A stretch of DNA of 64,000 nucleotides from Allocoprobacillus halotolerans. GTDB taxonomy: Bacteria > Bacillota_I > Bacilli_A > Erysipelotrichales > Coprobacillaceae. The position numbers and the translations under genes were made by a program. How positions within the stretch are numbered: the stretch's first letter is position 1; the number at the start of each line of letters is the position of its first letter. Location of the stretch: contig NZ_CP101620.1 of NCBI RefSeq assembly GCF_024399475.1, positions 1,159,608-1,223,607 on the forward strand. Direction: 5' to 3'. The notes beneath the pieces are model-generated. The model ran no database searches and was not told the origin of the DNA. It was given only the letters and a program-made list of their open reading frames with translations. Of this stretch, positions 1 to 64,000 are shown in pieces.

Positions 1-420
1 CGTCAATAACCGTATGTTTGATAGATAATGATACTTCTACCATTGAATCTATTGCTTTTTGAATAGATTCAATAAATTGTGTAATGAGTTGTTCTTGGAG
101 TTGCGTTTCTACCGTTGTCTTTTCAAAAAAAGGTTTAAAATACGCGGTGCTGAATGCGTATGAATACATCCAATAACAACTTGATCTTGTGAAATATTAT
201 AAAGCTCACAAATCTTATTTTTTACTGGTTCTATCACACTATTTTCAATAATAATAGAATCTAAAATTGAAATAATGAATAGCTTTTCTTGTGAACATAA
301 TGCCATGGTATTGATCTCAATAGGATCTAAAATACCAATAGATTGATAAGGACGATTATAACCTGCCATATAGACAGGATTTTTAGGCGTAATATCTAAT
401 TTATTATAACCTGCTTTCAT
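1..420 (-). pseudogene. Neutral/alkaline ceramidase-like N-terminal domain protein, frameshifted and cut by the window edge
   Basis: The protein starts MKAGYNKLDITPKNP and contains MAGY and HTHSAP, the pattern of the neutral ceramidase N-terminal domain family, where the HTHS histidines help bind zinc. I start it at the ATG at 420 because GGAGGTGG lies just upstream; a TTG at 435 overlaps that ribosome site. The frame stops at 109, but the frame beside it reads on as PFFEKTTVETQLQ and stays open to base 1, so one base is missing near 127-140, next to a T7/A3 stretch. It is divergent from the PTS operon. The family assignment is from motifs; the substrate is unknown, and in bacteria this domain also occurs in proteins that are not ceramidases. 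Confidence 0.6.
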
Positions 421-536
421 AATTTCCACCTCCAAGAAGAGTATAACATAAATTTTTATAAAATGAAAGAGTATTCAAAAAATAAAATTTTATATTGCAA
501 AACCATTCACTATGTGGTACGCTATATTTGTCAAAT

Positions 537-549
537 GAAACCGGTTAAC
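537..549. promoter_or_regulatory. Possible LacI-family operator
   Basis: GAAACCGGTTAAC has the AACCGGTT palindromic core typical of LacI/GalR-family operators. It lies about 35 bases upstream of the PTS gene start and just downstream of a weak -10-like TATATT (523-528), a usual place for a repressor site. No LacI-type gene is in the window. Confidence 0.4.
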
Positions 550-583
550 AAAATGACATATTTAAAAGGAGGAAATCAATATT

Positions 584-1927
584 ATGAATTCAACACAAAA
601 TGGATTTATGGCTAAGTTCCAAGCATTATTAGAAAAATATGTTGTTCCAGTAGCAACAAAGATTTCACAACAAAAACATCTTGCTGCTGTACGTGATGGT
701 TTAACAGTATTAGTTCCAGTAACGATTATTGGAGGGTTTGCTATATTGCTAGCGCAACCTCCAGTTAGTGCAAGTATGCAACCAACAAATATATTATTTC
801 AATTCTTATGTACATGGCGTGATTGGGCTGCTGCCAATATTGGTGTTTTGTTAACACCTTATAATCTTACAATAGGTGCAATTGCAGTGTATGTAACATT
901 AGGAGTTGCTTATCAATTATGTAAAACATATAAGATGGATCCAATTTCAAACTTGATTTCTACATTACTTGTTTTTTTATGTGTTTCAGGTGTTCCTCAA
1001 GGATTTGTAAGTGGCGAAGCAACTGTTAATGCTATCCCTTTAACAAATTTAGGAGCAAGTGGAATGTTTACAGCAATATTAGTTGCTATTTCAGTTGTCG
1101 AAATTAATCATTTCTTTGTTAAAAAGAATATTGTTATTAAAATGCCAGCATCTGTACCACCAAATGTTGCTGCACCATTTCATTTATTAATTCCAGCAGT
1201 TGTTAATGTTGTCTTATTTATTGGCTTAAATATGCTTTCAAGTCAACTCTTTGGAGCAGATATTCCTGGTTTGATTTATGCTTTATTCCAACCATTAATT
1301 TCAGCAACAGGTTCACTTCCTTCAATTTTATTAATTAATGTTTTAATGACAACATTCTGGTTCTTTGGGGTTCATGGAGCTAACATGGTAGGAGTTGTTA
1401 CAGGACCATTAACATTAGTTGGTTTAACAGCAAATGCTACAGCTTATGCTGCTGGAAAAGACTTACCATATATTTTTGCAGGAGCAGTTAACAGTGTTTA
1501 TGGGGGATGGATTTCATATTTTGCTGTTGTAGTTGTAATCTTATTATTCTGTAAGTCATCACAAGCAAGATCAATTGCAAAAATTGCTTCAGTACCAGCA
1601 TTCTTTAATATTAATGAACCATTAATTTTTGGTTTACCTACAGTGTTAAATCCATTTACATTAATAACTTTCTTAATTTGCAACAATCTTAACTTTACAA
1701 TTGTTTACTTTTTAATGGAAAGTAACTTCTTAGGAAAATTCTTTGTATCTATGCCTTTTACAGTACCAGGACCATTACAAGCATGGTTATCTTCTATGGA
1801 TCCAAAATCAATTCTTGTTTGGGCAGCTTTATTAGTATTGGATGTTATTATTGCACTACCATTTATTAAAGCATATGATAAACAATTATTAGCAACAGAA
1901 AATGTAGAAGAAATGAGTGCAGAATAA
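584..1927 (+). CDS. PTS transporter subunit EIIC, lactose/cellobiose family
   Basis: This is a 447-residue polytopic membrane protein that would import and phosphorylate a disaccharide or oligosaccharide with separate EIIA and EIIB partners. Its N-terminus (MAKFQALLEKYVVPVATKI) and the NINEPLIFGLP motif at about residue 344 are hallmarks of the cellobiose/lactose EIIC family. An AAAGGAGG ribosome site precedes the ATG. It is the first gene of an apparent five-gene operon (chbG, two AtuA genes, a dehydrogenase). No EIIA or EIIB gene lies nearby, so it must borrow them. The neighbouring deacetylase suggests an amino-sugar disaccharide, but that is inference. Confidence 0.88.
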   Translation: MNSTQNGFMAKFQALLEKYVVPVATKISQQKHLAAVRDGLTVLVPVTIIGGFAILLAQPPVSASMQPTNILFQFLCTWRDWAAANIGVLLTPYNLTIGAIAVYVTLGVAYQLCKTYKMDPISNLISTLLVFLCVSGVPQGFVSGEATVNAIPLTNLGASGMFTAILVAISVVEINHFFVKKNIVIKMPASVPPNVAAPFHLLIPAVVNVVLFIGLNMLSSQLFGADIPGLIYALFQPLISATGSLPSILLINVLMTTFWFFGVHGANMVGVVTGPLTLVGLTANATAYAAGKDLPYIFAGAVNSVYGGWISYFAVVVVILLFCKSSQARSIAKIASVPAFFNINEPLIFGLPTVLNPFTLITFLICNNLNFTIVYFLMESNFLGKFFVSMPFTVPGPLQAWLSSMDPKSILVWAALLVLDVIIALPFIKAYDKQLLATENVEEMSAE

Positions 1928-1948
1928 TTTGCACTCTCTTTATTAAAA

Positions 1949-2653
1949 ATGAAAGTTATTATTAATGCAGATGATTTTGGTTATACCAAGGGAGTAACTG
2001 AAGGGATTGTAGAAGGTCATAAAAAAGGGATTATTAGATCCACAACAGCTTTATGTAATATGGAATATGTAGAATATGGAAAAGAATTAATAAAGGATTT
2101 ACCTAATTTAGCAGTTGGAGTACATTTAACACTTACATTGGGGAAGTCATTAACTCAAAATAAGACATTAACTGATGAGAAGGGTTGTTTTTACAAACCT
2201 GCACAGTTAATTGATCATACATTTGACATCGATGAAGTCTATCAAGAATTTAAAGCCCAAATAGAAAAATATATAGAAATATTTGGTCATTTACCAAGTC
2301 ATCTTGATAGTCATCATGGGATGCATGATTTTAAAAATAATTATCTTGCTACAAAGAGATTATCAGAAGAATATGGTATACCAGTTAGAAGATATAGTCA
2401 TTATCTCTTTGTCAGTGAATTTGTTAAGGACAACATTTCTATTGAAGGATTCATTCGTATTCTTGATAAATACAAAGGTCAAGATATTGAAATCATGACT
2501 CACCCAGGTTACTGTGATTTAGAACTTTATCAAAAAAGTTCATATTCATTAGAAAGAGTCAAAGAACTATATGTTTTTTGTCATCCAAAAATAAAAAAAT
2601 ATATTAAAGAAAATAATATAATTTTAACAAATTATATGGAGGTGGAAGAATGA
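1949..2653 (+). CDS. chbG: ChbG/YdjC-family carbohydrate deacetylase
   Basis: The 234-residue protein begins MKVIINADDFGYTKGVTEG, the signature of the YdjC/ChbG family, metal-dependent deacetylases acting on N-acetylated oligosaccharides such as diacetylchitobiose. NADDFG supplies the catalytic and metal-binding aspartates, and HLDSHHGMHDF (about residue 120) supplies the metal-binding histidines. It follows the PTS gene by 21 bases, and its stop overlaps the next start (ATGA), so it is translationally coupled to it. Linkage to a cellobiose-type PTS resembles the chb operon. The exact substrate is not shown by the sequence. Confidence 0.85.
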   Translation: MKVIINADDFGYTKGVTEGIVEGHKKGIIRSTTALCNMEYVEYGKELIKDLPNLAVGVHLTLTLGKSLTQNKTLTDEKGCFYKPAQLIDHTFDIDEVYQEFKAQIEKYIEIFGHLPSHLDSHHGMHDFKNNYLATKRLSEEYGIPVRRYSHYLFVSEFVKDNISIEGFIRILDKYKGQDIEIMTHPGYCDLELYQKSSYSLERVKELYVFCHPKIKKYIKENNIILTNYMEVEE

Positions 2654-3999
2654 AGACATTGAGAATAGGTTCAGGAGCTGGCTATGCAGGTGATCGTATT
2701 GAACCTGCTATTGATTTAATGCAAAGAGGAAATCTTGATTATATCATTTTTGAATGTCTTGCTGAAAGAACAATCTCTTTAGCACAGAAGGAAAAACAAA
2801 AAGATCCAACCAAAGGATATAATGATTTATTTGAATATCGTTTCGATAAAATTTTAGATTCTTTGAAATCTCATAAGGTGAAAGTTATTACAAATATGGG
2901 AGCGGCTAATCCTCGTTCAGGAGCTTATAAATGTCAAGAAATGGCTAAAGCTAAAGGCTTAACGAATTTAAAAATAGCTTATGTTGAAGGGGATGATATG
3001 ACAGAAAAATTATCTCAATATATGGATTATCAGGTTATGGAAACAGGTAAAACCTTAAATGATATTGATGGTGAAATCCTATCAGCAAATGGTTATATTG
3101 GAATTGCGGGCATTGTAGAAGCGTTAAATCAACAGGCTGATATTGTCATTACTGGTAGAGTCGCTGATCCTTCTCTAGCGTTAGCTCCTTTGGTTTATGA
3201 ATTTGGTTGGGCAATGGATGATTATGAAAAACTAGGAAAAGGAACATGGATTGGACATTTGCTTGAATGTGCCGGACAAGTGACAGGAGGGTACTATGCT
3301 GATCCAGGATATAAAGATGTGTCTGAATTATGGAATCTTGGTTTCCCTATCATTGAAGTCGAAGAAAGTGGCGATGCGATTGTCACAAAGCTTAATCATA
3401 CGGGTGGTTTAGTCAGCGAACAAACTGTCAAGGAACAGACACTTTATGAAATTCAAGATCCACAAAATTATTTTACACCTGATGTCATTGCTGATTTTTC
3501 ACATGTGAAAGTGGAACAGGTGGGTAAAGATCGAGTGAAAATTACTGGTGCAACTGGTCATGCGCCTAATGGCTTTTATAAGACAAGCGTTGGTTATCAT
3601 GACTGTTATATTGGTGAAGGTCAAATCAGTTATGGTGGTTTCAATGCGTTAAATAAAGCAAAACTTGCAAAAGAAATATTGGAACATCGCTTTGAAATGA
3701 TTGGCTTAAAATATGAAGAAATCAGATATGATTATATGGGTTATAATGCACTATATATGGATTCTATTTCACAAAAATTAAATCAAAATACAATGCATGA
3801 AATTCGTTTACGTGTTGCTGCTCGTGTTAAAGACAATGAAAATGCTCAAAAAGTTGGCAATGAAGTTGAAGCGCTATATACGAATGGACCATCAGGTGGT
3901 GGTGGAGCAACCAAAAATATTAAGGATATTATCAGTATTGCATCTATTTTAATTCCATCTCAACATTTTAAAATAACTGTAGGATATTTGGAGGTATAA
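2650..3999 (+). CDS. AtuA-family (DUF1446) acyclic terpene utilisation-like protein
   Basis: The 449-residue protein starts MKTLRIGSGAGYAGDRIEPA and carries the DUF1446/AtuA pattern, with internal stretches such as ITGRVADPSLALAPL and GPSGGGGATKN. AtuA is required for acyclic terpene (citronellol/geraniol) breakdown in Pseudomonas, but many family members are of unknown function and occur next to CoA-linked or isoprenoid-like catabolic genes. Here it overlaps chbG by four bases and is followed after three bases by a small AtuA-type partner and then a hydroxyacyl-CoA dehydrogenase. The partner domain is often fused to the C-terminus in longer homologues, so this looks like a split form. Confidence 0.8.
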   Translation: MKTLRIGSGAGYAGDRIEPAIDLMQRGNLDYIIFECLAERTISLAQKEKQKDPTKGYNDLFEYRFDKILDSLKSHKVKVITNMGAANPRSGAYKCQEMAKAKGLTNLKIAYVEGDDMTEKLSQYMDYQVMETGKTLNDIDGEILSANGYIGIAGIVEALNQQADIVITGRVADPSLALAPLVYEFGWAMDDYEKLGKGTWIGHLLECAGQVTGGYYADPGYKDVSELWNLGFPIIEVEESGDAIVTKLNHTGGLVSEQTVKEQTLYEIQDPQNYFTPDVIADFSHVKVEQVGKDRVKITGATGHAPNGFYKTSVGYHDCYIGEGQISYGGFNALNKAKLAKEILEHRFEMIGLKYEEIRYDYMGYNALYMDSISQKLNQNTMHEIRLRVAARVKDNENAQKVGNEVEALYTNGPSGGGGATKNIKDIISIASILIPSQHFKITVGYLEV

Positions 4000-4002
4000 G
4001 AA

Positions 4003-4305
4003 ATGAAACTTAAAGAAATTGCTCATTCAAGAACAGGGGACAAAGGAAATATTTCGATTATTTCAGTCATTGCTTATAAACAAGAAGATTATCCGCTTTT
4101 AAAAGAAAAAATCACAGTTCAAAAACTTCAAGATTATTTTCAAGATATTGTTCATGGTAAAATCACTAGATATGAAATTGAAAGTATTGGTGCATTGAAT
4201 TTTGTTATGGAAGATGCATTAGGTGGTGGCGTGACACGTTCACTAGCGATTGATATGCATGGCAAAACACTGGGAAGCGCCTTATTAGAAATGGAGGTGG
4301 AATAA
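4003..4305 (+). CDS. AtuA-associated small domain protein
   Basis: This 100-residue protein (MKLKEIAHSRTGDKGNISI) matches the conserved C-terminal domain of longer AtuA proteins. The HSRTGDKGN segment is the typical opening of that domain. Encoded separately, it probably forms a complex with the large AtuA-type protein just upstream, from which it is separated by three bases. Its stop overlaps the start of the following dehydrogenase. Its biochemical role is not established. Confidence 0.75.
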   Translation: MKLKEIAHSRTGDKGNISIISVIAYKQEDYPLLKEKITVQKLQDYFQDIVHGKITRYEIESIGALNFVMEDALGGGVTRSLAIDMHGKTLGSALLEMEVE

Positions 4306-5240
4306 TGGACGTTCATCATATTGTCATTGCTGGAGCAGGAACAATGGGATATTCGATGGCTCAAATCTTTGTTCAATACAATTATCAAGTGACTATCTAT
4401 GATTTAAAAGAAGAAGGTTTATTGCATGCTCAAAAACAAATAAAAGAAAATATACAAACTCTTGTTGAACAGCAGGAAATCACATTAAAGAAAGCTAACG
4501 ACATGATACAATCTTTAACCTATACAACAGATAAAACTTATTTTAAGGATTGTGACTTAGTGATTGAAAGTATCATTGAAAATAAAGATATTAAACAATC
4601 TTTTTATCAAGAAATTTCTCATCTCGTCAAAGATGAAACAATACTAGCAACCAATACTTCAGGTATTTCTATCAATGCATTAGCTTCATCAGTCCATCTA
4701 CCTGAAAGATTTATAGGGATGCACTGGTTTAATCCCTCTCATTTAATATTACTCATTGAAATTATTAAAGGTGATCATACAAGTGATGAAGTCGCACAAA
4801 CAATTTATCAATTAAGCCTTGATATTCATAAAAAACCAGTAATTGTCCATAAAGATGTTTTAGGTTTTGCAGCCAATCGTATTCAATTTGCAGTATTAAG
4901 AGAAGCTTTATCTTTAGTTGAACAAGGTGTTGTTTCTAAAGAAGGGATAGATGATGTGATGAAATATGGACTTGGTTTTCGTTATGCTTGTTTAGGTCCT
5001 TTAGAAGTGGCAGATTTTGGTGGTTTAGATACTTTTTATCATATTAGTGAATACTTAATGCCTGATTTATGTGATAGTCATGATATTCCAACATTACTCC
5101 AACAACATTATCAAAATGGTGAATATGGTGTCAAAACGCAAGTAGGCTTCTATGATTATCATAATGGCAAAGATTTAACAGTTACAAAACAAAGAGATGA
5201 TCATCTCTTAAAAATTTATAATGCTTTATATAAGAACTGA
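4305..5240 (+). CDS. 3-hydroxyacyl-CoA dehydrogenase family protein
   Basis: The 311-residue protein has the N-terminal Rossmann motif IAGAGTMGYSMA (GxGxxG) and the family segment NTSGISINALAS followed by GMHWFNPSH, which contains the catalytic histidine of 3-hydroxyacyl-CoA dehydrogenases. The C-terminal half (KDVLGFAANRIQFAVLREA) is the usual dimerising helical domain. It would oxidise a 3-hydroxyacyl-CoA or related hydroxy acid with NAD+. It closes the PTS/chbG/AtuA operon, suggesting that a hydroxy-acyl intermediate is involved. A strong terminator overlaps its stop codon. Confidence 0.85.
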   Translation: MDVHHIVIAGAGTMGYSMAQIFVQYNYQVTIYDLKEEGLLHAQKQIKENIQTLVEQQEITLKKANDMIQSLTYTTDKTYFKDCDLVIESIIENKDIKQSFYQEISHLVKDETILATNTSGISINALASSVHLPERFIGMHWFNPSHLILLIEIIKGDHTSDEVAQTIYQLSLDIHKKPVIVHKDVLGFAANRIQFAVLREALSLVEQGVVSKEGIDDVMKYGLGFRYACLGPLEVADFGGLDTFYHISEYLMPDLCDSHDIPTLLQQHYQNGEYGVKTQVGFYDYHNGKDLTVTKQRDDHLLKIYNALYKN

Positions 5241-5260
5241 TTTTCAGTTCTTTTTCTTTG
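5232..5260 (+). terminator. Rho-independent terminator
   Basis: AAGAACTGA-TTT-TCAGTTCTT forms a nine-base-pair hairpin followed by a T-rich tract. It overlaps the stop codon of the dehydrogenase gene and ends the 584-5240 operon. Confidence 0.85.
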
Positions 5261-5320
5261 TCTAAAAATTATAAAAGTTTAATATTAATGAACTTTTTAT
5301 TAAAAATATAAAATTTATTA

Positions 5321-5348
5321 TTGCATTGAAAAGAGAAATATGTATAAT
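5321..5348 (+). promoter_or_regulatory. Sigma-A-type promoter for the regulator/pot operon
   Basis: TTGCAT, a 16-base spacer and a perfect TATAAT lie about 55 bases upstream of the XRE-cupin gene start, in an A+T-rich intergenic region. Confidence 0.55.
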
Positions 5349-5404
5349 ATAGTTGTTTGATTTTTTGAATTTTAAGTTTAGTATAGTGATATGGAGGAAA
5401 TGCT

Positions 5405-5937
5405 ATGGATATTGGAAAGAAACTTAAAGATTTGCGTATAAAAAATGATTTAACTTTGGAGGAATTAGCTTCCAGAAGTGAACTGACAAAAGGTTTTCTT
5501 TCACAGGTAGAAAGAAATTTAACCAGTCCAAGTATCTCTACACTAGAAGATTTATTAGAGGCACTAGGCACCAACCTTTCAGAGTTTTTTCAATCTGATC
5601 AGGAAGAAAAAATTGTTTTTCATACACAGGATTTTTTTGTTGATGAAAAAGATGAATATACGATTGAATGGGTGATTCCTAATGCTCAAAAAATGAAATG
5701 GAACCTATTTTATTAACCATTCATGGACATGAAAGAAGTAAGGAAATGGAATGTCATAATGGTGAAGAATTTGGTTATGTTTTAAAAGGAAACGTGACAC
5801 TTGTTTGTGGCACTAAGAAATATCGTTTAAAAGCTAAAGAAACGTTTTATATGGATGGTAAAAAGAGTCATTATTTTGTAAATAATGGATCAAGTGATGC
5901 CAAAATATTATGGGTGACAACACCTCCAATGTTTTAA
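5405..5937 (+). CDS. XRE-cupin transcriptional regulator, frameshifted
   Basis: The N-terminus is an XRE-type helix-turn-helix ([21 protein letters not shown], read from residue 17), and the C-terminal half is a cupin ([19 protein letters not shown]). Such proteins control polyamine or amino-acid genes in many bacteria, and this one sits directly upstream of the pot operon, so it is probably its sensor. The first frame stops at 5716; the second opens at 5698. Adding one A to the A6 run near 5690 joins them as ...[10 protein letters not shown]..., a normal XRE-cupin junction, giving about 178 residues. An RBS-like GGAGG precedes the ATG. The break is more likely a base-calling error than a real mutation. 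Confidence 0.78.
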
Positions 5938-5954
5938 ATGAAGGGAGTATGATT

Positions 5955-7532
5955 ATGGATAAAAAGAAATTAATACAATTTCGTAATATTGTAAAAGATT
6001 TTGATGGACAAATTGTTTTAAAAGGTGTCAACCTTGATATTTATGAAAATGAATTTGTGACTTTATTAGGTCCAAGTGGTTGTGGGAAAACGACATTATT
6101 AAGAATTTTAGGTGGTTTCTTAGATGCAACTGAAGGAGAAGTTGTCTTTGATGGTGAAAACATTGAAAAAGTACCACCACATAAAAGAGAATTAAATACA
6201 GTTTTTCAAAAATATGCTTTATTTCCTCATATGAGTGTTTATCAAAATATTGCATTTGGTTTAAAAATCAAAAAAATGAGTAAAGACGTTATTGAACAAA
6301 AAGTTATGAAAATGTTGAAGTTAATAGGATTAGAAGGTTATGAAAATAAAAACGTAACACTTCTTTCTGGAGGACAACAACAACGTGTGGCTATTGCGAG
6401 AGCTTTAGTCAATGAACCAAAAGTTCTATTATTAGATGAACCATTAGGGGCATTGGATTTAAAACTAAGAAAAGAAATGCAATATGAATTAAAACGTATT
6501 CAACAAGAAGTTGGGATTACATTTATCTATGTCACTCATGACCAAGAAGAAGCATTAACAATGTCTGATAAGATTGTGGTTATGAAAGATGGGGAAATTC
6601 AACAAGTGGGAACACCTCAAGAAATTTATAATGAACCACAAAATAGATATATTGCCAATTTCATTGGAGAAAGTAATATTATCCCAGGGGTGATGTTAGA
6701 AGATTATAAAGTGAAATTTGATGATATTGTTTTTGATTGTGTTGATTTTGGTTTTAAAGAAAAACAACCTGTGGATATTGTCATTCGTCCTGAAGATATT
6801 GATATTGTCGATGTAGAAAAAGGGAAGATGACAGGGGAAGTGTTAAGTGTTTTATTTAAAGGTGTCCATTATGAAGTGATGGTAGAAACTGTTCCAGGAA
6901 CAAGTGTGACAGTGAATATGCATGTCATTAGAAATCGTGATGTCACTTCAGAAAATGGTAAAGAAAAAATCAGTGCCAATGATTTCTATGTGGACATTGA
7001 AGATGTGAAGGCTTTAGATGATGCTGAAATTATTGCTCGTGCAGACGCTCAGGCATGGCATCCTGAAGCAGATGATTATATTTCAATTAGTAAAATTGAA
7101 TATGATTTAAAAGAAGAAGTGGGAGAATATCCAGTGGTGTTCTCAACATCTTCAGGAACATCTGTAGAACGTAAGATTATTGTTGTTAATCAACCAGTTG
7201 TTAAAAATACGAAAGCGAATGAAGGGGTTATGGCATTTAACTTCTTTAAAACAGTGGATGAACTTGATGAATCAGTAGCTTTAGATACAGATTTAAAAAC
7301 ATGGGCTAATGCTCAAGGATGGAAATTAAATGATGAAGATGAATCTGTTGATATTTATGTTGATTATGATTTTGATCCTGAACATATTGAAGAAGGAACA
7401 TATAAAGTAACTTTCTCAACTGAAGGTAGAGAATTAAAGATTCATACAACAGATTTTGTGGAAGAAGGTAAAGAGGTCGGTTTAACATTCTTCCCTGAAG
7501 ATATTCATGTAATGGAGAAAATGGAATTCTAA
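5955..7532 (+). CDS. potA: Spermidine/putrescine ABC transporter ATP-binding protein PotA with inserted domains
   Basis: Residues 1 to about 240 are a standard ABC ATPase: Walker [10 protein letters not shown], signature [14 protein letters not shown], Walker B VLLLDEP and the switch histidine in [13 protein letters not shown] segment with VIRPEDI follows. The protein is 526 residues, against about 350-380 for most PotA. About 150-170 extra residues form two related beta-rich, Ig-like modules ([18 protein letters not shown] and [17 protein letters not shown]) before a closing [18 protein letters not shown], so the TOBE domain seems to be interrupted. I choose the ATG at 5955 because AAGGGAG lies seven bases upstream. 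Its stop overlaps the potB start. Confidence 0.88.
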
Positions 7533-8373
7533 TGAAACGTTTTTCTCAACTTGCATGGCCATATATGATATGGGTTATCTTAATGATTTTATTACCAATG
7601 TTATTGATTCTTGTGTATTCACTCACAATACAAGGTAATGATATTGTTAATTTTACCTTTACATTGGCGCATTTTAAAAAATTCTTTACCGACCCAGATT
7701 TTTTATTAGTTTTATGGCGCTCACTCACAATTGCAATTAAAACAACAATTATCTGTGTGATTTTAGGTTATCCAGTTGCTTATTTTATCGCAAGAAGTAG
7801 TGATCGTGTACGTAATATTTTTGTTTTAGCAATCACTCTACCAATGTGGATTAACATGTTAGTGAGAACTTATGCATGGATTGGGATTCTTTCAGATGGA
7901 GGCATTGCGCAAACAATTTTAGGATTTTTGGTTTAAAAGATATGGAACTGCTTTATACAGAAGGTTCAGTGCTCCTTGGAATGGTTTATAACTTTATTCC
8001 ATTTATGATTTTACAAATTAATACATCTTTATGTAAGATGGATAAATCTTTATTAGAAGCCAGTGCTGATTTAGGAGCAAACAAAGTGCAGACATTCTTA
8101 CGTGTCACATTCCCATTATCTTTATCAGGAGTTGTTAGTGGGATTACACTTGTATTTTTACCAGCTGTGAGTTCTTTCTTTATTCCTAAGTTACTTGGTG
8201 GAGGACAATTCTTCCTCATTGGAAATGTTATTGAAAATCAATTTATTACAGTTGGAGAATGGAACTTTGGTAGTGCTATTTCTATGATTATGGCTGTGAT
8301 TATGATGGTGTGTATGTACGCTATTAGAAAGATTGATGAACGTAATAGTGGAGGAGGAAGTCAAGAATCATGA
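7532..8373 (+). CDS. potB: Spermidine/putrescine ABC transporter permease PotB, frameshifted
   Basis: This is a membrane permease with about six transmembrane segments. It starts [20 protein letters not shown], and the EAA-type loop (EASADLGANKVQTFLRVTFP) lies in the second part and contacts PotA. The frame stops at 7936 after ...AQTILGFLV, while another frame continues as FGLKDMELLYTEGSVLLG to 8373. Adding one T to the T5 run at about 7924-7928 joins them without loss. PotB is essential for the importer and both halves are fully conserved, so a sequencing error is likely. The start overlaps the potA stop and the end overlaps the potC start. Confidence 0.82.
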
Positions 8374-10238
8374 AAAAGGATAAAAGAATTTTTGGTAAGA
8401 TTTTAATGATTTTAACGATTTTGTTCTTCTATTTACCAATTGTATTTATGGTGATTTTCTCATTTAACGAAAGTAAATCATTAACACATTTTACTGGTTT
8501 TAGTTTCACATGGTATGAAAAACTCTTTCAAAATAGAGGTATGATGGAATCCTTGTATGTGACAATAACTGTGGCAGTGATTGCGACAGTTGTATCAACT
8601 CTAGTAGGAACAATCAGTGCCATTGGGTTATCAAAATCAAGTAAGATTGTTAGAAAAATAATGATGCAGTTAAATGATTTTCCAATTATGAATCCAGAAA
8701 TTGTGACAGCTATTGGATTGATGTTGTTGTTTATTACTTTCCATCTTGAACGTGGTTTTATGACAATGTTATTGGCACATATTACCTTCTGTATTCCTTA
8801 TGTGATATTGAGTGTTATGCCTAAGATTCGTTCGCTTGATCCTAATTTAGCTGATGCAGCGATGGATTTAGGAGCAACACCTTGGCAGGCACTTACAAAA
8901 GTCTTGGTTCCACAAATTATGCCAGGAATTATTTCAGGAGCTTTAATTGCCTTTACGATGTCATTTGATGATTTTATCATCTCATATTTTGTGACAGGAG
9001 GCGGAGTTAAAAACTTAAGTATCATGGTTTATACCATGAGTAAACGTGTGAACCCAACAATCAATGCAATATCTACTCTTGTAGTAGTATTGATAACGAT
9101 AGTCCTTGTGATTATCAATGTAGTACCGTTAATTAAATCAAGAAGGGAGAAAAAGATGAAAAAGTTATTAACTAGTTTATTAGCAGTCGCTACAATGATG
9201 ACATTAACTGCCTGTGGAGGAGGAAGTTCTAATGAGGACAAACCTTATGCAGGTCAAGAATTACATCTTTATAACTGGGGAGAATACATGGGAGACAACT
9301 TTATCTCTGGTTTTGAAGATTTAACAGGAGCTAAAGTGGTTGTAGATTATTTTGATTCAAATGAAGCCATGTATATTAAAGTGGCTAATGGGGAATCATT
9401 TGATGTTTTAGTTCCAAGTGATTACATGATTGAAAGATTAATTCAAGAAGATTTGATTCAAAAATTAGATCAAGATAAATTAGATTGTATGGATGAACTT
9501 GTTGATGCTGTAAAGGGTTTACCATATGATGCAAAGAATGAATATTCTATTCCTTATTTCTGGGGAACTGTAGGTATTGTTTATGACAAAACAAAAGTCA
9601 GTGAAGCAGATTTAGAAAAAGAAGGTTACAATATTTTCCTTGATACAAAATATAAAGGAGATATTTATTTATATGATTCTGAACGTGATTCATTTATGAT
9701 GGCTTTAAAAGCTTTAGGTTATTCAATGAATACAAAAAATGATAAAGAATTAAAAGAAGCTTATGATTGGTTAGTTAAATGCGTTGAAACAATGGAACCT
9801 GAAATTGTAACTGATGAAATCATTGATAACATGGCTCAAGGAAGAAAAGCTTTAGGATTAATTTATTCAGGTGATGCCACTTATGTTATGGCTGAAAATG
9901 AAAACATGGGATTCTATATGCCTGAAACAGGAACAAACTTATGGAGTGACGCTATGGTTATTCCTAAGAACGCTAAAAATGTTGAATTAGCACATGAATT
10001 TATTAACTATGCTTGTACTTATGATGCAGCTATGGATAACTCTAGCTTTGTAGGTTATACTTCTGCAAATCAAGAAGTTGTGGATGAATTAGCAAGTGGT
10101 GATTTTGAAGGTATCAACGCTTATGTTCCAAGAACTGGAAATGATAATGATGAAGTCTTTGAATATGATGAAGTAACTCGTAAAATCATTTCTGATTACT
10201 TCAGTAAAGTCAAAATCGCAGCATCTAATGCTCAATAA
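8370..10238 (+). CDS. potCD: Fused polyamine ABC permease and substrate-binding protein (PotC-PotD)
   Basis: Residues 1 to about 262 are a PotC permease: six membrane segments and an EAA loop (DAAMDLGATPWQALTKVLVP). The frame runs without a stop into MKKLLTSLLAVATMMTLTACGGG, a complete lipoprotein signal peptide with lipobox LTAC, and then a PotD periplasmic-type binding domain (LHLYNWGEYMGDNF, PYFWGTVGIVYD). PotC-PotD fusions occur in Firmicutes. Here the join also has a good ribosome site (AAGGGAG at about 9143) before an internal ATG at 9156. One more A in the nearby A-run would make PotC stop shortly after the PotD start, so separate overlapping genes are also possible. A terminator follows. 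Confidence 0.85.
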   Translation: MKKDKRIFGKILMILTILFFYLPIVFMVIFSFNESKSLTHFTGFSFTWYEKLFQNRGMMESLYVTITVAVIATVVSTLVGTISAIGLSKSSKIVRKIMMQLNDFPIMNPEIVTAIGLMLLFITFHLERGFMTMLLAHITFCIPYVILSVMPKIRSLDPNLADAAMDLGATPWQALTKVLVPQIMPGIISGALIAFTMSFDDFIISYFVTGGGVKNLSIMVYTMSKRVNPTINAISTLVVVLITIVLVIINVVPLIKSRREKKMKKLLTSLLAVATMMTLTACGGGSSNEDKPYAGQELHLYNWGEYMGDNFISGFEDLTGAKVVVDYFDSNEAMYIKVANGESFDVLVPSDYMIERLIQEDLIQKLDQDKLDCMDELVDAVKGLPYDAKNEYSIPYFWGTVGIVYDKTKVSEADLEKEGYNIFLDTKYKGDIYLYDSERDSFMMALKALGYSMNTKNDKELKEAYDWLVKCVETMEPEIVTDEIIDNMAQGRKALGLIYSGDATYVMAENENMGFYMPETGTNLWSDAMVIPKNAKNVELAHEFINYACTYDAAMDNSSFVGYTSANQEVVDELASGDFEGINAYVPRTGNDNDEVFEYDEVTRKIISDYFSKVKIAASNAQ

Positions 10239-10246
10239 AAGAGAGG

Positions 10247-10278
10247 GAAGATTGGTTTATAATCAATCTTCTTTTTTG
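10247..10278 (+). terminator. Rho-independent terminator after the pot operon
   Basis: GAAGATTG and CAATCTTC form a stem around a short A/T loop, followed by TTTTTT. It lies directly after the stop of potCD. Confidence 0.85.
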
Positions 10279-10349
10279 TCTAAATGATAATAAAAAAAAT
10301 GACGATAAGAATATGACATGATATAATCTGAATACATTGAGGTGGATGT

Positions 10350-10901
10350 ATGCGAAAAGTAATTTTATTTATAGCGATGAGTTTGGATGGATATATTGTT
10401 GATAGCCAAGGAAAGATAGACTGGTTATCTGGGCAGGATGAAAATATAGAAACGAAAGATATTTATTCTACATTTGTTCAAAATATAGATACTGTGATTA
10501 TGGGATGGAATACATATAATCAAATTGTGACAGAATTATCACCGGATGTGTGGCCTTATGATTCTTTTCAGAGTTATGTAGTCACACATCATCCAGAAGA
10601 ATCAACAAACACTATTCAATTTGTTTCACATCAACCAGAAGATTTGATGAAAGAGTTAAAACAAAAAGAAGGAAAGGATATATGGATATGTGGTGGTGCT
10701 CAAATGATACAATCTTTAATGCAAACACAATGTATAGATGAGTATCATATTTCTATTATTCCAACCTTATTAGGTTCAGGTATTTTATTATTTAAAGATT
10801 GTTTTTCATCAATTCCTTTACAATTAATAAGTTGTCATGAAAATAATGGTATACTTGATACAATTTATAAACCAAGAAAGGTGAGTGATAGAAATGGATG
10901 A
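10350..10901 (+). CDS. Dihydrofolate reductase / RibD C-terminal domain family protein
   Basis: The 183-residue protein opens MRKVILFIAMSLDGYIVDSQGKIDWL, the conserved start of the YyaP/YwjB-type DHFR-like family, and has the later motifs DTVIMGWNTYN and IWICGGAQMIQSL. These proteins share the RibD/DHFR fold with an NADPH-binding site, but their physiological reaction is largely unknown and they are not the essential folate enzyme. GAGGTGG precedes the ATG. The following gene starts just inside its 3' end, so the two are probably cotranscribed. Confidence 0.8.
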   Translation: MRKVILFIAMSLDGYIVDSQGKIDWLSGQDENIETKDIYSTFVQNIDTVIMGWNTYNQIVTELSPDVWPYDSFQSYVVTHHPEESTNTIQFVSHQPEDLMKELKQKEGKDIWICGGAQMIQSLMQTQCIDEYHISIIPTLLGSGILLFKDCFSSIPLQLISCHENNGILDTIYKPRKVSDRNG

Positions 10902-11418
10902 ATTTGTTTCTTATGATTTTTGTAAACCTTATTTAATTCAAGATGAGTATATTTTATGGAGTGGAAAACCTGAAAAAGGACACTTGATGATGAGTAATGA
11001 TATAGTAGTTTGTTTATTTGGAATTATATGGTTAGGTTTTTGTTTAACATTTATAAAAACACTTCTTTTATCACCATCTATTTTTATGATTATATGGATG
11101 ATTCCATTTTTATGTGTTGGTTTTCATATGGCTTTTGGAAAGTTGATTCAAAAAGCTTATTTAAGAAATAAAACATTTTATGTCATTACAAATAAAAAGC
11201 TGATTATTAAAAGTGGTCGAAAAATAAAAATGTATAATGGTAAAGATTTACCACCTATGGAAATTAAAATTCATAAGAATGGCAATGGAACTATTGTATT
11301 TAGTGATACGATTTACAATGGGAGAAGACAATATCGTACATATATTATATTAGAAAACTTAAAGGATGTTGCTCAAGCACAAAATGCAATTGATATGATG
11401 GAAGATAGAAATAGATAG
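10894..11418 (+). CDS. Small membrane protein with a bacterial PH-like domain
   Basis: The protein is about 174 residues. It starts with YLIQDEYILWSGKPEKG, a typical lead-in to bacterial PH-domain membrane proteins, followed by two hydrophobic helices (about residues 34-78) and a beta-rich C-terminal part (TFYVITNKKLIIKSGRKIK) resembling the bPH_2 fold. I place the start at the ATG at 10894, with AGGTGAG upstream, rather than at the in-frame GTG at 10885. Its function is unknown. It overlaps the end of the DHFR-like gene. Confidence 0.6.
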   Translation: MDEFVSYDFCKPYLIQDEYILWSGKPEKGHLMMSNDIVVCLFGIIWLGFCLTFIKTLLLSPSIFMIIWMIPFLCVGFHMAFGKLIQKAYLRNKTFYVITNKKLIIKSGRKIKMYNGKDLPPMEIKIHKNGNGTIVFSDTIYNGRRQYRTYIILENLKDVAQAQNAIDMMEDRNR

Positions 11419-11426
11419 GAGCAGTT

Positions 11427-12130
11427 ATGAAAAAGAAATATAAAAAAGAATATTAAAATTAGTTGTTGCATGTGTATTTGCGATTGGAGGCTATATTGGT
11501 GTTGAATATTATCAAACTGATATTCCTTATGCTAGTGATTTAGAAGATATTCCTGAATACAATGGACAACCTTATGTGATTGTCAATGATAATCAACCAT
11601 ATTTTGATGAATCAGATTTCACAACAAAATTATTTGAAACATATAGTCCTTTAGATGCTTTAGGTCGTTGTGGTGTAGCTTATGCGAATATTGGTGAGGA
11701 TTTAATGCCAACAAAAGAACGTGGCAGTATTGGGATGATTAAACCATCAGGTTGGCAGACGGTTAAATATGATTTTGTAGATGGAAAATATTTATATAAT
11801 CGTTGTCATTTGATTGGATATCAATTAAGTGGTGAAAATGCCAATGAAAGAAATTTAATAACGGGTACAAGATATATGAATACTGAGGGAATGTTACCTT
11901 TTGAAAATGAAGTTGCTAATTATGTTCAAGATACTGGCAATCATGTTTTATATCGTGTAACACCTATTTTTGATGGTAATAATTTGGTTGCTGATGGTGT
12001 GTTGATGGAAGCTATGTCTGTGGAAGATAGAGGTTTGGATATTGAGTTCAATGTTTTTGTTTATAATGTTCAGCCAAATGTTAAAATTGATTATCTGACA
12101 GGAAAAAGTTCAGTTGATAAAAATGTATGA
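11427..12130 (+). CDS. DNA/RNA non-specific endonuclease (streptodornase-like), frameshifted near its N-terminus
   Basis: The C-terminal domain has the pattern YNRCHLIGYQLSGENANERN followed by LITGTRYMN, which matches beta-beta-alpha-metal nucleases of the EndA/Spd family; RCH corresponds to the catalytic DRGH region and ENANERN carries the magnesium-binding asparagine. From the ATG at 11427 the frame stops after ten codons. Adding one A to the A6 run at about 11440-11445 gives MKKKYKKRILKLVVACVFAI, a membrane anchor or signal peptide running straight into the nuclease. The full protein is about 235 residues and is probably exported or surface-bound, for nucleic acid scavenging or DNA uptake. 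Confidence 0.78.
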
Positions 12131-12157
12131 TATAATAATAACAAAGGAGGAACAGTT

Positions 12158-12931
12158 ATGTTTACAATTTCTAATTTTACAAATAATAATGATGTGAAGA
12201 TTATTAATGAAAAAGGGCCTTTTCAAGTCATTGAATATCAACGTGATTTAAGTGTGATGCCTCATCATGCACAAACAGCTTATTTTTGTAATGAGATGAA
12301 TATTCGCAAAAGACAGATTATTTGTGACATCAGTAAAGCTAATGTAGTTGTACAGTCTGGAGCGATGCAATGGGTGGTTGGTAATGTTTATGCGACAACG
12401 GGATTAAAAGGCGTTGGAGATTTATTGTCAAAAGCAGTGAGAGGAAAAGTAACAGGAGAAACAGCCATTAAACCTGAATATACAGGTGATGGTGTCCTTG
12501 TTCTAGAACCAACGTATAAACATATTCTATTGCTTGATCTTGATGAATGGAATCATTCAATTGTTTTAGATGATGGTTTGTTTTTAGCGTGTGATGCATC
12601 GTTAAAACATAAAACAGTCATGCGTTCTAATTTATCTTCAGCTGCTGCTGGAAATGAAGGATTATTTAATTTGGGAATTGAAGGATCAGGTGTTGTTTGT
12701 TTAGAATCTGATTGTCCTCAAGAAGAACTCATTGAAGTGACATTGAAAGATGATGTTTTAAAGATTGATGGCAATATGGCAATTGCTTGGAGTGGCAGTC
12801 TTGAATTTAAAGTAGAGCGTTCAGGGAAAACGTTAGCTGGTTCAGCAGCCTCGGGTGAAGGACTTGTCAATGTTTATCGTGGTACAGGAAAAGTTTTGAT
12901 TGCGCCAATAGAATCAAGAAAGTTACCTTAA
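12158..12931 (+). CDS. AIM24 family protein
   Basis: The 257-residue beta-rich protein contains the AIM24 family hallmarks HHAQTAYFCNEMNI, VVQSGAMQWVVGNV and GLFNLGIEGSGVVCLES. In bacteria these proteins are of unknown function; the name comes from a yeast mitochondrial protein. AAAGGAGG lies eight bases before the ATG. It stands alone between the nuclease and a convergent gene, with a bidirectional terminator between them. Confidence 0.82.
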   Translation: MFTISNFTNNNDVKIINEKGPFQVIEYQRDLSVMPHHAQTAYFCNEMNIRKRQIICDISKANVVVQSGAMQWVVGNVYATTGLKGVGDLLSKAVRGKVTGETAIKPEYTGDGVLVLEPTYKHILLLDLDEWNHSIVLDDGLFLACDASLKHKTVMRSNLSSAAAGNEGLFNLGIEGSGVVCLESDCPQEELIEVTLKDDVLKIDGNMAIAWSGSLEFKVERSGKTLAGSAASGEGLVNVYRGTGKVLIAPIESRKLP

Positions 12932-12936
12932 TCAAA

Positions 12937-12975
12937 AAGGATTGAAAAGTGAAAAACTTCTCAATCCTTATTTTC
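12937..12975. terminator. Bidirectional terminator
   Basis: AAGGATTGA pairs with TCAATCCTT. There are A-rich bases before and T-rich bases after, so the hairpin can serve both the AIM24 gene on the plus strand and the MupG-like gene on the minus strand. Confidence 0.75.
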
Positions 12976-14126
12976 TATTTTAAAATTTTAAAATGTTGAC
13001 CTGGTTTAATAAAATCCAATAACATGAGTTCTTCAGGTTTGACAGTAGCCACTAGGTTACGTTCACCATCATTTGGAATTTCTGTTAAGACGATTTCAAG
13101 TTCACCACGATAATGTGCTAAATTATCATTCACAATCAAAATATCTCCACGTGTAAAGACAGGTTTACCTGGATCTCTATATGGAATAGATTGTGATTCA
13201 ACATTCATTGCAGTTGTTTGAGCAATTGAACCATCTTGAACGCTTTTCTTTTCTTTAAACCAAACTCTAGGCATTGAAGATCTTAACATAAAAGTAGAAT
13301 GATCATAACGATCCCAATGAGGAGCATATTCATACATAATAGCTTTTTCGTTATCACTAATACCTTCAGCTTCATCAACTTTAATTTCAATAGCTTGTAA
13401 ATTCACTTTAGATAAAGCCTCTAATTCTTCATCACTAGCAGGATAGTTTCCAATTAAAATATCATCCACATCACCAGTTGCTAGCATATAACGTGCCTGT
13501 AAATCAATTGGTAATCCACGCATAATTTCAACTGTTGGTAAACCACAAAATACTTGCCAAGGACCAATTGTATTGTCATTGTTGCTTGAAACAAAAGCAG
13601 CAGTTGTTAAGTTTAATTCTTTCCAATAACGGTTATAATCCATAAATAAATCAAAATCTAAACCTGTATAACGTTCTGGGAAGAAGTTGTGGCACATTGT
13701 CATTTGATCTTTGTTACCACCTCTATTAATCAATAATTCAACACCCATATCCATACTTGCATTAAATTCAATTTTAATATTATATGGATTACGTGTTAAT
13801 TGAATATCTCCTTGTGTTCCAAAGTTACCATCCATTCTAATAATATCAAGTCCCAAATCAGCGAATGGTTTTAAGTTATCAGGTGTAGCTCCAATAATTT
13901 TAAAGACTTCAGGATTTGTATCAGCAGCAACCTCAAATCCAAGCTCATGAGCCTTTTTCATAAAATCTTTAAATTCTACTAAATAACTTTCTCTTTCTTC
14001 ATCTGGAATAGATAAAAAACATGTAAAAATTCTACTAAAACCTAATTTTGCAGCCTTTTCCATGTATGCGTATACCTCTTCCATTGGTGTTTTGTCAGGG
14101 TATACAGAAATACCTAATTTGTGCAT
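12975..14126 (-). CDS. MupG-type (DUF871) 6-phospho-N-acetylmuramidase-like protein
   Basis: The protein is about 383 residues and begins MHKLGISVYPDKTPMEE, the DUF871/MupG family start, followed by a TIM-barrel region (GFSRIFTCFLSIPD; GLDIIRMDGNFG) and a C-terminal cyclophilin-like part (FTRGDILIVNDNLAHYRGE). Staphylococcal MupG hydrolyses MurNAc-6-phosphate-GlcNAc during cell-wall recycling. I choose the ATG at 14126 because AAGGAGG is nine bases upstream; the ATG at 14132 is too close. No MurNAc PTS or etherase lies alongside, so the substrate assignment is by family only. Confidence 0.82.
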   Translation of the reverse strand: MHKLGISVYPDKTPMEEVYAYMEKAAKLGFSRIFTCFLSIPDEERESYLVEFKDFMKKAHELGFEVAADTNPEVFKIIGATPDNLKPFADLGLDIIRMDGNFGTQGDIQLTRNPYNIKIEFNASMDMGVELLINRGGNKDQMTMCHNFFPERYTGLDFDLFMDYNRYWKELNLTTAAFVSSNNDNTIGPWQVFCGLPTVEIMRGLPIDLQARYMLATGDVDDILIGNYPASDEELEALSKVNLQAIEIKVDEAEGISDNEKAIMYEYAPHWDRYDHSTFMLRSSMPRVWFKEKKSVQDGSIAQTTAMNVESQSIPYRDPGKPVFTRGDILIVNDNLAHYRGELEIVLTEIPNDGERNLVATVKPEELMLLDFIKPGQHFKILK

Positions 14127-14342
14127 ATTCATTTTCCTCCTTATAAAGCCATTATAACACTTTTGGCTATAGATTTTAAGCAAAAAGATAGAAGATCATT
14201 ATTTTAATACAGACTACAAAATCTAAGCATAAAGAAGTCATGAATCAGCTATCAAATAAAAATATATGCTTGTAAGACTTCGCAAAATCATAGATTTATG
14301 ATATAACAGAAGATAGAGAATATAAGAAAGGAGCCAAGAATC

Positions 14343-15476
14343 ATGAGTTTAGAGATATGTTTATCATTTGTTGTGACTTTCATATTGAGTTTAATTCTTG
14401 TTCCAACGGTAGGAAAAGTATCAAAACAACTTGGGATTATTGCTCATACAAATAAAAGAACAATTCATAAAGGTGTGATTGCTAGAACGGGTGGATATGG
14501 CATCTATATGAGTTTTTTAATAGGAACAATGATTTTTTTAAAGACGGATACACAAATTAATGCCATGTTAATTGGTGGATTTATTATGTTTTTAACAGGA
14601 TTTTATGATGATATTCATGATTTATCCCCTAAATTAAAATTATTAGGTCAAATTATTGCTGCATTGGTTGTCATTATTTATGGAGATATTGTTTTAAAAG
14701 GCTTTTCGTTACCTTTTTTACCAGACTCTGTGTCCTATATTTTTGCAATCATGATTACAATATTGTGGATTGTAGGTATTAGTAATGCAATTAATTTAAT
14801 TGATGGTTTAGATGGTTTATGTGCTGGTATTTCAATTATTGTTTTAGTCACAATATCTTTAACATCATTGACTTATGGCCGTAGTGATATATCATCACTT
14901 TCCTTACTTTTAGCTGGTGCCATTGGAGGCTTTCTGGTTTTTAATTTTCATCCAGCATCTATTTTCTTAGGTGATTGTGGTGCTTTGTTTATTGGCTTTA
15001 TGATTGCAGTTATTTCCTTGCTTGGATTTGGTTATAAGAGTTCTTCTTTCTTTACTTTAGGAGCACCGATTGTTGTTTTAATGGTGCCTATTATGGATAC
15101 TTTTATTGCGATTATTCGTCGTAAAGTTCATCATAAAAGTTTTAGTGAAGCTGATCGTAATCATCTTCATCATAAATTAATGTTTTCATTAGAACTAGGA
15201 CAAACCAAAAGTGTCTTGATTTTATATGCTGTGACAGTTTTATTTTCTTTATGTTCATATCTTTATTTATTTGATAAAGTTGGAGCTACCATTCTTTTTA
15301 TTGCACTGATGCTTTTATTTGAATTATTTGTAGAAGCAACAAATATGATTGATCGTAAGTATAAACCATTTTTAACAATCCTTAATATTTTTATTAAGAG
15401 TGAATACTTACCATCTATTAAAGATACAAAACCTTATCAAAAGATTATTCAAAAAGCGAAAAAAGATATGCTGTGA
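14343..15476 (+). CDS. Undecaprenyl-phosphate sugar-1-phosphate transferase (TagO/WecA/MraY family)
   Basis: This is a 377-residue integral membrane protein with about ten hydrophobic helices. It carries the family motifs FYDDIHDLSPKLKLLGQ (DDxxDL), AINLIDGLDGLCAGI (NxxDGxDGL), FHPASIFLGDCGALFIG and NHLHHKL. This family transfers GlcNAc- or MurNAc-1-phosphate to undecaprenyl phosphate on the inner membrane face, the first step of teichoic-acid or polysaccharide assembly. Because it is not in a dcw cluster, TagO/WecA function is more likely than MraY. GAAAGGAG precedes the ATG. The next small gene overlaps its 3' end. Confidence 0.85.
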   Translation: MSLEICLSFVVTFILSLILVPTVGKVSKQLGIIAHTNKRTIHKGVIARTGGYGIYMSFLIGTMIFLKTDTQINAMLIGGFIMFLTGFYDDIHDLSPKLKLLGQIIAALVVIIYGDIVLKGFSLPFLPDSVSYIFAIMITILWIVGISNAINLIDGLDGLCAGISIIVLVTISLTSLTYGRSDISSLSLLLAGAIGGFLVFNFHPASIFLGDCGALFIGFMIAVISLLGFGYKSSSFFTLGAPIVVLMVPIMDTFIAIIRRKVHHKSFSEADRNHLHHKLMFSLELGQTKSVLILYAVTVLFSLCSYLYLFDKVGATILFIALMLLFELFVEATNMIDRKYKPFLTILNIFIKSEYLPSIKDTKPYQKIIQKAKKDML

Positions 15477-16035
15477 TATTAATTATTGTGATTGGAATTG
15501 TTTTTTCATTAGTATTTATCTTAAATAATGAAGAAAAAGCTGTACCACAAAAAAAGTTACTATTGAATATGTTGAATTATCAAATGAAACAAGTTTAATG
15601 AGTGATATTTATAATCAGTTAGTAACAGCTATTAATCGTGGAGATAAAAAGACGGAAAGACAATTGGTTGCTGCTTATTTTGTAAGTGATTATTATACTT
15701 TATCTAATAAAGAAGATGGTAAAATAGGAGGTATAGATTATTTCTATGCTGATAAAAAAGATGATTTTACAGCCTATGCACAAAATGAATATTATAAAAA
15801 GAATCAATCATATGTCAGTTTGCCTGAAGTTGTACGTTATGATATTTTATCCAATACGTCATCTTACAAAGCTTTATCTGGTTTAGAGGATTATAGTTAT
15901 TATGATGTGGAAGTACAGATTACTTTTAAAGAGAATAATCCTATTTTAAATGCAACACAATATATAACAACCGTGACTTTAATTGAAAAAGATCAAAAAT
16001 TCAGTGTCATAGCCATGGAGAGTGACAATGGATAA
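15473..16035 (+). CDS. Membrane-anchored hypothetical protein, frameshifted
   Basis: From a GTG at 15473, overlapping the end of the TagO-like gene, the frame encodes a hydrophobic anchor (VILIIVIGIVFSLVFIL). It then stops at about 15597 unless one A is added to the A7 run at about 15549-15555, which joins it to the frame that runs to 16035 (VTIEYVELSNETSLMSDIYN...). The mature part, about 165 residues, is soluble and rich in tyrosine and acidic residues, and looks extracellular. I do not recognise a domain. The true start could lie slightly further upstream in the same frame. Confidence 0.55.
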
Positions 16036-16396
16036 ATTTTTATGGGTAGGGCTAGGTGGTGCCCTTGGCGCAATCTTAAGATATTCTATAAGTTTATTAC
16101 CTATGAAAAGTTCCTTTCCTATTTTAACTTTTATTACAAACTTAATAGGTGCTTTTATCATTGGTATGGTGGTGGGATTATTTGAAAAACATTATCTTTC
16201 TTCACAACTCAATCTCTTTTTGAAAACAGGAGTATGTGGAGGATTTACAACTTTTTCAACTTTTTCACTAGAAGCTTTAAGTCTTTTCGAAAATGGAAAG
16301 TTTATACTTGCAATACTTTATATCTTCATGAGTGTTGGTGGTTGTATAATAGGTGTTTATATAGGAAAAATAGTTGTTGGAATGAGAGCCTTTTAA
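16028..16396 (+). CDS. crcB: CrcB/FluC fluoride channel
   Basis: This 122-residue, four-helix membrane protein has GGALGAILRY near the N-terminus and CGGFTTFSTFSLE in the middle, the signatures of Fluc fluoride channels. These act as antiparallel dimers that expel fluoride. Only one gene copy is seen, consistent with a homodimer. I start it at the ATG at 16028 (GGAG seven bases upstream), which overlaps the end of the preceding gene; the GTG at 16022 is less likely. I see no fluoride riboswitch upstream. Confidence 0.88.
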   Translation: MDKFLWVGLGGALGAILRYSISLLPMKSSFPILTFITNLIGAFIIGMVVGLFEKHYLSSQLNLFLKTGVCGGFTTFSTFSLEALSLFENGKFILAILYIFMSVGGCIIGVYIGKIVVGMRAF

Positions 16397-16411
16397 AAGG
16401 TTCTTTTTTTC
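16385..16411 (+). terminator. Terminator after crcB
   Basis: AGAGCCTTTT and AAAAGGTTCT form a hairpin overlapping the crcB stop codon, followed by a T7 tract. Confidence 0.8.
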
Positions 16412-16462
16412 TTTAAACTCATTTCATATTGGTATATAATGGGAGCGTGAAAGTTTATGAAT

Positions 16463-16615
16463 TTGTTGGTTGGAAATAGAAATATTTCATGAAAATGGAA
16501 GCAGGTGTAAATCCTGAGCTGTCCCGCAGCCGTGAAAGGAAGTCAAAGCGAGATACCACTGGGAAACTGGGAAGGTGCTAAGACGTTGAACTTGAGCCGG
16601 AATACATGCCAACAT
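16463..16615 (+). ncRNA. Cobalamin riboswitch
   Basis: The leader contains, in order, the conserved cobalamin-aptamer elements: GGAAGCAGGTGTAAATCC, GAGCTGTCCCGCAGCCGTG, the B12-box-like ATACCACTGGGAAACTGG with GAAGGTGCTAAG, and the closing GAGCCGGAATACATGCC. It lies 90 to 240 bases before the start of the terpene-cyclase-fold gene. It indicates that this gene and the two that follow are switched off by adenosylcobalamin or another corrinoid, and so probably serve corrinoid acquisition. Confidence 0.95.
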
Positions 16616-16661
16616 CTTGGAATACACTTTACGGAGTATAAAGTCGTTCTAGTATCAATTT

Positions 16662-16683
16662 AGGGTAATATACCTTATTTTTG
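16662..16683 (+). terminator. Probable riboswitch expression-platform terminator
   Basis: AGGGTAATATACCTT is followed by ATTTTTG, a short hairpin with a T tract between the aptamer and the first gene. A second small hairpin around ACTTTACGGAGTATAAAGT (from 16626) lies just before it. This suggests control by transcription attenuation. Confidence 0.55.
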
Positions 16684-16706
16684 TCTAGAGGAATGAGGAG
16701 GACAAA

Positions 16707-17837
16707 ATGAAGAAAATTTTTACAAGTTTATTAATCATGTTGATGATGGTGATAGGACAGATTTTTCCTGTATCAGCATTATCATATGACGAAAGTTATA
16801 CACTTGCAAAATCTTATTTTGAAAGTGTAAAATCATTTCAATCAGTGGATGAAATCATTGCGAGTGAATCTGTTGGAGTCGAATCAGATGATATTGCGAT
16901 TCCTAAAGGATTGCTTGAAACAGACACAGCATCATTGGTTGCGAAAGCGATTATTGCGTTGACTTTACATGGTGATGATCCAAGAAATTATCAGGGTATG
17001 AATTATGTTGAATTGTTAGAATCAGCTATTAATGAAGATGGATCAGTTCGTTTTGACAGTGAAACAAATAGTTTTGGTTCAAACAATCAAATATTTTGTG
17101 TGTATGCTTTATACATTGTTGAATCAGATAAACTTGAACTTGCAGCCAATTATTTAGCTTCGATGATTCAAGATAATGGTTCATTTACATATGCTGGTGG
17201 TTATGAAGATTTATCAGTTACAGGATGGGCAGTTGAAGCATTGTGTTTAGTTAATAAAACACAATATCAATCAACAATAGAGAAAGCTTTAACAAATATT
17301 CTATCTTATCAAAAAGATGATGCTGGGTTTGATATGTATGGATATGGTGCTGATGCGAATACGCAATCATCAGTACTTACTGGATTATTAACATATGATA
17401 GTGAAGGTGTTAAAGCTGGAAAATATAATCAAAATGGAAATAATCCTTATGATGTTTTATTGACTTTCCAAAATACTGATGGAAGTTTTTGGTCAGAGTA
17501 TACAGGAATTGGTCAATATAATTTATTAGCAACTGTACAAGGTGTACAAGCCGTTGGATATTATTATCATGGTTCTGTTTATACAAAAGCAAAAGATGAA
17601 TATTTTGCTTTAGGTGAAGTCAAAGATACAGAAGAGCCTGAAGTAAAAGTAGATGAAGAAGAAAAAGATGTACCAAAAACAGAATCTCAAAATGAAACAA
17701 AACAAGAAACTGTAAAAGAAACATCAAAGAAAGCAGATGTTGTTCAAACCAATGATTCTTCATGGTTATTAGGTTATGGTTTATTATTTATTGGAAGTGG
17801 AATACTCTTATTGAAAGGAAGAAAGTATTTTGAATAA
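16707..17837 (+). CDS. Surface-anchored terpene-cyclase-fold (transcobalamin alpha-domain-like) protein
   Basis: The 376-residue protein has an N-terminal signal peptide ending near PVSALS. A repeated alpha/alpha-barrel region with prenyltransferase/squalene-cyclase-type repeats follows (QDNGSFTYAGGYEDLSVTGW, DADANTQSSVLTGLL-like segments, QNTDGSFW), then an acidic/Gln-rich spacer (about residues 305-345) and a C-terminal membrane helix with a basic tail (LLGYGLLFIGSGILLLKGRK). QTND sits just before the helix and loosely recalls a sortase sorting signal. The alpha domain of transcobalamin and intrinsic factor has this fold. Position directly after a B12 riboswitch supports corrinoid binding. 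GAGGAGG precedes the ATG. Function is inferred, not proven. Confidence 0.75.
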   Translation: MKKIFTSLLIMLMMVIGQIFPVSALSYDESYTLAKSYFESVKSFQSVDEIIASESVGVESDDIAIPKGLLETDTASLVAKAIIALTLHGDDPRNYQGMNYVELLESAINEDGSVRFDSETNSFGSNNQIFCVYALYIVESDKLELAANYLASMIQDNGSFTYAGGYEDLSVTGWAVEALCLVNKTQYQSTIEKALTNILSYQKDDAGFDMYGYGADANTQSSVLTGLLTYDSEGVKAGKYNQNGNNPYDVLLTFQNTDGSFWSEYTGIGQYNLLATVQGVQAVGYYYHGSVYTKAKDEYFALGEVKDTEEPEVKVDEEEKDVPKTESQNETKQETVKETSKKADVVQTNDSSWLLGYGLLFIGSGILLLKGRKYFE

Positions 17838-18501
17838 AACAAAGAAATATACACTTGTTTTTATTGTTGTATGCTTTGTTTTGATTGGTGGAGCAGGTAT
17901 TTATCATGCCTGCTTTGCACCAAGTCAAACATCTCAGCCAGTTGTAAAAACACCTGTTGAACAAGAAGTGATTGAACAGGAAGAAAAAACAGAACAAGAA
18001 AGTAAACAAGAAACTGAAAAATCTCAACAGACTCCTATATCAAAAGATAAGGAATCAATAACTCAAAAACAAGAATCCCAAACAACACAACAGACAGAAA
18101 CAACTTCACCAAGTAAAACAGAAACTTCAGAAGAAGAAACAACACCATCTCATTCGACAGAAACAGAGGAAGAAACAGAGATAGAAGAAGTGTCATCTGT
18201 TAATGTGACAATTACAGGTGTTGATAGTGTTATGGCTCAAGATTATATCGAATTTGAAGAAGGTATGAGTGCTTACGATGCACTAAAAATATTAGCTGAT
18301 AATTATGATATGTCAGTAAAAGTTTCTGGAGTTGGTCAAGCTGTTTATGTCAAAGGTATTAATGGACTCAATGAGTTTGATTATGGTGGTCGTTCAGGAT
18401 GGAAGTATAAAGTCAATGGATCTTATCCAAGTGTTGGAGCAGGTTCATATGTTTTAAAAGATGGTGATCAAGTTGAGTGGATCTATTCAACAAATGGATA
18501 A
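17830..18501 (+). CDS. Membrane-anchored DUF4430 (transcobalamin beta-domain-like) protein
   Basis: The 223-residue protein has an N-terminal membrane anchor (about residues 7-27), a long Gln/Glu/Thr/Ser-rich spacer (about 36-118) and a C-terminal domain of about 100 residues (VNVTITGVDSVMAQDYIEFE ... GGRSGWKYKVNGSYPSVGAG). This matches DUF4430, the fold of the small beta domain of transcobalamin and intrinsic factor. It overlaps the preceding gene by eight bases and the ECF gene by eight bases. With the upstream alpha/alpha-barrel protein it would make a two-part clamp around a corrinoid at the cell surface. The disordered spacer would let it span the wall. Confidence 0.75.
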   Translation: MNKTKKYTLVFIVVCFVLIGGAGIYHACFAPSQTSQPVVKTPVEQEVIEQEEKTEQESKQETEKSQQTPISKDKESITQKQESQTTQQTETTSPSKTETSEEETTPSHSTETEEETEIEEVSSVNVTITGVDSVMAQDYIEFEEGMSAYDALKILADNYDMSVKVSGVGQAVYVKGINGLNEFDYGGRSGWKYKVNGSYPSVGAGSYVLKDGDQVEWIYSTNG

Positions 18502-18996
18502 AGTTAAAGAAATAAGTTTAATTGGTATTTTAGCGGCAGTTAATATTGCTTCACGTATTGCTTTACAAGCTTTACCTAATATTAAACCCGTGACTTCCAT
18601 TATTATTATTTCAGTCATTGTTTTTGGATTAGCGTTTGGTATTAAACTGACACTTGTGACAACACTTGTATCCAATATGTATTTAGGTATGGGAATTTGG
18701 ACATTTTTTCAAATACTTGCATGGATAGCCATTTGTTTATTGACACAATGTGTTGTAGATATTTATAAAAGAAGAGATAAAAAGCCATCTCTTTTGGTGA
18801 TGGCTATTTTTTCTATGTTGATGGGTTATGTTTTTGGTTTTGTTGTTTCTTTAGAACAATTTGTTGTAGGGGGTTACCTTTGTTTATTGTTTATTATAGT
18901 GCTGGGTTGTTGTTTGATACTTTCCATGCGATAGGGAATTTATTTTTTTATCTCATTGGAGCACCGTTGTTATTTAAAATTTTTCAATATGTGTAA
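18494..18996 (+). CDS. ECF transporter S-component, probably for corrinoid, frameshifted
   Basis: The hydrophobic protein starts MDKVKEISLIGILAAVNIASR and has the ECF S-component look: about six membrane helices, each turn short, with no ATPase or permease domain of its own. The frame runs to 18934, but the conserved end (SAGLLFDTFHAIGN ... YLIGAPLLFKIFQYV) is in another frame ending at 18996. Adding one G to the G5 run at about 18869-18873 joins them (about 168 residues). It would dock onto the shared EcfA/EcfT module, encoded elsewhere. The B12 riboswitch upstream points to cobalamin or its precursors as substrate. Confidence 0.75.
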
Positions 18997-18998
18997 TT

Positions 18999-19028
18999 GG
19001 AGTTATCAAAGAGGATAACTCTTTTCTT
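18999..19028. terminator. Terminator between convergent operons
   Basis: GAGTTATC and GATAACTC form a hairpin with loop AAAGAG, followed by TTTTCTTT. It lies between the ECF gene and the convergent chromate transporter gene. Confidence 0.75.
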
Positions 19029-19597
19029 TATAAAAAAGGTTGTGTGATAAAATATTGTGCGACATTTAAAACACCAGCTAATATCATGACAAAAATAGGA
19101 TTCATCTTCCATTTTATAAGTAACAGCATACATATAGAAAAAATGATAACCATTTGAATTTTCAGTGTTTCTATAGAAATGCCTAATTCTCCAAAAAATG
19201 AAGATACAATAATTGTTAGACCGGCACTGGCAATTAAAGATACAACCGCCGGTCTTAATACATTTAAAACAGATTGTAAAGATTCCATTTTACGATATTT
19301 CATGTATAGCCATGCAATGACTGTAACAATAATGCAAGATGGTAAGATACATCCCAAAGTGGAAACAAGAGCACCAGGGAAACCAGCAATTTTTGTTCCT
19401 ACAAATGTTGCTGAATTAACCGCAATTGGTCCAGGTGTCATTTGTGAAATAGTGACTAAATCAGTAAATTCTGAAATTGTTAGCCAGTGATGTAATTCTA
19501 CAACTTGATTTTGGATAAGAGGCATAGCAGCATATCCACCACCAAAACTAAATGCTCCAATTTGTAGAAAACTTAAAAAGAGTTGTAAAAGTATCAT
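19028..19597 (-). CDS. Chromate transporter half-protein (CHR family)
   Basis: The protein is about 189 residues and starts MILLQLFLSFLQIGAFSFGGGYAAMPLI. FSFGGGYA and SQMTPGPIAVNSATFVG are the CHR-domain signatures. About six membrane helices are visible. Short CHR proteins act as pairs of opposite topology, and this one overlaps by four bases with a second half-protein upstream. I use the ATG at 19597 with AAAGGAG upstream. The family exports chromate in some bacteria; in anaerobes the physiological anion is unknown. Confidence 0.83.
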   Translation of the reverse strand: MILLQLFLSFLQIGAFSFGGGYAAMPLIQNQVVELHHWLTISEFTDLVTISQMTPGPIAVNSATFVGTKIAGFPGALVSTLGCILPSCIIVTVIAWLYMKYRKMESLQSVLNVLRPAVVSLIASAGLTIIVSSFFGELGISIETLKIQMVIIFSICMLLLIKWKMNPIFVMILAGVLNVAQYFITQPFL

Positions 19598-20154
19598 GAT
19601 TTCACGCTCCTTTTCAATAAGAAAGTCTTTATAAGTCCAATCAAAATGCAAATAAGAATAATATAAACAACATTGATATTAAAAACGTATGTTAAAATAA
19701 ATGAGAAAAACATAATAAATAGAGAAAAAATATTATTTTCATGAACTATCCCAGCTGCCATTTCATAAACAACTGCTCCAATCACTGCGCCGACACCAGC
19801 TTGCATACCTTCTAACATTAATGAAACTATTAGATTAGTACGAAAGGCTTCATAACAAAATGATAATAAAGAAATGACAACAAATGGGGGAATTATTGTC
19901 GCAATGACAGAAATAATGATTCCTAAAATTCCAGCTAATTTGTATCCAACAACAATAGCGCCATTGACAGCGATAGCTCCAGGTGATGATTGTGCAATGG
20001 CAATTAAATCTAACATTTCATCTTCATCAATCCAATGATATTCACTTACAAATTTTTTACGCATTAATGTCACAATGACATATCCGCCACCAAAGGTGAA
20101 AGCACTCAAATATAAAGTTGAAAGAAATAAAGTTAATAGTTTTTTCTTTTGCAT
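19594..20154 (-). CDS. Chromate transporter half-protein (CHR family), first of the pair
   Basis: The protein is about 186 residues, with SAFTFGGGYVIVTLMRKKF and AQSSPGAIAVNGAIVVGYKL, both CHR-domain motifs, and about six hydrophobic helices. The start is the ATG at 20154, with GGAGG upstream; an in-frame start at 20178 has no ribosome site. Its stop shares ATGA with the start of the second half, so the two are translated together and probably form a heterodimer. Confidence 0.83.
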   Translation of the reverse strand: MQKKKLLTLFLSTLYLSAFTFGGGYVIVTLMRKKFVSEYHWIDEDEMLDLIAIAQSSPGAIAVNGAIVVGYKLAGILGIIISVIATIIPPFVVISLLSFCYEAFRTNLIVSLMLEGMQAGVGAVIGAVVYEMAAGIVHENNIFSLFIMFFSFILTYVFNINVVYIILICILIGLIKTFLLKRSVKS

Positions 20155-20348
20155 AATGACAACCTCCGTTATTATCATACAAAAACTTGAAAAATATGTA
20201 AATCTTATTATTTGATGTTTGAGAGTATTGTGGAAGTGAAAATGATATATTTTGTAAAATATTTGTTAGAACACTATTTTTTTGTTAAAATATAAGCGAA
20301 TAGAAACAATAAGAAAAGAAAAAATAATTGTATAGAAGAGATAGAAAT

Positions 20349-20702
20349 ATGAATCAAAAGGTATTAAAAGATGTGGGTATTGATGTGGAAGATGCATTAT
20401 CTAGAATGATGGGAAACGAAAATTTATTTAAATGTATGATGTCAAGATTTGTTGATGATCCAACATATCATCAACTATTGAGTGCTATTAAAGATGATAA
20501 TCAAGAAGAAATCTTTCGTCATGCTCATACATTAAAAGAAATTTGTGCAAATCTATCAATCAAACCACTAGAAGATTTGTTTGTTAGACAAGTTTAATTC
20601 ATTAGAAATGATGATTTAAAGGTGGCTTTATCATTAATGGGAGAAATTGATAATAAATATAATCAAACAATTCATGCGATTCAAGAAGTTTTTCAAGATT
20701 AG
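20349..20702 (+). pseudogene. Hpt (histidine phosphotransfer) domain protein with an internal stop
   Basis: The reading frame starts MNQKVLKDVGIDVEDALSRMMG and includes the Hpt motif HAHTLKEICANLSIKPLEDL, with the phospho-accepting histidine context HTLKE. A TAA at 20595 interrupts it, yet the same frame continues as FIRNDDLKVALSLMGEIDN to a second stop at 20702, completing the four-helix domain (118 codons). A single G-to-T change (GAA to TAA) would explain it. Unlike most breaks in this window it is a nonsense change, not a homopolymer slip. No sensor kinase or response regulator lies nearby. Confidence 0.65.
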
Positions 20703-20834
20703 TTGTATGAATTGGCTATAGAATATGTTTTGTTTGATGTTCTCTTATTGATGTTGAAGAAAAAGTGTTGTATTTTTATGTTGATTGTGATAGTATTGTT
20801 ATGCTAATGTATAAAAAGAAAAGGAGGTACGACA

Positions 20835-21056
20835 ATGGTTTTAAATATTTTACTCGTTTTAGTTTCAGTAGCTCTTATTGTTGTATGCCTATTACAAAGT
20901 GGAAAATCTGATGGTGTTGTTAATGCTTTGACAGGTCAAAGCTCTAACCTATTTGCCCACCAAAAAGAACGTGGAGCTGATTTGGTTTTAACACGAATAA
21001 CTATTGGACTTGCAATTGCATTTTTTGTTCTTGCAATCTTAATTAGAATGGGTTAA
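20835..21056 (+). CDS. secG: Preprotein translocase subunit SecG
   Basis: This 73-residue protein has two membrane helices around the conserved LLQSGKSDGVVNALTGQSSN loop and ends with a hydrophobic segment, as in Gram-positive SecG. It assists the SecYE channel. AAAGGAGG precedes the ATG. The order secG-rnr-smpB-ssrA is widespread in Firmicutes and supports the call. Confidence 0.92.
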   Translation: MVLNILLVLVSVALIVVCLLQSGKSDGVVNALTGQSSNLFAHQKERGADLVLTRITIGLAIAFFVLAILIRMG

Positions 21057-21061
21057 TCATT

Positions 21062-21090
21062 AGGGCACTTTGATGTGTCCTCTTTTTATT
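21062..21090 (+). terminator. Terminator or attenuator between secG and rnr
   Basis: AGGGCAC and GTGTCCT (with one G-T pair) form a hairpin followed by CTTTTTATT. It may end secG transcripts partially, since rnr follows closely. Confidence 0.65.
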
Positions 21091-21120
21091 AATTGGATAA
21101 ACTAAAAGTGAGGTGAAAAA

Positions 21121-23238
21121 ATGAAAGAAGAAATATTAGAGTTATTGGCTGATCGTAATTATACAAGAAGAAAGATTCAAGAATTAGCTGAACATTTTCA
21201 TATGATGGATACACAGGATTATGTATCGTTTATTAAATTGATTAATGAAATGGAAGATGAAGGACTCATTATTAGAAGTCGTATTAATGACTATTATTTA
21301 ATTAATCAACTTCAATATTATAAAGGTGTTTTAGAATTAAATAAACGTGGTTTTGGTTTTGTGAAAGTGGATGAAGAAAGAGAATTTTATATTCATGATT
21401 CTCAGATGAAAGATGCGCTTAACCATGATACGGTGTTGATAGAAAAAATCAAGTCACATGGACAACGTGAAGAAGGACGTGTTGTACGTGTTCTTAAACG
21501 AGGACAGTTAAGATATGTTGGAGAAGTTAAACGAGGACGTAAAGATTATATTGTAAAAACTGATGATCAAAAGTTTGATAAACCAATTATTGTAGATTCA
21601 GCACATATGCATGGAGCGATGCCAGGACATAAGGTTGTTGTGGAAATTAAAACTTTTAAACCACAAATCAAAGGTGATATTGTAAAGATTATTGGACATC
21701 GTAATGATCCAGGTGTGGATATTTTATCTATTGTTCATGCACATGATGTGGATATTGAATTCCCTAAGGAAGTCTATGAACAGATTGAAGATATTCAAGA
21801 TGAAATTGATCCAAGTGATATTAAAAATCGTAGAGATTTAAGAACTGAATTAATTGTCACAATTGATGGTGATGATGCAAAAGATTTAGATGATGCTATT
21901 TCTTTGAAAAAATTAGAAAATGGACATTATCAATTAGGTGTACATATTGCAGATGTGTCTTATTATGTGTCAGAAAATTCACCATTGGATAAAGAAGCAA
22001 TTAAAAGAGGAACGTCTATTTATTTAGTTGATCGTGTGATTCCTATGCTACCACATAAGCTATCTAATGGAATTTGTTCATTAAATCCTCGCGCTGATCG
22101 TTATACAATTAGTTGTATCATGGAAATTAATAAACATGGTGAAGTAGTTAACCATGAAATTATTCCATCTGTGATTCATTCTTCTTATCGTATGACATAT
22201 AATAATGTGAATAAGATTTTAGATGGTGACCAAGAGTTACAAAAAGAATATGCACCAGCAGTTCCATTGTTTTTCTTGATGCAGGAACTAGCAACTTTAT
22301 TAAGAAAAACACGTGATGAACGCGGGGCTATCGACTTTGATGTGGATGAAGCCAAGGTGCTTGTGGATAAAACAGGAACACCTACAGATGTTGTATTAAG
22401 AACACGTGGAACTTCTGATAAAATTATTGAAGAATTTATGTTGAAAGCGAATGAAACAGTTGCCGAACATTTTAAATGGATGGATTTACCATTTATTTAT
22501 CGTGTTCATGAACAACCAAAATTGAAAAAACTTCAACAATTTGCCAATATTGTAAAACCTTTAGGATATACAATTAAAGGTTCATTAGAACATGTTTTTC
22601 CTAATGAACTAAATGCAATTATTCAAGCTTCCAAAGGAACTGAAGAACATGTCATTGTCTCAACGTTATTATTAAGATGTATGCAAAAAGCACGTTATGA
22701 TGCTAAGTGTTTAGGACATTTTGGTTTGGCTGATGAGTATTATACACATTTTACTTCACCAATTCGACGTTATCCGGATTTATTGGTTCATCGTTTAATT
22801 CGTACATTCCTATTTAAACAGGATTATAAACAGACTGCTCATTTTGAAGAAGTGATTCCTGAATTGGCTGAACAATCTTCTTTAAGAGAAAAAGAGGCTG
22901 TGGATATTGAACGAGAAGTGACTGATATGAAGATGGCTGAGTATATGTCAAAACATATTGGGGAAGAATTTGAAGGAATGATTTCTTCAGTGACTTCTTT
23001 TGGTTTCTTTGTTGAATTACAGAATACAATTGATGGTTTGGTTCATATTACTGATTTAACTGATGATTATTATCATTATAATGAAGAACAAATGATCTTG
23101 ACTGGAGAAAGAACAGGTAAGATATTTAAATTATCTGATAAAGTCAAAGTTAGAGTTGTAGCTTGTGATAAAAAAGAACGTACAATTGATTTTGAAGTTG
23201 TAGGAATGGAGTCAAGAAAGAAAAAACGAAGATTGTGA
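21121..23238 (+). CDS. rnr: Ribonuclease R
   Basis: The 705-residue protein has an N-terminal winged-helix segment (about 1-60), cold-shock domains, the RNB catalytic core with DGDDAKDLDDAISL (the aspartates that bind magnesium) and DRVIPMLPHKLSNGICSLNP, and a C-terminal S1 domain (GEEFEGMISSVTSFGFFVEL). It degrades structured RNA 3' to 5' and works with tmRNA, encoded just downstream. The frame ends KKKRRL. Adding one A to the A6 run near 23222 would instead extend it to 23327 with a Lys/Arg-rich tail, as is usual for RNase R, so the true end may be there. Confidence 0.93.
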   Translation: MKEEILELLADRNYTRRKIQELAEHFHMMDTQDYVSFIKLINEMEDEGLIIRSRINDYYLINQLQYYKGVLELNKRGFGFVKVDEEREFYIHDSQMKDALNHDTVLIEKIKSHGQREEGRVVRVLKRGQLRYVGEVKRGRKDYIVKTDDQKFDKPIIVDSAHMHGAMPGHKVVVEIKTFKPQIKGDIVKIIGHRNDPGVDILSIVHAHDVDIEFPKEVYEQIEDIQDEIDPSDIKNRRDLRTELIVTIDGDDAKDLDDAISLKKLENGHYQLGVHIADVSYYVSENSPLDKEAIKRGTSIYLVDRVIPMLPHKLSNGICSLNPRADRYTISCIMEINKHGEVVNHEIIPSVIHSSYRMTYNNVNKILDGDQELQKEYAPAVPLFFLMQELATLLRKTRDERGAIDFDVDEAKVLVDKTGTPTDVVLRTRGTSDKIIEEFMLKANETVAEHFKWMDLPFIYRVHEQPKLKKLQQFANIVKPLGYTIKGSLEHVFPNELNAIIQASKGTEEHVIVSTLLLRCMQKARYDAKCLGHFGLADEYYTHFTSPIRRYPDLLVHRLIRTFLFKQDYKQTAHFEEVIPELAEQSSLREKEAVDIEREVTDMKMAEYMSKHIGEEFEGMISSVTSFGFFVELQNTIDGLVHITDLTDDYYHYNEEQMILTGERTGKIFKLSDKVKVRVVACDKKERTIDFEVVGMESRKKKRRL

Positions 23239-23343
23239 AAATTAATGATAGAAAAGTAAAGACAAAACGAACAAAAAAGGGTAAAATAAATAAGTCTAAT
23301 AAAAGACAAACAAGAAGACATAGATAGAAAGGATGTGATATGC

Positions 23344-23790
23344 ATGAAGATTGTGACACAAAATAAGAAAGCTTTTCATGATTACTTTATTTTAGAAACA
23401 TATGAAGCTGGAATAGAATTAAAAGGGACAGAAATTAAATCTGTTCGTTTGGGTCATGTGAATTTAAAAGATGCTTTTATTCGTATGAAAAATGATGAAG
23501 CATTTATTGAAAACATGCATATTGCTCCTTATGAACAAGGAAATATCTTTAATCATGAGCCACTTCGTAATAGAAAATTATTGTTGCATAAAAAGCAAAT
23601 TAAGAAATTACAAAGAGAAGTGAAAGAAAATGGTTTAACGATTGTTCCAACGAAACTTTATTTTAATACGTCTAAATTAAAAGTAGAGATTGCTTTGGCT
23701 CGAGGTAAAAAATTGTATGACAAACGTCAGGATTTAAAAGCCAAAGATGCGAAAAGAGATATGGAAAGAGCATTGAAAAATGCTTACTAA
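23344..23790 (+). CDS. smpB: SsrA-binding protein SmpB
   Basis: This 148-residue protein has [21 protein letters not shown]-type motifs near the N-terminus, [16 protein letters not shown] in the middle and a basic tail beginning [16 protein letters not shown]. It binds tmRNA and brings it to stalled ribosomes. I start it at the ATG at 23344, with AAAGGATG upstream. The tmRNA gene begins two bases after its stop, which is the classical arrangement. Confidence 0.95.
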
Positions 23791-23791
23791 T

Positions 23792-24146
23792 GGGGGCGTC
23801 TTGGATTCGACAGGGGTCAGTTTGAATGGAACTGCAGCCGTGGGCATACGTTAATTGCAAACAAAAAATATCTGGAAACAGACAACAATTATCTTTCGCT
23901 TGCTAGTCGACGTTAGACTTTAGCGAATATCAGCCTATAACATACCTATGGTTATAGAACTGGTAAAATATCTAATAGGTTAAGGGTATAAAGGGTCTGA
24001 CTTTATATCACGAAAATCAACAGAATCGCTAAGTGAAAGACTGCTTGTGGATCGTAGCTTAGTTAAATTCATTCGACAAGATAAGCTGTAGACGTTTCAT
24101 ATGGGACGGCTTTTGGACAGGGGTTCGATTCCCCTCGCCTCCACCA
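23792..24146 (+). ncRNA. ssrA: Transfer-messenger RNA (tmRNA)
   Basis: The gene begins GGGGGCGTCTTGGATTCGAC and ends with GGGTTCGATTCCCCTCGCCTCC followed by an encoded ACCA. The seven-base acceptor stem (GGGGGCG with CGCCTCC, one G-U) and the T-arm are intact, giving about 355 nt. The tag probably starts at GCA (23857). That frame reads ANKKYLETDNNYLSLASRR before a stop, which lacks the usual hydrophobic Ala-Ala end; adding one A to the nearby A6 run gives a different ending (LSFAC). The tag peptide is therefore uncertain, but the RNA identity is not. Confidence 0.95.
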
Positions 24147-24377
24147 AATTTAATGTGCAATGTGGATGTCGTTGAAATTGTGTCGATATAATCAACATAA
24201 TTTCGATTTTTCATTCATTCTTAAAAAGTCTATTTACCGTGTATGTCATCCTAAAATAATGGGATTTCAAGCACTAAAAATAGACCTTTTTTTATTGGAG
24301 TTTGTGCAATCTGTATGTCACATTTTTATAAATAAATTGATGTTTATATAGACATTAAATCGTTTTTGTGATGATAA
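24147..24377. other. Intergenic region after ssrA
   Basis: This stretch is A+T-rich with no convincing gene. A 63-codon frame starting at 24160 has no good ribosome site or recognisable similarity and I do not accept it. The IS target duplication begins at 24378. Confidence 0.5.
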
Positions 24378-24588
24378 TATAAAAGGGTAGAGTCAAAAAT
24401 CTATGAAAGTTTTACTCTTTGCAACTTTACAAAGTGTACGATGACTCTGGCAGGATGCATTTATTTGAAAATCTTTCTTTGTCTTTTTCCAAAATTTACG
24501 GACTGCCATCTTTCCAATAAAAAAGCCCATTTTTGGGCGCAATGAGGGTATCGTTTCTCACGTCATTTTTTTAAAAATGGTGAACTTT

Positions 24589-26146
24589 CTATGCTGCGTG
24601 ATATTGTGAGCTGTACTCGATAAGTTGCAGCCATCTGTCAGGCATAAGCATATCCTTTTTGAACAGACCGTCATCAACAGGCGTCTTATAGTTCAGTGCT
24701 GAATGCCTTCTTAAGAAATTGAAGAAGCATACAAACAGGACCATATAACTATTTGCACATTCAAGCCTGTCATAGCCATTTGTTCCCTGATAGTTTTGCT
24801 TGTATGTCCTGTTGAGGCGCTCCTCAATCTGCTTGAAAGGTCTGTATTTCTGTGATTCCTCATCAAGATTCTTTACACCGATGACCTGATGCAGGTCAAA
24901 CTTGATTCCATTGATTTCAAAGAAAACCTGTGCTGCATTATAGATTGGATTCCCATCTGTTATAAGAGTCATGTCATCTGGGATTTCACTGTAATGACTT
25001 AGACACTCATAAATAGATGTACAGGCACATTTTGTATCTCTTACGGGATAAATTGTGTAAGAAGTGATGATCTTTGTCTTGGGATCAGACCAGAAGAACA
25101 CGTAATGATTCTTGCCTCTTATCTTAATATAGGTTTCATCGCCGGACAATATGGAGCCAAGCCTGTATGGATACCTGTCAACAAGAGGCTTGACCAGACG
25201 TGATACAGTTGTCGCATAGTTGATGACTGTCTGGTGTGATATTTTAAAGCCATGGACTTCCCTGATGATCAGTGCAGTCTTTCTTGAAGAAAGACCATAG
25301 TTGACGTAATAGGTCAATGCCAATCCAAGGATTCTGTGATCAAAATGAATTCTTGAAAGATTGACAGGAGTTGTGATGTTTTCTTCAGCCTTTTTAAGAC
25401 TGTCAAGATTGAACTTGAAGTCACGATAGTGATAGCGAAGCCTGTACTGATTGCTTGAAGTCAGAAGGTGTTCTCCCTTTCCTTCATCGACAAGCTTTTT
25501 GTTTTTGATGTAATAGGGGCATTTCATGCTTGGGCATACAAAAACAAGATATCCCTGGCGGTCGTGCTTCATATCAAGCTTTTTGCCACAATGAGGACAG
25601 AAGATGCCCGTTTCACCGGAAAGAGAGATCTTCAGGGAGAATGTCTGGCAGCATACCTTGCACATGAACTGACCGCGACCATTGTTGTCATAGATATATT
25701 CATGAGGAGCACCACAAAAAGGGCAGACACCCTTAAAGTCAAAATTATTGTTTCTTCTGTTGACAGGCTTGATAGGACGACCATCCTTTAATGCATTTCT
25801 AAGAATATCTTCAAAACTCAGCTGAACAGGTGCTTCCTTTTTGAAGACAGGAGGCTCGTCAATTTTAAAGTCGGCATAAGGAATGGTATGATCATTCTTA
25901 TTGGATTTCTTTAATTTCTTAAACTCTTTTTTAAGAGTGGGATTGATGTGTTTATCAAAGAAATCAATCATCCAGTCGAGATGGATTGTCACCTGCTCAA
26001 GGTGATAAATAAAATCAGAGGAATTAAGATGATACTCAACAGAATGAGGGATAGACTTTATCAACTGAAAGAAATCAATATATTTGGAAAACTTAAAGTT
26101 AGATTTAGAAAAAGAATTTAAATTATTTAAGATATGTGTTATAGTA
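24589..26146 (-). CDS. Zinc-ribbon DDE transposase of the outer IS, separated from its start codon
   Basis: The protein, about 519 residues, has CPFCGAPH and CPHCGKKLD zinc ribbons, an HTH segment and a DDE catalytic domain: D in GDETYIKIRGKNHYVFFWSD, D in LITDGNPIYNAAQ, E in FKQIEERLNRTYKQN. It ends NRTYKQ...DRWLQLIEYSSQYH. The natural start (MNTITHILNN) is now at 28241, because an IS1634-type element inserted after the second codon. A TTG at 26064 might still start a slightly shortened protein. The catalytic part is undamaged. Confidence 0.75.
25986..26146. repeat. 161-bp direct repeat, left copy (target duplication)
   Basis: Bases 25986-26146 are identical, as far as I can read, to 28076-28236. 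The copies abut the two ends of the IS1634-type element exactly, so they are its target-site duplication, unusually long but in keeping with this IS family. The left copy holds the first codons of the outer IS transposase. Confidence 0.85.
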
Positions 26147-28075
26147 CCTGACTTTGGTATCCAACATTAAAATATAGTGAGACTTTCATTGAAAAACAGT
26201 AGTAATCTTTTAAGTGATTGCTACTGCTTTTTTATATTTTGTACCTGAATATTTGTTTTACTTGCCTTTCTGTCAAGTAATAATTTGTTAACGGTAATTT
26301 TGTCATTTGTTCAAAGTCTTTTATGAACTTGCTTGATGTTGTTACGTTGATATATTTACTTTCTCCCTTGACTATCTTAAAACTTTTTACAAATTTCATA
26401 ATTTCCTGTGTACTATATTTATTGTTCAAGATTTTGAATTGGGATATTCTTTCCAATAATACTGCCAGGTAACATATCAAAAAATGTCCCTTTATACTGT
26501 TTTCTTTTTGAAGGAATACTGGTCTGGCATCCAAATCGGATTTCATTATTCTAAATGATTCTTCTATCCTCCATAAATTGTGATAGGTATTGTAGATGTC
26601 TGTTGACTTCATATTTGTTTCTGATGTGATCAATAAATTATAACCTGCCAGTTCAAGTTCTTTTTCTATGATGTCTTTATTGATTGCTGCCTTTGCTTTT
26701 TCTCCATTTTCATTAGTGAAATTAACGTATTTTCCTAGATCTCCATATTCGGCTCTTTTTGCCTGACTGTAACATAGGCTTCTTGCCTTTTCAACCTGTT
26801 TGCTGATTTCATATCTTTTTTTAGATGCAAGCTTTGGATTATAAGTCACTACTCGTTTCTCAGTAAAATATATAGTCTTCTTTTTCCCGTCAATTTCTAT
26901 ATGATAAGGAAATTTGTCAATGCATGACTTATATCTGTATAATAATGTACCATTATCATTTTTTATTTCTTTCCAGTCTTCATTATTCAACAATACCCAT
27001 ATCTTTTCTTTTTCAGGGAGAGTCTTGACAGATTTGGAGAATAAATAGCCATCTCCATTTTCTTTAGAAAAAGCAATGTTTTGAGTGCAGTTCAATCCCT
27101 TGTCAGCTACATGTATAGTTTTTCCTGAAATTTGGTTTTTCTTTTTAAGAGCCTGAATCACATCTCTTAAGACTGGCTTTTCACTTTCATTACCAGGAAA
27201 CAGCTTCATGCCAATAGGGATTTGATTGGCATCAAGCAATAGCCCTAAACTCACAATAGGGTCTTTTCTATTTTCTTTTGATGGACCCTTTCGTCTAAAA
27301 TTATCTTCTTTATCGATTTCAAAATAGAAATTGGTACAATCAAAATAAGTCCTTGAAGTATTGATATTATAGACTTTCTTCATCTGCTCATTAAAAATCT
27401 CGATGAACTTGCCGTAATCATTGCCCATGAATGCAAGACCGTCTAGAAGCTGATTATAAGAAAAATGAGTGGCACCTCTCAATTGAGGAATAACTTCATG
27501 AAAAGTTCTGTATTTACTGCAAGGATTCACAAGTCGGGCAAAAATAAGAGAGGAAAGCAATTCGTACAGATCAAATTCAAAAGAATTGGAAATATTGAAA
27601 TAGTCAACAAACTTTTTGATATTCATTTTATTCAGTAAAGAAACAAAAGGAAAATATCCTAAATAAAGTTCAGGAGATGATTCAGAAATTTTGAGAGCCT
27701 GACTGTTAGAAATTTCATCATTAAGAGCATTGACTTCTTTTTGGAAATGAGCGATAGGATCATCAATTCCTTTGGCTTTCCAAGATTCGACAGAAGCGAG
27801 GGATTTAAAGGTGCGGTGAGCTCCACAGCGTTTTTGAGGGGAATAGTAACTTTCCACGATAGAAAGGTAGGTACGCCCGTTACGATGAGTTTTTTTAAGA
27901 AAATAAGCCATAAATAACCTCCATAATAGATATCACTAGTATCACTATATAAATTATAACATAAAAAAATAAATAAAAAAAGATAAAAAACAAAAAAAGC
28001 CGATAAAATCGGCATAATATAATATTTGATAAAAAAGGATTACTAAAAAATATAGTGAGAACTCCTAAAGACGGG
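26147..28075 (-). mobile_element. IS1634-family insertion sequence
   Basis: This 1,929-bp element has imperfect terminal inverted repeats: CCTGACTTTGGTAT at the left, and CCCGTCTTTAGGAG as the reverse complement of the right end (eight of twelve leading bases match). It contains a single intact transposase gene and is flanked by the 161-bp duplication. Published IS1634 and IS1549 elements are known for long, variable target duplications. Confidence 0.8.
26232..27911 (-). CDS. IS1634-family transposase
   Basis: The 559-residue protein begins MAYFLKKTHRNGRTYLSIVE, the conserved IS1634 N-terminus. Its catalytic region includes DCTNFYFEID, a second aspartate in KTIHVADKGLNCTQN and the glutamate in NLWRIEESFRIMKSDLDARP, the Y(2)R-like block of IS4-superfamily enzymes. 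GGAGG lies a few bases before the ATG. Unlike several other transposases here it has no frame break, so this copy may be recent and active. Confidence 0.9.
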   Translation of the reverse strand: MAYFLKKTHRNGRTYLSIVESYYSPQKRCGAHRTFKSLASVESWKAKGIDDPIAHFQKEVNALNDEISNSQALKISESSPELYLGYFPFVSLLNKMNIKKFVDYFNISNSFEFDLYELLSSLIFARLVNPCSKYRTFHEVIPQLRGATHFSYNQLLDGLAFMGNDYGKFIEIFNEQMKKVYNINTSRTYFDCTNFYFEIDKEDNFRRKGPSKENRKDPIVSLGLLLDANQIPIGMKLFPGNESEKPVLRDVIQALKKKNQISGKTIHVADKGLNCTQNIAFSKENGDGYLFSKSVKTLPEKEKIWVLLNNEDWKEIKNDNGTLLYRYKSCIDKFPYHIEIDGKKKTIYFTEKRVVTYNPKLASKKRYEISKQVEKARSLCYSQAKRAEYGDLGKYVNFTNENGEKAKAAINKDIIEKELELAGYNLLITSETNMKSTDIYNTYHNLWRIEESFRIMKSDLDARPVFLQKENSIKGHFLICYLAVLLERISQFKILNNKYSTQEIMKFVKSFKIVKGESKYINVTTSSKFIKDFEQMTKLPLTNYYLTERQVKQIFRYKI

Positions 28076-28241
28076 TTGTCACCTGCTCAAGGTGATAAAT
28101 AAAATCAGAGGAATTAAGATGATACTCAACAGAATGAGGGATAGACTTTATCAACTGAAAGAAATCAATATATTTGGAAAACTTAAAGTTAGATTTAGAA
28201 AAAGAATTTAAATTATTTAAGATATGTGTTATAGTATTCAT
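28076..28241 (-). pseudogene. Displaced 5' end of the outer IS transposase, with right copy of the 161-bp repeat
   Basis: Read on the minus strand, an ATG at 28241 begins MNTITHILNNLNSFSKSNF and continues through 28076, where the IS1634-type element begins. It is the duplicated N-terminal part of the transposase at 24589. Upstream, GTGAAATATCC (28242) and GGATATTTCAC (28287) form an inverted repeat around the promoter region, possibly an operator or an anti-read-through hairpin. Confidence 0.7.
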
Positions 28242-28448
28242 GTGAAATATCCTTTCGTTAGATTTTGTGTAAAGAATACTATAACATGGATATTTCACTT
28301 TTTTAATACAAATTTTAGAGAAATAGTAAAAAAATAAGAATACAAATTATTATTAAAATAGAACAAATAAAACAAATCAAGAGTAGTGCATTTGTGTTGT
28401 CATATAGCAACTTTTGACACTACCTATAAAAGAGTGAGGTGCAATATT

Positions 28449-28538
28449 ATGAAGAACTTAAATAAGCAAGTGAAAATAAAAATCGGTATAGGGTTTAGTC
28501 TTATAACATGCATAATCGTTGCATGTAGTATATATTGA
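28449..28538 (+). CDS. Small hydrophobic peptide (29 residues)
   Basis: An ATG at 28449 with GTGAGGTG about eight bases upstream encodes 29 residues: a basic N-terminus (MKNLNKQVKIKIG) and a hydrophobic segment ending TCIIVACSIY. It resembles a tiny membrane peptide or a truncated signal sequence with a cysteine, and lies immediately beside the 8-bp IS target repeat. Coding status is uncertain. Confidence 0.3.
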   Translation: MKNLNKQVKIKIGIGFSLITCIIVACSIY

Positions 28539-28601
28539 ATTGGATTATAACAAAAATATCATTTCTTTTGGAAAAACAGGAAGATAATGAGGTGATTATA
28601 C

Positions 28602-28919
28602 ATGTCATGGAAAGACATTAAAATAGATGATATTGCGGAAATTGAGAAGGTAGTTGCAGAATATGAAATAGGTGAAATAAAAAAAACACCATGGGGGAAA
28701 TTTCGAGTTAAAGTTTTGGAAAAACAGTCTGGAACTTTTGTTGCTATTACCAATTTAATGTATATTGATAAAACTGGGTTTGAGAACGCAGGATATGGCG
28801 AAGGAAGTAGTGAAGAAGAAGCATTGGAAAAAGCAATAAGAGATTTAATGCAATGGTTGCCTGATGATAAAGAATTGTCGGAAAAAGATTTTACAGTATC
28901 CGATCCTTATGATTTTTAA
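28602..28919 (+). CDS. Hypothetical acidic protein
   Basis: This 105-residue soluble protein (MSWKDIKIDDIAEIEKVVAE) has a beta-rich middle (GKFRVKVLEKQSGTFVAITN) and an acidic helical end (SSEEEALEKAIRDLMQWLPDD). I do not recognise the family. GAGGTG precedes the ATG. It stands alone between two IS elements, so it is probably accessory. Confidence 0.6.
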   Translation: MSWKDIKIDDIAEIEKVVAEYEIGEIKKTPWGKFRVKVLEKQSGTFVAITNLMYIDKTGFENAGYGEGSSEEEALEKAIRDLMQWLPDDKELSEKDFTVSDPYDF

Positions 28920-29257
28920 TGTAAGTTTACTTAGATTGGAAAATAATGTATTTTTAAAAACTAAAGGATGCAAGTATTTTTATAAAAGTTAATCGAATGA
29001 CTAAATAGATTTATTGTAAATATTGTTTTTGATGGCAATTTGAAATGTAATATATATTATTTGGGATATGTATTCTTATTTTAAGATTATCAAAGTGTGG
29101 AAAAAAATAGAAATGTTGTTCATAAATATAAAATAGAGTTAAATAATATATCAATTGATTGTGTAAGAATTTATTTGGTTATCAGAATTAATAATATTTA
29201 AAAAGGGTCATTTTGTTATAACATATGACCCTTCTATTTTTGTTTGAGTATAGATTT
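28920..29257. other. Gene-free A+T-rich interval with a terminator
   Basis: No supported gene. A hairpin at 29203-29240 (AAGGGTCAT with ATGACCCTT, loop TTTGTTATAACAT, then TCTATTTTTG) can terminate transcription from either side, including the truncated minus-strand gene at 29258. Confidence 0.6.
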
Positions 29258-29479
29258 TTAATTGATGGCAGTACCATTGACGTAGAGTTTGTATCCGTTA
29301 AAGTCAATATTACTATTTGTAGAATCACTATTTTCTAATGATGATACATAAGAATCTCCAGTTAATTTGATTTTGGAAGAACTATCTAATGTCAATGTGA
29401 TATTTTTAGCTTCGTTGTTTTGATTAATTGTTCCTTCATAATAAGAGTTTGTATTCATATTCATATCTAAGGTTGAAAT
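29258..29479 (-). pseudogene. C-terminal remnant of a surface protein truncated by IS66
   Basis: Read on the minus strand from the IS66 edge to the stop at 29258, the remnant is about 74 residues: STLDMNMNTNSYYEG, ITLTLDSSSKIKLTGD and NGYKLYVNG. This repetitive beta-rich ending resembles the C-termini of secreted beta-helix or carbohydrate-binding proteins. The frame continues into IS66 sequence, so the upstream part of the gene is gone from this locus. Confidence 0.5.
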
Positions 29480-29563
29480 GTAAGCGTCAAATGAAATAGC
29501 ACTGATATTTATAAAACAAATCATATAAAATGTAACTACCAATTGAAAAGGAGGTTTAGCTAC

Positions 29564-29827
29564 ATGAAATATGATTGGAAAAAGATCATTGATGATCAGC
29601 TGAACAGTGGACTCACTGTTAATAAATACTGTGATGAACATCATCTTGCTCTCAGCTCTTTCTATAAAAATAAAAGGAAGATTCAAAAGGATTCGGTTTC
29701 TACTGATATCTTTCTGCCTGTTGGAGTTATTGATGACATGCCAGCTCTTGTATCGATGAATATTGATGGTCATACTGTTGAATTTGATTCTTCATTGCTT
29801 GATAAAGTCATTGGTGCATTAAAATGA
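29564..29827 (+). CDS. tnpA: IS66 accessory protein TnpA
   Basis: This 87-residue protein (MKYDWKKIIDDQLNSGLTVNKYC) has the helix-turn-helix pattern GLTVNKYCDEHHLALSSFYK of the IS66 TnpA accessory protein. The ATG at 29564 has AAAAGGAGG upstream. It overlaps tnpB by four bases (ATGA). Its exact role in transposition is not settled. Confidence 0.85.
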   Translation: MKYDWKKIIDDQLNSGLTVNKYCDEHHLALSSFYKNKRKIQKDSVSTDIFLPVGVIDDMPALVSMNIDGHTVEFDSSLLDKVIGALK

Positions 29828-30171
29828 TCATTAACACCGATGAAATCAAGAATATATATGTTTCAAGCCATTATGTTGATATGCGAAAGTCGATTGATGG
29901 TTTGACACAGATCGTGAATCTTCAGTTTCAGATGAATGTTCTTGATCATAGTTTGTTTATCTTTACAAACAAAGCCAGAAACAGGATCAAGATACTCTAT
30001 TATGAATCCAATGGTTTCTGGCTGTTCATCAAAAGACTTGAACATGGCAGGTTCAAGATTGAAGAACATGATGATTCCAATACAAGAAAAATAACTTCCA
30101 CTCAGCTCAACTGGCTTTTGGAAGGCCTTGAATTTGAAGAAAAATTCAAAGAAAAACAGCTTCTCATCTAA
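29824..30171 (+). CDS. tnpB: IS66 accessory protein TnpB
   Basis: This 115-residue protein has the IS66 Orf2 signature: YVSSHYVDMRKSIDGLTQIV, FIFTNKARNRIKILYYESNG and WLFIKRLEHGRF. It is required with TnpA for efficient transposition in studied IS66 elements. Start and stop fit the neighbouring IS66 genes. Confidence 0.9.
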   Translation: MIINTDEIKNIYVSSHYVDMRKSIDGLTQIVNLQFQMNVLDHSLFIFTNKARNRIKILYYESNGFWLFIKRLEHGRFKIEEHDDSNTRKITSTQLNWLLEGLEFEEKFKEKQLLI

Positions 30172-30237
30172 TAATTCATATTGAAGTATGGTACAATACT
30201 ATTCGTTGAATTATTAAGATATGGAGTGAATTATACA

Positions 30238-31820
30238 ATGGATCTGAGAAATCTAAGTCAGGAAGAACTAATCAAAAAAATCAATATGCTTGAAGAAAGA
30301 ATCAAAAGACAGGATAACGAGATCAATGTTTTAAGTGAACAGTTAAACTGGTACAGTCAGCAGATCAGACTTCAGCAGAAGAAGCTTTTGGTTCATCATC
30401 AGAAAAAACTGTTCTTCCTGACCAGATTTCTCTTTTTGATGAAATTGAAATTGAATCAACTCCAATCAAAGCAGAACCAAAACTTGAAGAAGTGACATAT
30501 AAACGAAAAAAGAAAAACAATAAACGTGGCATTGATATTTCATCATTACCCGCTGTAACAAAGATTTATGATCTAGAAAACAAGAACTGTCCTGACTGTG
30601 GTGAGCCATTAAGAAAGATTGGTGAAAACATCAGAAAAGAACTTGTCTATTATCCTGCAAGGTATGAAGTTATTGAGCATGTTCAATATGTCTATACCTG
30701 TGACAGATGTGAGGAAGATTCATTAAAATCAAAAATATTCAAGGCAGATATGAAAGCTTCCGTTATCTATAAGAGTTTTGCATCACCATCACTTTTATCA
30801 TATATTATTGATAATAAATTCAATAAGGCATTGCCTTTATACAGACAGGAAGTGATGTTCAATCAGATTGGATTGAAACTATCAAGACAGACAATGGCCA
30901 ACTGGATGATCAAGCTTCATGATGAATATTTCAAAAGAATGACTGATTATATGCATAAGACACTTCTTCAAAGTGAATATCTGCATGCGGATGAAACAAC
31001 GAATCAGGTTTTGAATGTTCCAGACCAGAAACCAACAACAAAATCCTATATGTGGGTATACAAGACAGGACGAAGTGAAGACAAGCAAATTGTTCATTTC
31101 ATTTATGAAAACACAAGAGGTCATGAACATGCAAAGAAACATCTTGAAGGATATCATAATATACTTCAGACAGATGGATATCAGGCCTATGACAAACTTG
31201 ATGATATCAGACACATGGGATGCTGGGCACATTGTCGTCGAAAGTATTTAGAAGCACTTGATGGTGCACCATCTGATACAGATCTAAAAGGTACTGCAAG
31301 TTACAGACTTCTTCATAAGATCAATAAGCTTTTTACGCTTGAAAAGAAATTAAAAGGCAAAAGCTATGAAGAGATCAAAGACACAAGGCAAAAAGAAGCA
31401 AAGCCAATCATTGATAATTTCTTCAAGGATGTCAAGGAATGTGCAAAAGTAGCAGTTGAAAAGACCAAACTCAGCCAAGCCTTAACATACAGCATCAACC
31501 AGGAAGAAAACTTAAGATTATATCTTGAAGATGGTCGTATTGAAATATCCAACAATCGAGCAGAAAATTCAATTCGTCCATTCTGCGTAGGTCGTCGCAA
31601 CTGGCTGTTTTCAAACACAGTTAAAGGAGCAGAAGCAAGTGCAGCAATCTATTCGCTCCTTGAAACAGCAAAACTTAATAATCTCAAGCCATATGATTAT
31701 TTTGAATATCTTTTAACAGCATTAACTGAAATAGATATTAATGATGACAAGGAACTAGAAAAGATCATGCCATGGTCAAAATCATTACCAGAAAACATAT
31801 ATCTGACTAAAAAATCGTAG
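30238..31820 (+). CDS. tnpC: IS66 transposase TnpC, frameshifted
   Basis: From the ATG at 30238 the frame gives a coiled-coil N-terminus (LSQEELIKKINMLEERIKRQ). It slips at about 30385-30392; one added base (AAGAAG-GCT) restores QQKKAFGSSSEKT, and the remaining 440 residues are in the other frame to 31820. The main part has a zinc finger (CPDCGEPL ... CDRCEE) and the DDE domain: YLHADETTNQVL, LQTDGYQAYDKL, and DGRIEISNNRAENSIRPF with the catalytic glutamate. Joined length is about 527 residues, normal for TnpC. Base loss by sequencing is likely. Confidence 0.82.
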
Positions 31821-31924
31821 AAATACGATCTTTTAGTCGTTAAATGAAATCCAATAAATAATTACAGTCCTATTATAGTGTTTCTTTATCATTATTTATA
31901 GGGCTTTATTATTTGACGCTTACA

Positions 31925-32131
31925 ATGAAATTAAAGAAAATAGGATTAACTGCCATTTCAATGGTTATGCTTTTTTCAACTGCAATGAGTAATCTATCCA
32001 TTGTTAGTGCAAAACAAATAGATGTCCTTATTAGAGAGTATGAAACAGGATATAAAACAGATAAAGGAACAAATCTGTTAAAATTGCGTATTAAAAGTGA
32101 TGATATTCCAGACTATGAAACCAAGAAATAA
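31925..32131 (+). CDS. Short secreted protein or truncated N-terminus of a surface protein
   Basis: The 68-residue frame starts one base after the IS66 end. It has a clear signal peptide (MKLKKIGLTAISMVMLFSTA ... LSIVSAK), then about 35 residues without a recognised domain (TGYKTDKGTNLLKLRIKSDD). The original ribosome site lies inside or was displaced by IS66, so expression is doubtful. It may be the N-terminal stub of a larger exported protein. Confidence 0.45.
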   Translation: MKLKKIGLTAISMVMLFSTAMSNLSIVSAKQIDVLIREYETGYKTDKGTNLLKLRIKSDDIPDYETKK

Positions 32132-32378
32132 ATAGTACAGGTATCATACAGATAGCAGACAACTGAAAAAACGCCCATTTTATCAGTGGTTTAGGCGTAT
32201 ACAACTAGCATACAACCACAGATAAATGGTTAGAATTTTTCCGTAAAAATGCATTTTTTCCGTAAAATGCCGTGAATTTTCCGTGAAAAACATTGAGAAT
32301 TTGAGCAGGAATTCGAATAAGATTTCCTGTTTTTTTAAATATGAAAAAATATAGAAAGTATGTGTTTTAAATATTATA
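32132..32378. repeat. Non-coding region with a diverged copy of the 36.8-kb junction sequence
   Basis: No gene. From about 32140 it shares blocks with 36775-36913, in the same order and orientation: TATCATACAGATAG, TTTTTCCGT, AAAATGCATTTT, CCGTGAAAAA, GAGCAG, and a terminator-like end with AAGATTTC. An imperfect inverted repeat (CCATTTTATCAGTGGTT with AACCACAGATAAATGG) lies at 32173-32227. These look like the two ends of an integrated element or a small non-autonomous repeat. Confidence 0.45.
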
Positions 32379-32420
32379 ATGATTTATGTAAATAAATTGG
32401 AAATTGTAGGAGGATTAAAG

Positions 32421-33029
32421 ATGAAGATTGATGTCAATAAATTAGAATGGACTAGGGAACCATTGAGTTTTGTTATTTCACCAGAAAAAGTAGAAATTAT
32501 TACTAAACCACATACAGATTTATGGCAGAGAACATACTATCATTTTTGTAATGACAATGCACCTGTTTTTCAAATGAGTACAGAGAAAAAGTATTTTTCT
32601 TTTATAGTTAAGACAGAATTTGAAAGTAAGCATCGTTTTGACCAGTGTGGGGTTGTTGTATATTTAGATAGTGAAAATTGGCTTAAAGGTTCCATAGAAT
32701 ATGAAAACGAAACATTTCAACATTTAGGAAGTGTTGTAACAAATGATGGATATTCTGATTGGGCAACAACGGAAATCAATGCTTCTGTCAAAGCTATGTG
32801 GTATAGACTTAGTCGCCGTGAAGATGATTTTTGCATAGAATGTTCTGCTGACGGAAAAATATATCAGCAAATGCGTATTTGTCATTTGTCGAAAGCAGTA
32901 AATAAAATTTCTTTTGGAATATACGCATGTAGTCCAGAAAATTCATCTTTTAAAGCTACTTTTAGTAACATGGAAATTACAGAATGTCAATGGTTGGCTC
33001 ATAACGGGCAAGCACCAGATATAGATTGA
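32421..33029 (+). CDS. DUF1349 family (concanavalin-like) protein
   Basis: The protein is about 202 residues and starts MKIDVNKLEWTREPLSF. The segments TDLWQRTYYHF, FDQCGVVVYLDSENWLKGSIEYEN and FGIYACSPENSSFKATFSN are typical of DUF1349 proteins, which have a concanavalin/glucanase-like beta-sandwich fold. Their role is unknown, possibly carbohydrate binding. I use the ATG at 32421 with TAGGAGG eight bases upstream. It is flanked by degenerate sequence, so it is probably accessory cargo. Confidence 0.78.
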   Translation: MKIDVNKLEWTREPLSFVISPEKVEIITKPHTDLWQRTYYHFCNDNAPVFQMSTEKKYFSFIVKTEFESKHRFDQCGVVVYLDSENWLKGSIEYENETFQHLGSVVTNDGYSDWATTEINASVKAMWYRLSRREDDFCIECSADGKIYQQMRICHLSKAVNKISFGIYACSPENSSFKATFSNMEITECQWLAHNGQAPDID

Positions 33030-33065
33030 TATAAATCCCAGTTTAACAACTTTATATAACATTAA

Positions 33066-33106
33066 CAAAACGGTTATTTCATTTTTGATTAACCGTTTTT
33101 TCTTTA
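33066..33106 (+). terminator. Rho-independent terminator
   Basis: AAAACGGTTA pairs with TAACCGTTTT, followed by TTCTTT. It ends the DUF1349 gene. Confidence 0.8.
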
Positions 33107-33863
33107 TCAATTTTTATTAATGAAAGGAAGCGATTGATTGAAAGATATATTTACAGAAATGTAGATAAAAATTGGATGCCTTTATGTATCTAATTTGCCT
33201 AATTATAAATGTGCAGTTTTGAATGAGATGAAGCATCTTTGTCTGTTTGATTATTCAGAAAAACAACAGTAAGTATGTCATAGCAAGAAGAGGGATGGGA
33301 TATAGGGAACGATTATCCAAAAGAAAGTATGGAAACATCAATGAACCACTGATGACAAGGTGGAGAAAATACAGTATCATAACAAATCAGTAATTAGAGA
33401 AAGCATTCATGATGATAATCATTATGGTTATGATTATTCAAGGGTAGACCATGTGGCTATAGTGAAGGAAGTTATCATCATGATAGATAAAAAAGAGTTA
33501 TACCCAACCAAATCGAAGAACTTACAGACAATAGAAAATTATCTGATAGACAGGATAAGGAAAGATATAACTCTATTCAGGCTGCAAGAAAAGACCTGAA
33601 GCCAACCAAAGTGAAAGGCTGGTGGAATAATCAAGGATTATTCCCTTTCTTGTTACTATAAGGAGAAATTTAATTTTTGAACTAAAATAGAATTAGTGGT
33701 TAAATCCACTTTAAGAGTTGAATTTTTTCTCCATCTTGAATATTTTCTTAAAATTCATAGACCTATATATTTTATGCAATCATTTAAATGATTTACAATT
33801 ATTAAATTCCATTTATGCTTATTGTATTAACTGTTTTGCTTGCTGTTTTCATATAAAAATGAA
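33107..33863. other. Degenerate region without a supported gene
   Basis: Several short frames are present, the longest 79 codons from 33360, but none has a good start site or a recognisable domain, and stop codons are scattered. It looks like decayed coding sequence. A hairpin GGAATAATC-AAG-GATTATTCC (33624-33644) followed by CTTTCTTG resembles a terminator. Confidence 0.4.
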
Positions 33864-34499
33864 TTAAATATTAAGTAGAATGATAGATATAAAATGGTAC
33901 AAATGTACTACAAAATCAATGTCTTCTATTTTAAGATTGGCAAGTTTCATAGCCTCTATATAATTTTTTTGATAAGCAACACGATCGTATAAATAAACAC
34001 AGTGATATAAAATAGTAAGGTATATATCAAATGCTTTTTGTCTGTCTATGTTGAATGTTTTTTCTAAAATATTGAATAAATTTTTTGTATGTTCAAATGT
34101 TTTTACTTTGAATTCTGCAAGTTTTTCAATGGTTACATTTGTTTCAATAATAGCATTTAATATTTGGTGATATTTAATAAAGTCTAAATGTTGGTATATT
34201 GTTTTGCTCATAACTTCTGATAATAAATCAGGAGTTATTTTTTTATTTATCAATTGCTCAACTATGTCATCTATCATTGCTTTTTCTTTTTGAAGATAAA
34301 TCATCAAAAAGATTTCCTCTTTTGATATAACATATTTATATAACCCACCTCTTGCAAGACCTACCTCTTTTGCAATGACAGATAGTGTAATTTCATGATA
34401 TGTTTTTTCATGAAATAAGCGATCTGTAACATCCATAATTTGTTGTAATCTTATAATTTTGTTTTCCTGACTTTTTGCTCGTATAAAGTGTTTATCCAT
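33864..34499 (-). CDS. TetR-family transcriptional regulator
   Basis: The 211-residue protein has an N-terminal TetR helix-turn-helix: IMDVTDRLFHEKTYHEITLS, VIAKEVGLARGGLYKYVISK and EEIFLMIY. The rest is an all-helical ligand-binding and dimerisation domain with no strong similarity that I can name. It is divergent from the alcohol dehydrogenase gene, and a palindrome between them overlaps a consensus promoter, so it probably represses that gene and perhaps itself. Confidence 0.88.
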   Translation of the reverse strand: MDKHFIRAKSQENKIIRLQQIMDVTDRLFHEKTYHEITLSVIAKEVGLARGGLYKYVISKEEIFLMIYLQKEKAMIDDIVEQLINKKITPDLLSEVMSKTIYQHLDFIKYHQILNAIIETNVTIEKLAEFKVKTFEHTKNLFNILEKTFNIDRQKAFDIYLTILYHCVYLYDRVAYQKNYIEAMKLANLKIEDIDFVVHLYHFISIILLNI

Positions 34500-34549
34500 T
34501 GTTTTCCCACCTTTTATTGCATTATAACAAAAAATTATTTAAAAATCAA

Positions 34550-34596
34550 TTGACAAGAGGCAAAGTGTCACTTATAATATTTTGTGTAAGAGACAC
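34550..34596 (+). promoter_or_regulatory. Consensus promoter overlapped by a probable TetR operator
   Basis: TTGACA (34550-34555), a 17-base spacer and TATAAT (34573-34578) form an ideal sigma-A promoter. The inverted repeat GTGTCACTTA (34565-34574) with TAAGAGACAC (34587-34596), nine of ten positions symmetric, covers the -10 box and start point. A bound regulator would block transcription of the alcohol dehydrogenase gene. Confidence 0.7.
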
Positions 34597-34625
34597 ATCG
34601 TCTTTAAAATATAAGGAGGGTTACT

Positions 34626-35780
34626 ATGAGAGATTTTGTGTATCAAATGCCAGTAAAAGTTTATTTTGGAGAAAATGGTGTTAAACAGCATTTGAAAAAT
34701 GAATTGAAACATTATGGAAAGAACATCATGATAGCTTATGGAAAAGGGTCAGTTAAAAAAAATGGAATTTATGATGATGTTGTCAATGTCTTAAATGAGT
34801 GTGGAAAGAATATCATTGATTTCCCTGATATTCCAGCAAATCCAACTTATGAGAAAGTTTTAGAAGGAATCAAATTATATAAAGAAAATGATGTTGATTT
34901 AATTATTGCTGTTGGTGGCGGATCGGTTGTAGATTGTTGTAAGATCATTTGTGCAGGAACTGAAGTTAATGATGATATTTGGGAACTAGAATTTGAAAAA
35001 GGTATTATTCCCGAAAAAATGGGTAATTTCGCAGTCATTTTAACATTATCAGGCGCAGGAGCTGAAATGGACTGTTTAGGTGCTGCAACATATGAAGCAA
35101 AACATGAAAAGAAAACTTTAGTAGGACCATATGCTAAATTTGTTATTGAAGATCCTCAATATATTATGAGTGTTCCGTATAAGGTATTTATGCCAGGAGT
35201 TTTTGATAGTTTAACACATTGTATGGAAACTTATTTTGGGAAAACTTTCAATGTATCAGATTTGATGAATGAAGGGTTAATGAAAGATATCATTTATAAT
35301 ATGAAAGAATTAATCAATGGTCATGACACAATAGAGGTACGTTCTAATTTAATGTGGGATGCATCATTAATTCAAACTTTCTTATTTAATGTTGGTAAAC
35401 CAGGTGATTTCCAAGCACATCAAATTGAAAATGCATTAGGTGCATACTCACATGGGACTCATGGTAAACAACTTGCAGTTATTCAACCAGCATATTATCG
35501 AGCTGTATATAAAAATGAGATAAGCAAATTTGCAAGATTTGCAAGAAATGTTATGGGTGTTAACGAAAAAGGTGATGATGAAGATATTGCATTAAAAGGA
35601 ATTGAAGCATTAGAACGTTTAATTAAAGATGCTAATCTAGCAACTACATTTACTGAAATGGGATATGAATTAACAAAAGATGTTGCAAAAGTTGTTTCAC
35701 AAATTTGTGGAGTGTCTAGCACTGGTCCAAAAGAATTAACTCGTGAAGAAATATATGAATTATTAATGAGGTGTAGATGA
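34626..35780 (+). CDS. Iron-containing alcohol dehydrogenase (butanol dehydrogenase-like)
   Basis: The 384-residue protein has the family-III ADH layout: MPVKVYFGENGV, the NAD(P)-binding DVDLIIAVGGGSVVDCCK, and metal-binding residues in VFDSLTHCMETYF and FQAHQIENALGAYSHGTHG. It would reduce an aldehyde to an alcohol, like YqhD/BdhA, and so may dispose of reducing power or detoxify aldehydes. AAGGAGG precedes the ATG. Control by the divergent TetR protein fits an aldehyde- or alcohol-inducible gene. A phosphatase-like gene follows after 29 bases. Confidence 0.9.
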   Translation: MRDFVYQMPVKVYFGENGVKQHLKNELKHYGKNIMIAYGKGSVKKNGIYDDVVNVLNECGKNIIDFPDIPANPTYEKVLEGIKLYKENDVDLIIAVGGGSVVDCCKIICAGTEVNDDIWELEFEKGIIPEKMGNFAVILTLSGAGAEMDCLGAATYEAKHEKKTLVGPYAKFVIEDPQYIMSVPYKVFMPGVFDSLTHCMETYFGKTFNVSDLMNEGLMKDIIYNMKELINGHDTIEVRSNLMWDASLIQTFLFNVGKPGDFQAHQIENALGAYSHGTHGKQLAVIQPAYYRAVYKNEISKFARFARNVMGVNEKGDDEDIALKGIEALERLIKDANLATTFTEMGYELTKDVAKVVSQICGVSSTGPKELTREEIYELLMRCR

Positions 35781-35809
35781 TTTATTAATAAAGAAAGGAT
35801 GAAAGAAAT

Positions 35810-36403
35810 ATGACTAAACATTTATATTTAATGAGACATGGAGAAACATTATTTAATGAAAGAAGAAAAATTCAAGGATGGTGTGATTCCCCATTAACAA
35901 ACAAAGGAATAAAACAAGCTGAGGTTGCAAGAGAATGTTTAAAGGATATTCAATTTGATCATTATTATAGTTCTACATCTGAAAGATGTTGTGATACTTT
36001 AGAAATAGTAACTGATTATAAGGTTGAATATAAGCGATTAAAACAGTTAAAAGAAAGAAACTTTGGTACTTTTGAGGGTGAAAGTGAAGACTTAAATCCT
36101 AAAAGAGATGGTACGTTTGATTATGATGATTTATTCCCTCATTATGGCGGAGAATACTTAGAAGATGTTGTGAAAAGAATGTCTAACACTTTAAAAGAAA
36201 TTATGGATAAAGAGGATCATAAAAATGTTCTTGTTGTTTCACATGGTGGTGCTTGTTATTCGTTTTTAAGTAGTGTTGTTGATCCAGCTATTGTTGATAT
36301 GCATGGAGGATTTACTAATTGCTGTATTCTACATTTTGAATATGAAAATGGTCAATTTAAATATATAGAAATTATAAGACCACAAGTTGAAGATAATAAC
36401 TGA
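35810..36403 (+). CDS. Histidine phosphatase (phosphoglycerate mutase-like) family protein
   Basis: The 197-residue protein begins HLYLMRHGETLFNERRKIQGW, with the catalytic RHG motif, and has SHGGACYSFL near the C-terminus with the second catalytic histidine. LKERNFGTFEGE is the usual middle motif. Such small enzymes dephosphorylate diverse metabolites. GAAAGGATG lies upstream. It is cotranscribed with the alcohol dehydrogenase, but a shared pathway is not evident. Confidence 0.87.
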   Translation: MTKHLYLMRHGETLFNERRKIQGWCDSPLTNKGIKQAEVARECLKDIQFDHYYSSTSERCCDTLEIVTDYKVEYKRLKQLKERNFGTFEGESEDLNPKRDGTFDYDDLFPHYGGEYLEDVVKRMSNTLKEIMDKEDHKNVLVVSHGGACYSFLSSVVDPAIVDMHGGFTNCCILHFEYENGQFKYIEIIRPQVEDNN

Positions 36404-36575
36404 AGAAATTATAAAAATTGAGGGAAGAAGCAGAGCGTTAGATATCATTTATACTAAATGGCATATAAAGTGGAATAGAAAATGTTGCAAATTAAAGATA
36501 TATAATGCCTCATAAACACTCGAAAAAGCTTGTGTTTTTGTATTGTTCTATACGAAATAGATTTAGATTATATAG

Positions 36576-36710
<135 letters not shown>

Positions 36711-37073
36711 TTGAACCTCATACAGTGTATAGATAACAGGCGTACAATCAAAATTTGTGCGATGTAATCAGCACTATTTAAATCACACAAGTATCATACA
36801 GATAGTAGATAAAAGTCATTGATTTTTCCGTGAAAATGCATTTTATGTCGTAGATTCCGTGAAAAAGTCGTGAAAAATAGAGCAGATTTCTAATAAAGAT
36901 TTCTGCTCTTTTTATGTAAAACAAAGAAAAATTAAGCAAATCTTTATTTCATTGCTAATAAATTTGATTCCTATCAATTAAAACTAAAGTCAGATTTTTA
37001 ATAAAAATGATTAAAAGTATAGACTTTTTCTCAAATATATGCTGATAATAATGATGAAGGGTGGAGAGATATC
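36711..37073. other. Non-coding junction region with repeat and terminator
   Basis: After the lysS stop there is no gene. From about 36775 the region shares TATCATACAGATAG and the CCGTGAAAA/TGCATTTT blocks with 32140-32340. A hairpin at 36881-36913 (GAGCAGA with TCTGCTC, then TTTTTATG) is a terminator. It may be an attachment-site region. Confidence 0.45.
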
Positions 37074-37657
37074 ATGAAAAGAATATTAATAGGATTACTA
37101 GTTTTAATGCTTGTTACTGGTTGCAGTCCAAATAGCAAGTCGTATGTTTTAGAAAAAGATAATCAGGAGACAACAGAAACAATTACTAATAAAGAAAAGA
37201 CTGATGAACAGCAAGAAACTGATGAGAATAAAGTAAATCAGGAAAAGGGAAAAACGGACACGTCAAAGTCTAATGATTCAAAAGAAGAAAATAAGAAGTT
37301 TGATGATAAGAAAACAACATCTAAATCAGATGGAAAGAGTGAAAAAAGGAAGATTCAAAAACGACGACAAGCAAAGAATCTAATAAGAATACAACAACCA
37401 ATACTCAATCAAAACCATCAAACAGTAGTACTTCATCTTCATCCAGGAGTAGTAGTCAAACCTCAAATTCAAACACTCAGAACTCATCAAGTTCACAGAA
37501 TAAACCATCTGATAATTCATCATCACAGCAAAATGAGATAAAGCCAAAACCTAGTTATCCAATGATGGTTGCTGAAATAAAGGCTTATGCAAAAAGTTAT
37601 ATACAACAAAAAGGATATATTTATGATGAAAGTGGTATTGGATATAATAAGTTCTGA
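37074..37657 (+). CDS. Lipoprotein with a low-complexity Ser/Lys-rich spacer, frameshifted and interrupted at its 3' end
   Basis: A signal peptide with lipobox VTGCS (residues about 14-18) is followed by a Lys/Glu/Thr-rich stretch. The frame slips at the A6 run at about 37345-37350. One added A converts the Arg/His-rich nonsense into EKKEDSKTTTSKESNKN and a long Ser/Asn/Gln spacer, ending with a short conserved-looking part (YPMMVAEIKAYAKSYIQQKG). An IS200-like element begins at about 37650, and readable peptide (NMDGFRYCYYDE, stop) resumes after it at about 38317. The function of the C-terminal part is unknown. Confidence 0.6.
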
Positions 37658-38316
37658 AGTATCCGAGTGAAGGATACGGAAGAACTCAATGGGCATTTCA
37701 CGCAGCTTGCTGCGTAATGCCGAACGAAGTATGATATAATAAATTGTGTAAAACAATTTATTATCGAAATCACAGAGTGATTTCGCAATCATACGAGAGT
37801 GAGGGCGATGCTAATGGGAAATAGTCAATTTATACATCTATCACATAATGCGAGTAATCTTGTTTACCACATTGTCTGTCCGGCAAAATATCGTCGCGTA
37901 GTATTTGATGATTCTGTTGAAGAATATCTGAAGCAAATTTGCCTTGGGATAGAACTGAGATATGATTATATACATTTTCTTGAAATAGGGGCAGACAAAG
38001 ATCATATGCATTTTCTTGTTCAAAGTACATCTGAGTATGCTCCTTCAAAATTGGTAAAAATCATAAAAAGTATAACTGCAAGTCAAATATTTGCTGGGTG
38101 TCCGCAGGTCAAAAAACAACTATGGGGAGGACAATTCTGGAGCGACGGATATTTTATCGCATCCGTCGGTAAAAATCAAAACGAAAAAGTAATCAGAGAA
38201 TATGTGAAAGAACAGGGCAAACAAGATACGGAATATAAGCAGTTGTATTTGAGTATATGACAGCATCGCATAAGCGAAGCGTGAAGATTCCCGGGTCAAG
38301 ACCCGGGGAATCTTCA
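37652..38316 (+). mobile_element. IS200-like (IS200/IS605 superfamily) element
   Basis: The left part has hairpins (GAAATCACAGAGTGATTTC at about 37767) and the right end a long perfect stem (GAAGATTC to GAATCTTC, 38283-38315). One Y1 transposase lies between them, and no tnpB is present. Ends are approximate, because these elements do not duplicate their target. It lies inside the 3' end of the lipoprotein gene. Confidence 0.75.
37814..38260 (+). CDS. tnpA: IS200/IS605-family Y1 transposase TnpA
   Basis: The protein is about 148 residues. It has the HUH motif in DKDHMHFLVQ, the opening SNLVYHIVCPAKYRRVVF and a C-terminal helix with the catalytic tyrosine (VIREYVKEQGKQ). It moves single-stranded DNA using hairpin ends. 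I choose the ATG at 37814 (GTGAGGG eight bases upstream); 37808 is also possible. It differs clearly from the two IS200-like copies at 56-61 kb. Confidence 0.85.
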   Translation: MGNSQFIHLSHNASNLVYHIVCPAKYRRVVFDDSVEEYLKQICLGIELRYDYIHFLEIGADKDHMHFLVQSTSEYAPSKLVKIIKSITASQIFAGCPQVKKQLWGGQFWSDGYFIASVGKNQNEKVIREYVKEQGKQDTEYKQLYLSI

Positions 38317-38591
38317 TTCAATATGGATGGTTTTAGATATTGTTATTATGATGAATGAAATTAATATGGGAAATTATATATAGAAAAAATATATTTTTAT
38401 ACAAATATGTTGGTGATTGTAGTTATATTTGTATTATCAATAATAGTGTAGAAAAGAATAAAAATATGATAATAAATAATATTTTTACAAGAAAAGAGTA
38501 ATCTTTTGATAAATATCTAAATAAACAAGCAGAAAAAAACATTGATGGAAAGGGGGTAAAAAGGAAAAGTTAAAAAAAGATAAAAAAAGAC
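38317..38591. other. Gene-free leader upstream of the rRNA operon
   Basis: After the end of the interrupted lipoprotein frame (stop at about 38360) there is only A+T-rich sequence with poly-A tracts (from about 38560) that could act as an UP element for the rRNA promoter. Confidence 0.5.
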
Positions 38592-38620
38592 TTGCAAAGG
38601 GGAGATAGAGATGGTATTAT
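38592..38620 (+). promoter_or_regulatory. rRNA operon promoter
   Basis: TTGCAA, a 17-base spacer and TATTAT lie about 120 bases before 16S, preceded by A-rich tracts. The leader then carries CATTGAAAACTGAACAG (38651-38667), repeated exactly in the 16S-23S spacer. Confidence 0.6.
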
Positions 38621-38740
38621 AGATGGGCACTCGAGAGAGGGCGACAGGGACATTGAAAACTGAACAGTAAACACGTCAATAGAAGATAAAGAAAAGAAAG
38701 AAGAGTCAAGAAGACAGGAAGTTGTCTTTAGATAGAGACA

Positions 38741-40262
<1,522 letters not shown>

Positions 40263-40470
40263 AGGGAGAAGAGAGAAGATGTGGATACTGTTTGGTTTTG
40301 AGTGTATCTGTAAAGATGCATTCAAGGCAGGAACATTGAAAACTGAACAGCAAACTTTCTACAAAGAAAGCGAAGAAACGAAAGATGAAAGAGATCAGGA
40401 AAGAAAAGAAGAAGGTCGAAATCATCTAGTTGCAAACTAAGAAAGCACGAAAGAGAACTTGAACACTTTA
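40263..40470 (+). other. 16S-23S spacer without tRNA genes
   Basis: The 208-base spacer has no tRNA. It contains CATTGAAAACTGAACAG (40334-40350), whose end pairs with CTGTTCAGTTTT after 23S (43375-43386), forming the 23S processing stem. Confidence 0.8.
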
Positions 40471-43354
<2,884 letters not shown>

Positions 43355-43408
43355 GGGAAGTGTGAAAGGAAAAGCTGTTCAGTTTTGAGCGTTCGTGCTC
43401 TAGGGGGA

Positions 43409-43516
43409 TCTGGTGGCGAAGGCATGATGGACACACCTGTAACCATGCCGAACACAGAAGTTAAGCATCATAGCGGCGAAGATAGTGGGCAACTGCGACA
43501 ATAGCACGCTGCCAGT
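43409..43516 (+). rRNA. rrf: 5S ribosomal RNA
   Basis: CTGGTGGCG at the 5' end pairs with CGCTGCCAG at the 3' end. The middle holds the conserved ACACCTGTAACCATGCCGAAC and GAAGTTAAGC. It lies 55 bases after 23S. Confidence 0.95.
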
Positions 43517-43522
43517 CCATTC

Positions 43523-43561
43523 GGGAAGGTTCAGTTCTTCTGTTTCCTTCCCTTTTTTTAT
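43523..43561 (+). terminator. rRNA operon terminator
   Basis: GGGAAGG and CCTTCCC form a stem around a short loop, followed by a T7 tract. Confidence 0.85.
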
Positions 43562-43623
43562 TCTCTTTTTATCCCTTTTGTAGTAAAATAATGTTTATCT
43601 TTTATGAAGAGGAGGGCTAAAAA

Positions 43624-44148
43624 GTGATTTTTGAAACAAATCGTTTATATTTAAGAGAATTAACACAAGATGATTATTTTGATTTAGTTCAAATTTTACA
43701 GAATCCTAATGTTATGTATGCCTATGAACATGACTTTACAAACGAAGATGTTCAAATATGGCTCAATCGTCAATTCAGTCGTTATAAAAAATATCATTTT
43801 GGTTTATGGGCAGTTATTTTAAAATCTACTAATGAAATGATTGGGCAGGCTGGACTTTCTATGCAACCTTACCATGATGATGAAATACTTGAGATTGGCT
43901 ATTTGTTTAAAGAAGAGTTTTGGCATCAAGGATACGCAAGTGAAGTTGCACAAGCATGTAAAAATTATGCTTTTTCTCAACTCAAAGCTAAAAAAGTCTT
44001 TGCTATTATTAAGTCAGATAATGTTAGTTCTATAGCTGTTGCTAAAAGAATAGGTATGAAAAAAGTGGATGAGTTTAATGTTCGCTATTACAATGATGAA
44101 AGGTTACATTATTTATATGCTGTAGAAAATCTTTGTAATTTAATATGA
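43624..44148 (+). CDS. GNAT-family N-acetyltransferase (RimJ/RimL-like)
   Basis: The 174-residue protein starts MIFETNRLYLRELTQDDYFDL and has IGYLFKEEFWHQGYASEVA, the acetyl-CoA-binding motif A region, followed by NVSSIAVAKRIGMKK. This layout is typical of RimJ/RimL-type acetyltransferases that modify small molecules or protein N-termini. It uses a GTG start at 43624 with GAGGAGG upstream. It is monocistronic, and a terminator lies at 44233. Confidence 0.85.
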   Translation: MIFETNRLYLRELTQDDYFDLVQILQNPNVMYAYEHDFTNEDVQIWLNRQFSRYKKYHFGLWAVILKSTNEMIGQAGLSMQPYHDDEILEIGYLFKEEFWHQGYASEVAQACKNYAFSQLKAKKVFAIIKSDNVSSIAVAKRIGMKKVDEFNVRYYNDERLHYLYAVENLCNLI

Positions 44149-44232
44149 TTTTCTATATTTCCAAGGAAATTCAATATTTTTTAAATACAATAAAATTAAG
44201 ATAAATTTAAAATATTTTATCAAAATATTTAC

Positions 44233-44262
44233 AAAGCACTTATTTAAGTGCTTTTCTTTTTA
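44233..44262 (+). terminator. Rho-independent terminator
   Basis: AAAGCACTTA pairs with TAAGTGCTTT, followed by TCTTTTT. It ends the GNAT gene and separates it from the ABC operon. Confidence 0.8.
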
Positions 44263-44340
44263 CAATTCTTAACATATTCATGCTTTTTTATATAAATTTA
44301 TAAATGCTATACTTTACTCGCTAAGGAGGAAGTATAAAAA

Positions 44341-45441
44341 ATGAAAAATAAGTTTTTTAAATTGGGGATGAGTGCTCTTGTAGCTGCAACATTTTTAACA
44401 GGATGTTCAGAAGAAAGTGCTCAAACAAAAGTTGATTTAAATGCAATGACAATTGAGGAAATTACAGAAAAAGCCAAAGAAGATGGTGAAATTAATTCAG
44501 TGGGGATGCCTGATACTTGGGCAAACTGGGTTGAAACATGGGATGAAATCAATGAAAAATATGGAATTAAACATACAGATACTGACATGTCAAGTGCTGA
44601 AGAAATTACGATTTTTGCAAATGAAGCAAATGATGCTACAAAAGATATTGGGGATGTCGGTCAATCATTTGGCCCAGTTGCTGAAAAGCAAGGTGTCACA
44701 TTACCTTATAAAACATCTTATTGGGATTCCATTCCTGATTGGGCAAAAGATGATAATGGAGATTGGATTATAGGTTATTATGGAACAATTACATTTATCA
44801 CAAATACAGATCTTGTAGACAAAGCACCAACAAGTTGGCAAGATGTTTTAGATGGTGATTATACATTAACAGTGGGAGATGTTTCTGTTGCGACTCAAGC
44901 ACAAAGTGCTTTATTAAGTGCATCTATTGCTTTTGGTGGTAATGAAAGTAACATCCAACCAGGATTGGATTTCTTTAAAAAATTAGCTGAAGACGATCGT
45001 TTAGACATGGGTGATACAAGTGTAGCTCGTTTAGAAAAAGGTGAAATCGAAGTTGCTGTATTATGGGATTATAACTCACTAGGGTATCGTTCACAAATTC
45101 AACAAAATAATGCAAATGCCCATTTTGAAGTATCTGTCCCAACAGATGGCGCAATTCAAAGTGGTTATTGTACAATTATTAATGCCTATACAAAAAGACC
45201 ATATGCTGCAGCACTTGCAAGAGAATACATCTTATCTGATGAAGGACAAATCAATTTAGCCAAGGGATATGCACGTCCAGTACGAGATGATGTAGAGTTA
45301 CCAGAAGATGTTAAAGCGATGCTTTTACCAGATGAACAATATACGAATGCACGATTTGTTGAAGATCAAGAAGCTTGGGATCAAACAGTTTCTGAGTTAT
45401 CAACAACTTGGCAGGAAGAAGTTGTCGCTTATGCACAATAA
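44341..45441 (+). CDS. ABC transporter substrate-binding lipoprotein
   Basis: The 366-residue protein has a lipoprotein signal (lipobox LTGCS at about residues 18-22) and a type-II periplasmic-binding fold: GEINSVGMPDTWANW, YYGTITFITNTDLVDKAP, SWQDVLDGDYTLTVGD. It belongs to the iron/polyamine/2-aminoethylphosphonate-type family. AAGGAGG precedes the ATG. It is the first gene of an operon with an alkaline-phosphatase-superfamily enzyme, two permeases and an ATPase. The enzyme hints at a phosphonate or phosphate-ester substrate, which is inference. Confidence 0.83.
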   Translation: MKNKFFKLGMSALVAATFLTGCSEESAQTKVDLNAMTIEEITEKAKEDGEINSVGMPDTWANWVETWDEINEKYGIKHTDTDMSSAEEITIFANEANDATKDIGDVGQSFGPVAEKQGVTLPYKTSYWDSIPDWAKDDNGDWIIGYYGTITFITNTDLVDKAPTSWQDVLDGDYTLTVGDVSVATQAQSALLSASIAFGGNESNIQPGLDFFKKLAEDDRLDMGDTSVARLEKGEIEVAVLWDYNSLGYRSQIQQNNANAHFEVSVPTDGAIQSGYCTIINAYTKRPYAAALAREYILSDEGQINLAKGYARPVRDDVELPEDVKAMLLPDEQYTNARFVEDQEAWDQTVSELSTTWQEEVVAYAQ

Positions 45442-46268
45442 AAAAGTAATCTTCGTTTTATTGGACGGTTTACAAAGTCATTATGCCAAAGAACATTTAG
45501 GTTATTTAGAACATTTATGTGAATATAAAAAAGCAGCAAAATATGAAGTACTAGGTGAATTACCTAGTGCTTCACGTCCAATGTATGAAACAATTTTTAC
45601 GGGTGTACCAGTCTATGAACATGGTATTAGTAATAATGGCGTTTGTCGCTTATCAAATCAGGAACATCTTTTCCATTTATTAAAACAAAACAATAAAAAA
45701 GTTTAGCTCTTGCTTACTATTGGATAAGTGAATTATATTTATCGGCACCTTTTTGTAAAGAAAGAGATATTTATCATCATGATATGGCTTCAAATATCAA
45801 TCAAGGATTTTTCTATTATGAAGATACATATCCTGATAATCATCTCTATGATTTATCATCTTGTTTGATGAATAAAGAAGATTATGATTTTGTATTTATT
45901 CACCCAATGAATATAGATGATGCGGGACATAAATATGGTGCTGGATCAAAAGAATATGCACATGCAGTTATTCAAAATGATAAGTTATTATCAACATATA
46001 TCCCACAATGGATTGAAGCAGGGTATAGTGTTGTCGTAGGGGCAGATCATGGTATGAGTGAAAATGGTTATCATGGTGGTGAAAGTTTAGAACAACGACA
46101 AACTGCTTTATATATTGTTGATTCATGTGTTGTTGGAGGTTATCATTCAAAACAACTGACAACATTGGAATTTGCCCCTTGCTATGTTATTTATTAGGGA
46201 TTCAACCAACACAAAAAATGAAATCTTTGGAGGTGACATTCAATAATGAAAGCAAAGAAAAATTATAA
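45431..46268 (+). CDS. Alkaline-phosphatase-superfamily phosphodiesterase/phosphonate hydrolase-like protein, frameshifted twice
   Basis: The protein starts MHNKKVIFVLLDGLQSHYAK, a metal-binding DG motif. SASRPMYETIFTGVPVYEHG carries the likely nucleophile threonine or serine region, followed by PMNIDDAGHKYG, VVVGADHGMSE and GYHGG, the remaining metal ligands. Three segments must be joined: one A added to the A6 run near 45698, and one C to the C4 run near 46175 (restoring FAPLLCYLLGIQPTQKM). The joined protein is about 279 residues and is probably cytoplasmic, as no signal is seen. It would release phosphate from the imported compound. Both ends overlap neighbouring genes. Confidence 0.72.
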
Positions 46269-47094
46269 ATTCTATCTACTAGCATTAATACCATTTTTCA
46301 CGATTGTTATATTATTTGAAATCTTACCTCTTATAAATATTGTAATTGAAAGTTTTTCAAAACAAGGTGGTGGTGGTTTCACTTTAGAACATTTTACTCG
46401 TATTTTTACAACACGTTTATATCAACAATCCATCTATAACAGTTTATGGATTTCACTTTTTTCAGCAGTTGCTGGTATTTTAATTGCCTTCATTGGGGCA
46501 AAAGCAGCTTATAATGCTAGTTCCAAAATACGTAGTGCATTTACATCAGTATTAAACATTACAAGTAACTTTGCTGGGGTACCACTTGCCTTTGCCTTTA
46601 TGATTCTATTAGGTAATGTTGGAATCTTAACATTAATTGGAAGGAACTATGGCATAGACTTTTTAGCAAGCTATGACCTCTATACAATTAATGGTTTACT
46701 CTTAACTTATGTTTATTTCCAGATACCATTAGGAACATTACTGATGTTACCAATCTTTGCAGGATTAAGAAAAGAATGGAAAGAAGCGGTTGGATTACTA
46801 GGTGGGAATAGTTTTCATTATTGGTTTAAGGTCGCTATTCCATCATTGTTACCGAGCATATTAGGAACATTCTCAGTATTGTTTGCTAATGCATTAGCTG
46901 CTTATGGAACAGCATATGCCTTGTTAAGCAACAATATTTCTATCTTGCCAATACGTATCTCACAACAATTTGTGGGAGAAGTTGTCCAAAATCAAGAATT
47001 TGGTTGTGCCCTTTCATTAGTTATGATGGCATTGATGGTTATTTCTATTTTAATTACAAATAAATTACAGAAAAAATCGGGAGGGGCCCAATGA
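46246..47094 (+). CDS. ABC transporter permease (first)
   Basis: This 282-residue membrane protein has about six helices and the EAA-type loop EWKEAVGLLGGNSFHYWFKVAIP that docks on the ATPase. GGAGGTG lies ten bases upstream of the ATG. It pairs with the next permease, whose start overlaps its stop by four bases. The family matches polyamine/iron/AEP permeases. Confidence 0.86.
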   Translation: MKAKKNYKFYLLALIPFFTIVILFEILPLINIVIESFSKQGGGGFTLEHFTRIFTTRLYQQSIYNSLWISLFSAVAGILIAFIGAKAAYNASSKIRSAFTSVLNITSNFAGVPLAFAFMILLGNVGILTLIGRNYGIDFLASYDLYTINGLLLTYVYFQIPLGTLLMLPIFAGLRKEWKEAVGLLGGNSFHYWFKVAIPSLLPSILGTFSVLFANALAAYGTAYALLSNNISILPIRISQQFVGEVVQNQEFGCALSLVMMALMVISILITNKLQKKSGGAQ

Positions 47095-47891
47095 AACTAA
47101 AAACACATTTATGGGATGGTTTAATTCTCTTTATTATTGCAGCATTTTTAGTTGTCCCACTTGCATTAACCTTCCTATATTCCATCTTTACAGCATGGAC
47201 GGATATATTACCAACTGGTTTTACATTAAGTTTTTATACACGTATCTTTACCGATGGATCATTTATCAATTCATTATTAAGATCATTAATTATCTCTTTT
47301 GTACCAGTTTGTATTTGCAGTTTTTCCATATTACTTGTGTTATATGTCATGACACTGTATATGCCAAAACTTGAAAAATACATCGAAATCCTTTGTAATA
47401 TTCCTTATGCTATACAAGGTGTTATTCTAGCAGTTGGAATTATTTCACTCTATTCAGGAAAGCCAGGATTTTTATCCAATCGTCTTTTCCTGCTTGTAGG
47501 AGCTTATTGTATTATCATCTTGCCATATACATTTCGTGGTTTAAAAAACACTATTAGTGCATTAAATGTCAAATGTGTAGTAGAAGCAGCTCAAGTTTTG
47601 GGATGTTCACAACTTCATGCTTTCTTTACTATAATTATTCCACAAATGAAAAATGGGATTATCTCAACCATGATGTTAGCATTCACAATGTTATTTGCCG
47701 ACTTCGTTGTTGTTAATATGATTGCAGGAAGTGCCTTTAGAACAGCAGGAATTTACTTATATCAAACAATGTCAAAATCAGGACAATTATCAAGTGCAAT
47801 AATCGTTATATTATTTATCACAACATTCGTTATTTCAACATTTACATTAATGATTCAAAACAAAGCAATCGCAAAGAGGAGGAAAGATTAA
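47091..47891 (+). CDS. ABC transporter permease (second)
   Basis: This 266-residue protein has about six membrane helices and the EAA loop VVEAAQVLGCSQLHAFFTIIIP. It overlaps the first permease by four bases and shares its last base with the start of the ATPase gene. It forms the channel with the first permease. Confidence 0.86.
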   Translation: MKLKTHLWDGLILFIIAAFLVVPLALTFLYSIFTAWTDILPTGFTLSFYTRIFTDGSFINSLLRSLIISFVPVCICSFSILLVLYVMTLYMPKLEKYIEILCNIPYAIQGVILAVGIISLYSGKPGFLSNRLFLLVGAYCIIILPYTFRGLKNTISALNVKCVVEAAQVLGCSQLHAFFTIIIPQMKNGIISTMMLAFTMLFADFVVVNMIAGSAFRTAGIYLYQTMSKSGQLSSAIIVILFITTFVISTFTLMIQNKAIAKRRKD

Positions 47892-48909
47892 TGGCTTATA
47901 TAGAATTTAAAGATATATGTAAAAGCTATGATGGAAAAAATCAAATCTTAAAAAATATACATTTAGATATTGAAGAAGGAGAACTTGTCACATTATTAGG
48001 ACCAAGTGGTTGTGGAAAATCAACATTATTACGTTCACTTGCTGGATTAGAACAAATTGATTCAGGAAGAATTATCTTAGATGGTCAAGATATTACAGAT
48101 GTTCCTGTTCAAAAACGTGGAATTGGTATGGTCTTTCAACAATATTCATTATTTCAAAATATGAATGTTGAAGATAATATTGCTTTTGGATTAAAGATAG
48201 CGAAAATGGATAAAAATCAGATTGCTCAAAAAGTACAACGTGCTATTAAAATGGTTGATTTAGTAGGCAAAGAAAAAGTTATCCAAGTGAGTTGTCTGGT
48301 GGACAACAACAGCGTGTTGCGATAGCTAGAGCCATTGTTATGGAACCAAAAGTCTTATTATTAGATGAACCATTAAGTGCTATTGATGCAAAACTTAGAC
48401 GTGAACTCCAAGAAAAAATCAAACGTGTTCAAAAAGAATTAAAAATTACAACAATCTTCGTTACCCATGATCAAGATGAAGCGATGATTATGTCAGATAA
48501 AATTCATTTAATGAAAAATGGTATTATTGAACAAAGTGGAAATCCAGTACAATTATACACACACCCTGTATCAAAATTTGCTGCTGAATTTATAGGTCAT
48601 TATAATATCTTAGATAATCAACAATTACAAACACTTTTACCTCAACATCGTTTTGATAATCATTATTATGCGATTAGACCAGAAACAATATTATTACAAA
48701 GTGAACCTATTCAAGATAGTCAAATGTATGTTTTTGAAGCTGTTGTGAATCATTATATATCAAGAGGAAACGTATTACGATATACATTAAGTTGTCAGGA
48801 TGTTGTTTTAAAATCAGAAGCTTTATTTAGAAGTTTTACGTTGTTTGATGAAGGACAAAAAGTCTATGTTGGTATTGAACCACATAATATATTAGAAATT
48901 AGGGATTAA
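47891..48909 (+). CDS. ABC transporter ATP-binding protein, frameshifted
   Basis: It has Walker [20 protein letters not shown]-loop VFQQYSLFQ, signature [14 protein letters not shown], Walker [16 protein letters not shown], a switch VTHDQDEA and a short C-terminal TOBE-like part ([12 protein letters not shown]). The first frame stops at 48325 and the second covers the signature onwards. One A added to the A5 run at about 48273-48277 gives ...[15 protein letters not shown]..., a canonical junction, for about 339 residues. Sequencing error is likely. A terminator overlaps the stop. Confidence 0.82.
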
Positions 48910-48936
48910 AAAGACTGTTGAGCAGACAGTCTTTTT
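48908..48936 (+). terminator. Terminator of the ABC operon
   Basis: AAAAAGACTGT and ACAGTCTTTTT form a long stem around TGAGCAG, overlapping the ATPase stop codon. Confidence 0.85.
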
Positions 48937-48987
48937 GGATAGAAAAAATAAAAAGAAAAAGATATAATGAAAAAGGGGATGATAAAA

Positions 48988-49812
48988 ATGATAAAACAGA
49001 ATTTACATACACATTCTATCTATTGTGATGGAAAAAATACAATTGAAGAAATGACTTTAGAAGCTATTCAAAAAGGATTTCAAGTTTTAGGTTTTTCTGG
49101 ACATGGGAATTGTCGAAATATTGATAATTATTCAATGGATGAAGAGAATACTCAAAAATATATACAAGATGTTTTGACAATGAAAGAAAAATATAAAGAT
49201 CAAATACAAATCTTTTTAGGTGTTGAAGAAGATGTTTTAGGACAAAGATTTATAAAACATCAACCTTATGATTATATTATAGGAAGTGTACATTTTGTAA
49301 AAGTTGGTGAACAATATATGGCAGTTGATGAAAGTCAAGCAATCACGCAACAGATTGTTGAATACTATGGAGATTTTTTAAGTTATGCAAAAAGTTATTA
49401 TCAGGAAGTGAAAAAGATAGCTGATTATGATGAAGTAGATATTGTTGGACATGTTGATTTATTAACGAAGTTTAATGAAAATGAAGAGTTTATTGCTTTT
49501 GATCAAGAAGATTATTTAAAACTAGCCTATGAATGTATTGATTTATGTATTGAAAAAGGAAAAATCTTTGAAGTGAATACAGGAGCTATTGCTAGAGGAC
49601 AAAGACAAACACCTTATCCACATCATCTTTTATTAAGCTATATTTATAAACATGGAGGAAAAATCTGTTTAAACAGTGATTGTCATCAAAAAGAGATGTT
49701 AGATTGTTATTATGAAAAATCAATAAAATTAATCAAAGCATGTGGTTTTACATCGATGATGTTGTTGACTCAAGATGATTTTGTAGAAACAGATATAAGT
49801 GATTTTGAATAA
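48988..49812 (+). CDS. PHP-domain phosphatase, histidinol-phosphatase-like
   Basis: The protein is about 274 residues and starts MIKQNLHTHSIYCDGKNTIEE, the PHP motif with metal-binding histidines. GFSGHGN, IIGSVHFV, VDIVGHVDLL and CLNSDCHQKE are the further metal ligands of the HisK/HisJ-type histidinol phosphatase family. I choose the ATG at 48988 (AAAGGGG upstream). No other his genes are nearby, so another phospho-substrate is possible. A related but broken gene follows directly. Confidence 0.83.
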   Translation: MIKQNLHTHSIYCDGKNTIEEMTLEAIQKGFQVLGFSGHGNCRNIDNYSMDEENTQKYIQDVLTMKEKYKDQIQIFLGVEEDVLGQRFIKHQPYDYIIGSVHFVKVGEQYMAVDESQAITQQIVEYYGDFLSYAKSYYQEVKKIADYDEVDIVGHVDLLTKFNENEEFIAFDQEDYLKLAYECIDLCIEKGKIFEVNTGAIARGQRQTPYPHHLLLSYIYKHGGKICLNSDCHQKEMLDCYYEKSIKLIKACGFTSMMLLTQDDFVETDISDFE

Positions 49813-49813
49813 A

Positions 49814-50591
49814 ATGAGAGAAGATTATAATATACATACACATACAACAAGATGTCATCATGCAGTGGGAAAAGATAAACAATACATTTTAGCAGCCATA
49901 GAAGCTGATATGAAAACAATAGGATTTAGTGAACATATAGCTTATCCTCATGTAGAAATACCAGAAGAACGTATGTCTAATAGTGATGTACAAGAATATT
50001 TAAAGACAATGTATCATTGAAAGAAAAATACAAAGATCAAATTGAAGTCCTTGTTGGTTTTGAAATAGAATATTATGAAGATCAAAAAGATTATTTACTA
50101 AAGATGAAAGAATGTTGTAATTATATGATTATTGGACAACACTTTCGTTATGTTCATGGTTATAATTATGATTATTTTAATAATGATGAATATTTAATCG
50201 TTTATGCCTAACATTTAGAAAGAGCATTAGAACTTGGTTTAACACGTTATATTATACATCCCAATTTCTTTATTTTGGGCAGAAGAAAATGGACACCAGC
50301 TTGTGATGAAGCATCACAAATCATCATGAATGCTGCTCAAAAATATCAAGCGGTCTTAGAAATCAATTTAAATGGAATTAGCTATGGTAAAATCAATTAT
50401 GAAGATGATTTAGCTTATGCTTATCCACATCCACATTTTTTTAACATGTGACCAATAAACATAAAGTATGTTTTGGCTATGATTCTCACCATCCTACAGC
50501 ACTATTAGAAAAACATCGTATTTCTCTTTGTTTAGAGTTATTCAATCATAAAAAATTGACATTTTTAGAAGATATTCATGAAATATTGTGA
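49814..50591 (+). pseudogene. Second PHP-domain phosphatase gene, broken
   Basis: The frame starts MREDYNIHTHTTRCHHAVG and shows the PHP motifs GFSEHI and IIGQHF, with CFGYDSHHP near the end, so the whole gene (about 260 codons) is present. It has at least three lesions: a one-base loss near 50015 (...YLKTMYH, stop), an in-frame TAA at 50209, and another frame change near 50435-50460. The combination of nonsense and frameshift lesions suggests real decay of a duplicate, not only base-calling errors. Confidence 0.7.
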
Positions 50592-50752
50592 CTTATTTTT
50601 ATAAATAATAAGTCGAAAGGTATTAAAATCTGTTTTAAAGATTTATGTGATACACTTTTCTTTCTGTTTTTATGTTTTGAATAGTCTTGATTCATTGCTT
50701 ATCTATAAAAAACATTTTATAATAGTTATAAGAGAAAATGGAGGATAAGAAT

Positions 50753-51646
50753 ATGAAAATATACTTAACATTAGATGTGGGTGGAAGTGCTATTAAATAC
50801 GCCTTAATCCAAGAAGATTCAACTATCTTAGAAAAATCAAGTGTACCAACACCGATGGATACAATGGATCATTTTGTAGAAACAGTGGGACAAATCTATG
50901 ATCAATACAAAGATAATATTGCAGGAATGGCTATTTCTATGCCAGGAATTATTGATCCAGAAATTGGTTATGCTTTTACAGGTGGGGCTTTAAAATATAT
51001 TACAAAAATGAATATTGTTGATATATTAAAAGAAAGATGTCCTACAAACATTACAATTGGAAATGATGCTAAATGTGCAGCCAATGCTGAAATTGGATAT
51101 GGTAATTTACAAGATATTCAAGATGGAGCTGTTGTTATTTTAGGTACTGGTATTGGAGGATGTTTGATTAAAGATCACAAAGTGCATACAGGAAAACATT
51201 TCAGTGCTGGTGAATTTTCTTTTATTAAAACAAATTGTTTAGATGGTATTAGTTGGAATTATGCATGGTCGACACGTAATGGAATTACTGGTTTATTAGA
51301 ACGTGTCCAAGAACAGTTAGAAACAGATGAAAAATATACAGGTATTGAAATCTTTGATATGGCTAATCAAGGAAATGAAAAGGTTATTGCTGGTATTAGT
51401 GCTTTTTGTAAAGAAGTAGCTATTCAAATCTTTAATGTGCATATTATTTTTGATTGTGAAAAAGTAGCTATTGGTGGAGGAATCAGTGCTCAACCATTAT
51501 TGATTGAACTCATTCAAAAACATTTCGATGATATTTTTGATCATCTAGGATTTGATGTTTATAAACCAGAAATTGTTCCTTGCTATTATCGTAATGATGC
51601 AAACTTAATTGGAGCTTTATATCAACATATTCAAACTTTCCAATAA
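50753..51646 (+). CDS. ROK-family sugar kinase
   Basis: The protein is about 297 residues. It has MKIYLTLDVGGSAIKYALI (phosphate-binding), ITIGNDAKCAANAEIGYGN (catalytic Asp in NDA) and VVILGTGIGGCLI. The GHxxCxCGxxGCxE zinc motif of glucokinases and repressors is absent, as in beta-glucoside kinases and related ROK enzymes. It would phosphorylate a hexose or glucoside with ATP. The ATG at 50753 follows GGAGG. It stands alone and originally ended at a bidirectional terminator now split by an IS4-type element. Confidence 0.85.
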   Translation: MKIYLTLDVGGSAIKYALIQEDSTILEKSSVPTPMDTMDHFVETVGQIYDQYKDNIAGMAISMPGIIDPEIGYAFTGGALKYITKMNIVDILKERCPTNITIGNDAKCAANAEIGYGNLQDIQDGAVVILGTGIGGCLIKDHKVHTGKHFSAGEFSFIKTNCLDGISWNYAWSTRNGITGLLERVQEQLETDEKYTGIEIFDMANQGNEKVIAGISAFCKEVAIQIFNVHIIFDCEKVAIGGGISAQPLLIELIQKHFDDIFDHLGFDVYKPEIVPCYYRNDANLIGALYQHIQTFQ

Positions 51647-51654
51647 TCAAAAAA

Positions 51655-51670
51655 GGCAATGCTTTAAACA
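51655..51670. terminator. Left arm of a bidirectional terminator split by an IS
   Basis: AAAAGGCAATG (from 51651) pairs with CATTGCCTTTT at 53366-53376. Removing the IS and one 10-bp duplication restores a perfect 11-bp hairpin with loop CTTTAAA between the ROK gene and vanZ. Confidence 0.75.
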
Positions 51671-53357
51671 CAATGTCATTAAGTTAAGCTTAAAGAACCT
51701 CAATATTGATATTTCTAAAATATTGAGGCTCTTTTTTTATTTTTCTATTGACAAACTGTAAGGTTTGTGGGGCTAAAAATTATAATGTTCTATAATTTTT
51801 AGCCCTTTTTAGTAGATGTGTTTTTTAGGAGGTACTTATCATGTTGAATCAATCAAAATCTAACATCTACTATTCACCAAGTATTATCAAAAACAACTTG
51901 GACAAATCCATTGATTTTACTCTTGAGGGCATCCAAAACTACTGCCCTGATCCCGTTTCCAATTTTACCGCAATCGCAAGATTACTGCCAGAACACTAAT
52001 CGAATGCATTATGAACTTCTCCAGTCATTCCACTGTCTGTGAAATGTCACACTTCTTTTATGACATTAAGGATATGCCTTCTCCTTCTGCTCTCTGTCAG
52101 CGAAGAAGTTTGCTGGATCCTGTCATCTTTAAGCGTATCAATCAGCTGTTTCTGTCAAGTTTTGATAATTATGCCACCATCAATGGCTATCGCATACTGG
52201 CTCAGGATGGTTCTGACATCAACATCCCTTTTGAGGATGATGATACCAAAATTCTTTATAACTCTCTTGGCAGCCCCTGCTGTCAGTATCATATCAACGC
52301 TCTATATGACTGCCTGAATCACGTCTTTCTCGACTGGAGTATTGATTCGGCAACGAAAAAGCAGGAATGCGACGCCCTCATCTCCATCATCAATAATGGG
52401 CATTATCCTAGAAATGCTATATTTACTGCTGATCGTGGCTATGAGAATTACAATCTGTTTGCCCATTTCATTGAAAACAATCTCAAGTTCGCCATTCGTG
52501 TCAAGGATATCAATACAAAAAGTGGCATCATGACAAACATATCTACACCTGAAGGCTCTTTTGACATGACTGTCACACGCACATTGACAAGACTTCAGAC
52601 AAAGGAAATAAAAGCCAACAAGGAAAAATATGTCTTTGTTCCTTCTACATCCAAATTTGATTTTTGGGTCCAACTCAGGATTATTATGAAATGACACTTC
52701 GCATCGTACGTTTCGAAGCCACTGAAAACAACTATGTGACAATCATCACGAACCTTAGCGAAGATGAATTTTCGCTTGATGACTTCAGGGAGCTGTACCA
52801 CTTTCGCTGGAATGAGGAAACAGCCTTCAATAAGGTAAAGAATACACTTGGAATGATTTATTTCCACGCAAGAAAAAGACAGCTGATCCAGCAGGAAATC
52901 AATGCAACATTCCTGATGTATAATGTTTCTGAAATCATCATCAATAATATTGAGATGAAACAGAACTGCAGATACCGCTACAAGGCGAATTTTGCCAATG
53001 CAGTGACAAACATACGATTGTATCTCAGGGATCTATTGGAAGAAGATGTTCTTGTTTCAAGAATAAAAAAATTTCTGGTCCCTGAACGACCAGAAAGATC
53101 ATATAAACGTTCTATAAAACCGAAATCAGTCAAACCGTTTAATAATAGAACGTCCTGACATGATTCATTATAGCACGTTATTTTAGAATAACAAGAAATT
53201 TTTTTGAGCTAAATGTTTAGTTCTTTTCGAGTGCGCATGAAATAGATAAAATAAGTTTATAGTTTCGACATATTCTAAAAGGTACCAACTCTCAATTGAA
53301 TTGATACCTTAACTTAATCGTTATGATTGCATACTATCCTTTAACTTAATGACATTG
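51671..53357 (+). mobile_element. IS4-family insertion sequence
   Basis: The element is bounded by 17-bp inverted repeats CAATGTCATTAAGTTAA and flanked by a 10-bp direct repeat GCTTTAAACA (51661-51670 and 53358-53367). It carries one transposase gene. An internal hairpin CCTCAATATT with AATATTGAGG and a T7 tract (51697-51737) shields the transposase from outside transcription. Length is 1,687 bp. Confidence 0.85.
51841..53158 (+). CDS. IS4-family transposase, frameshifted
   Basis: Starting at the ATG at 51841 (GGAGG upstream), the protein needs one T added to the T4 run near 51962 (restoring SNFYRNRKITARTLIECIMN) and one T in the T5 run near 52665 (restoring FDFLGPTQDYYEMTLRI). Catalytic features are LAQDGSDINIPF, FTADRGYENYNLFAHFIENN and FRWNEETAFNKVKNTLG, the DDE with the Y-x-R-WxxE-like block. 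The joined protein is about 440 residues, typical for the family. Confidence 0.8.
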
Positions 53358-53360
53358 GCT

Positions 53361-53891
53361 TTAAACATTGCCTTTTAAAATCTTATAAATCAAATAACCT
53401 AAACATAGACCTAAATCATTCATCATAATATCAGTAATATCAAAAGTCCTAAAACCAATACAAAATAATGATAACAATAATTGTATTATTTCAATGCTTA
53501 TAATCATAGATAAACCAATAAAATGTGTTTTGATAAAAGAATAATGATAAATCAAAGGAAATAATAAACCAAAGGGAATAAATAATAAGATATTTAAGAT
53601 GACATTATAGATAGCTCCTCGATAATGATAAAAAACATCACGAAAAGGAAAAAGAAAATTATGATTATAAATATGGTTCCAGTGTCCAAATTCAAAATAT
53701 TGAAAATCTAAAGGAAGAATTGTTACAAATAGGATACCGATAACATAAAAATAAAAGAGAGTGTAATAAATGAATTGTTTATGCTGGTAACGTAAATATA
53801 TATAATGGTAGTAGATTGCTATAAATATAATGATTTCTATAAGAAATTGAATAATAACAAATAAATTCCATTGTTGATGTGTTATAAGCAA
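53361..53891 (-). CDS. VanZ-like family membrane protein
   Basis: The 176-residue protein has four to five hydrophobic helices with the VanZ pattern: FYFYVIGILFVTILPLDFQY, ILNILLFIPFGLLFPLIY and RTFDITDIMMNDLGLCLGYLIY. VanZ proteins give low-level teicoplanin resistance in enterococci, but most homologues have no proven role. It probably starts at a TTG (53891) just after GAGGTGA. Its stop lies within the right arm of the split terminator. Confidence 0.82.
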   Translation of the reverse strand: MLITHQQWNLFVIIQFLIEIIIFIAIYYHYIYLRYQHKQFIYYTLFYFYVIGILFVTILPLDFQYFEFGHWNHIYNHNFLFPFRDVFYHYRGAIYNVILNILLFIPFGLLFPLIYHYSFIKTHFIGLSMIISIEIIQLLLSLFCIGFRTFDITDIMMNDLGLCLGYLIYKILKGNV

Positions 53892-54020
53892 AAGATCACC
53901 TCGTATAAAAGGAATATTGTATTATATGTTGAAATATGTAAAATTATGGCAACAATGTAGGAAAAATATAGTATAAAAATTTATATTTGATATAATTATA
54001 AGTATAAGGAGGGAAATATC

Positions 54021-54653
54021 ATGAAGAAGATATTTAAATTAGTTGTATGTTTATTAATGGCTATGACAATGGTCGCTTGTGGAGGGTCATCAACTGATAA
54101 GCAGGAAACTGTTGTCAAAAACTTTTTTGATTATTTGAAAGCAGGGGATATTGAAAAATTATCAACTGTTTGTACGAAAGACAATAACGATGTTGAAGAT
54201 TTGACATCTATGCTAGGTGATTTAGAAGAATATAGGGATGTGGAAACATATGGACAAACATTTGTAGATGAAGCTGATAAGTTTATTTCACATGTTTTCT
54301 CAAATTATGTAACATCATATGAAATTAACAGTGTCGAAGAAGATGGGGATAATTATCTTGTTATTGCTGATGTCAAGATGAAAGATTATGAAAATCTTGA
54401 TATTACTGCTGATACAACAGAAATTATAACAAAATATCAAACAGATCATTTGAGTGAATTACAGGAAATCTATTTATCAGAAGGTATGGATGCTATGATG
54501 CAAAAAGTTTATAGTGATTTAGCAACTGAACTTTTTGATGTTATGAAAAAAGAGATTGATGGTGCTGAAATGATTGATACACAATTAAGATTTACTTTAA
54601 CACCTGATGGTGATAATTGGTTAATTTCAACTATTGAACAAAAAGATAAATAA
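54021..54653 (+). CDS. Lipoprotein with a DUF4878/DUF5105-like domain
   Basis: This is a 210-residue lipoprotein (lipobox MVACGG at about residues 17-22). After it, QETVVKNFFDYLKAGDIEKLSTVC is the opening of NTF2-like domains found in many Firmicute surface lipoproteins. The rest is helical and beta-strand sequence ending GDNWLISTIEQ, also typical of that fold. Function is unknown. GGAGG precedes the ATG, and a terminator follows. Confidence 0.72.
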   Translation: MKKIFKLVVCLLMAMTMVACGGSSTDKQETVVKNFFDYLKAGDIEKLSTVCTKDNNDVEDLTSMLGDLEEYRDVETYGQTFVDEADKFISHVFSNYVTSYEINSVEEDGDNYLVIADVKMKDYENLDITADTTEIITKYQTDHLSELQEIYLSEGMDAMMQKVYSDLATELFDVMKKEIDGAEMIDTQLRFTLTPDGDNWLISTIEQKDK

Positions 54654-54669
54654 TAAATATAAAAATTTG

Positions 54670-54696
54670 GGAAGAATGATAGTTCTTCCTTTTATT
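54670..54696 (+). terminator. Rho-independent terminator
   Basis: GGAAGAA and TTCTTCC form a stem with loop TGATAG, followed by TTTTATT. Confidence 0.75.
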
Positions 54697-54897
54697 ATGA
54701 AATACGATTAAGAGAAGTTATATAAATCCACTAATATTTAATAAATGAGAATAGTTTGAATGATCAAAAGTTAAGCGAGTAGTATAATCTCTTAGTATGA
54801 CTTATATTTCATAATATTTTTTGATTTTCTTCAATAGAAAAATTGTTTCTCTTTATTAATGAAACTGATATAATACGACAATGAGGAGGAACTCAAT

Positions 54898-55773
54898 ATG
54901 ATAAAATGTATTGTTTGTGATTTAGATGGAACTTTGATCAAGAAAGATGATTCAATTGAAGAAAGAACATATCAAATGCTTAAAAAATGTATAGATAAAG
55001 GAATAGAATTTATCATTGCAACAGGTAGAGATATTAATATGGTTATTGATTTTTTAAATCAATATCAATTAGATTGTGATTTGATTTTGAATAATGGAAC
55101 ACAGTATTGCGATAAAAATCAAACATTCAATGAAATATATCCAATGAACCCGAAAGCTTTTCGTCAAATAGCAACAATTTTATCTTCTTATGGTTATCTT
55201 TTAGCTATTCATACAGATCAAGGGAAATATTCCTTTGTGAGTGCTGATGAATTTTGGGATTATCATTATCAGTTATTATTGTCATCACATGGAAACAAGG
55301 AACCTTTACCAAAGAAAACTTTTACAACAAGAGAAGGTTATTTAAGAGATTTTCATTACACTAAGGATGCTGATGAAATCATTGGCAAAGGAATACAAGT
55401 CTTGAAGATTGATGCAAGACATTTAGATGCTTACTCAATTCAAGGAGTTAAAGAGCAGTTAAATATTGAAGGATTAGATATTTCATCTTCTTTTGAAGAT
55501 AATATTGAAATTACAAGTAATGTGACAAATAAAGGAAAATTGTTAGAAAAAATTATGAAGGAAAAAGGATATGCTAATGATGAAGTTGCAGTCTTTGGTG
55601 ATGGTGAAAATGATAAGCATATGTTGAAACTGTTCAAATATTCTTTTGCCCCGCAAAATGCTTCACAATCAGCTAAAGATGCAGCTCAGTTTATTTTAAA
55701 TTCAACTAATGAAGATGGAGCAGTATTTAAGGGATTAAATTATTTAAAACAGTTAGGTCTTTTAGAAATATAA
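54898..55773 (+). CDS. HAD-superfamily Cof-type phosphatase
   Basis: The 291-residue protein has the HAD motif I DLDGTL (IVCDLDGTLIKKDDSI), motif II IATGRD, and the C-terminal VAVFGDGENDKHMLK (motif IV) with a cap domain between. Cof-type enzymes dephosphorylate sugar phosphates, flavin mononucleotide or similar. GAGGAGG precedes the ATG. No linked genes indicate a substrate. Confidence 0.88.
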   Translation: MIKCIVCDLDGTLIKKDDSIEERTYQMLKKCIDKGIEFIIATGRDINMVIDFLNQYQLDCDLILNNGTQYCDKNQTFNEIYPMNPKAFRQIATILSSYGYLLAIHTDQGKYSFVSADEFWDYHYQLLLSSHGNKEPLPKKTFTTREGYLRDFHYTKDADEIIGKGIQVLKIDARHLDAYSIQGVKEQLNIEGLDISSSFEDNIEITSNVTNKGKLLEKIMKEKGYANDEVAVFGDGENDKHMLKLFKYSFAPQNASQSAKDAAQFILNSTNEDGAVFKGLNYLKQLGLLEI

Positions 55774-55808
55774 AAAAATGTGATAAGAACATTGACGAAC
55801 AATAGAAA

Positions 55809-55825
55809 ATTGATTATCATTAAAT
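55809..55825. promoter_or_regulatory. Possible PerR/Fur-like operator
   Basis: ATTGATTATCATTAAAT resembles a Fur/PerR-type box (GATTATCATT core) about 40 bases upstream of the reverse rubrerythrin gene. Regulation of rubrerythrins by PerR is known in clostridia. The match is partial. Confidence 0.35.
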
Positions 55826-55863
55826 ATGGATAAAATAATCCATAATGAATAGGAGGAATAATT

Positions 55864-56409
55864 ATGGCAAAATTTGTATGCACAGTATGTGGTTATGTTT
55901 ATGAAGGAGATGCTGCTCCAGAAAAATGTCCTGTATGTGGCGTTGGAGCAGATAAATTTATTGAACAAAGTGGAGAAATGACATGGGCAGCTGAACATGT
56001 TGTTGGTGTTGCACAAGGTGTAAGTGAAGATATTATTAAAGACTTACGTGCTAACTTTGAAGGTGAATGTTCAGAAGTTGGTATGTATTTAGCAATGGCT
56101 CGTGTAGCACATCGTGAAGGATACCCTGAAGTTGGTTTATATTATGAAAAAGCTGCTTGGGAAGAAGCAGAACATGCTGCTAAATTTGCAGAATTATTAG
56201 GAGAAGTTGTAACTGATTCAACTAAGAAAAATCTTCAAATGCGTGTAGAAGCTGAAAATGGAGCAACTGCTGGTAAAGTTGATTTAGCAAAACGTGCTAA
56301 AGAAGCTAACTTAGATGCAATCCATGATACAGTTCATGAAATGGCTAGAGATGAAGCTAGACATGGTAAAGCATTTGCTGGATTATTAAAAAGATATTTT
56401 GGTGAATAG
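55864..56409 (+). CDS. Reverse rubrerythrin (rubredoxin domain first)
   Basis: The 181-residue protein has an N-terminal rubredoxin centre ([10 protein letters not shown] ... CPVCG, residues about 6-28). A di-iron four-helix bundle follows, with [35 protein letters not shown] and [17 protein letters not shown] as the Glu/His ligands. Domain order is reversed relative to classical rubrerythrin. In clostridia this type reduces hydrogen peroxide and oxygen at the expense of NADH. Its presence supports an anaerobic host. GGAGG precedes the ATG. Confidence 0.93.
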
Positions 56410-56440
56410 AAAACAAGCCCGTTAATTGGGCTTGTTTTCA
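56410..56440 (+). terminator. Rho-independent terminator
   Basis: AAAACAAGCCC and GGGCTTGTTTT form a strong stem with loop GTTAATT after the rubrerythrin stop codon. Confidence 0.88.
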
Positions 56441-56444
56441 TTTT

Positions 56445-57266
56445 AAATATTCATACTAGTATGAATATATTGACTTTAGTCAGTTGAGCATACAAAGTAT
56501 GCGAAACAAAAAACCACCTGCTATGCGGGTGGAGCGATAAAAAGTTATACAAAATATCACCTTTCCATTATAATGAAAGTGTTCAAGCTATCATTATAGG
56601 AAAGGAAAGGTGATAAAGTATGGCTCAAAAAACAAATTCTTTGGCACATACGAAGTGGATGTGCAAATATCACATCGTCTTCACTCCAAAGTATAGACGA
56701 AAAGTGATTTATAATCAACTAAGAAATGATATAGGAGAGATATTAAGGACATTATGCCGATATAAAGGAGTAGAAATCATAGAAGGGCATCTGATGGCAG
56801 ATCATGTCCATATATTAGTGATGATACCACCAAAATTAAGTGTATCATCATTCATGGGATACCTAAAAGGAAAATCGGCACTGATGATATTTGATCGACA
56901 TGCAAATCTGAAATATAAATATGGAAACAGACATTTCTGGGCAGAAGGATATTATGTGAGCACAGTGGGATTGAATGATGCAACGGTCGCAAAATATATA
57001 AGGGAACAAGAGCGACATGACATAGCGATGGACAAACTCAGTGTGAAAGAATATCAAAATCCATTTGAAGACAGAGAAATAGAAAAAGAGAAGAAAAAAC
57101 AGGAGAAAAAGAAAAAGACAGTTAAGAAAGAGAAATAATCCCTTTGAGGGATAGCGAGAGTCAAAAGCGATAGCTTGAACGAAGTGAAAGCAGCGCCTTT
57201 AGACGCGAGCAAGTAACAAAGGCTTATAGTCGCAGAGAAAACCACGCCTTTTAGGCGTGGTTTTTA
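56445..57266 (+). mobile_element. IS200-like element, copy 1 (intact)
   Basis: The element has a palindrome at its left end (TATTCATACTAGTATGAATA), further hairpins (CCACCTGCTATGCGGGTGG) and a right-end hairpin (ACCACGCCTTTTAGGCGTGGT). A near-identical second copy starts at 57270. Only two single-base differences caught my eye (near 56729 and near 57231). The boundaries are approximate. Confidence 0.8.
56620..57138 (+). CDS. tnpA: IS200-type Y1 transposase TnpA (intact copy)
   Basis: The 172-residue protein has MCKYHIVFTPKYRRKVIYNQ, the HUH motif in LMADHVHILVMIPP and the catalytic-tyrosine helix VAKYIREQERHD. The last 25 residues are Lys/Glu-rich (KEKKKQEKKKKTVKKEK), beyond the usual core. 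AAAGGTGAT precedes the ATG. No tnpB is present. This copy is undamaged and may supply activity for copy 2. Confidence 0.9.
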   Translation: MAQKTNSLAHTKWMCKYHIVFTPKYRRKVIYNQLRNDIGEILRTLCRYKGVEIIEGHLMADHVHILVMIPPKLSVSSFMGYLKGKSALMIFDRHANLKYKYGNRHFWAEGYYVSTVGLNDATVAKYIREQERHDIAMDKLSVKEYQNPFEDREIEKEKKKQEKKKKTVKKEK

Positions 57267-57444
57267 TTTAAATATTCATACTAGTATGAATATATTGACT
57301 TTAGTCAGTTGAGCATACAAAGTATGCGAAACAAAAAACCACCTGCTATGCGGGTGGAGCGATAAAAAGTTATACAAAATATCACCTTTCCATTATAATG
57401 AAAGTGTTCAAGCTATCATTATAGGAAAGGAAAGGTGATAAAGT

Positions 57445-57691
57445 ATGGCTCAAAAAACAAATTCTTTGGCACATACGAAGTGGATGTGCAAATATCACAT
57501 CGTCTTCACTCCAAAGTATAGACGAAAAGTGATTTATAATCAACTAAGAAATGACATAGGAGAGATATTAAGGACATTATGCCGATATAAAGGAGTAGAA
57601 ATCATAGAAGGGCATCTGATGGCAGATCATGTCCATATATTAGTGATGATACCACCAAAATTAAGTGTATCATCATTCATGGGATACCTAA
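57445..57691 (+). pseudogene. tnpA: 5' part of the split IS200 transposase gene (copy 2)
   Basis: It encodes the first 82 residues (MAQKTNSLAHTKWMCKYHIV to FMGYL), including the HUH motif, then reads into the transposon. The remainder lies at 61236-61507; 247 plus 272 bases add up to the 519 bases of the intact gene. Confidence 0.88.
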
Positions 57692-57933
57692 TGTTAAACC
57701 GAAAACTCTACAAAATCAATTTAGATGAAAAACCGCAGATTAATATAATCAAAAGGATATAAGATTTGCCGTTAGAAACCGCAGTTCTTATATCCTTTAT
57801 CTGTTTTTTGATTTATAATATTCTATGTGTTATTTATTTTGACTGATTTTTTTAATCTTAAGAAAGGAAAAAGAGAAAAGATAGGTTCAGTTTTGCAGGC
57901 TCAATCTCATCTTTTCTCCTGGGTTCATCTTTG

Positions 57934-58557
57934 ATGAATCCACCCGCTACTATGGTACAATCATTTTCTGTTTTAATCAAGCATATTTTTCAAACTTGTC
58001 CTATTAATTTTAACCATTCTCTCTCTGCTAGTGAATTTCAGCTTCTCGAAACCTTTTTATTAAATCATCTGGAACTCTCTGCGTTTCATATCCATGATGA
58101 TCATATATGTAAGTCACCTAATTTTAAATTCTTTATCTCTTATGATCGCTATTTTATTACTTTCCGTGATAATGCCGTTGTTGAGGAAACTGTTTCGATT
58201 CCCGTGCTTTACTGTGAAAACTGCAAACATTTTCATGCTGTCCTTCCTCATCTTTTCATTGTGCCTCATTGCCAATATTCTATTCCTTTTATATTATCTG
58301 TCCTTTTTGATAAATTTTATTCTTCATTGACTGTAAATGATGTTTCAAATAAATATGGAATATCTATTTCTACAATCTACAGATGGATCAAAAAATACAT
58401 GTGCTATCTACGCTACTATATGCAGCTTAGAAACAGTTACCGCATGTCTTTTTTTGTTTCAATGATTTATCTTTATGAGGATGTCATGAATGATATCTAC
58501 GATTTGAGTTCCCATGCTTTATTTCAATATGACCGCAAATTATTTGCTCCTTCGTGA
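57934..58557 (+). CDS. DUF6431-like zinc-finger/HTH protein of the transposon
   Basis: The protein is about 207 residues. The middle has a zinc-knuckle-like YCENCKHFHAVLPH, and the C-terminal half contains the helix-turn-helix VNDVSNKYGISISTIYRWIKKY. Proteins of this kind regularly precede the DDE transposase and ATPase genes in Firmicute transposons of this type. Its role, possibly end recognition, target choice or regulation, is unknown. The start is uncertain: the ATG at 57934 has no strong ribosome site. Confidence 0.6.
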   Translation: MNPPATMVQSFSVLIKHIFQTCPINFNHSLSASEFQLLETFLLNHLELSAFHIHDDHICKSPNFKFFISYDRYFITFRDNAVVEETVSIPVLYCENCKHFHAVLPHLFIVPHCQYSIPFILSVLFDKFYSSLTVNDVSNKYGISISTIYRWIKKYMCYLRYYMQLRNSYRMSFFVSMIYLYEDVMNDIYDLSSHALFQYDRKLFAPS

Positions 58558-58646
58558 AATGATGATCATTAGAATATAAAAATAAATAAGATGGAAATAT
58601 CTTTATCATTTTCACTGTTCTATACTTTTTTGGGAGGTAAAAAGTT

Positions 58647-59987
58647 ATGAACAAACAGAATACTGATCGTTACGAGTACAGAAAACTCGTTGCACAGGTC
58701 AAATTTTCACTTATTGCACCTGTCGTTTCGGCTACATTTACGGATATATCCGCTGAAGCCTATTTTAGGCGTGTTTCCAAGAATGAGGTCGATTGGCCCG
58801 ATGGTACCAGAAGAAAGTTTTCTGCTGTAACTTTAAAGAATTGGCTTTATATTTATAGAAATTGTGGATTTGATGAACTGATGCCTAAAGATCGTCTGGA
58901 TGCCGGAAGAGTCAGGAAGCTGGACAATCGCCATAAAGATTTTATTAGCGATATGATCAAGGAATTCCCTAAAGTGACAGGCGTCATGATCTATGAAAGA
59001 ATGATTGAAAAGGGGCTCCTCAACGTAGGTGATGTATCGGTAGATACTGTTCAGAGGTACATTAAAAATTCAGGATTGCGTCATGGGTCAAAACCTGTCA
59101 CAAAAGAAAGACGTACATGGGAATTTGCTCATTCATGTGATGGATATGAAGCGGATACCTGTCATACCTTTTATATTTTTGATGAAGCCGGTGAGTACAG
59201 AAAAACTTATCTGATTGCCATCATCGATAATCATTCAAGAATGATAGTTGGTGCTGAATTCTTTTTTAATGATAATGCCGTTAATTTTCAGAAGGTATGG
59301 CATGATGCAGTACTAAGATATGGGAGAAGTAAGATGATCATCCTTGACAATGGATCAAGCTACAAAAATAAAAGCACCAAGGAGATAGAAGCAAGGCTGG
59401 GCACAAAAATCATCTACAATCCACCTTATTCACCGGAAGGAAAGGCCGTTATTGAAAGGTTCTTTTCTACCATCAAGATGAGATGGATGAATGGGGATCA
59501 TGGAAGCCATTATCATTCATTGACCGAGCTCAATATGAGATTAAAAAGTTGGATTAACGAATATAACCGTACCCCTCATTCTTCACTGAAGGATGACATT
59601 CACGACAATCACACTCCATTGGAAAGATACATGTACGATATGAAGGACGTGGAGGTATGTCAGCTATCCAATAAATCATCCGTTGAATACAGAGCCTGGC
59701 TTGACGATGTGTTCATGCATGAAACGACACGTAAGGTAAATGGAGATTCAACCGTATTGATTGAAAATGTTTTATTTGATGTTCCGTCCATTTATATCGG
59801 GATGAGGGTAATCATTCGATATGATCCAAGAACTTTTGAAAATACCTATCTGTATGATATATCCGAAAAAAGAAAGTTCCAATCAGTAGGACAGATAAGG
59901 TTGAAAACGGAAGGACAAGAAGAGAGGAGATTATTTATTAATGGAAATGACAACGTATTACGGAATGGACAGAAATCCATTTACTAA
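58647..59987 (+). CDS. TnsB/Mu-type DDE transposase
   Basis: The 446-residue protein has an N-terminal helix-turn-helix region (FSAVTLKNWLYIYRNCGFDE) and an RNase-H-like integrase core with D in YEADTCHTFYIFD, D in MIILDNGSSYKNK and E in PPYSPEGKAVIERFFSTIK. A C-terminal beta-barrel region (VLIENVLFDVPSIYIGMRVI) is typical of TnsB/MuA-type enzymes. GGGAGG precedes the ATG. It overlaps the ATPase gene by 47 bases. It would cut and join the TGT/ACA ends. Confidence 0.85.
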   Translation: MNKQNTDRYEYRKLVAQVKFSLIAPVVSATFTDISAEAYFRRVSKNEVDWPDGTRRKFSAVTLKNWLYIYRNCGFDELMPKDRLDAGRVRKLDNRHKDFISDMIKEFPKVTGVMIYERMIEKGLLNVGDVSVDTVQRYIKNSGLRHGSKPVTKERRTWEFAHSCDGYEADTCHTFYIFDEAGEYRKTYLIAIIDNHSRMIVGAEFFFNDNAVNFQKVWHDAVLRYGRSKMIILDNGSSYKNKSTKEIEARLGTKIIYNPPYSPEGKAVIERFFSTIKMRWMNGDHGSHYHSLTELNMRLKSWINEYNRTPHSSLKDDIHDNHTPLERYMYDMKDVEVCQLSNKSSVEYRAWLDDVFMHETTRKVNGDSTVLIENVLFDVPSIYIGMRVIIRYDPRTFENTYLYDISEKRKFQSVGQIRLKTEGQEERRLFINGNDNVLRNGQKSIY

Positions 59988-60747
59988 AGATACAATGATT
60001 AAAACATTATATGAATCTAATGATTTTAAACAGATGACGAACCGATTGGAATTTATCATCAAATCAAGAGGAATCGGTGTATTTTTAAGCAATCCTGGGA
60101 TGGGAAAGACCACATGTCTGAGAAAAACATTGGAATCTCTCAACCCCAATCGATATGTAGTAATCTATATCTGTATGACAACGATTACAGCCATAGATTT
60201 TTACAGAATGCTTAATGATGCACTGGGGCTTGAAGAGATGACAAAAAAGTCGAAGATGTTTCAAGCTATCCAGGATGAACTGAGAAGATTGACAGTAGAA
60301 AACAAAATGGAAGTCATTATAGCGATAGATGAAGCACAATTTCTCAGAAAAGAAGTGCTTAGAGAATTCATCATGCTTATGAATTTTGATTATGATTCAA
60401 AAGATTACTGTACACTGATATTCGTAGGGCAGAATGAATTTATAAGAACACTGCGACTTAAAGTCCTGGAACCATTTAGACAACGTATCAATATGAATTA
60501 TACGTTTACAGGATTCAATGAAGAAGAAGTAAAAAATTATGTGGAATCACGTTTGGAATCGGTCGGTTGCCGAACAGACCTGTTTACAAAAGAAAGCTAT
60601 CATACACTTTATACACTGATGAATACCTCCGTCAGGATACTCAATCAGATCATCAGTAAGAGCCTGATATTAGGAATGCATTATAAAAAGGATATCATTG
60701 ATAGCGAACTGATCATGGAAGCAGGCAAGGAATTAATGATAGGATAG
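59941..60747 (+). CDS. AAA ATPase of the transposon (TnsC/TniB/ExeA-like)
   Basis: The 268-residue protein begins MEMTTYYGMDRNPFTKDTM, the ExeA/TniB-type start. It has Walker A FLSNPGMGKTTCLRK, Walker B VIIAIDEAQFLRKE and sensor TLIFVGQNEF. Such ATPases activate the DDE transposase and choose the target DNA. It overlaps the transposase gene and is followed after five bases by the last gene. Confidence 0.85.
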   Translation: MEMTTYYGMDRNPFTKDTMIKTLYESNDFKQMTNRLEFIIKSRGIGVFLSNPGMGKTTCLRKTLESLNPNRYVVIYICMTTITAIDFYRMLNDALGLEEMTKKSKMFQAIQDELRRLTVENKMEVIIAIDEAQFLRKEVLREFIMLMNFDYDSKDYCTLIFVGQNEFIRTLRLKVLEPFRQRINMNYTFTGFNEEEVKNYVESRLESVGCRTDLFTKESYHTLYTLMNTSVRILNQIISKSLILGMHYKKDIIDSELIMEAGKELMIG

Positions 60748-60752
60748 GAAAG

Positions 60753-61094
60753 ATGGATTATATATATAAAGATAGAGAAAATAAAAAACAGGTTGGGGAG
60801 ATCGACTGCATAGAAATTAGACCATATTATACATTTAACATAAAAACAGAAAAAAGTATATATAGGTGTCAGATGCACGCAATAGCGGGGGAATGGGAAT
60901 TGTTTATACATTACTACGATAAAATCATAAGAAAAAACCAGGATAGATTTATACCACTGGCATATCCAACAGATATCATGTGGAATACGGAATCTGTGTA
61001 TGATAATATAGATGATGAATTAGAAAGCAGAAGGATTGCATACGCGATAAAAAGTATATTTGAACAATATAACTATGAGGATGTATCGATATGA
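60753..61094 (+). CDS. Small hypothetical protein of the transposon
   Basis: This 113-residue protein (MDYIYKDRENKKQVGEIDCI) is rich in Tyr and Ile, with no motif that I recognise. AGGAAAG lies directly before the ATG. As the last gene of the transposon operon it may be an accessory transposition factor; nothing in the sequence proves it. Confidence 0.5.
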   Translation: MDYIYKDRENKKQVGEIDCIEIRPYYTFNIKTEKSIYRCQMHAIAGEWELFIHYYDKIIRKNQDRFIPLAYPTDIMWNTESVYDNIDDELESRRIAYAIKSIFEQYNYEDVSI

Positions 61095-61235
61095 TATATC
61101 CTTTTTTCATTGATCACTTACTATCCATCAGCAGGTAGCAAATAATCTGCGGTTAAAAATAAAAGGACGTGATAAATCAGTATAAATTAATCTGCAGTTA
61201 ACATTATCGCAGAATTTGTGGTTTAACATACCTAA

Positions 61236-61507
61236 AAGGAAAATCGGCACTGATGATATTTGATCGACATGCAAATCTGAAATATAAATATGGAAACAGA
61301 CATTTCTGGGCAGAAGGATATTATGTGAGCACAGTGGGATTGAATGATGCAACGGTCGCAAAATATATAAGGGAACAAGAGCGACATGACATAGCGATGG
61401 ACAAACTCAGTGTGAAAGAATATCAAAATCCATTTGAAGACAGAGAAATAGAAAAAGAGAAGAAAAAACAGGAGAAAAAGAAAAAGACAGTTAAGAAAGA
61501 GAAATAA
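61236..61507 (+). pseudogene. tnpA: 3' part of the split IS200 transposase gene (copy 2)
   Basis: It resumes exactly after the 7-bp duplication and encodes KGKSALMIFDRHANLKYKYG to the Lys/Glu-rich end, including the catalytic-tyrosine region. The IS200 right-end hairpin follows at about 61610. Confidence 0.88.
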
Positions 61508-61781
61508 TCCCTTTGAGGGATAGCGAGAGTCAAAAGCGATAGCTTGAACGAAGTGAAAGCAGCGCCTTTAGACGCGAGCAAGTAACAAAGGCTTATAGTC
61601 ACAGAGAAAACCACGCCTTTTAGGCGTGGTTTTTATTTTAAAATCAAAATGGACACATTTTGTCTTTATGTATTATTCAAAAATAAATAAATCAATATTA
61701 CTAAATTGCTAACTTAATGATATGGGTTATGTAAAATTATATTACATTTGGAAAAGATGTTGTTTAAAAATAGAAGTCTCT

Positions 61782-62452
61782 TTATTTTTTGAAGGTAGTA
61801 TTGCGATATTTACTATCACAAGTATTCAATCCATCAATGTGTTCAAACAAATCAGGTTTAATAGGTGCACCAAGAGGATCAAGAATAAAATCCATTCCTT
61901 CACGTCGTGCTAATTTTGCAGCCAAAACAAAATTACTATCACCAGATATAAGAACAATTTGATTGACTTGATGTTTATATGCTAAAGAAGCAATATCTAA
62001 TCCGATTTTCATATCGACACCCTTTTGGTCAACATTTAAAACACAATCTTTTTCAGTTATATCATCAAATTTTAGTGTTCTATTACATAATTTTCTAAAA
62101 GCTCTTTCTGTGAGATTGAAATGAGCTTGAGCTTCGGCTAATTTTCCATATCTCAATGCAAATTTTCTTTTTTAAACAATCAAAAAATCATTAGACCAAT
62201 TAAATGTATCAGATTTACTTAAATCTATTTGTTGCTTTGTCAATGGATTATATATTTTTTTACTGCTTGGTGGACAGTCATAATAAAAGATACGATATAG
62301 TTGATGTCTATATCCTTTTCTTTCACATAGATGCCTTTTACAATATTCTTCAAGTTCATCTGCTCTTTCTTGGGGAGTTTGTATGCACGCCTTCTGTAAA
62401 AACCTCCGTCTACTAGAATTGCAGTAATAGTTTTATCTTCACATCTTGACAT
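61782..62452 (-). pseudogene. NYN-domain (PIN-like) ribonuclease family protein, disrupted
   Basis: The minus-strand gene starts MSRCEDKTITAILVDGGFYRRRA with AAAGGAGG upstream. Its C-terminal half has GVDMKIGLDIASLAYKHQVN and VLISGDSNFVLAAKLARREG, the aspartate-rich active-site pattern of NYN/LabA-type nucleases. The middle needs at least one inserted base near 62285 (recovering RIFYYDCPPSSKKIYNPLT), and there is a stop near 62175 that an A-run error could also explain. The full length would be about 222 residues. Role is unknown, probably RNA cleavage. Confidence 0.68.
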
Positions 62453-62486
62453 GATAATATCCTCCTTTACTTTTTTATAAATTAAA

Positions 62487-62590
62487 AACCTTGGTGTCGC
62501 CGAACCCCTTATAACGGGCGGTTACTGCCAAGGCTTTGTTAACTTTAGTGTGACTCCTATCAGGAGATACACATTTCTATTATGCCCTTG
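62487..62590 (-). ncRNA. Candidate structured 5' leader of the NYN gene
   Basis: Read on the minus strand, there is a hairpin with GTGT, CTCCT-GAT-AGGAG and CACAC. A larger structure follows with outer stem CCTTGG/CCAAGG enclosing GTAACCGCCCGTTATAAGGG and TTCGGCGACA. It is far more G+C-rich than its surroundings and ends about 35 bases before the gene. I do not recognise a known riboswitch class. A rho-independent terminator is not evident. Confidence 0.45.
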
Positions 62591-62871
62591 TTATTAAAAA
62601 GTCAACACTATTTATGAATTGCATTATTAAAACTTGATGATATTTAGATTTTTTATTTCAATATGTTTTTTAGTAAAAGTTTGGTAAGGATTATCTTACT
62701 TTTCTTTAAAAAGTATTTATTTTATTCTTGTCTTTTAGGTGACTATTCTATATGGTTTCTTATCTAATTGGTTTATTTCTTTATATGTAATATTATTAGA
62801 AGCTAAAATAGGTAAGTAGGTTAATCCTAAGTTTTCTTAATAAATTATTGTTATAAGGTTAGAACTCTATA
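62591..62871. other. Gene-free interval
   Basis: A+T-rich with no supported gene. It presumably holds the promoter of the NYN transcript on the minus strand. Confidence 0.4.
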
Positions 62872-63448
62872 TTACAACATCCCTATAACCTTACCAAAAC
62901 AATTAACATTCATTTCATCTTCCAATTTAATGTCAGGCTTATCATTAAGAGAAATTAATTTGTTATTTCCTAGTTTTCTAATGTGCGTTTTACCATCAAC
63001 TATAAAGATACCAATTTCTCAAATTTTTATAAGTTGGTTCCATATAATGACTATCAATAACCAAAACAAAATAAATATCTTTATAAGTAAGAAAAACTTC
63101 ATCTTGATCAGCTGAATAATCATCACTGATATACATTCCTTTTTTATCATTCCATTCAAAATAGTAAATAGGTTTAAGAACTGTACCATGCTTTGTTGCA
63201 AACTTTTGCATACATCTTTCATATTCAGCATTAATGATATAATCAACAACATCTCTACCATGTTCATCTAAAAATCTATACTTAGTCATCAAATCTTCTT
63301 TAATAAATGTAATGAGAAATCTATTGTTTAATGCTTTTCCACTATGTTGATAGATTTCATTGAAAAATTCTATGGTACGCATAGTTTTATCAATCTTTTC
63401 TTGTTCAAGTTCTACATTTCTTTTTTCTTCTTTTAAATTAAAGTTCAT
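62872..63448 (-). CDS. S24-peptidase-like (LexA-fold) protein, frameshifted, possibly lacking the nucleophile
   Basis: The minus-strand protein starts MNFNLKEEKRNVELEQEKID (ATG at 63448, GAGG eight bases upstream) with a helical N-terminal part. It reaches a LexA/S24-like domain: FVLVIDSHYMEPTYKN, then, after one added base near 63022, EIGIFIVDGKTHIRKLGNNK, ending NCFGKVIGML. In S24 proteins the motif is usually SMEPT with a catalytic serine before Met; here the residue is Tyr (HYMEPT). It may be a phage-type repressor or a signalling relic without proteolytic activity. Confidence 0.6.
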
Positions 63449-63646
63449 TGTCATTACCTCATTTATCTATTTTCATTATACAATAACATATCAATATATT
63501 TCTAATCTAAAGATAAAATTTGTAATAAGTATATCATTTAATAAAATAAGATATTTTTTTCAAGATTTGTTGTTTAACTTGTGAAAACTATCTATTCTAT
63601 TTTATAATATATTATATGTCAAAAATATTTTAAGGGAGGAAAAAAT

Positions 63647-64000
63647 GTGAATAAAACAAGAATGTTAGATGTAAAATATGCGTTGACACAAGTTCTTTAT
63701 TTTGCATCATTTAGTGCATTGATGGGGTATGCATCTGTTTACTTATTAGCTCAAAATGTATCTAATTCATTAATTGGAACAACCTTAGCATTAGTCAGTA
63801 TTATTGCAGTCTTTACTCAACCAATGGTGGCATCAGCAGTTGACAAAAAAGTTATTAAATTACAAACATTAGTTAATATGATTTTAATAGCGACAGTTAT
63901 TTTATCATTATGTTTGTATTTCTTTAAAATGCCAACAATGATGTTATTATGTGTCTTTGTAGGAATCGTCACATTTATGATGACAATTCAACCATTATTG
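63647..64000 (+). CDS. MFS transporter, N-terminal part (runs off the window)
   Basis: From a GTG at 63647 (AAGGGAGG upstream; the ATG just before it runs into a stop) the frame stays open for 118 codons to the window end. VKYALTQVLYFASFSALMGY, MVASAVDKKVI and four hydrophobic segments fit the N-terminal half of a major facilitator transporter. The substrate is unknown. Confidence 0.78.
   Translation, partial: MNKTRMLDVKYALTQVLYFASFSALMGYASVYLLAQNVSNSLIGTTLALVSIIAVFTQPMVASAVDKKVIKLQTLVNMILIATVILSLCLYFFKMPTMMLLCVFVGIVTFMMTIQPLL

Follow-up and report, generated by a model that had tools for sequence, protein, structure and literature searches.

How does a gut bacterium that requires but apparently cannot make vitamin B12 capture and import it? 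The question is raised by three genes behind a cobalamin riboswitch in a stretch of 64,000 nucleotides from Allocoprobacillus halotolerans, hereafter the window. For many human gut genomes, the B12 transport systems are described as still awaiting identification (PMC6593275). Substrate capture in ECF transporters is described as the task of the S-component itself (PMC5997447), which makes an added capture protein unusual. We consider it likely that the locus is a B12 (corrinoid) scavenging operon, in which a split transcobalamin-type surface carrier and a CbrT-type importer feed the methionine synthase MetH; its organism probably captures and imports B12. The computational evidence comprises the riboswitch, the folds of the two surface proteins, the homology to CbrT, a conserved gene linkage and a MetH-only genome.

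Rfam search revealed one cobalamin riboswitch in the 2.93-Mb single-contig genome, which covers model positions 1-189 of 189 with an E-value of 3e-23 (threshold 31.5 bits; Table 1). It is followed by three genes, each successive pair of which shares 8 bp, in agreement with the riboswitch and overlapping genes of the original prediction, which was made from the sequence alone. Upstream, the promoter-like site lies directly after a terminator-like hairpin (16384-16405), itself 3' of crcB, so that the riboswitch seems to open a separate transcript. A folding test for the expression platform gave a z-score of 0.08 and assigned none.

Table 1. Coordinates of the riboswitch operon in the window, and of fused toroid-DUF4430 proteins at three Ruminococcus loci (positions within each locus).
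Feature	Position	Strand	Basis or remark
Sigma-70-like promoter TTTAAA-17-TATAAT	16412..16440	+	Consensus scan; matches about as many as chance expects
Cobalamin riboswitch aptamer RF00174	16450..16627	+	97.9 bits, full-length match, single genome copy
Secreted alpha/alpha-toroid protein (gene 1), C-terminal sorting/anchor segment, 376 aa	16707..17837	+	AlphaFold2, VIA-align, TIGR03063
Membrane-tethered DUF4430 protein (gene 2), 223 aa, TTG start, low-complexity spacer	17830..18501	+	PF14478, AlphaFold2, VIA-align
Predicted CbrT-type ECF S-component (gene 3), N-terminal part, frame-broken	18494..18934	+	phmmer against 6fnp_A, E 1.3e-13; family profile, E 6.9e-32
S-component, conserved C-terminal part, other frame	18868..18996	+	GLPLFIVYYSAGLLFDTFHAIGNLFFYL... 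to stop; aligned by eye with relatives' C-termini
Ruminococcus fusions	L180 1318-3306; L181 1492-3336; L182 1438-3336		Few kb from CbrT-like S-component

The second gene product begins with an N-terminal transmembrane segment, followed by a spacer of ~90 residues and a DUF4430 domain (encoded at about 18268-18489) that matches PF14478 with 66.1 bits against a cut-off of 23.8. The AlphaFold2 model of this domain has a pLDDT of 92.2. Its comparison with known structures by VIA-align gave a Z-score of 15.6 for haptocorrin over 102 residues at 2.4 Å, 13.5-13.8 for intrinsic factor, 12.8-13.8 for transcobalamin and 12.7 for the R. gnavus structure 3u7z, and the next fold beyond these reached 8.8. 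The beta domains of the carriers align with the model across 100-105 residues, that is, the whole domain, and Foldseek agrees with the VIA-align ranking. As modelled, the DUF4430 domain has the beta-grasp fold of the transcobalamin beta domain type. The relation rests on structure, since in a PDB search the DUF4430 profile matched transcobalamin-2 with an E-value no better than 2. The transcobalamin-type SLBB domain has a conserved aromatic residue within an insert that precedes strand 3 (PMC1949818), and an invariant Tyr, seen in the alignment only, occupies position 60 of the DUF4430 alignment, flanked by the helix and the GWxY strand. Some relatives have lipobox-like N-termini by eye, for example at loci L104 and L106, in line with an outward tethering. 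A membrane-tethered DUF4430 protein with a transcobalamin-type fold, as originally claimed, is thus upheld by the transmembrane segment, the family match and the structural alignments.

The product of the first gene carries a visible signal peptide, weak matches to the toroid families Prenyltrans and SQHop_cyclase, and a C-terminal match to the sorting-signal domain TIGR03063 (20.4 bits, curated cut-off 18.15). Its AlphaFold2 model, spanning residues 26-311, has a pLDDT of 93.5 and consists of ~12 main helices. VIA-align ranks squalene-hopene cyclase and drimenyl diphosphate synthase first, with a Z-score of 22.4, and the alpha domain of intrinsic factor aligns with a Z-score of 18.4 over 230 residues. 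According to the model, the protein has the six-barrel fold common to transcobalamin-type carriers. As terpene cyclases match at least as well, the fold alone is not specific to a B12 carrier; structure matches place it in sugar-acting enzymes too. The terpene-cyclase-type alpha/alpha barrel, the signal peptide and the C-terminal anchor foreseen earlier therefore stand.

Neither a PDB profile search nor PF01122, the eukaryotic cobalamin-binding family, linked the toroid directly by sequence to the animal alpha domain. The PDB search with the toroid alignment returned mainly cyclases and prenyltransferases, and no transcobalamin chain up to an E-value of 10. PF01122 matched neither the toroid protein nor any of 25 relatives among the families listed for them, and nothing scored above its cut-off across 392 genomes of the phylum; Bacillus sp. 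T33-2 gave no more than a sub-threshold match. The one sub-threshold match inspected in the phylum scan, at locus L186, was rejected, as the open reading frame there is cysteine-desulfurase-like by eye.

The third gene encodes a predicted S-component homologous to CbrT of the B12 transporter structure 6FNP. Chain 6fnp_A would be CbrT itself, judging from the chain length, the name 'Membrane protein' and an ECF S-component match. Compared to the truncated sequence of the window, an intact relative matches this chain with a stronger E-value of 2.7e-21. The start at 18494 is assigned by homology, the mechanical start of the open reading frame being 18461. The frame is uninterrupted in the aligned CbrT-type relatives. 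Of the S-component gene originally claimed, the identity is supported by the CbrT homology, but the frame is not intact and ends at 18934; the end at 18996 given earlier holds across the frame change only. CbrT was reportedly predicted in a 2009 paper. ECF-CbrT imports both cobalamin and cobinamide (PMC5997447).

The host genome encodes MetH, and searches with single families in this genome (97.9% complete) found no match for MetE, CobS or an FecCD-type (BtuC-type) permease. As far as these searches go, methionine synthesis in the organism relies on imported corrinoid. One EcfA-EcfA-EcfT set lies beside truA, and the operon is the sole corrinoid uptake route detected in the genome.

Linkage of the three genes was surveyed in 295 genomes of the host's order, where a riboswitch was counted if it lay at most 6 kb upstream of DUF4430 on the same strand. 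DUF4430 homologues do not lie consistently away from B12 riboswitches, a pattern named beforehand as evidence against the proposal: a cobalamin riboswitch stands upstream at 52 of the 103 DUF4430 places in the order, and 26 of the 28 cobalamin riboswitches in the host family sit 174-1872 bp upstream of DUF4430. By our own estimate from genome length, chance would put a riboswitch at such a position in ~1 genome in a thousand. One of the two remaining family riboswitches is near a contig end, with a toroid start beside it (G069:C187). Among the 51 DUF4430 places without an upstream riboswitch, we counted 36 whose fetched locus includes a CbrT-like S gene. The other 15 have neither and mostly encode proteins of 320-390 residues, so that DUF4430 proteins as a group are not linked to B12 alone. 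DUF4430 proteins of 322-354 residues, without an upstream riboswitch or S neighbour, are found at loci L203, L206, L207, L209-L212, L214 and L215. Eleven host-family genomes with a DUF4430 place gave no cobalamin riboswitch match, and a rescan of six riboswitch-less loci at permissive Rfam settings revealed no hidden cobalamin riboswitch.

The same three-gene order behind B12 riboswitches, for which a search had been suggested along with the original prediction, recurs in other genera. In addition to riboswitch-toroid-DUF4430-S, we found the arrangements riboswitch-DUF4430-EcfT-like-ABC ATPase-S-toroid and, in Sharpea and Kandleria, metF-activase-metH-toroid-DUF4430-S. The trio lies 3' of metF, an activation-domain gene and metH at loci L145, L146 and L148 (Sharpea, Kandleria), L111, L112 and L117, and no cobalamin riboswitch match was obtained at these six. 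Of the 26 genomes of the order with a toroid match, we counted 16 in which the riboswitch leads the operon and 6 in which the genes belong to a metH operon; the remaining 4 show neither context. In the neighbouring family, DUF4430-S adjoins metF-activase-metH without the toroid, with the riboswitch present or absent, and many relatives there have DUF4430 and the S-component only, which makes the toroid dispensable in some cases. Riboswitch-led, toroid-less operons at loci L106 (3973-6000) and L107 (6789-9001) end in a protein of 676-737 residues, which at L106, the one checked, has a PQQ-type beta-propeller and an N-terminal part that by eye resembles a DUF4430 domain; it might stand in for the toroid.

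Beyond the order, a contig scan with the CbrT alignment identified 55 CbrT-type loci in named genomes, of which 41 have DUF4430 and 27 have the toroid. In all 27 toroid loci, the toroid is adjacent or fused to DUF4430, with three fusions. Bacillus sp. T33-2 has the order riboswitch-toroid-DUF4430-CbrT, and a Clostridium sp. MAG (with a weak toroid match of 20 bits) and an Oscillospiraceae MAG have toroid-DUF4430-CbrT behind RF01482 (AdoCbl) riboswitches. The fusions occur in three Ruminococcus MAGs as single proteins of 614-662 residues with the toroid N-terminal and DUF4430 C-terminal. This is the domain order of transcobalamin, but a long linker and an apparent membrane segment lie between the halves; one fused protein searched against the PDB gave no match of note. 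The existence of such fusions in other genomes speaks for joint action of the two halves. At locus L155 (1265-5938), a Christensenella DUF4430 protein of 1557 residues is encoded 3' of an AdoCbl riboswitch and adjoins a CbrT-like gene.

These data provide a framework for how the operon might work. We propose that the riboswitch permits expression when B12 is scarce and turns the operon off when it is plentiful. The C-terminally anchored toroid would serve as the alpha-like half of a carrier, and the DUF4430 protein, with its N-terminal membrane anchor and long flexible spacer, as the beta-like half. Together they may grip a corrinoid outside the membrane and then hand it on to the CbrT-type S-component, which would work with the shared EcfA-EcfA-EcfT module encoded elsewhere in the genome. 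The imported corrinoid would then feed MetH, the sole methionine synthase found.

In the main alternative, DUF4430 would by itself be the corrinoid-binding partner of CbrT, and the toroid an accessory such as a wall spacer, adhesin or docking element that makes no contact with the ligand. The neighbouring family fits this, as DUF4430 and S usually occur there without the toroid and often behind a riboswitch; the toroid fold is generic, and there is a crystal structure of the transcobalamin beta domain on its own with cyanocobalamin (5np4). However, the toroid lies beside or is fused to DUF4430 at every toroid locus beyond the order, with three fusions in the transcobalamin order, and it keeps invariant residues; we regard this alternative as unlikely. 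The surface pair might instead bind another ligand, corrinoid-related or not, such as cobinamide, a cobamide variant or a wall sugar. Import of cobinamide by CbrT (PMC5997447), the sugar-acting enzymes that share the toroid fold, and the 15 DUF4430 places with neither riboswitch nor S-component all leave room for such a ligand, yet the riboswitch, CbrT and the MetH linkage, which also support the corrinoid uptake role as first claimed, all indicate corrinoids; a different ligand is thus distinctly unlikely.

A reading of the toroid as a terpene-cyclase-like enzyme that is secreted and has no B12 role is scarcely credible. Its top structural matches, the two cyclases with Z-scores of about 22, are what such an enzyme would give, but the protein contains no DxDD, the catalytic motif of type II terpene cyclases, its signal peptide and sorting signal put it outside the cell, and its linkage to DUF4430 and CbrT is fixed. 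The one-frame break inside the S gene could also mean that the system is decaying in this strain and that the gene is truly broken, to which we give only a small chance. Both upstream genes are intact, and other conserved genes are split alike: the gene at 14343-15476 and 15598-16035 occupies two frames here compared to a single open reading frame of 564-569 residues in several relatives, and MetH lies in two pieces in this assembly (at ~95 kb of the contig, locus L003) compared to 791 residues in a relative. As these two genes are split likewise, the break in the S-component frame most likely stems from an indel error in the assembly. In the window, two more transporter genes (7532-8373 and 47891-48909) appear as overlapping out-of-frame halves, possibly split by the same kind of error.

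Compared to the scavenging operon proposed here, the animal carriers transcobalamin, intrinsic factor and haptocorrin have a similar beta-grasp domain (Z-scores 12.8-15.6) and, as aligned for intrinsic factor (Z-score 18.4), a similar alpha/alpha barrel, and both domains are fused in Ruminococcus too. They differ in combining both domains in one chain, with cobalamin sandwiched between them, in contrast to the two separate anchored bacterial proteins, putative corrinoid binders; moreover, the toroid lacks the PF01122 similarity of the animal carriers, and the bacterial trio is set apart from them by its riboswitch and the linked ECF importer. Burroughs et al. (2007) grouped the animal transcobalamin beta domains with secreted proteins of Gram-positive bacteria, described toroid fusions and ECF-type operons, and proposed B12 scavenging and a transfer to animals (PMC1796856). 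Their SLBB transcobalamin-type clade resembles the trio in its secreted DUF4430/SLBB proteins, often with a toroid, in operons with ECF-type ATPase and CbiQ; it has fused toroid-SLBB proteins and paralogous pairs, compared to split genes here. The full text of that paper, which is earlier than the proof of CbrT, makes no mention of a riboswitch (PMC1796856). As suspected at the outset, our literature search, with thin coverage of subscription journals, found no biochemical study of the trio proteins, but the general idea of B12 scavenging by bacterial toroid and beta-grasp proteins had been put forward as a prediction in 2007 (PMC1796856). A split arrangement linked to both a cobalamin riboswitch and a CbrT-type importer seems not to have been described.

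Among other bacterial systems, ECF-CbrT of Lactobacillus delbrueckii (6FNP, PMC5997447) has the S-component to which gene 3 is homologous; its cluster is nrdJ-cbrS-cbrT-pduO, and the available part of that paper describes no surface capture proteins (PMC5997447). BtuG and BtuH of Bacteroides are likewise extra surface B12-binding proteins that act before the importer (PMC6977713, PMC8941943), but BtuG is a beta-propeller and both serve an outer-membrane TonB system, unlike the trio. We tentatively suggest, with slightly less than even confidence, that the operon represents an ECF importer family with a dedicated two-piece surface-tethered clamp, of which animal transcobalamin would be a fused descendant or relative.

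The window also contains mobile elements. Two IS200/IS605-type transposase open reading frames (56620-57138 and 57445-57762) are identical over the first ~80 residues, the second being shortened. At 58647-60747, an integrase-type transposase reading frame is followed by an AAA ATPase reading frame, an organization that resembles two-protein transposition modules.
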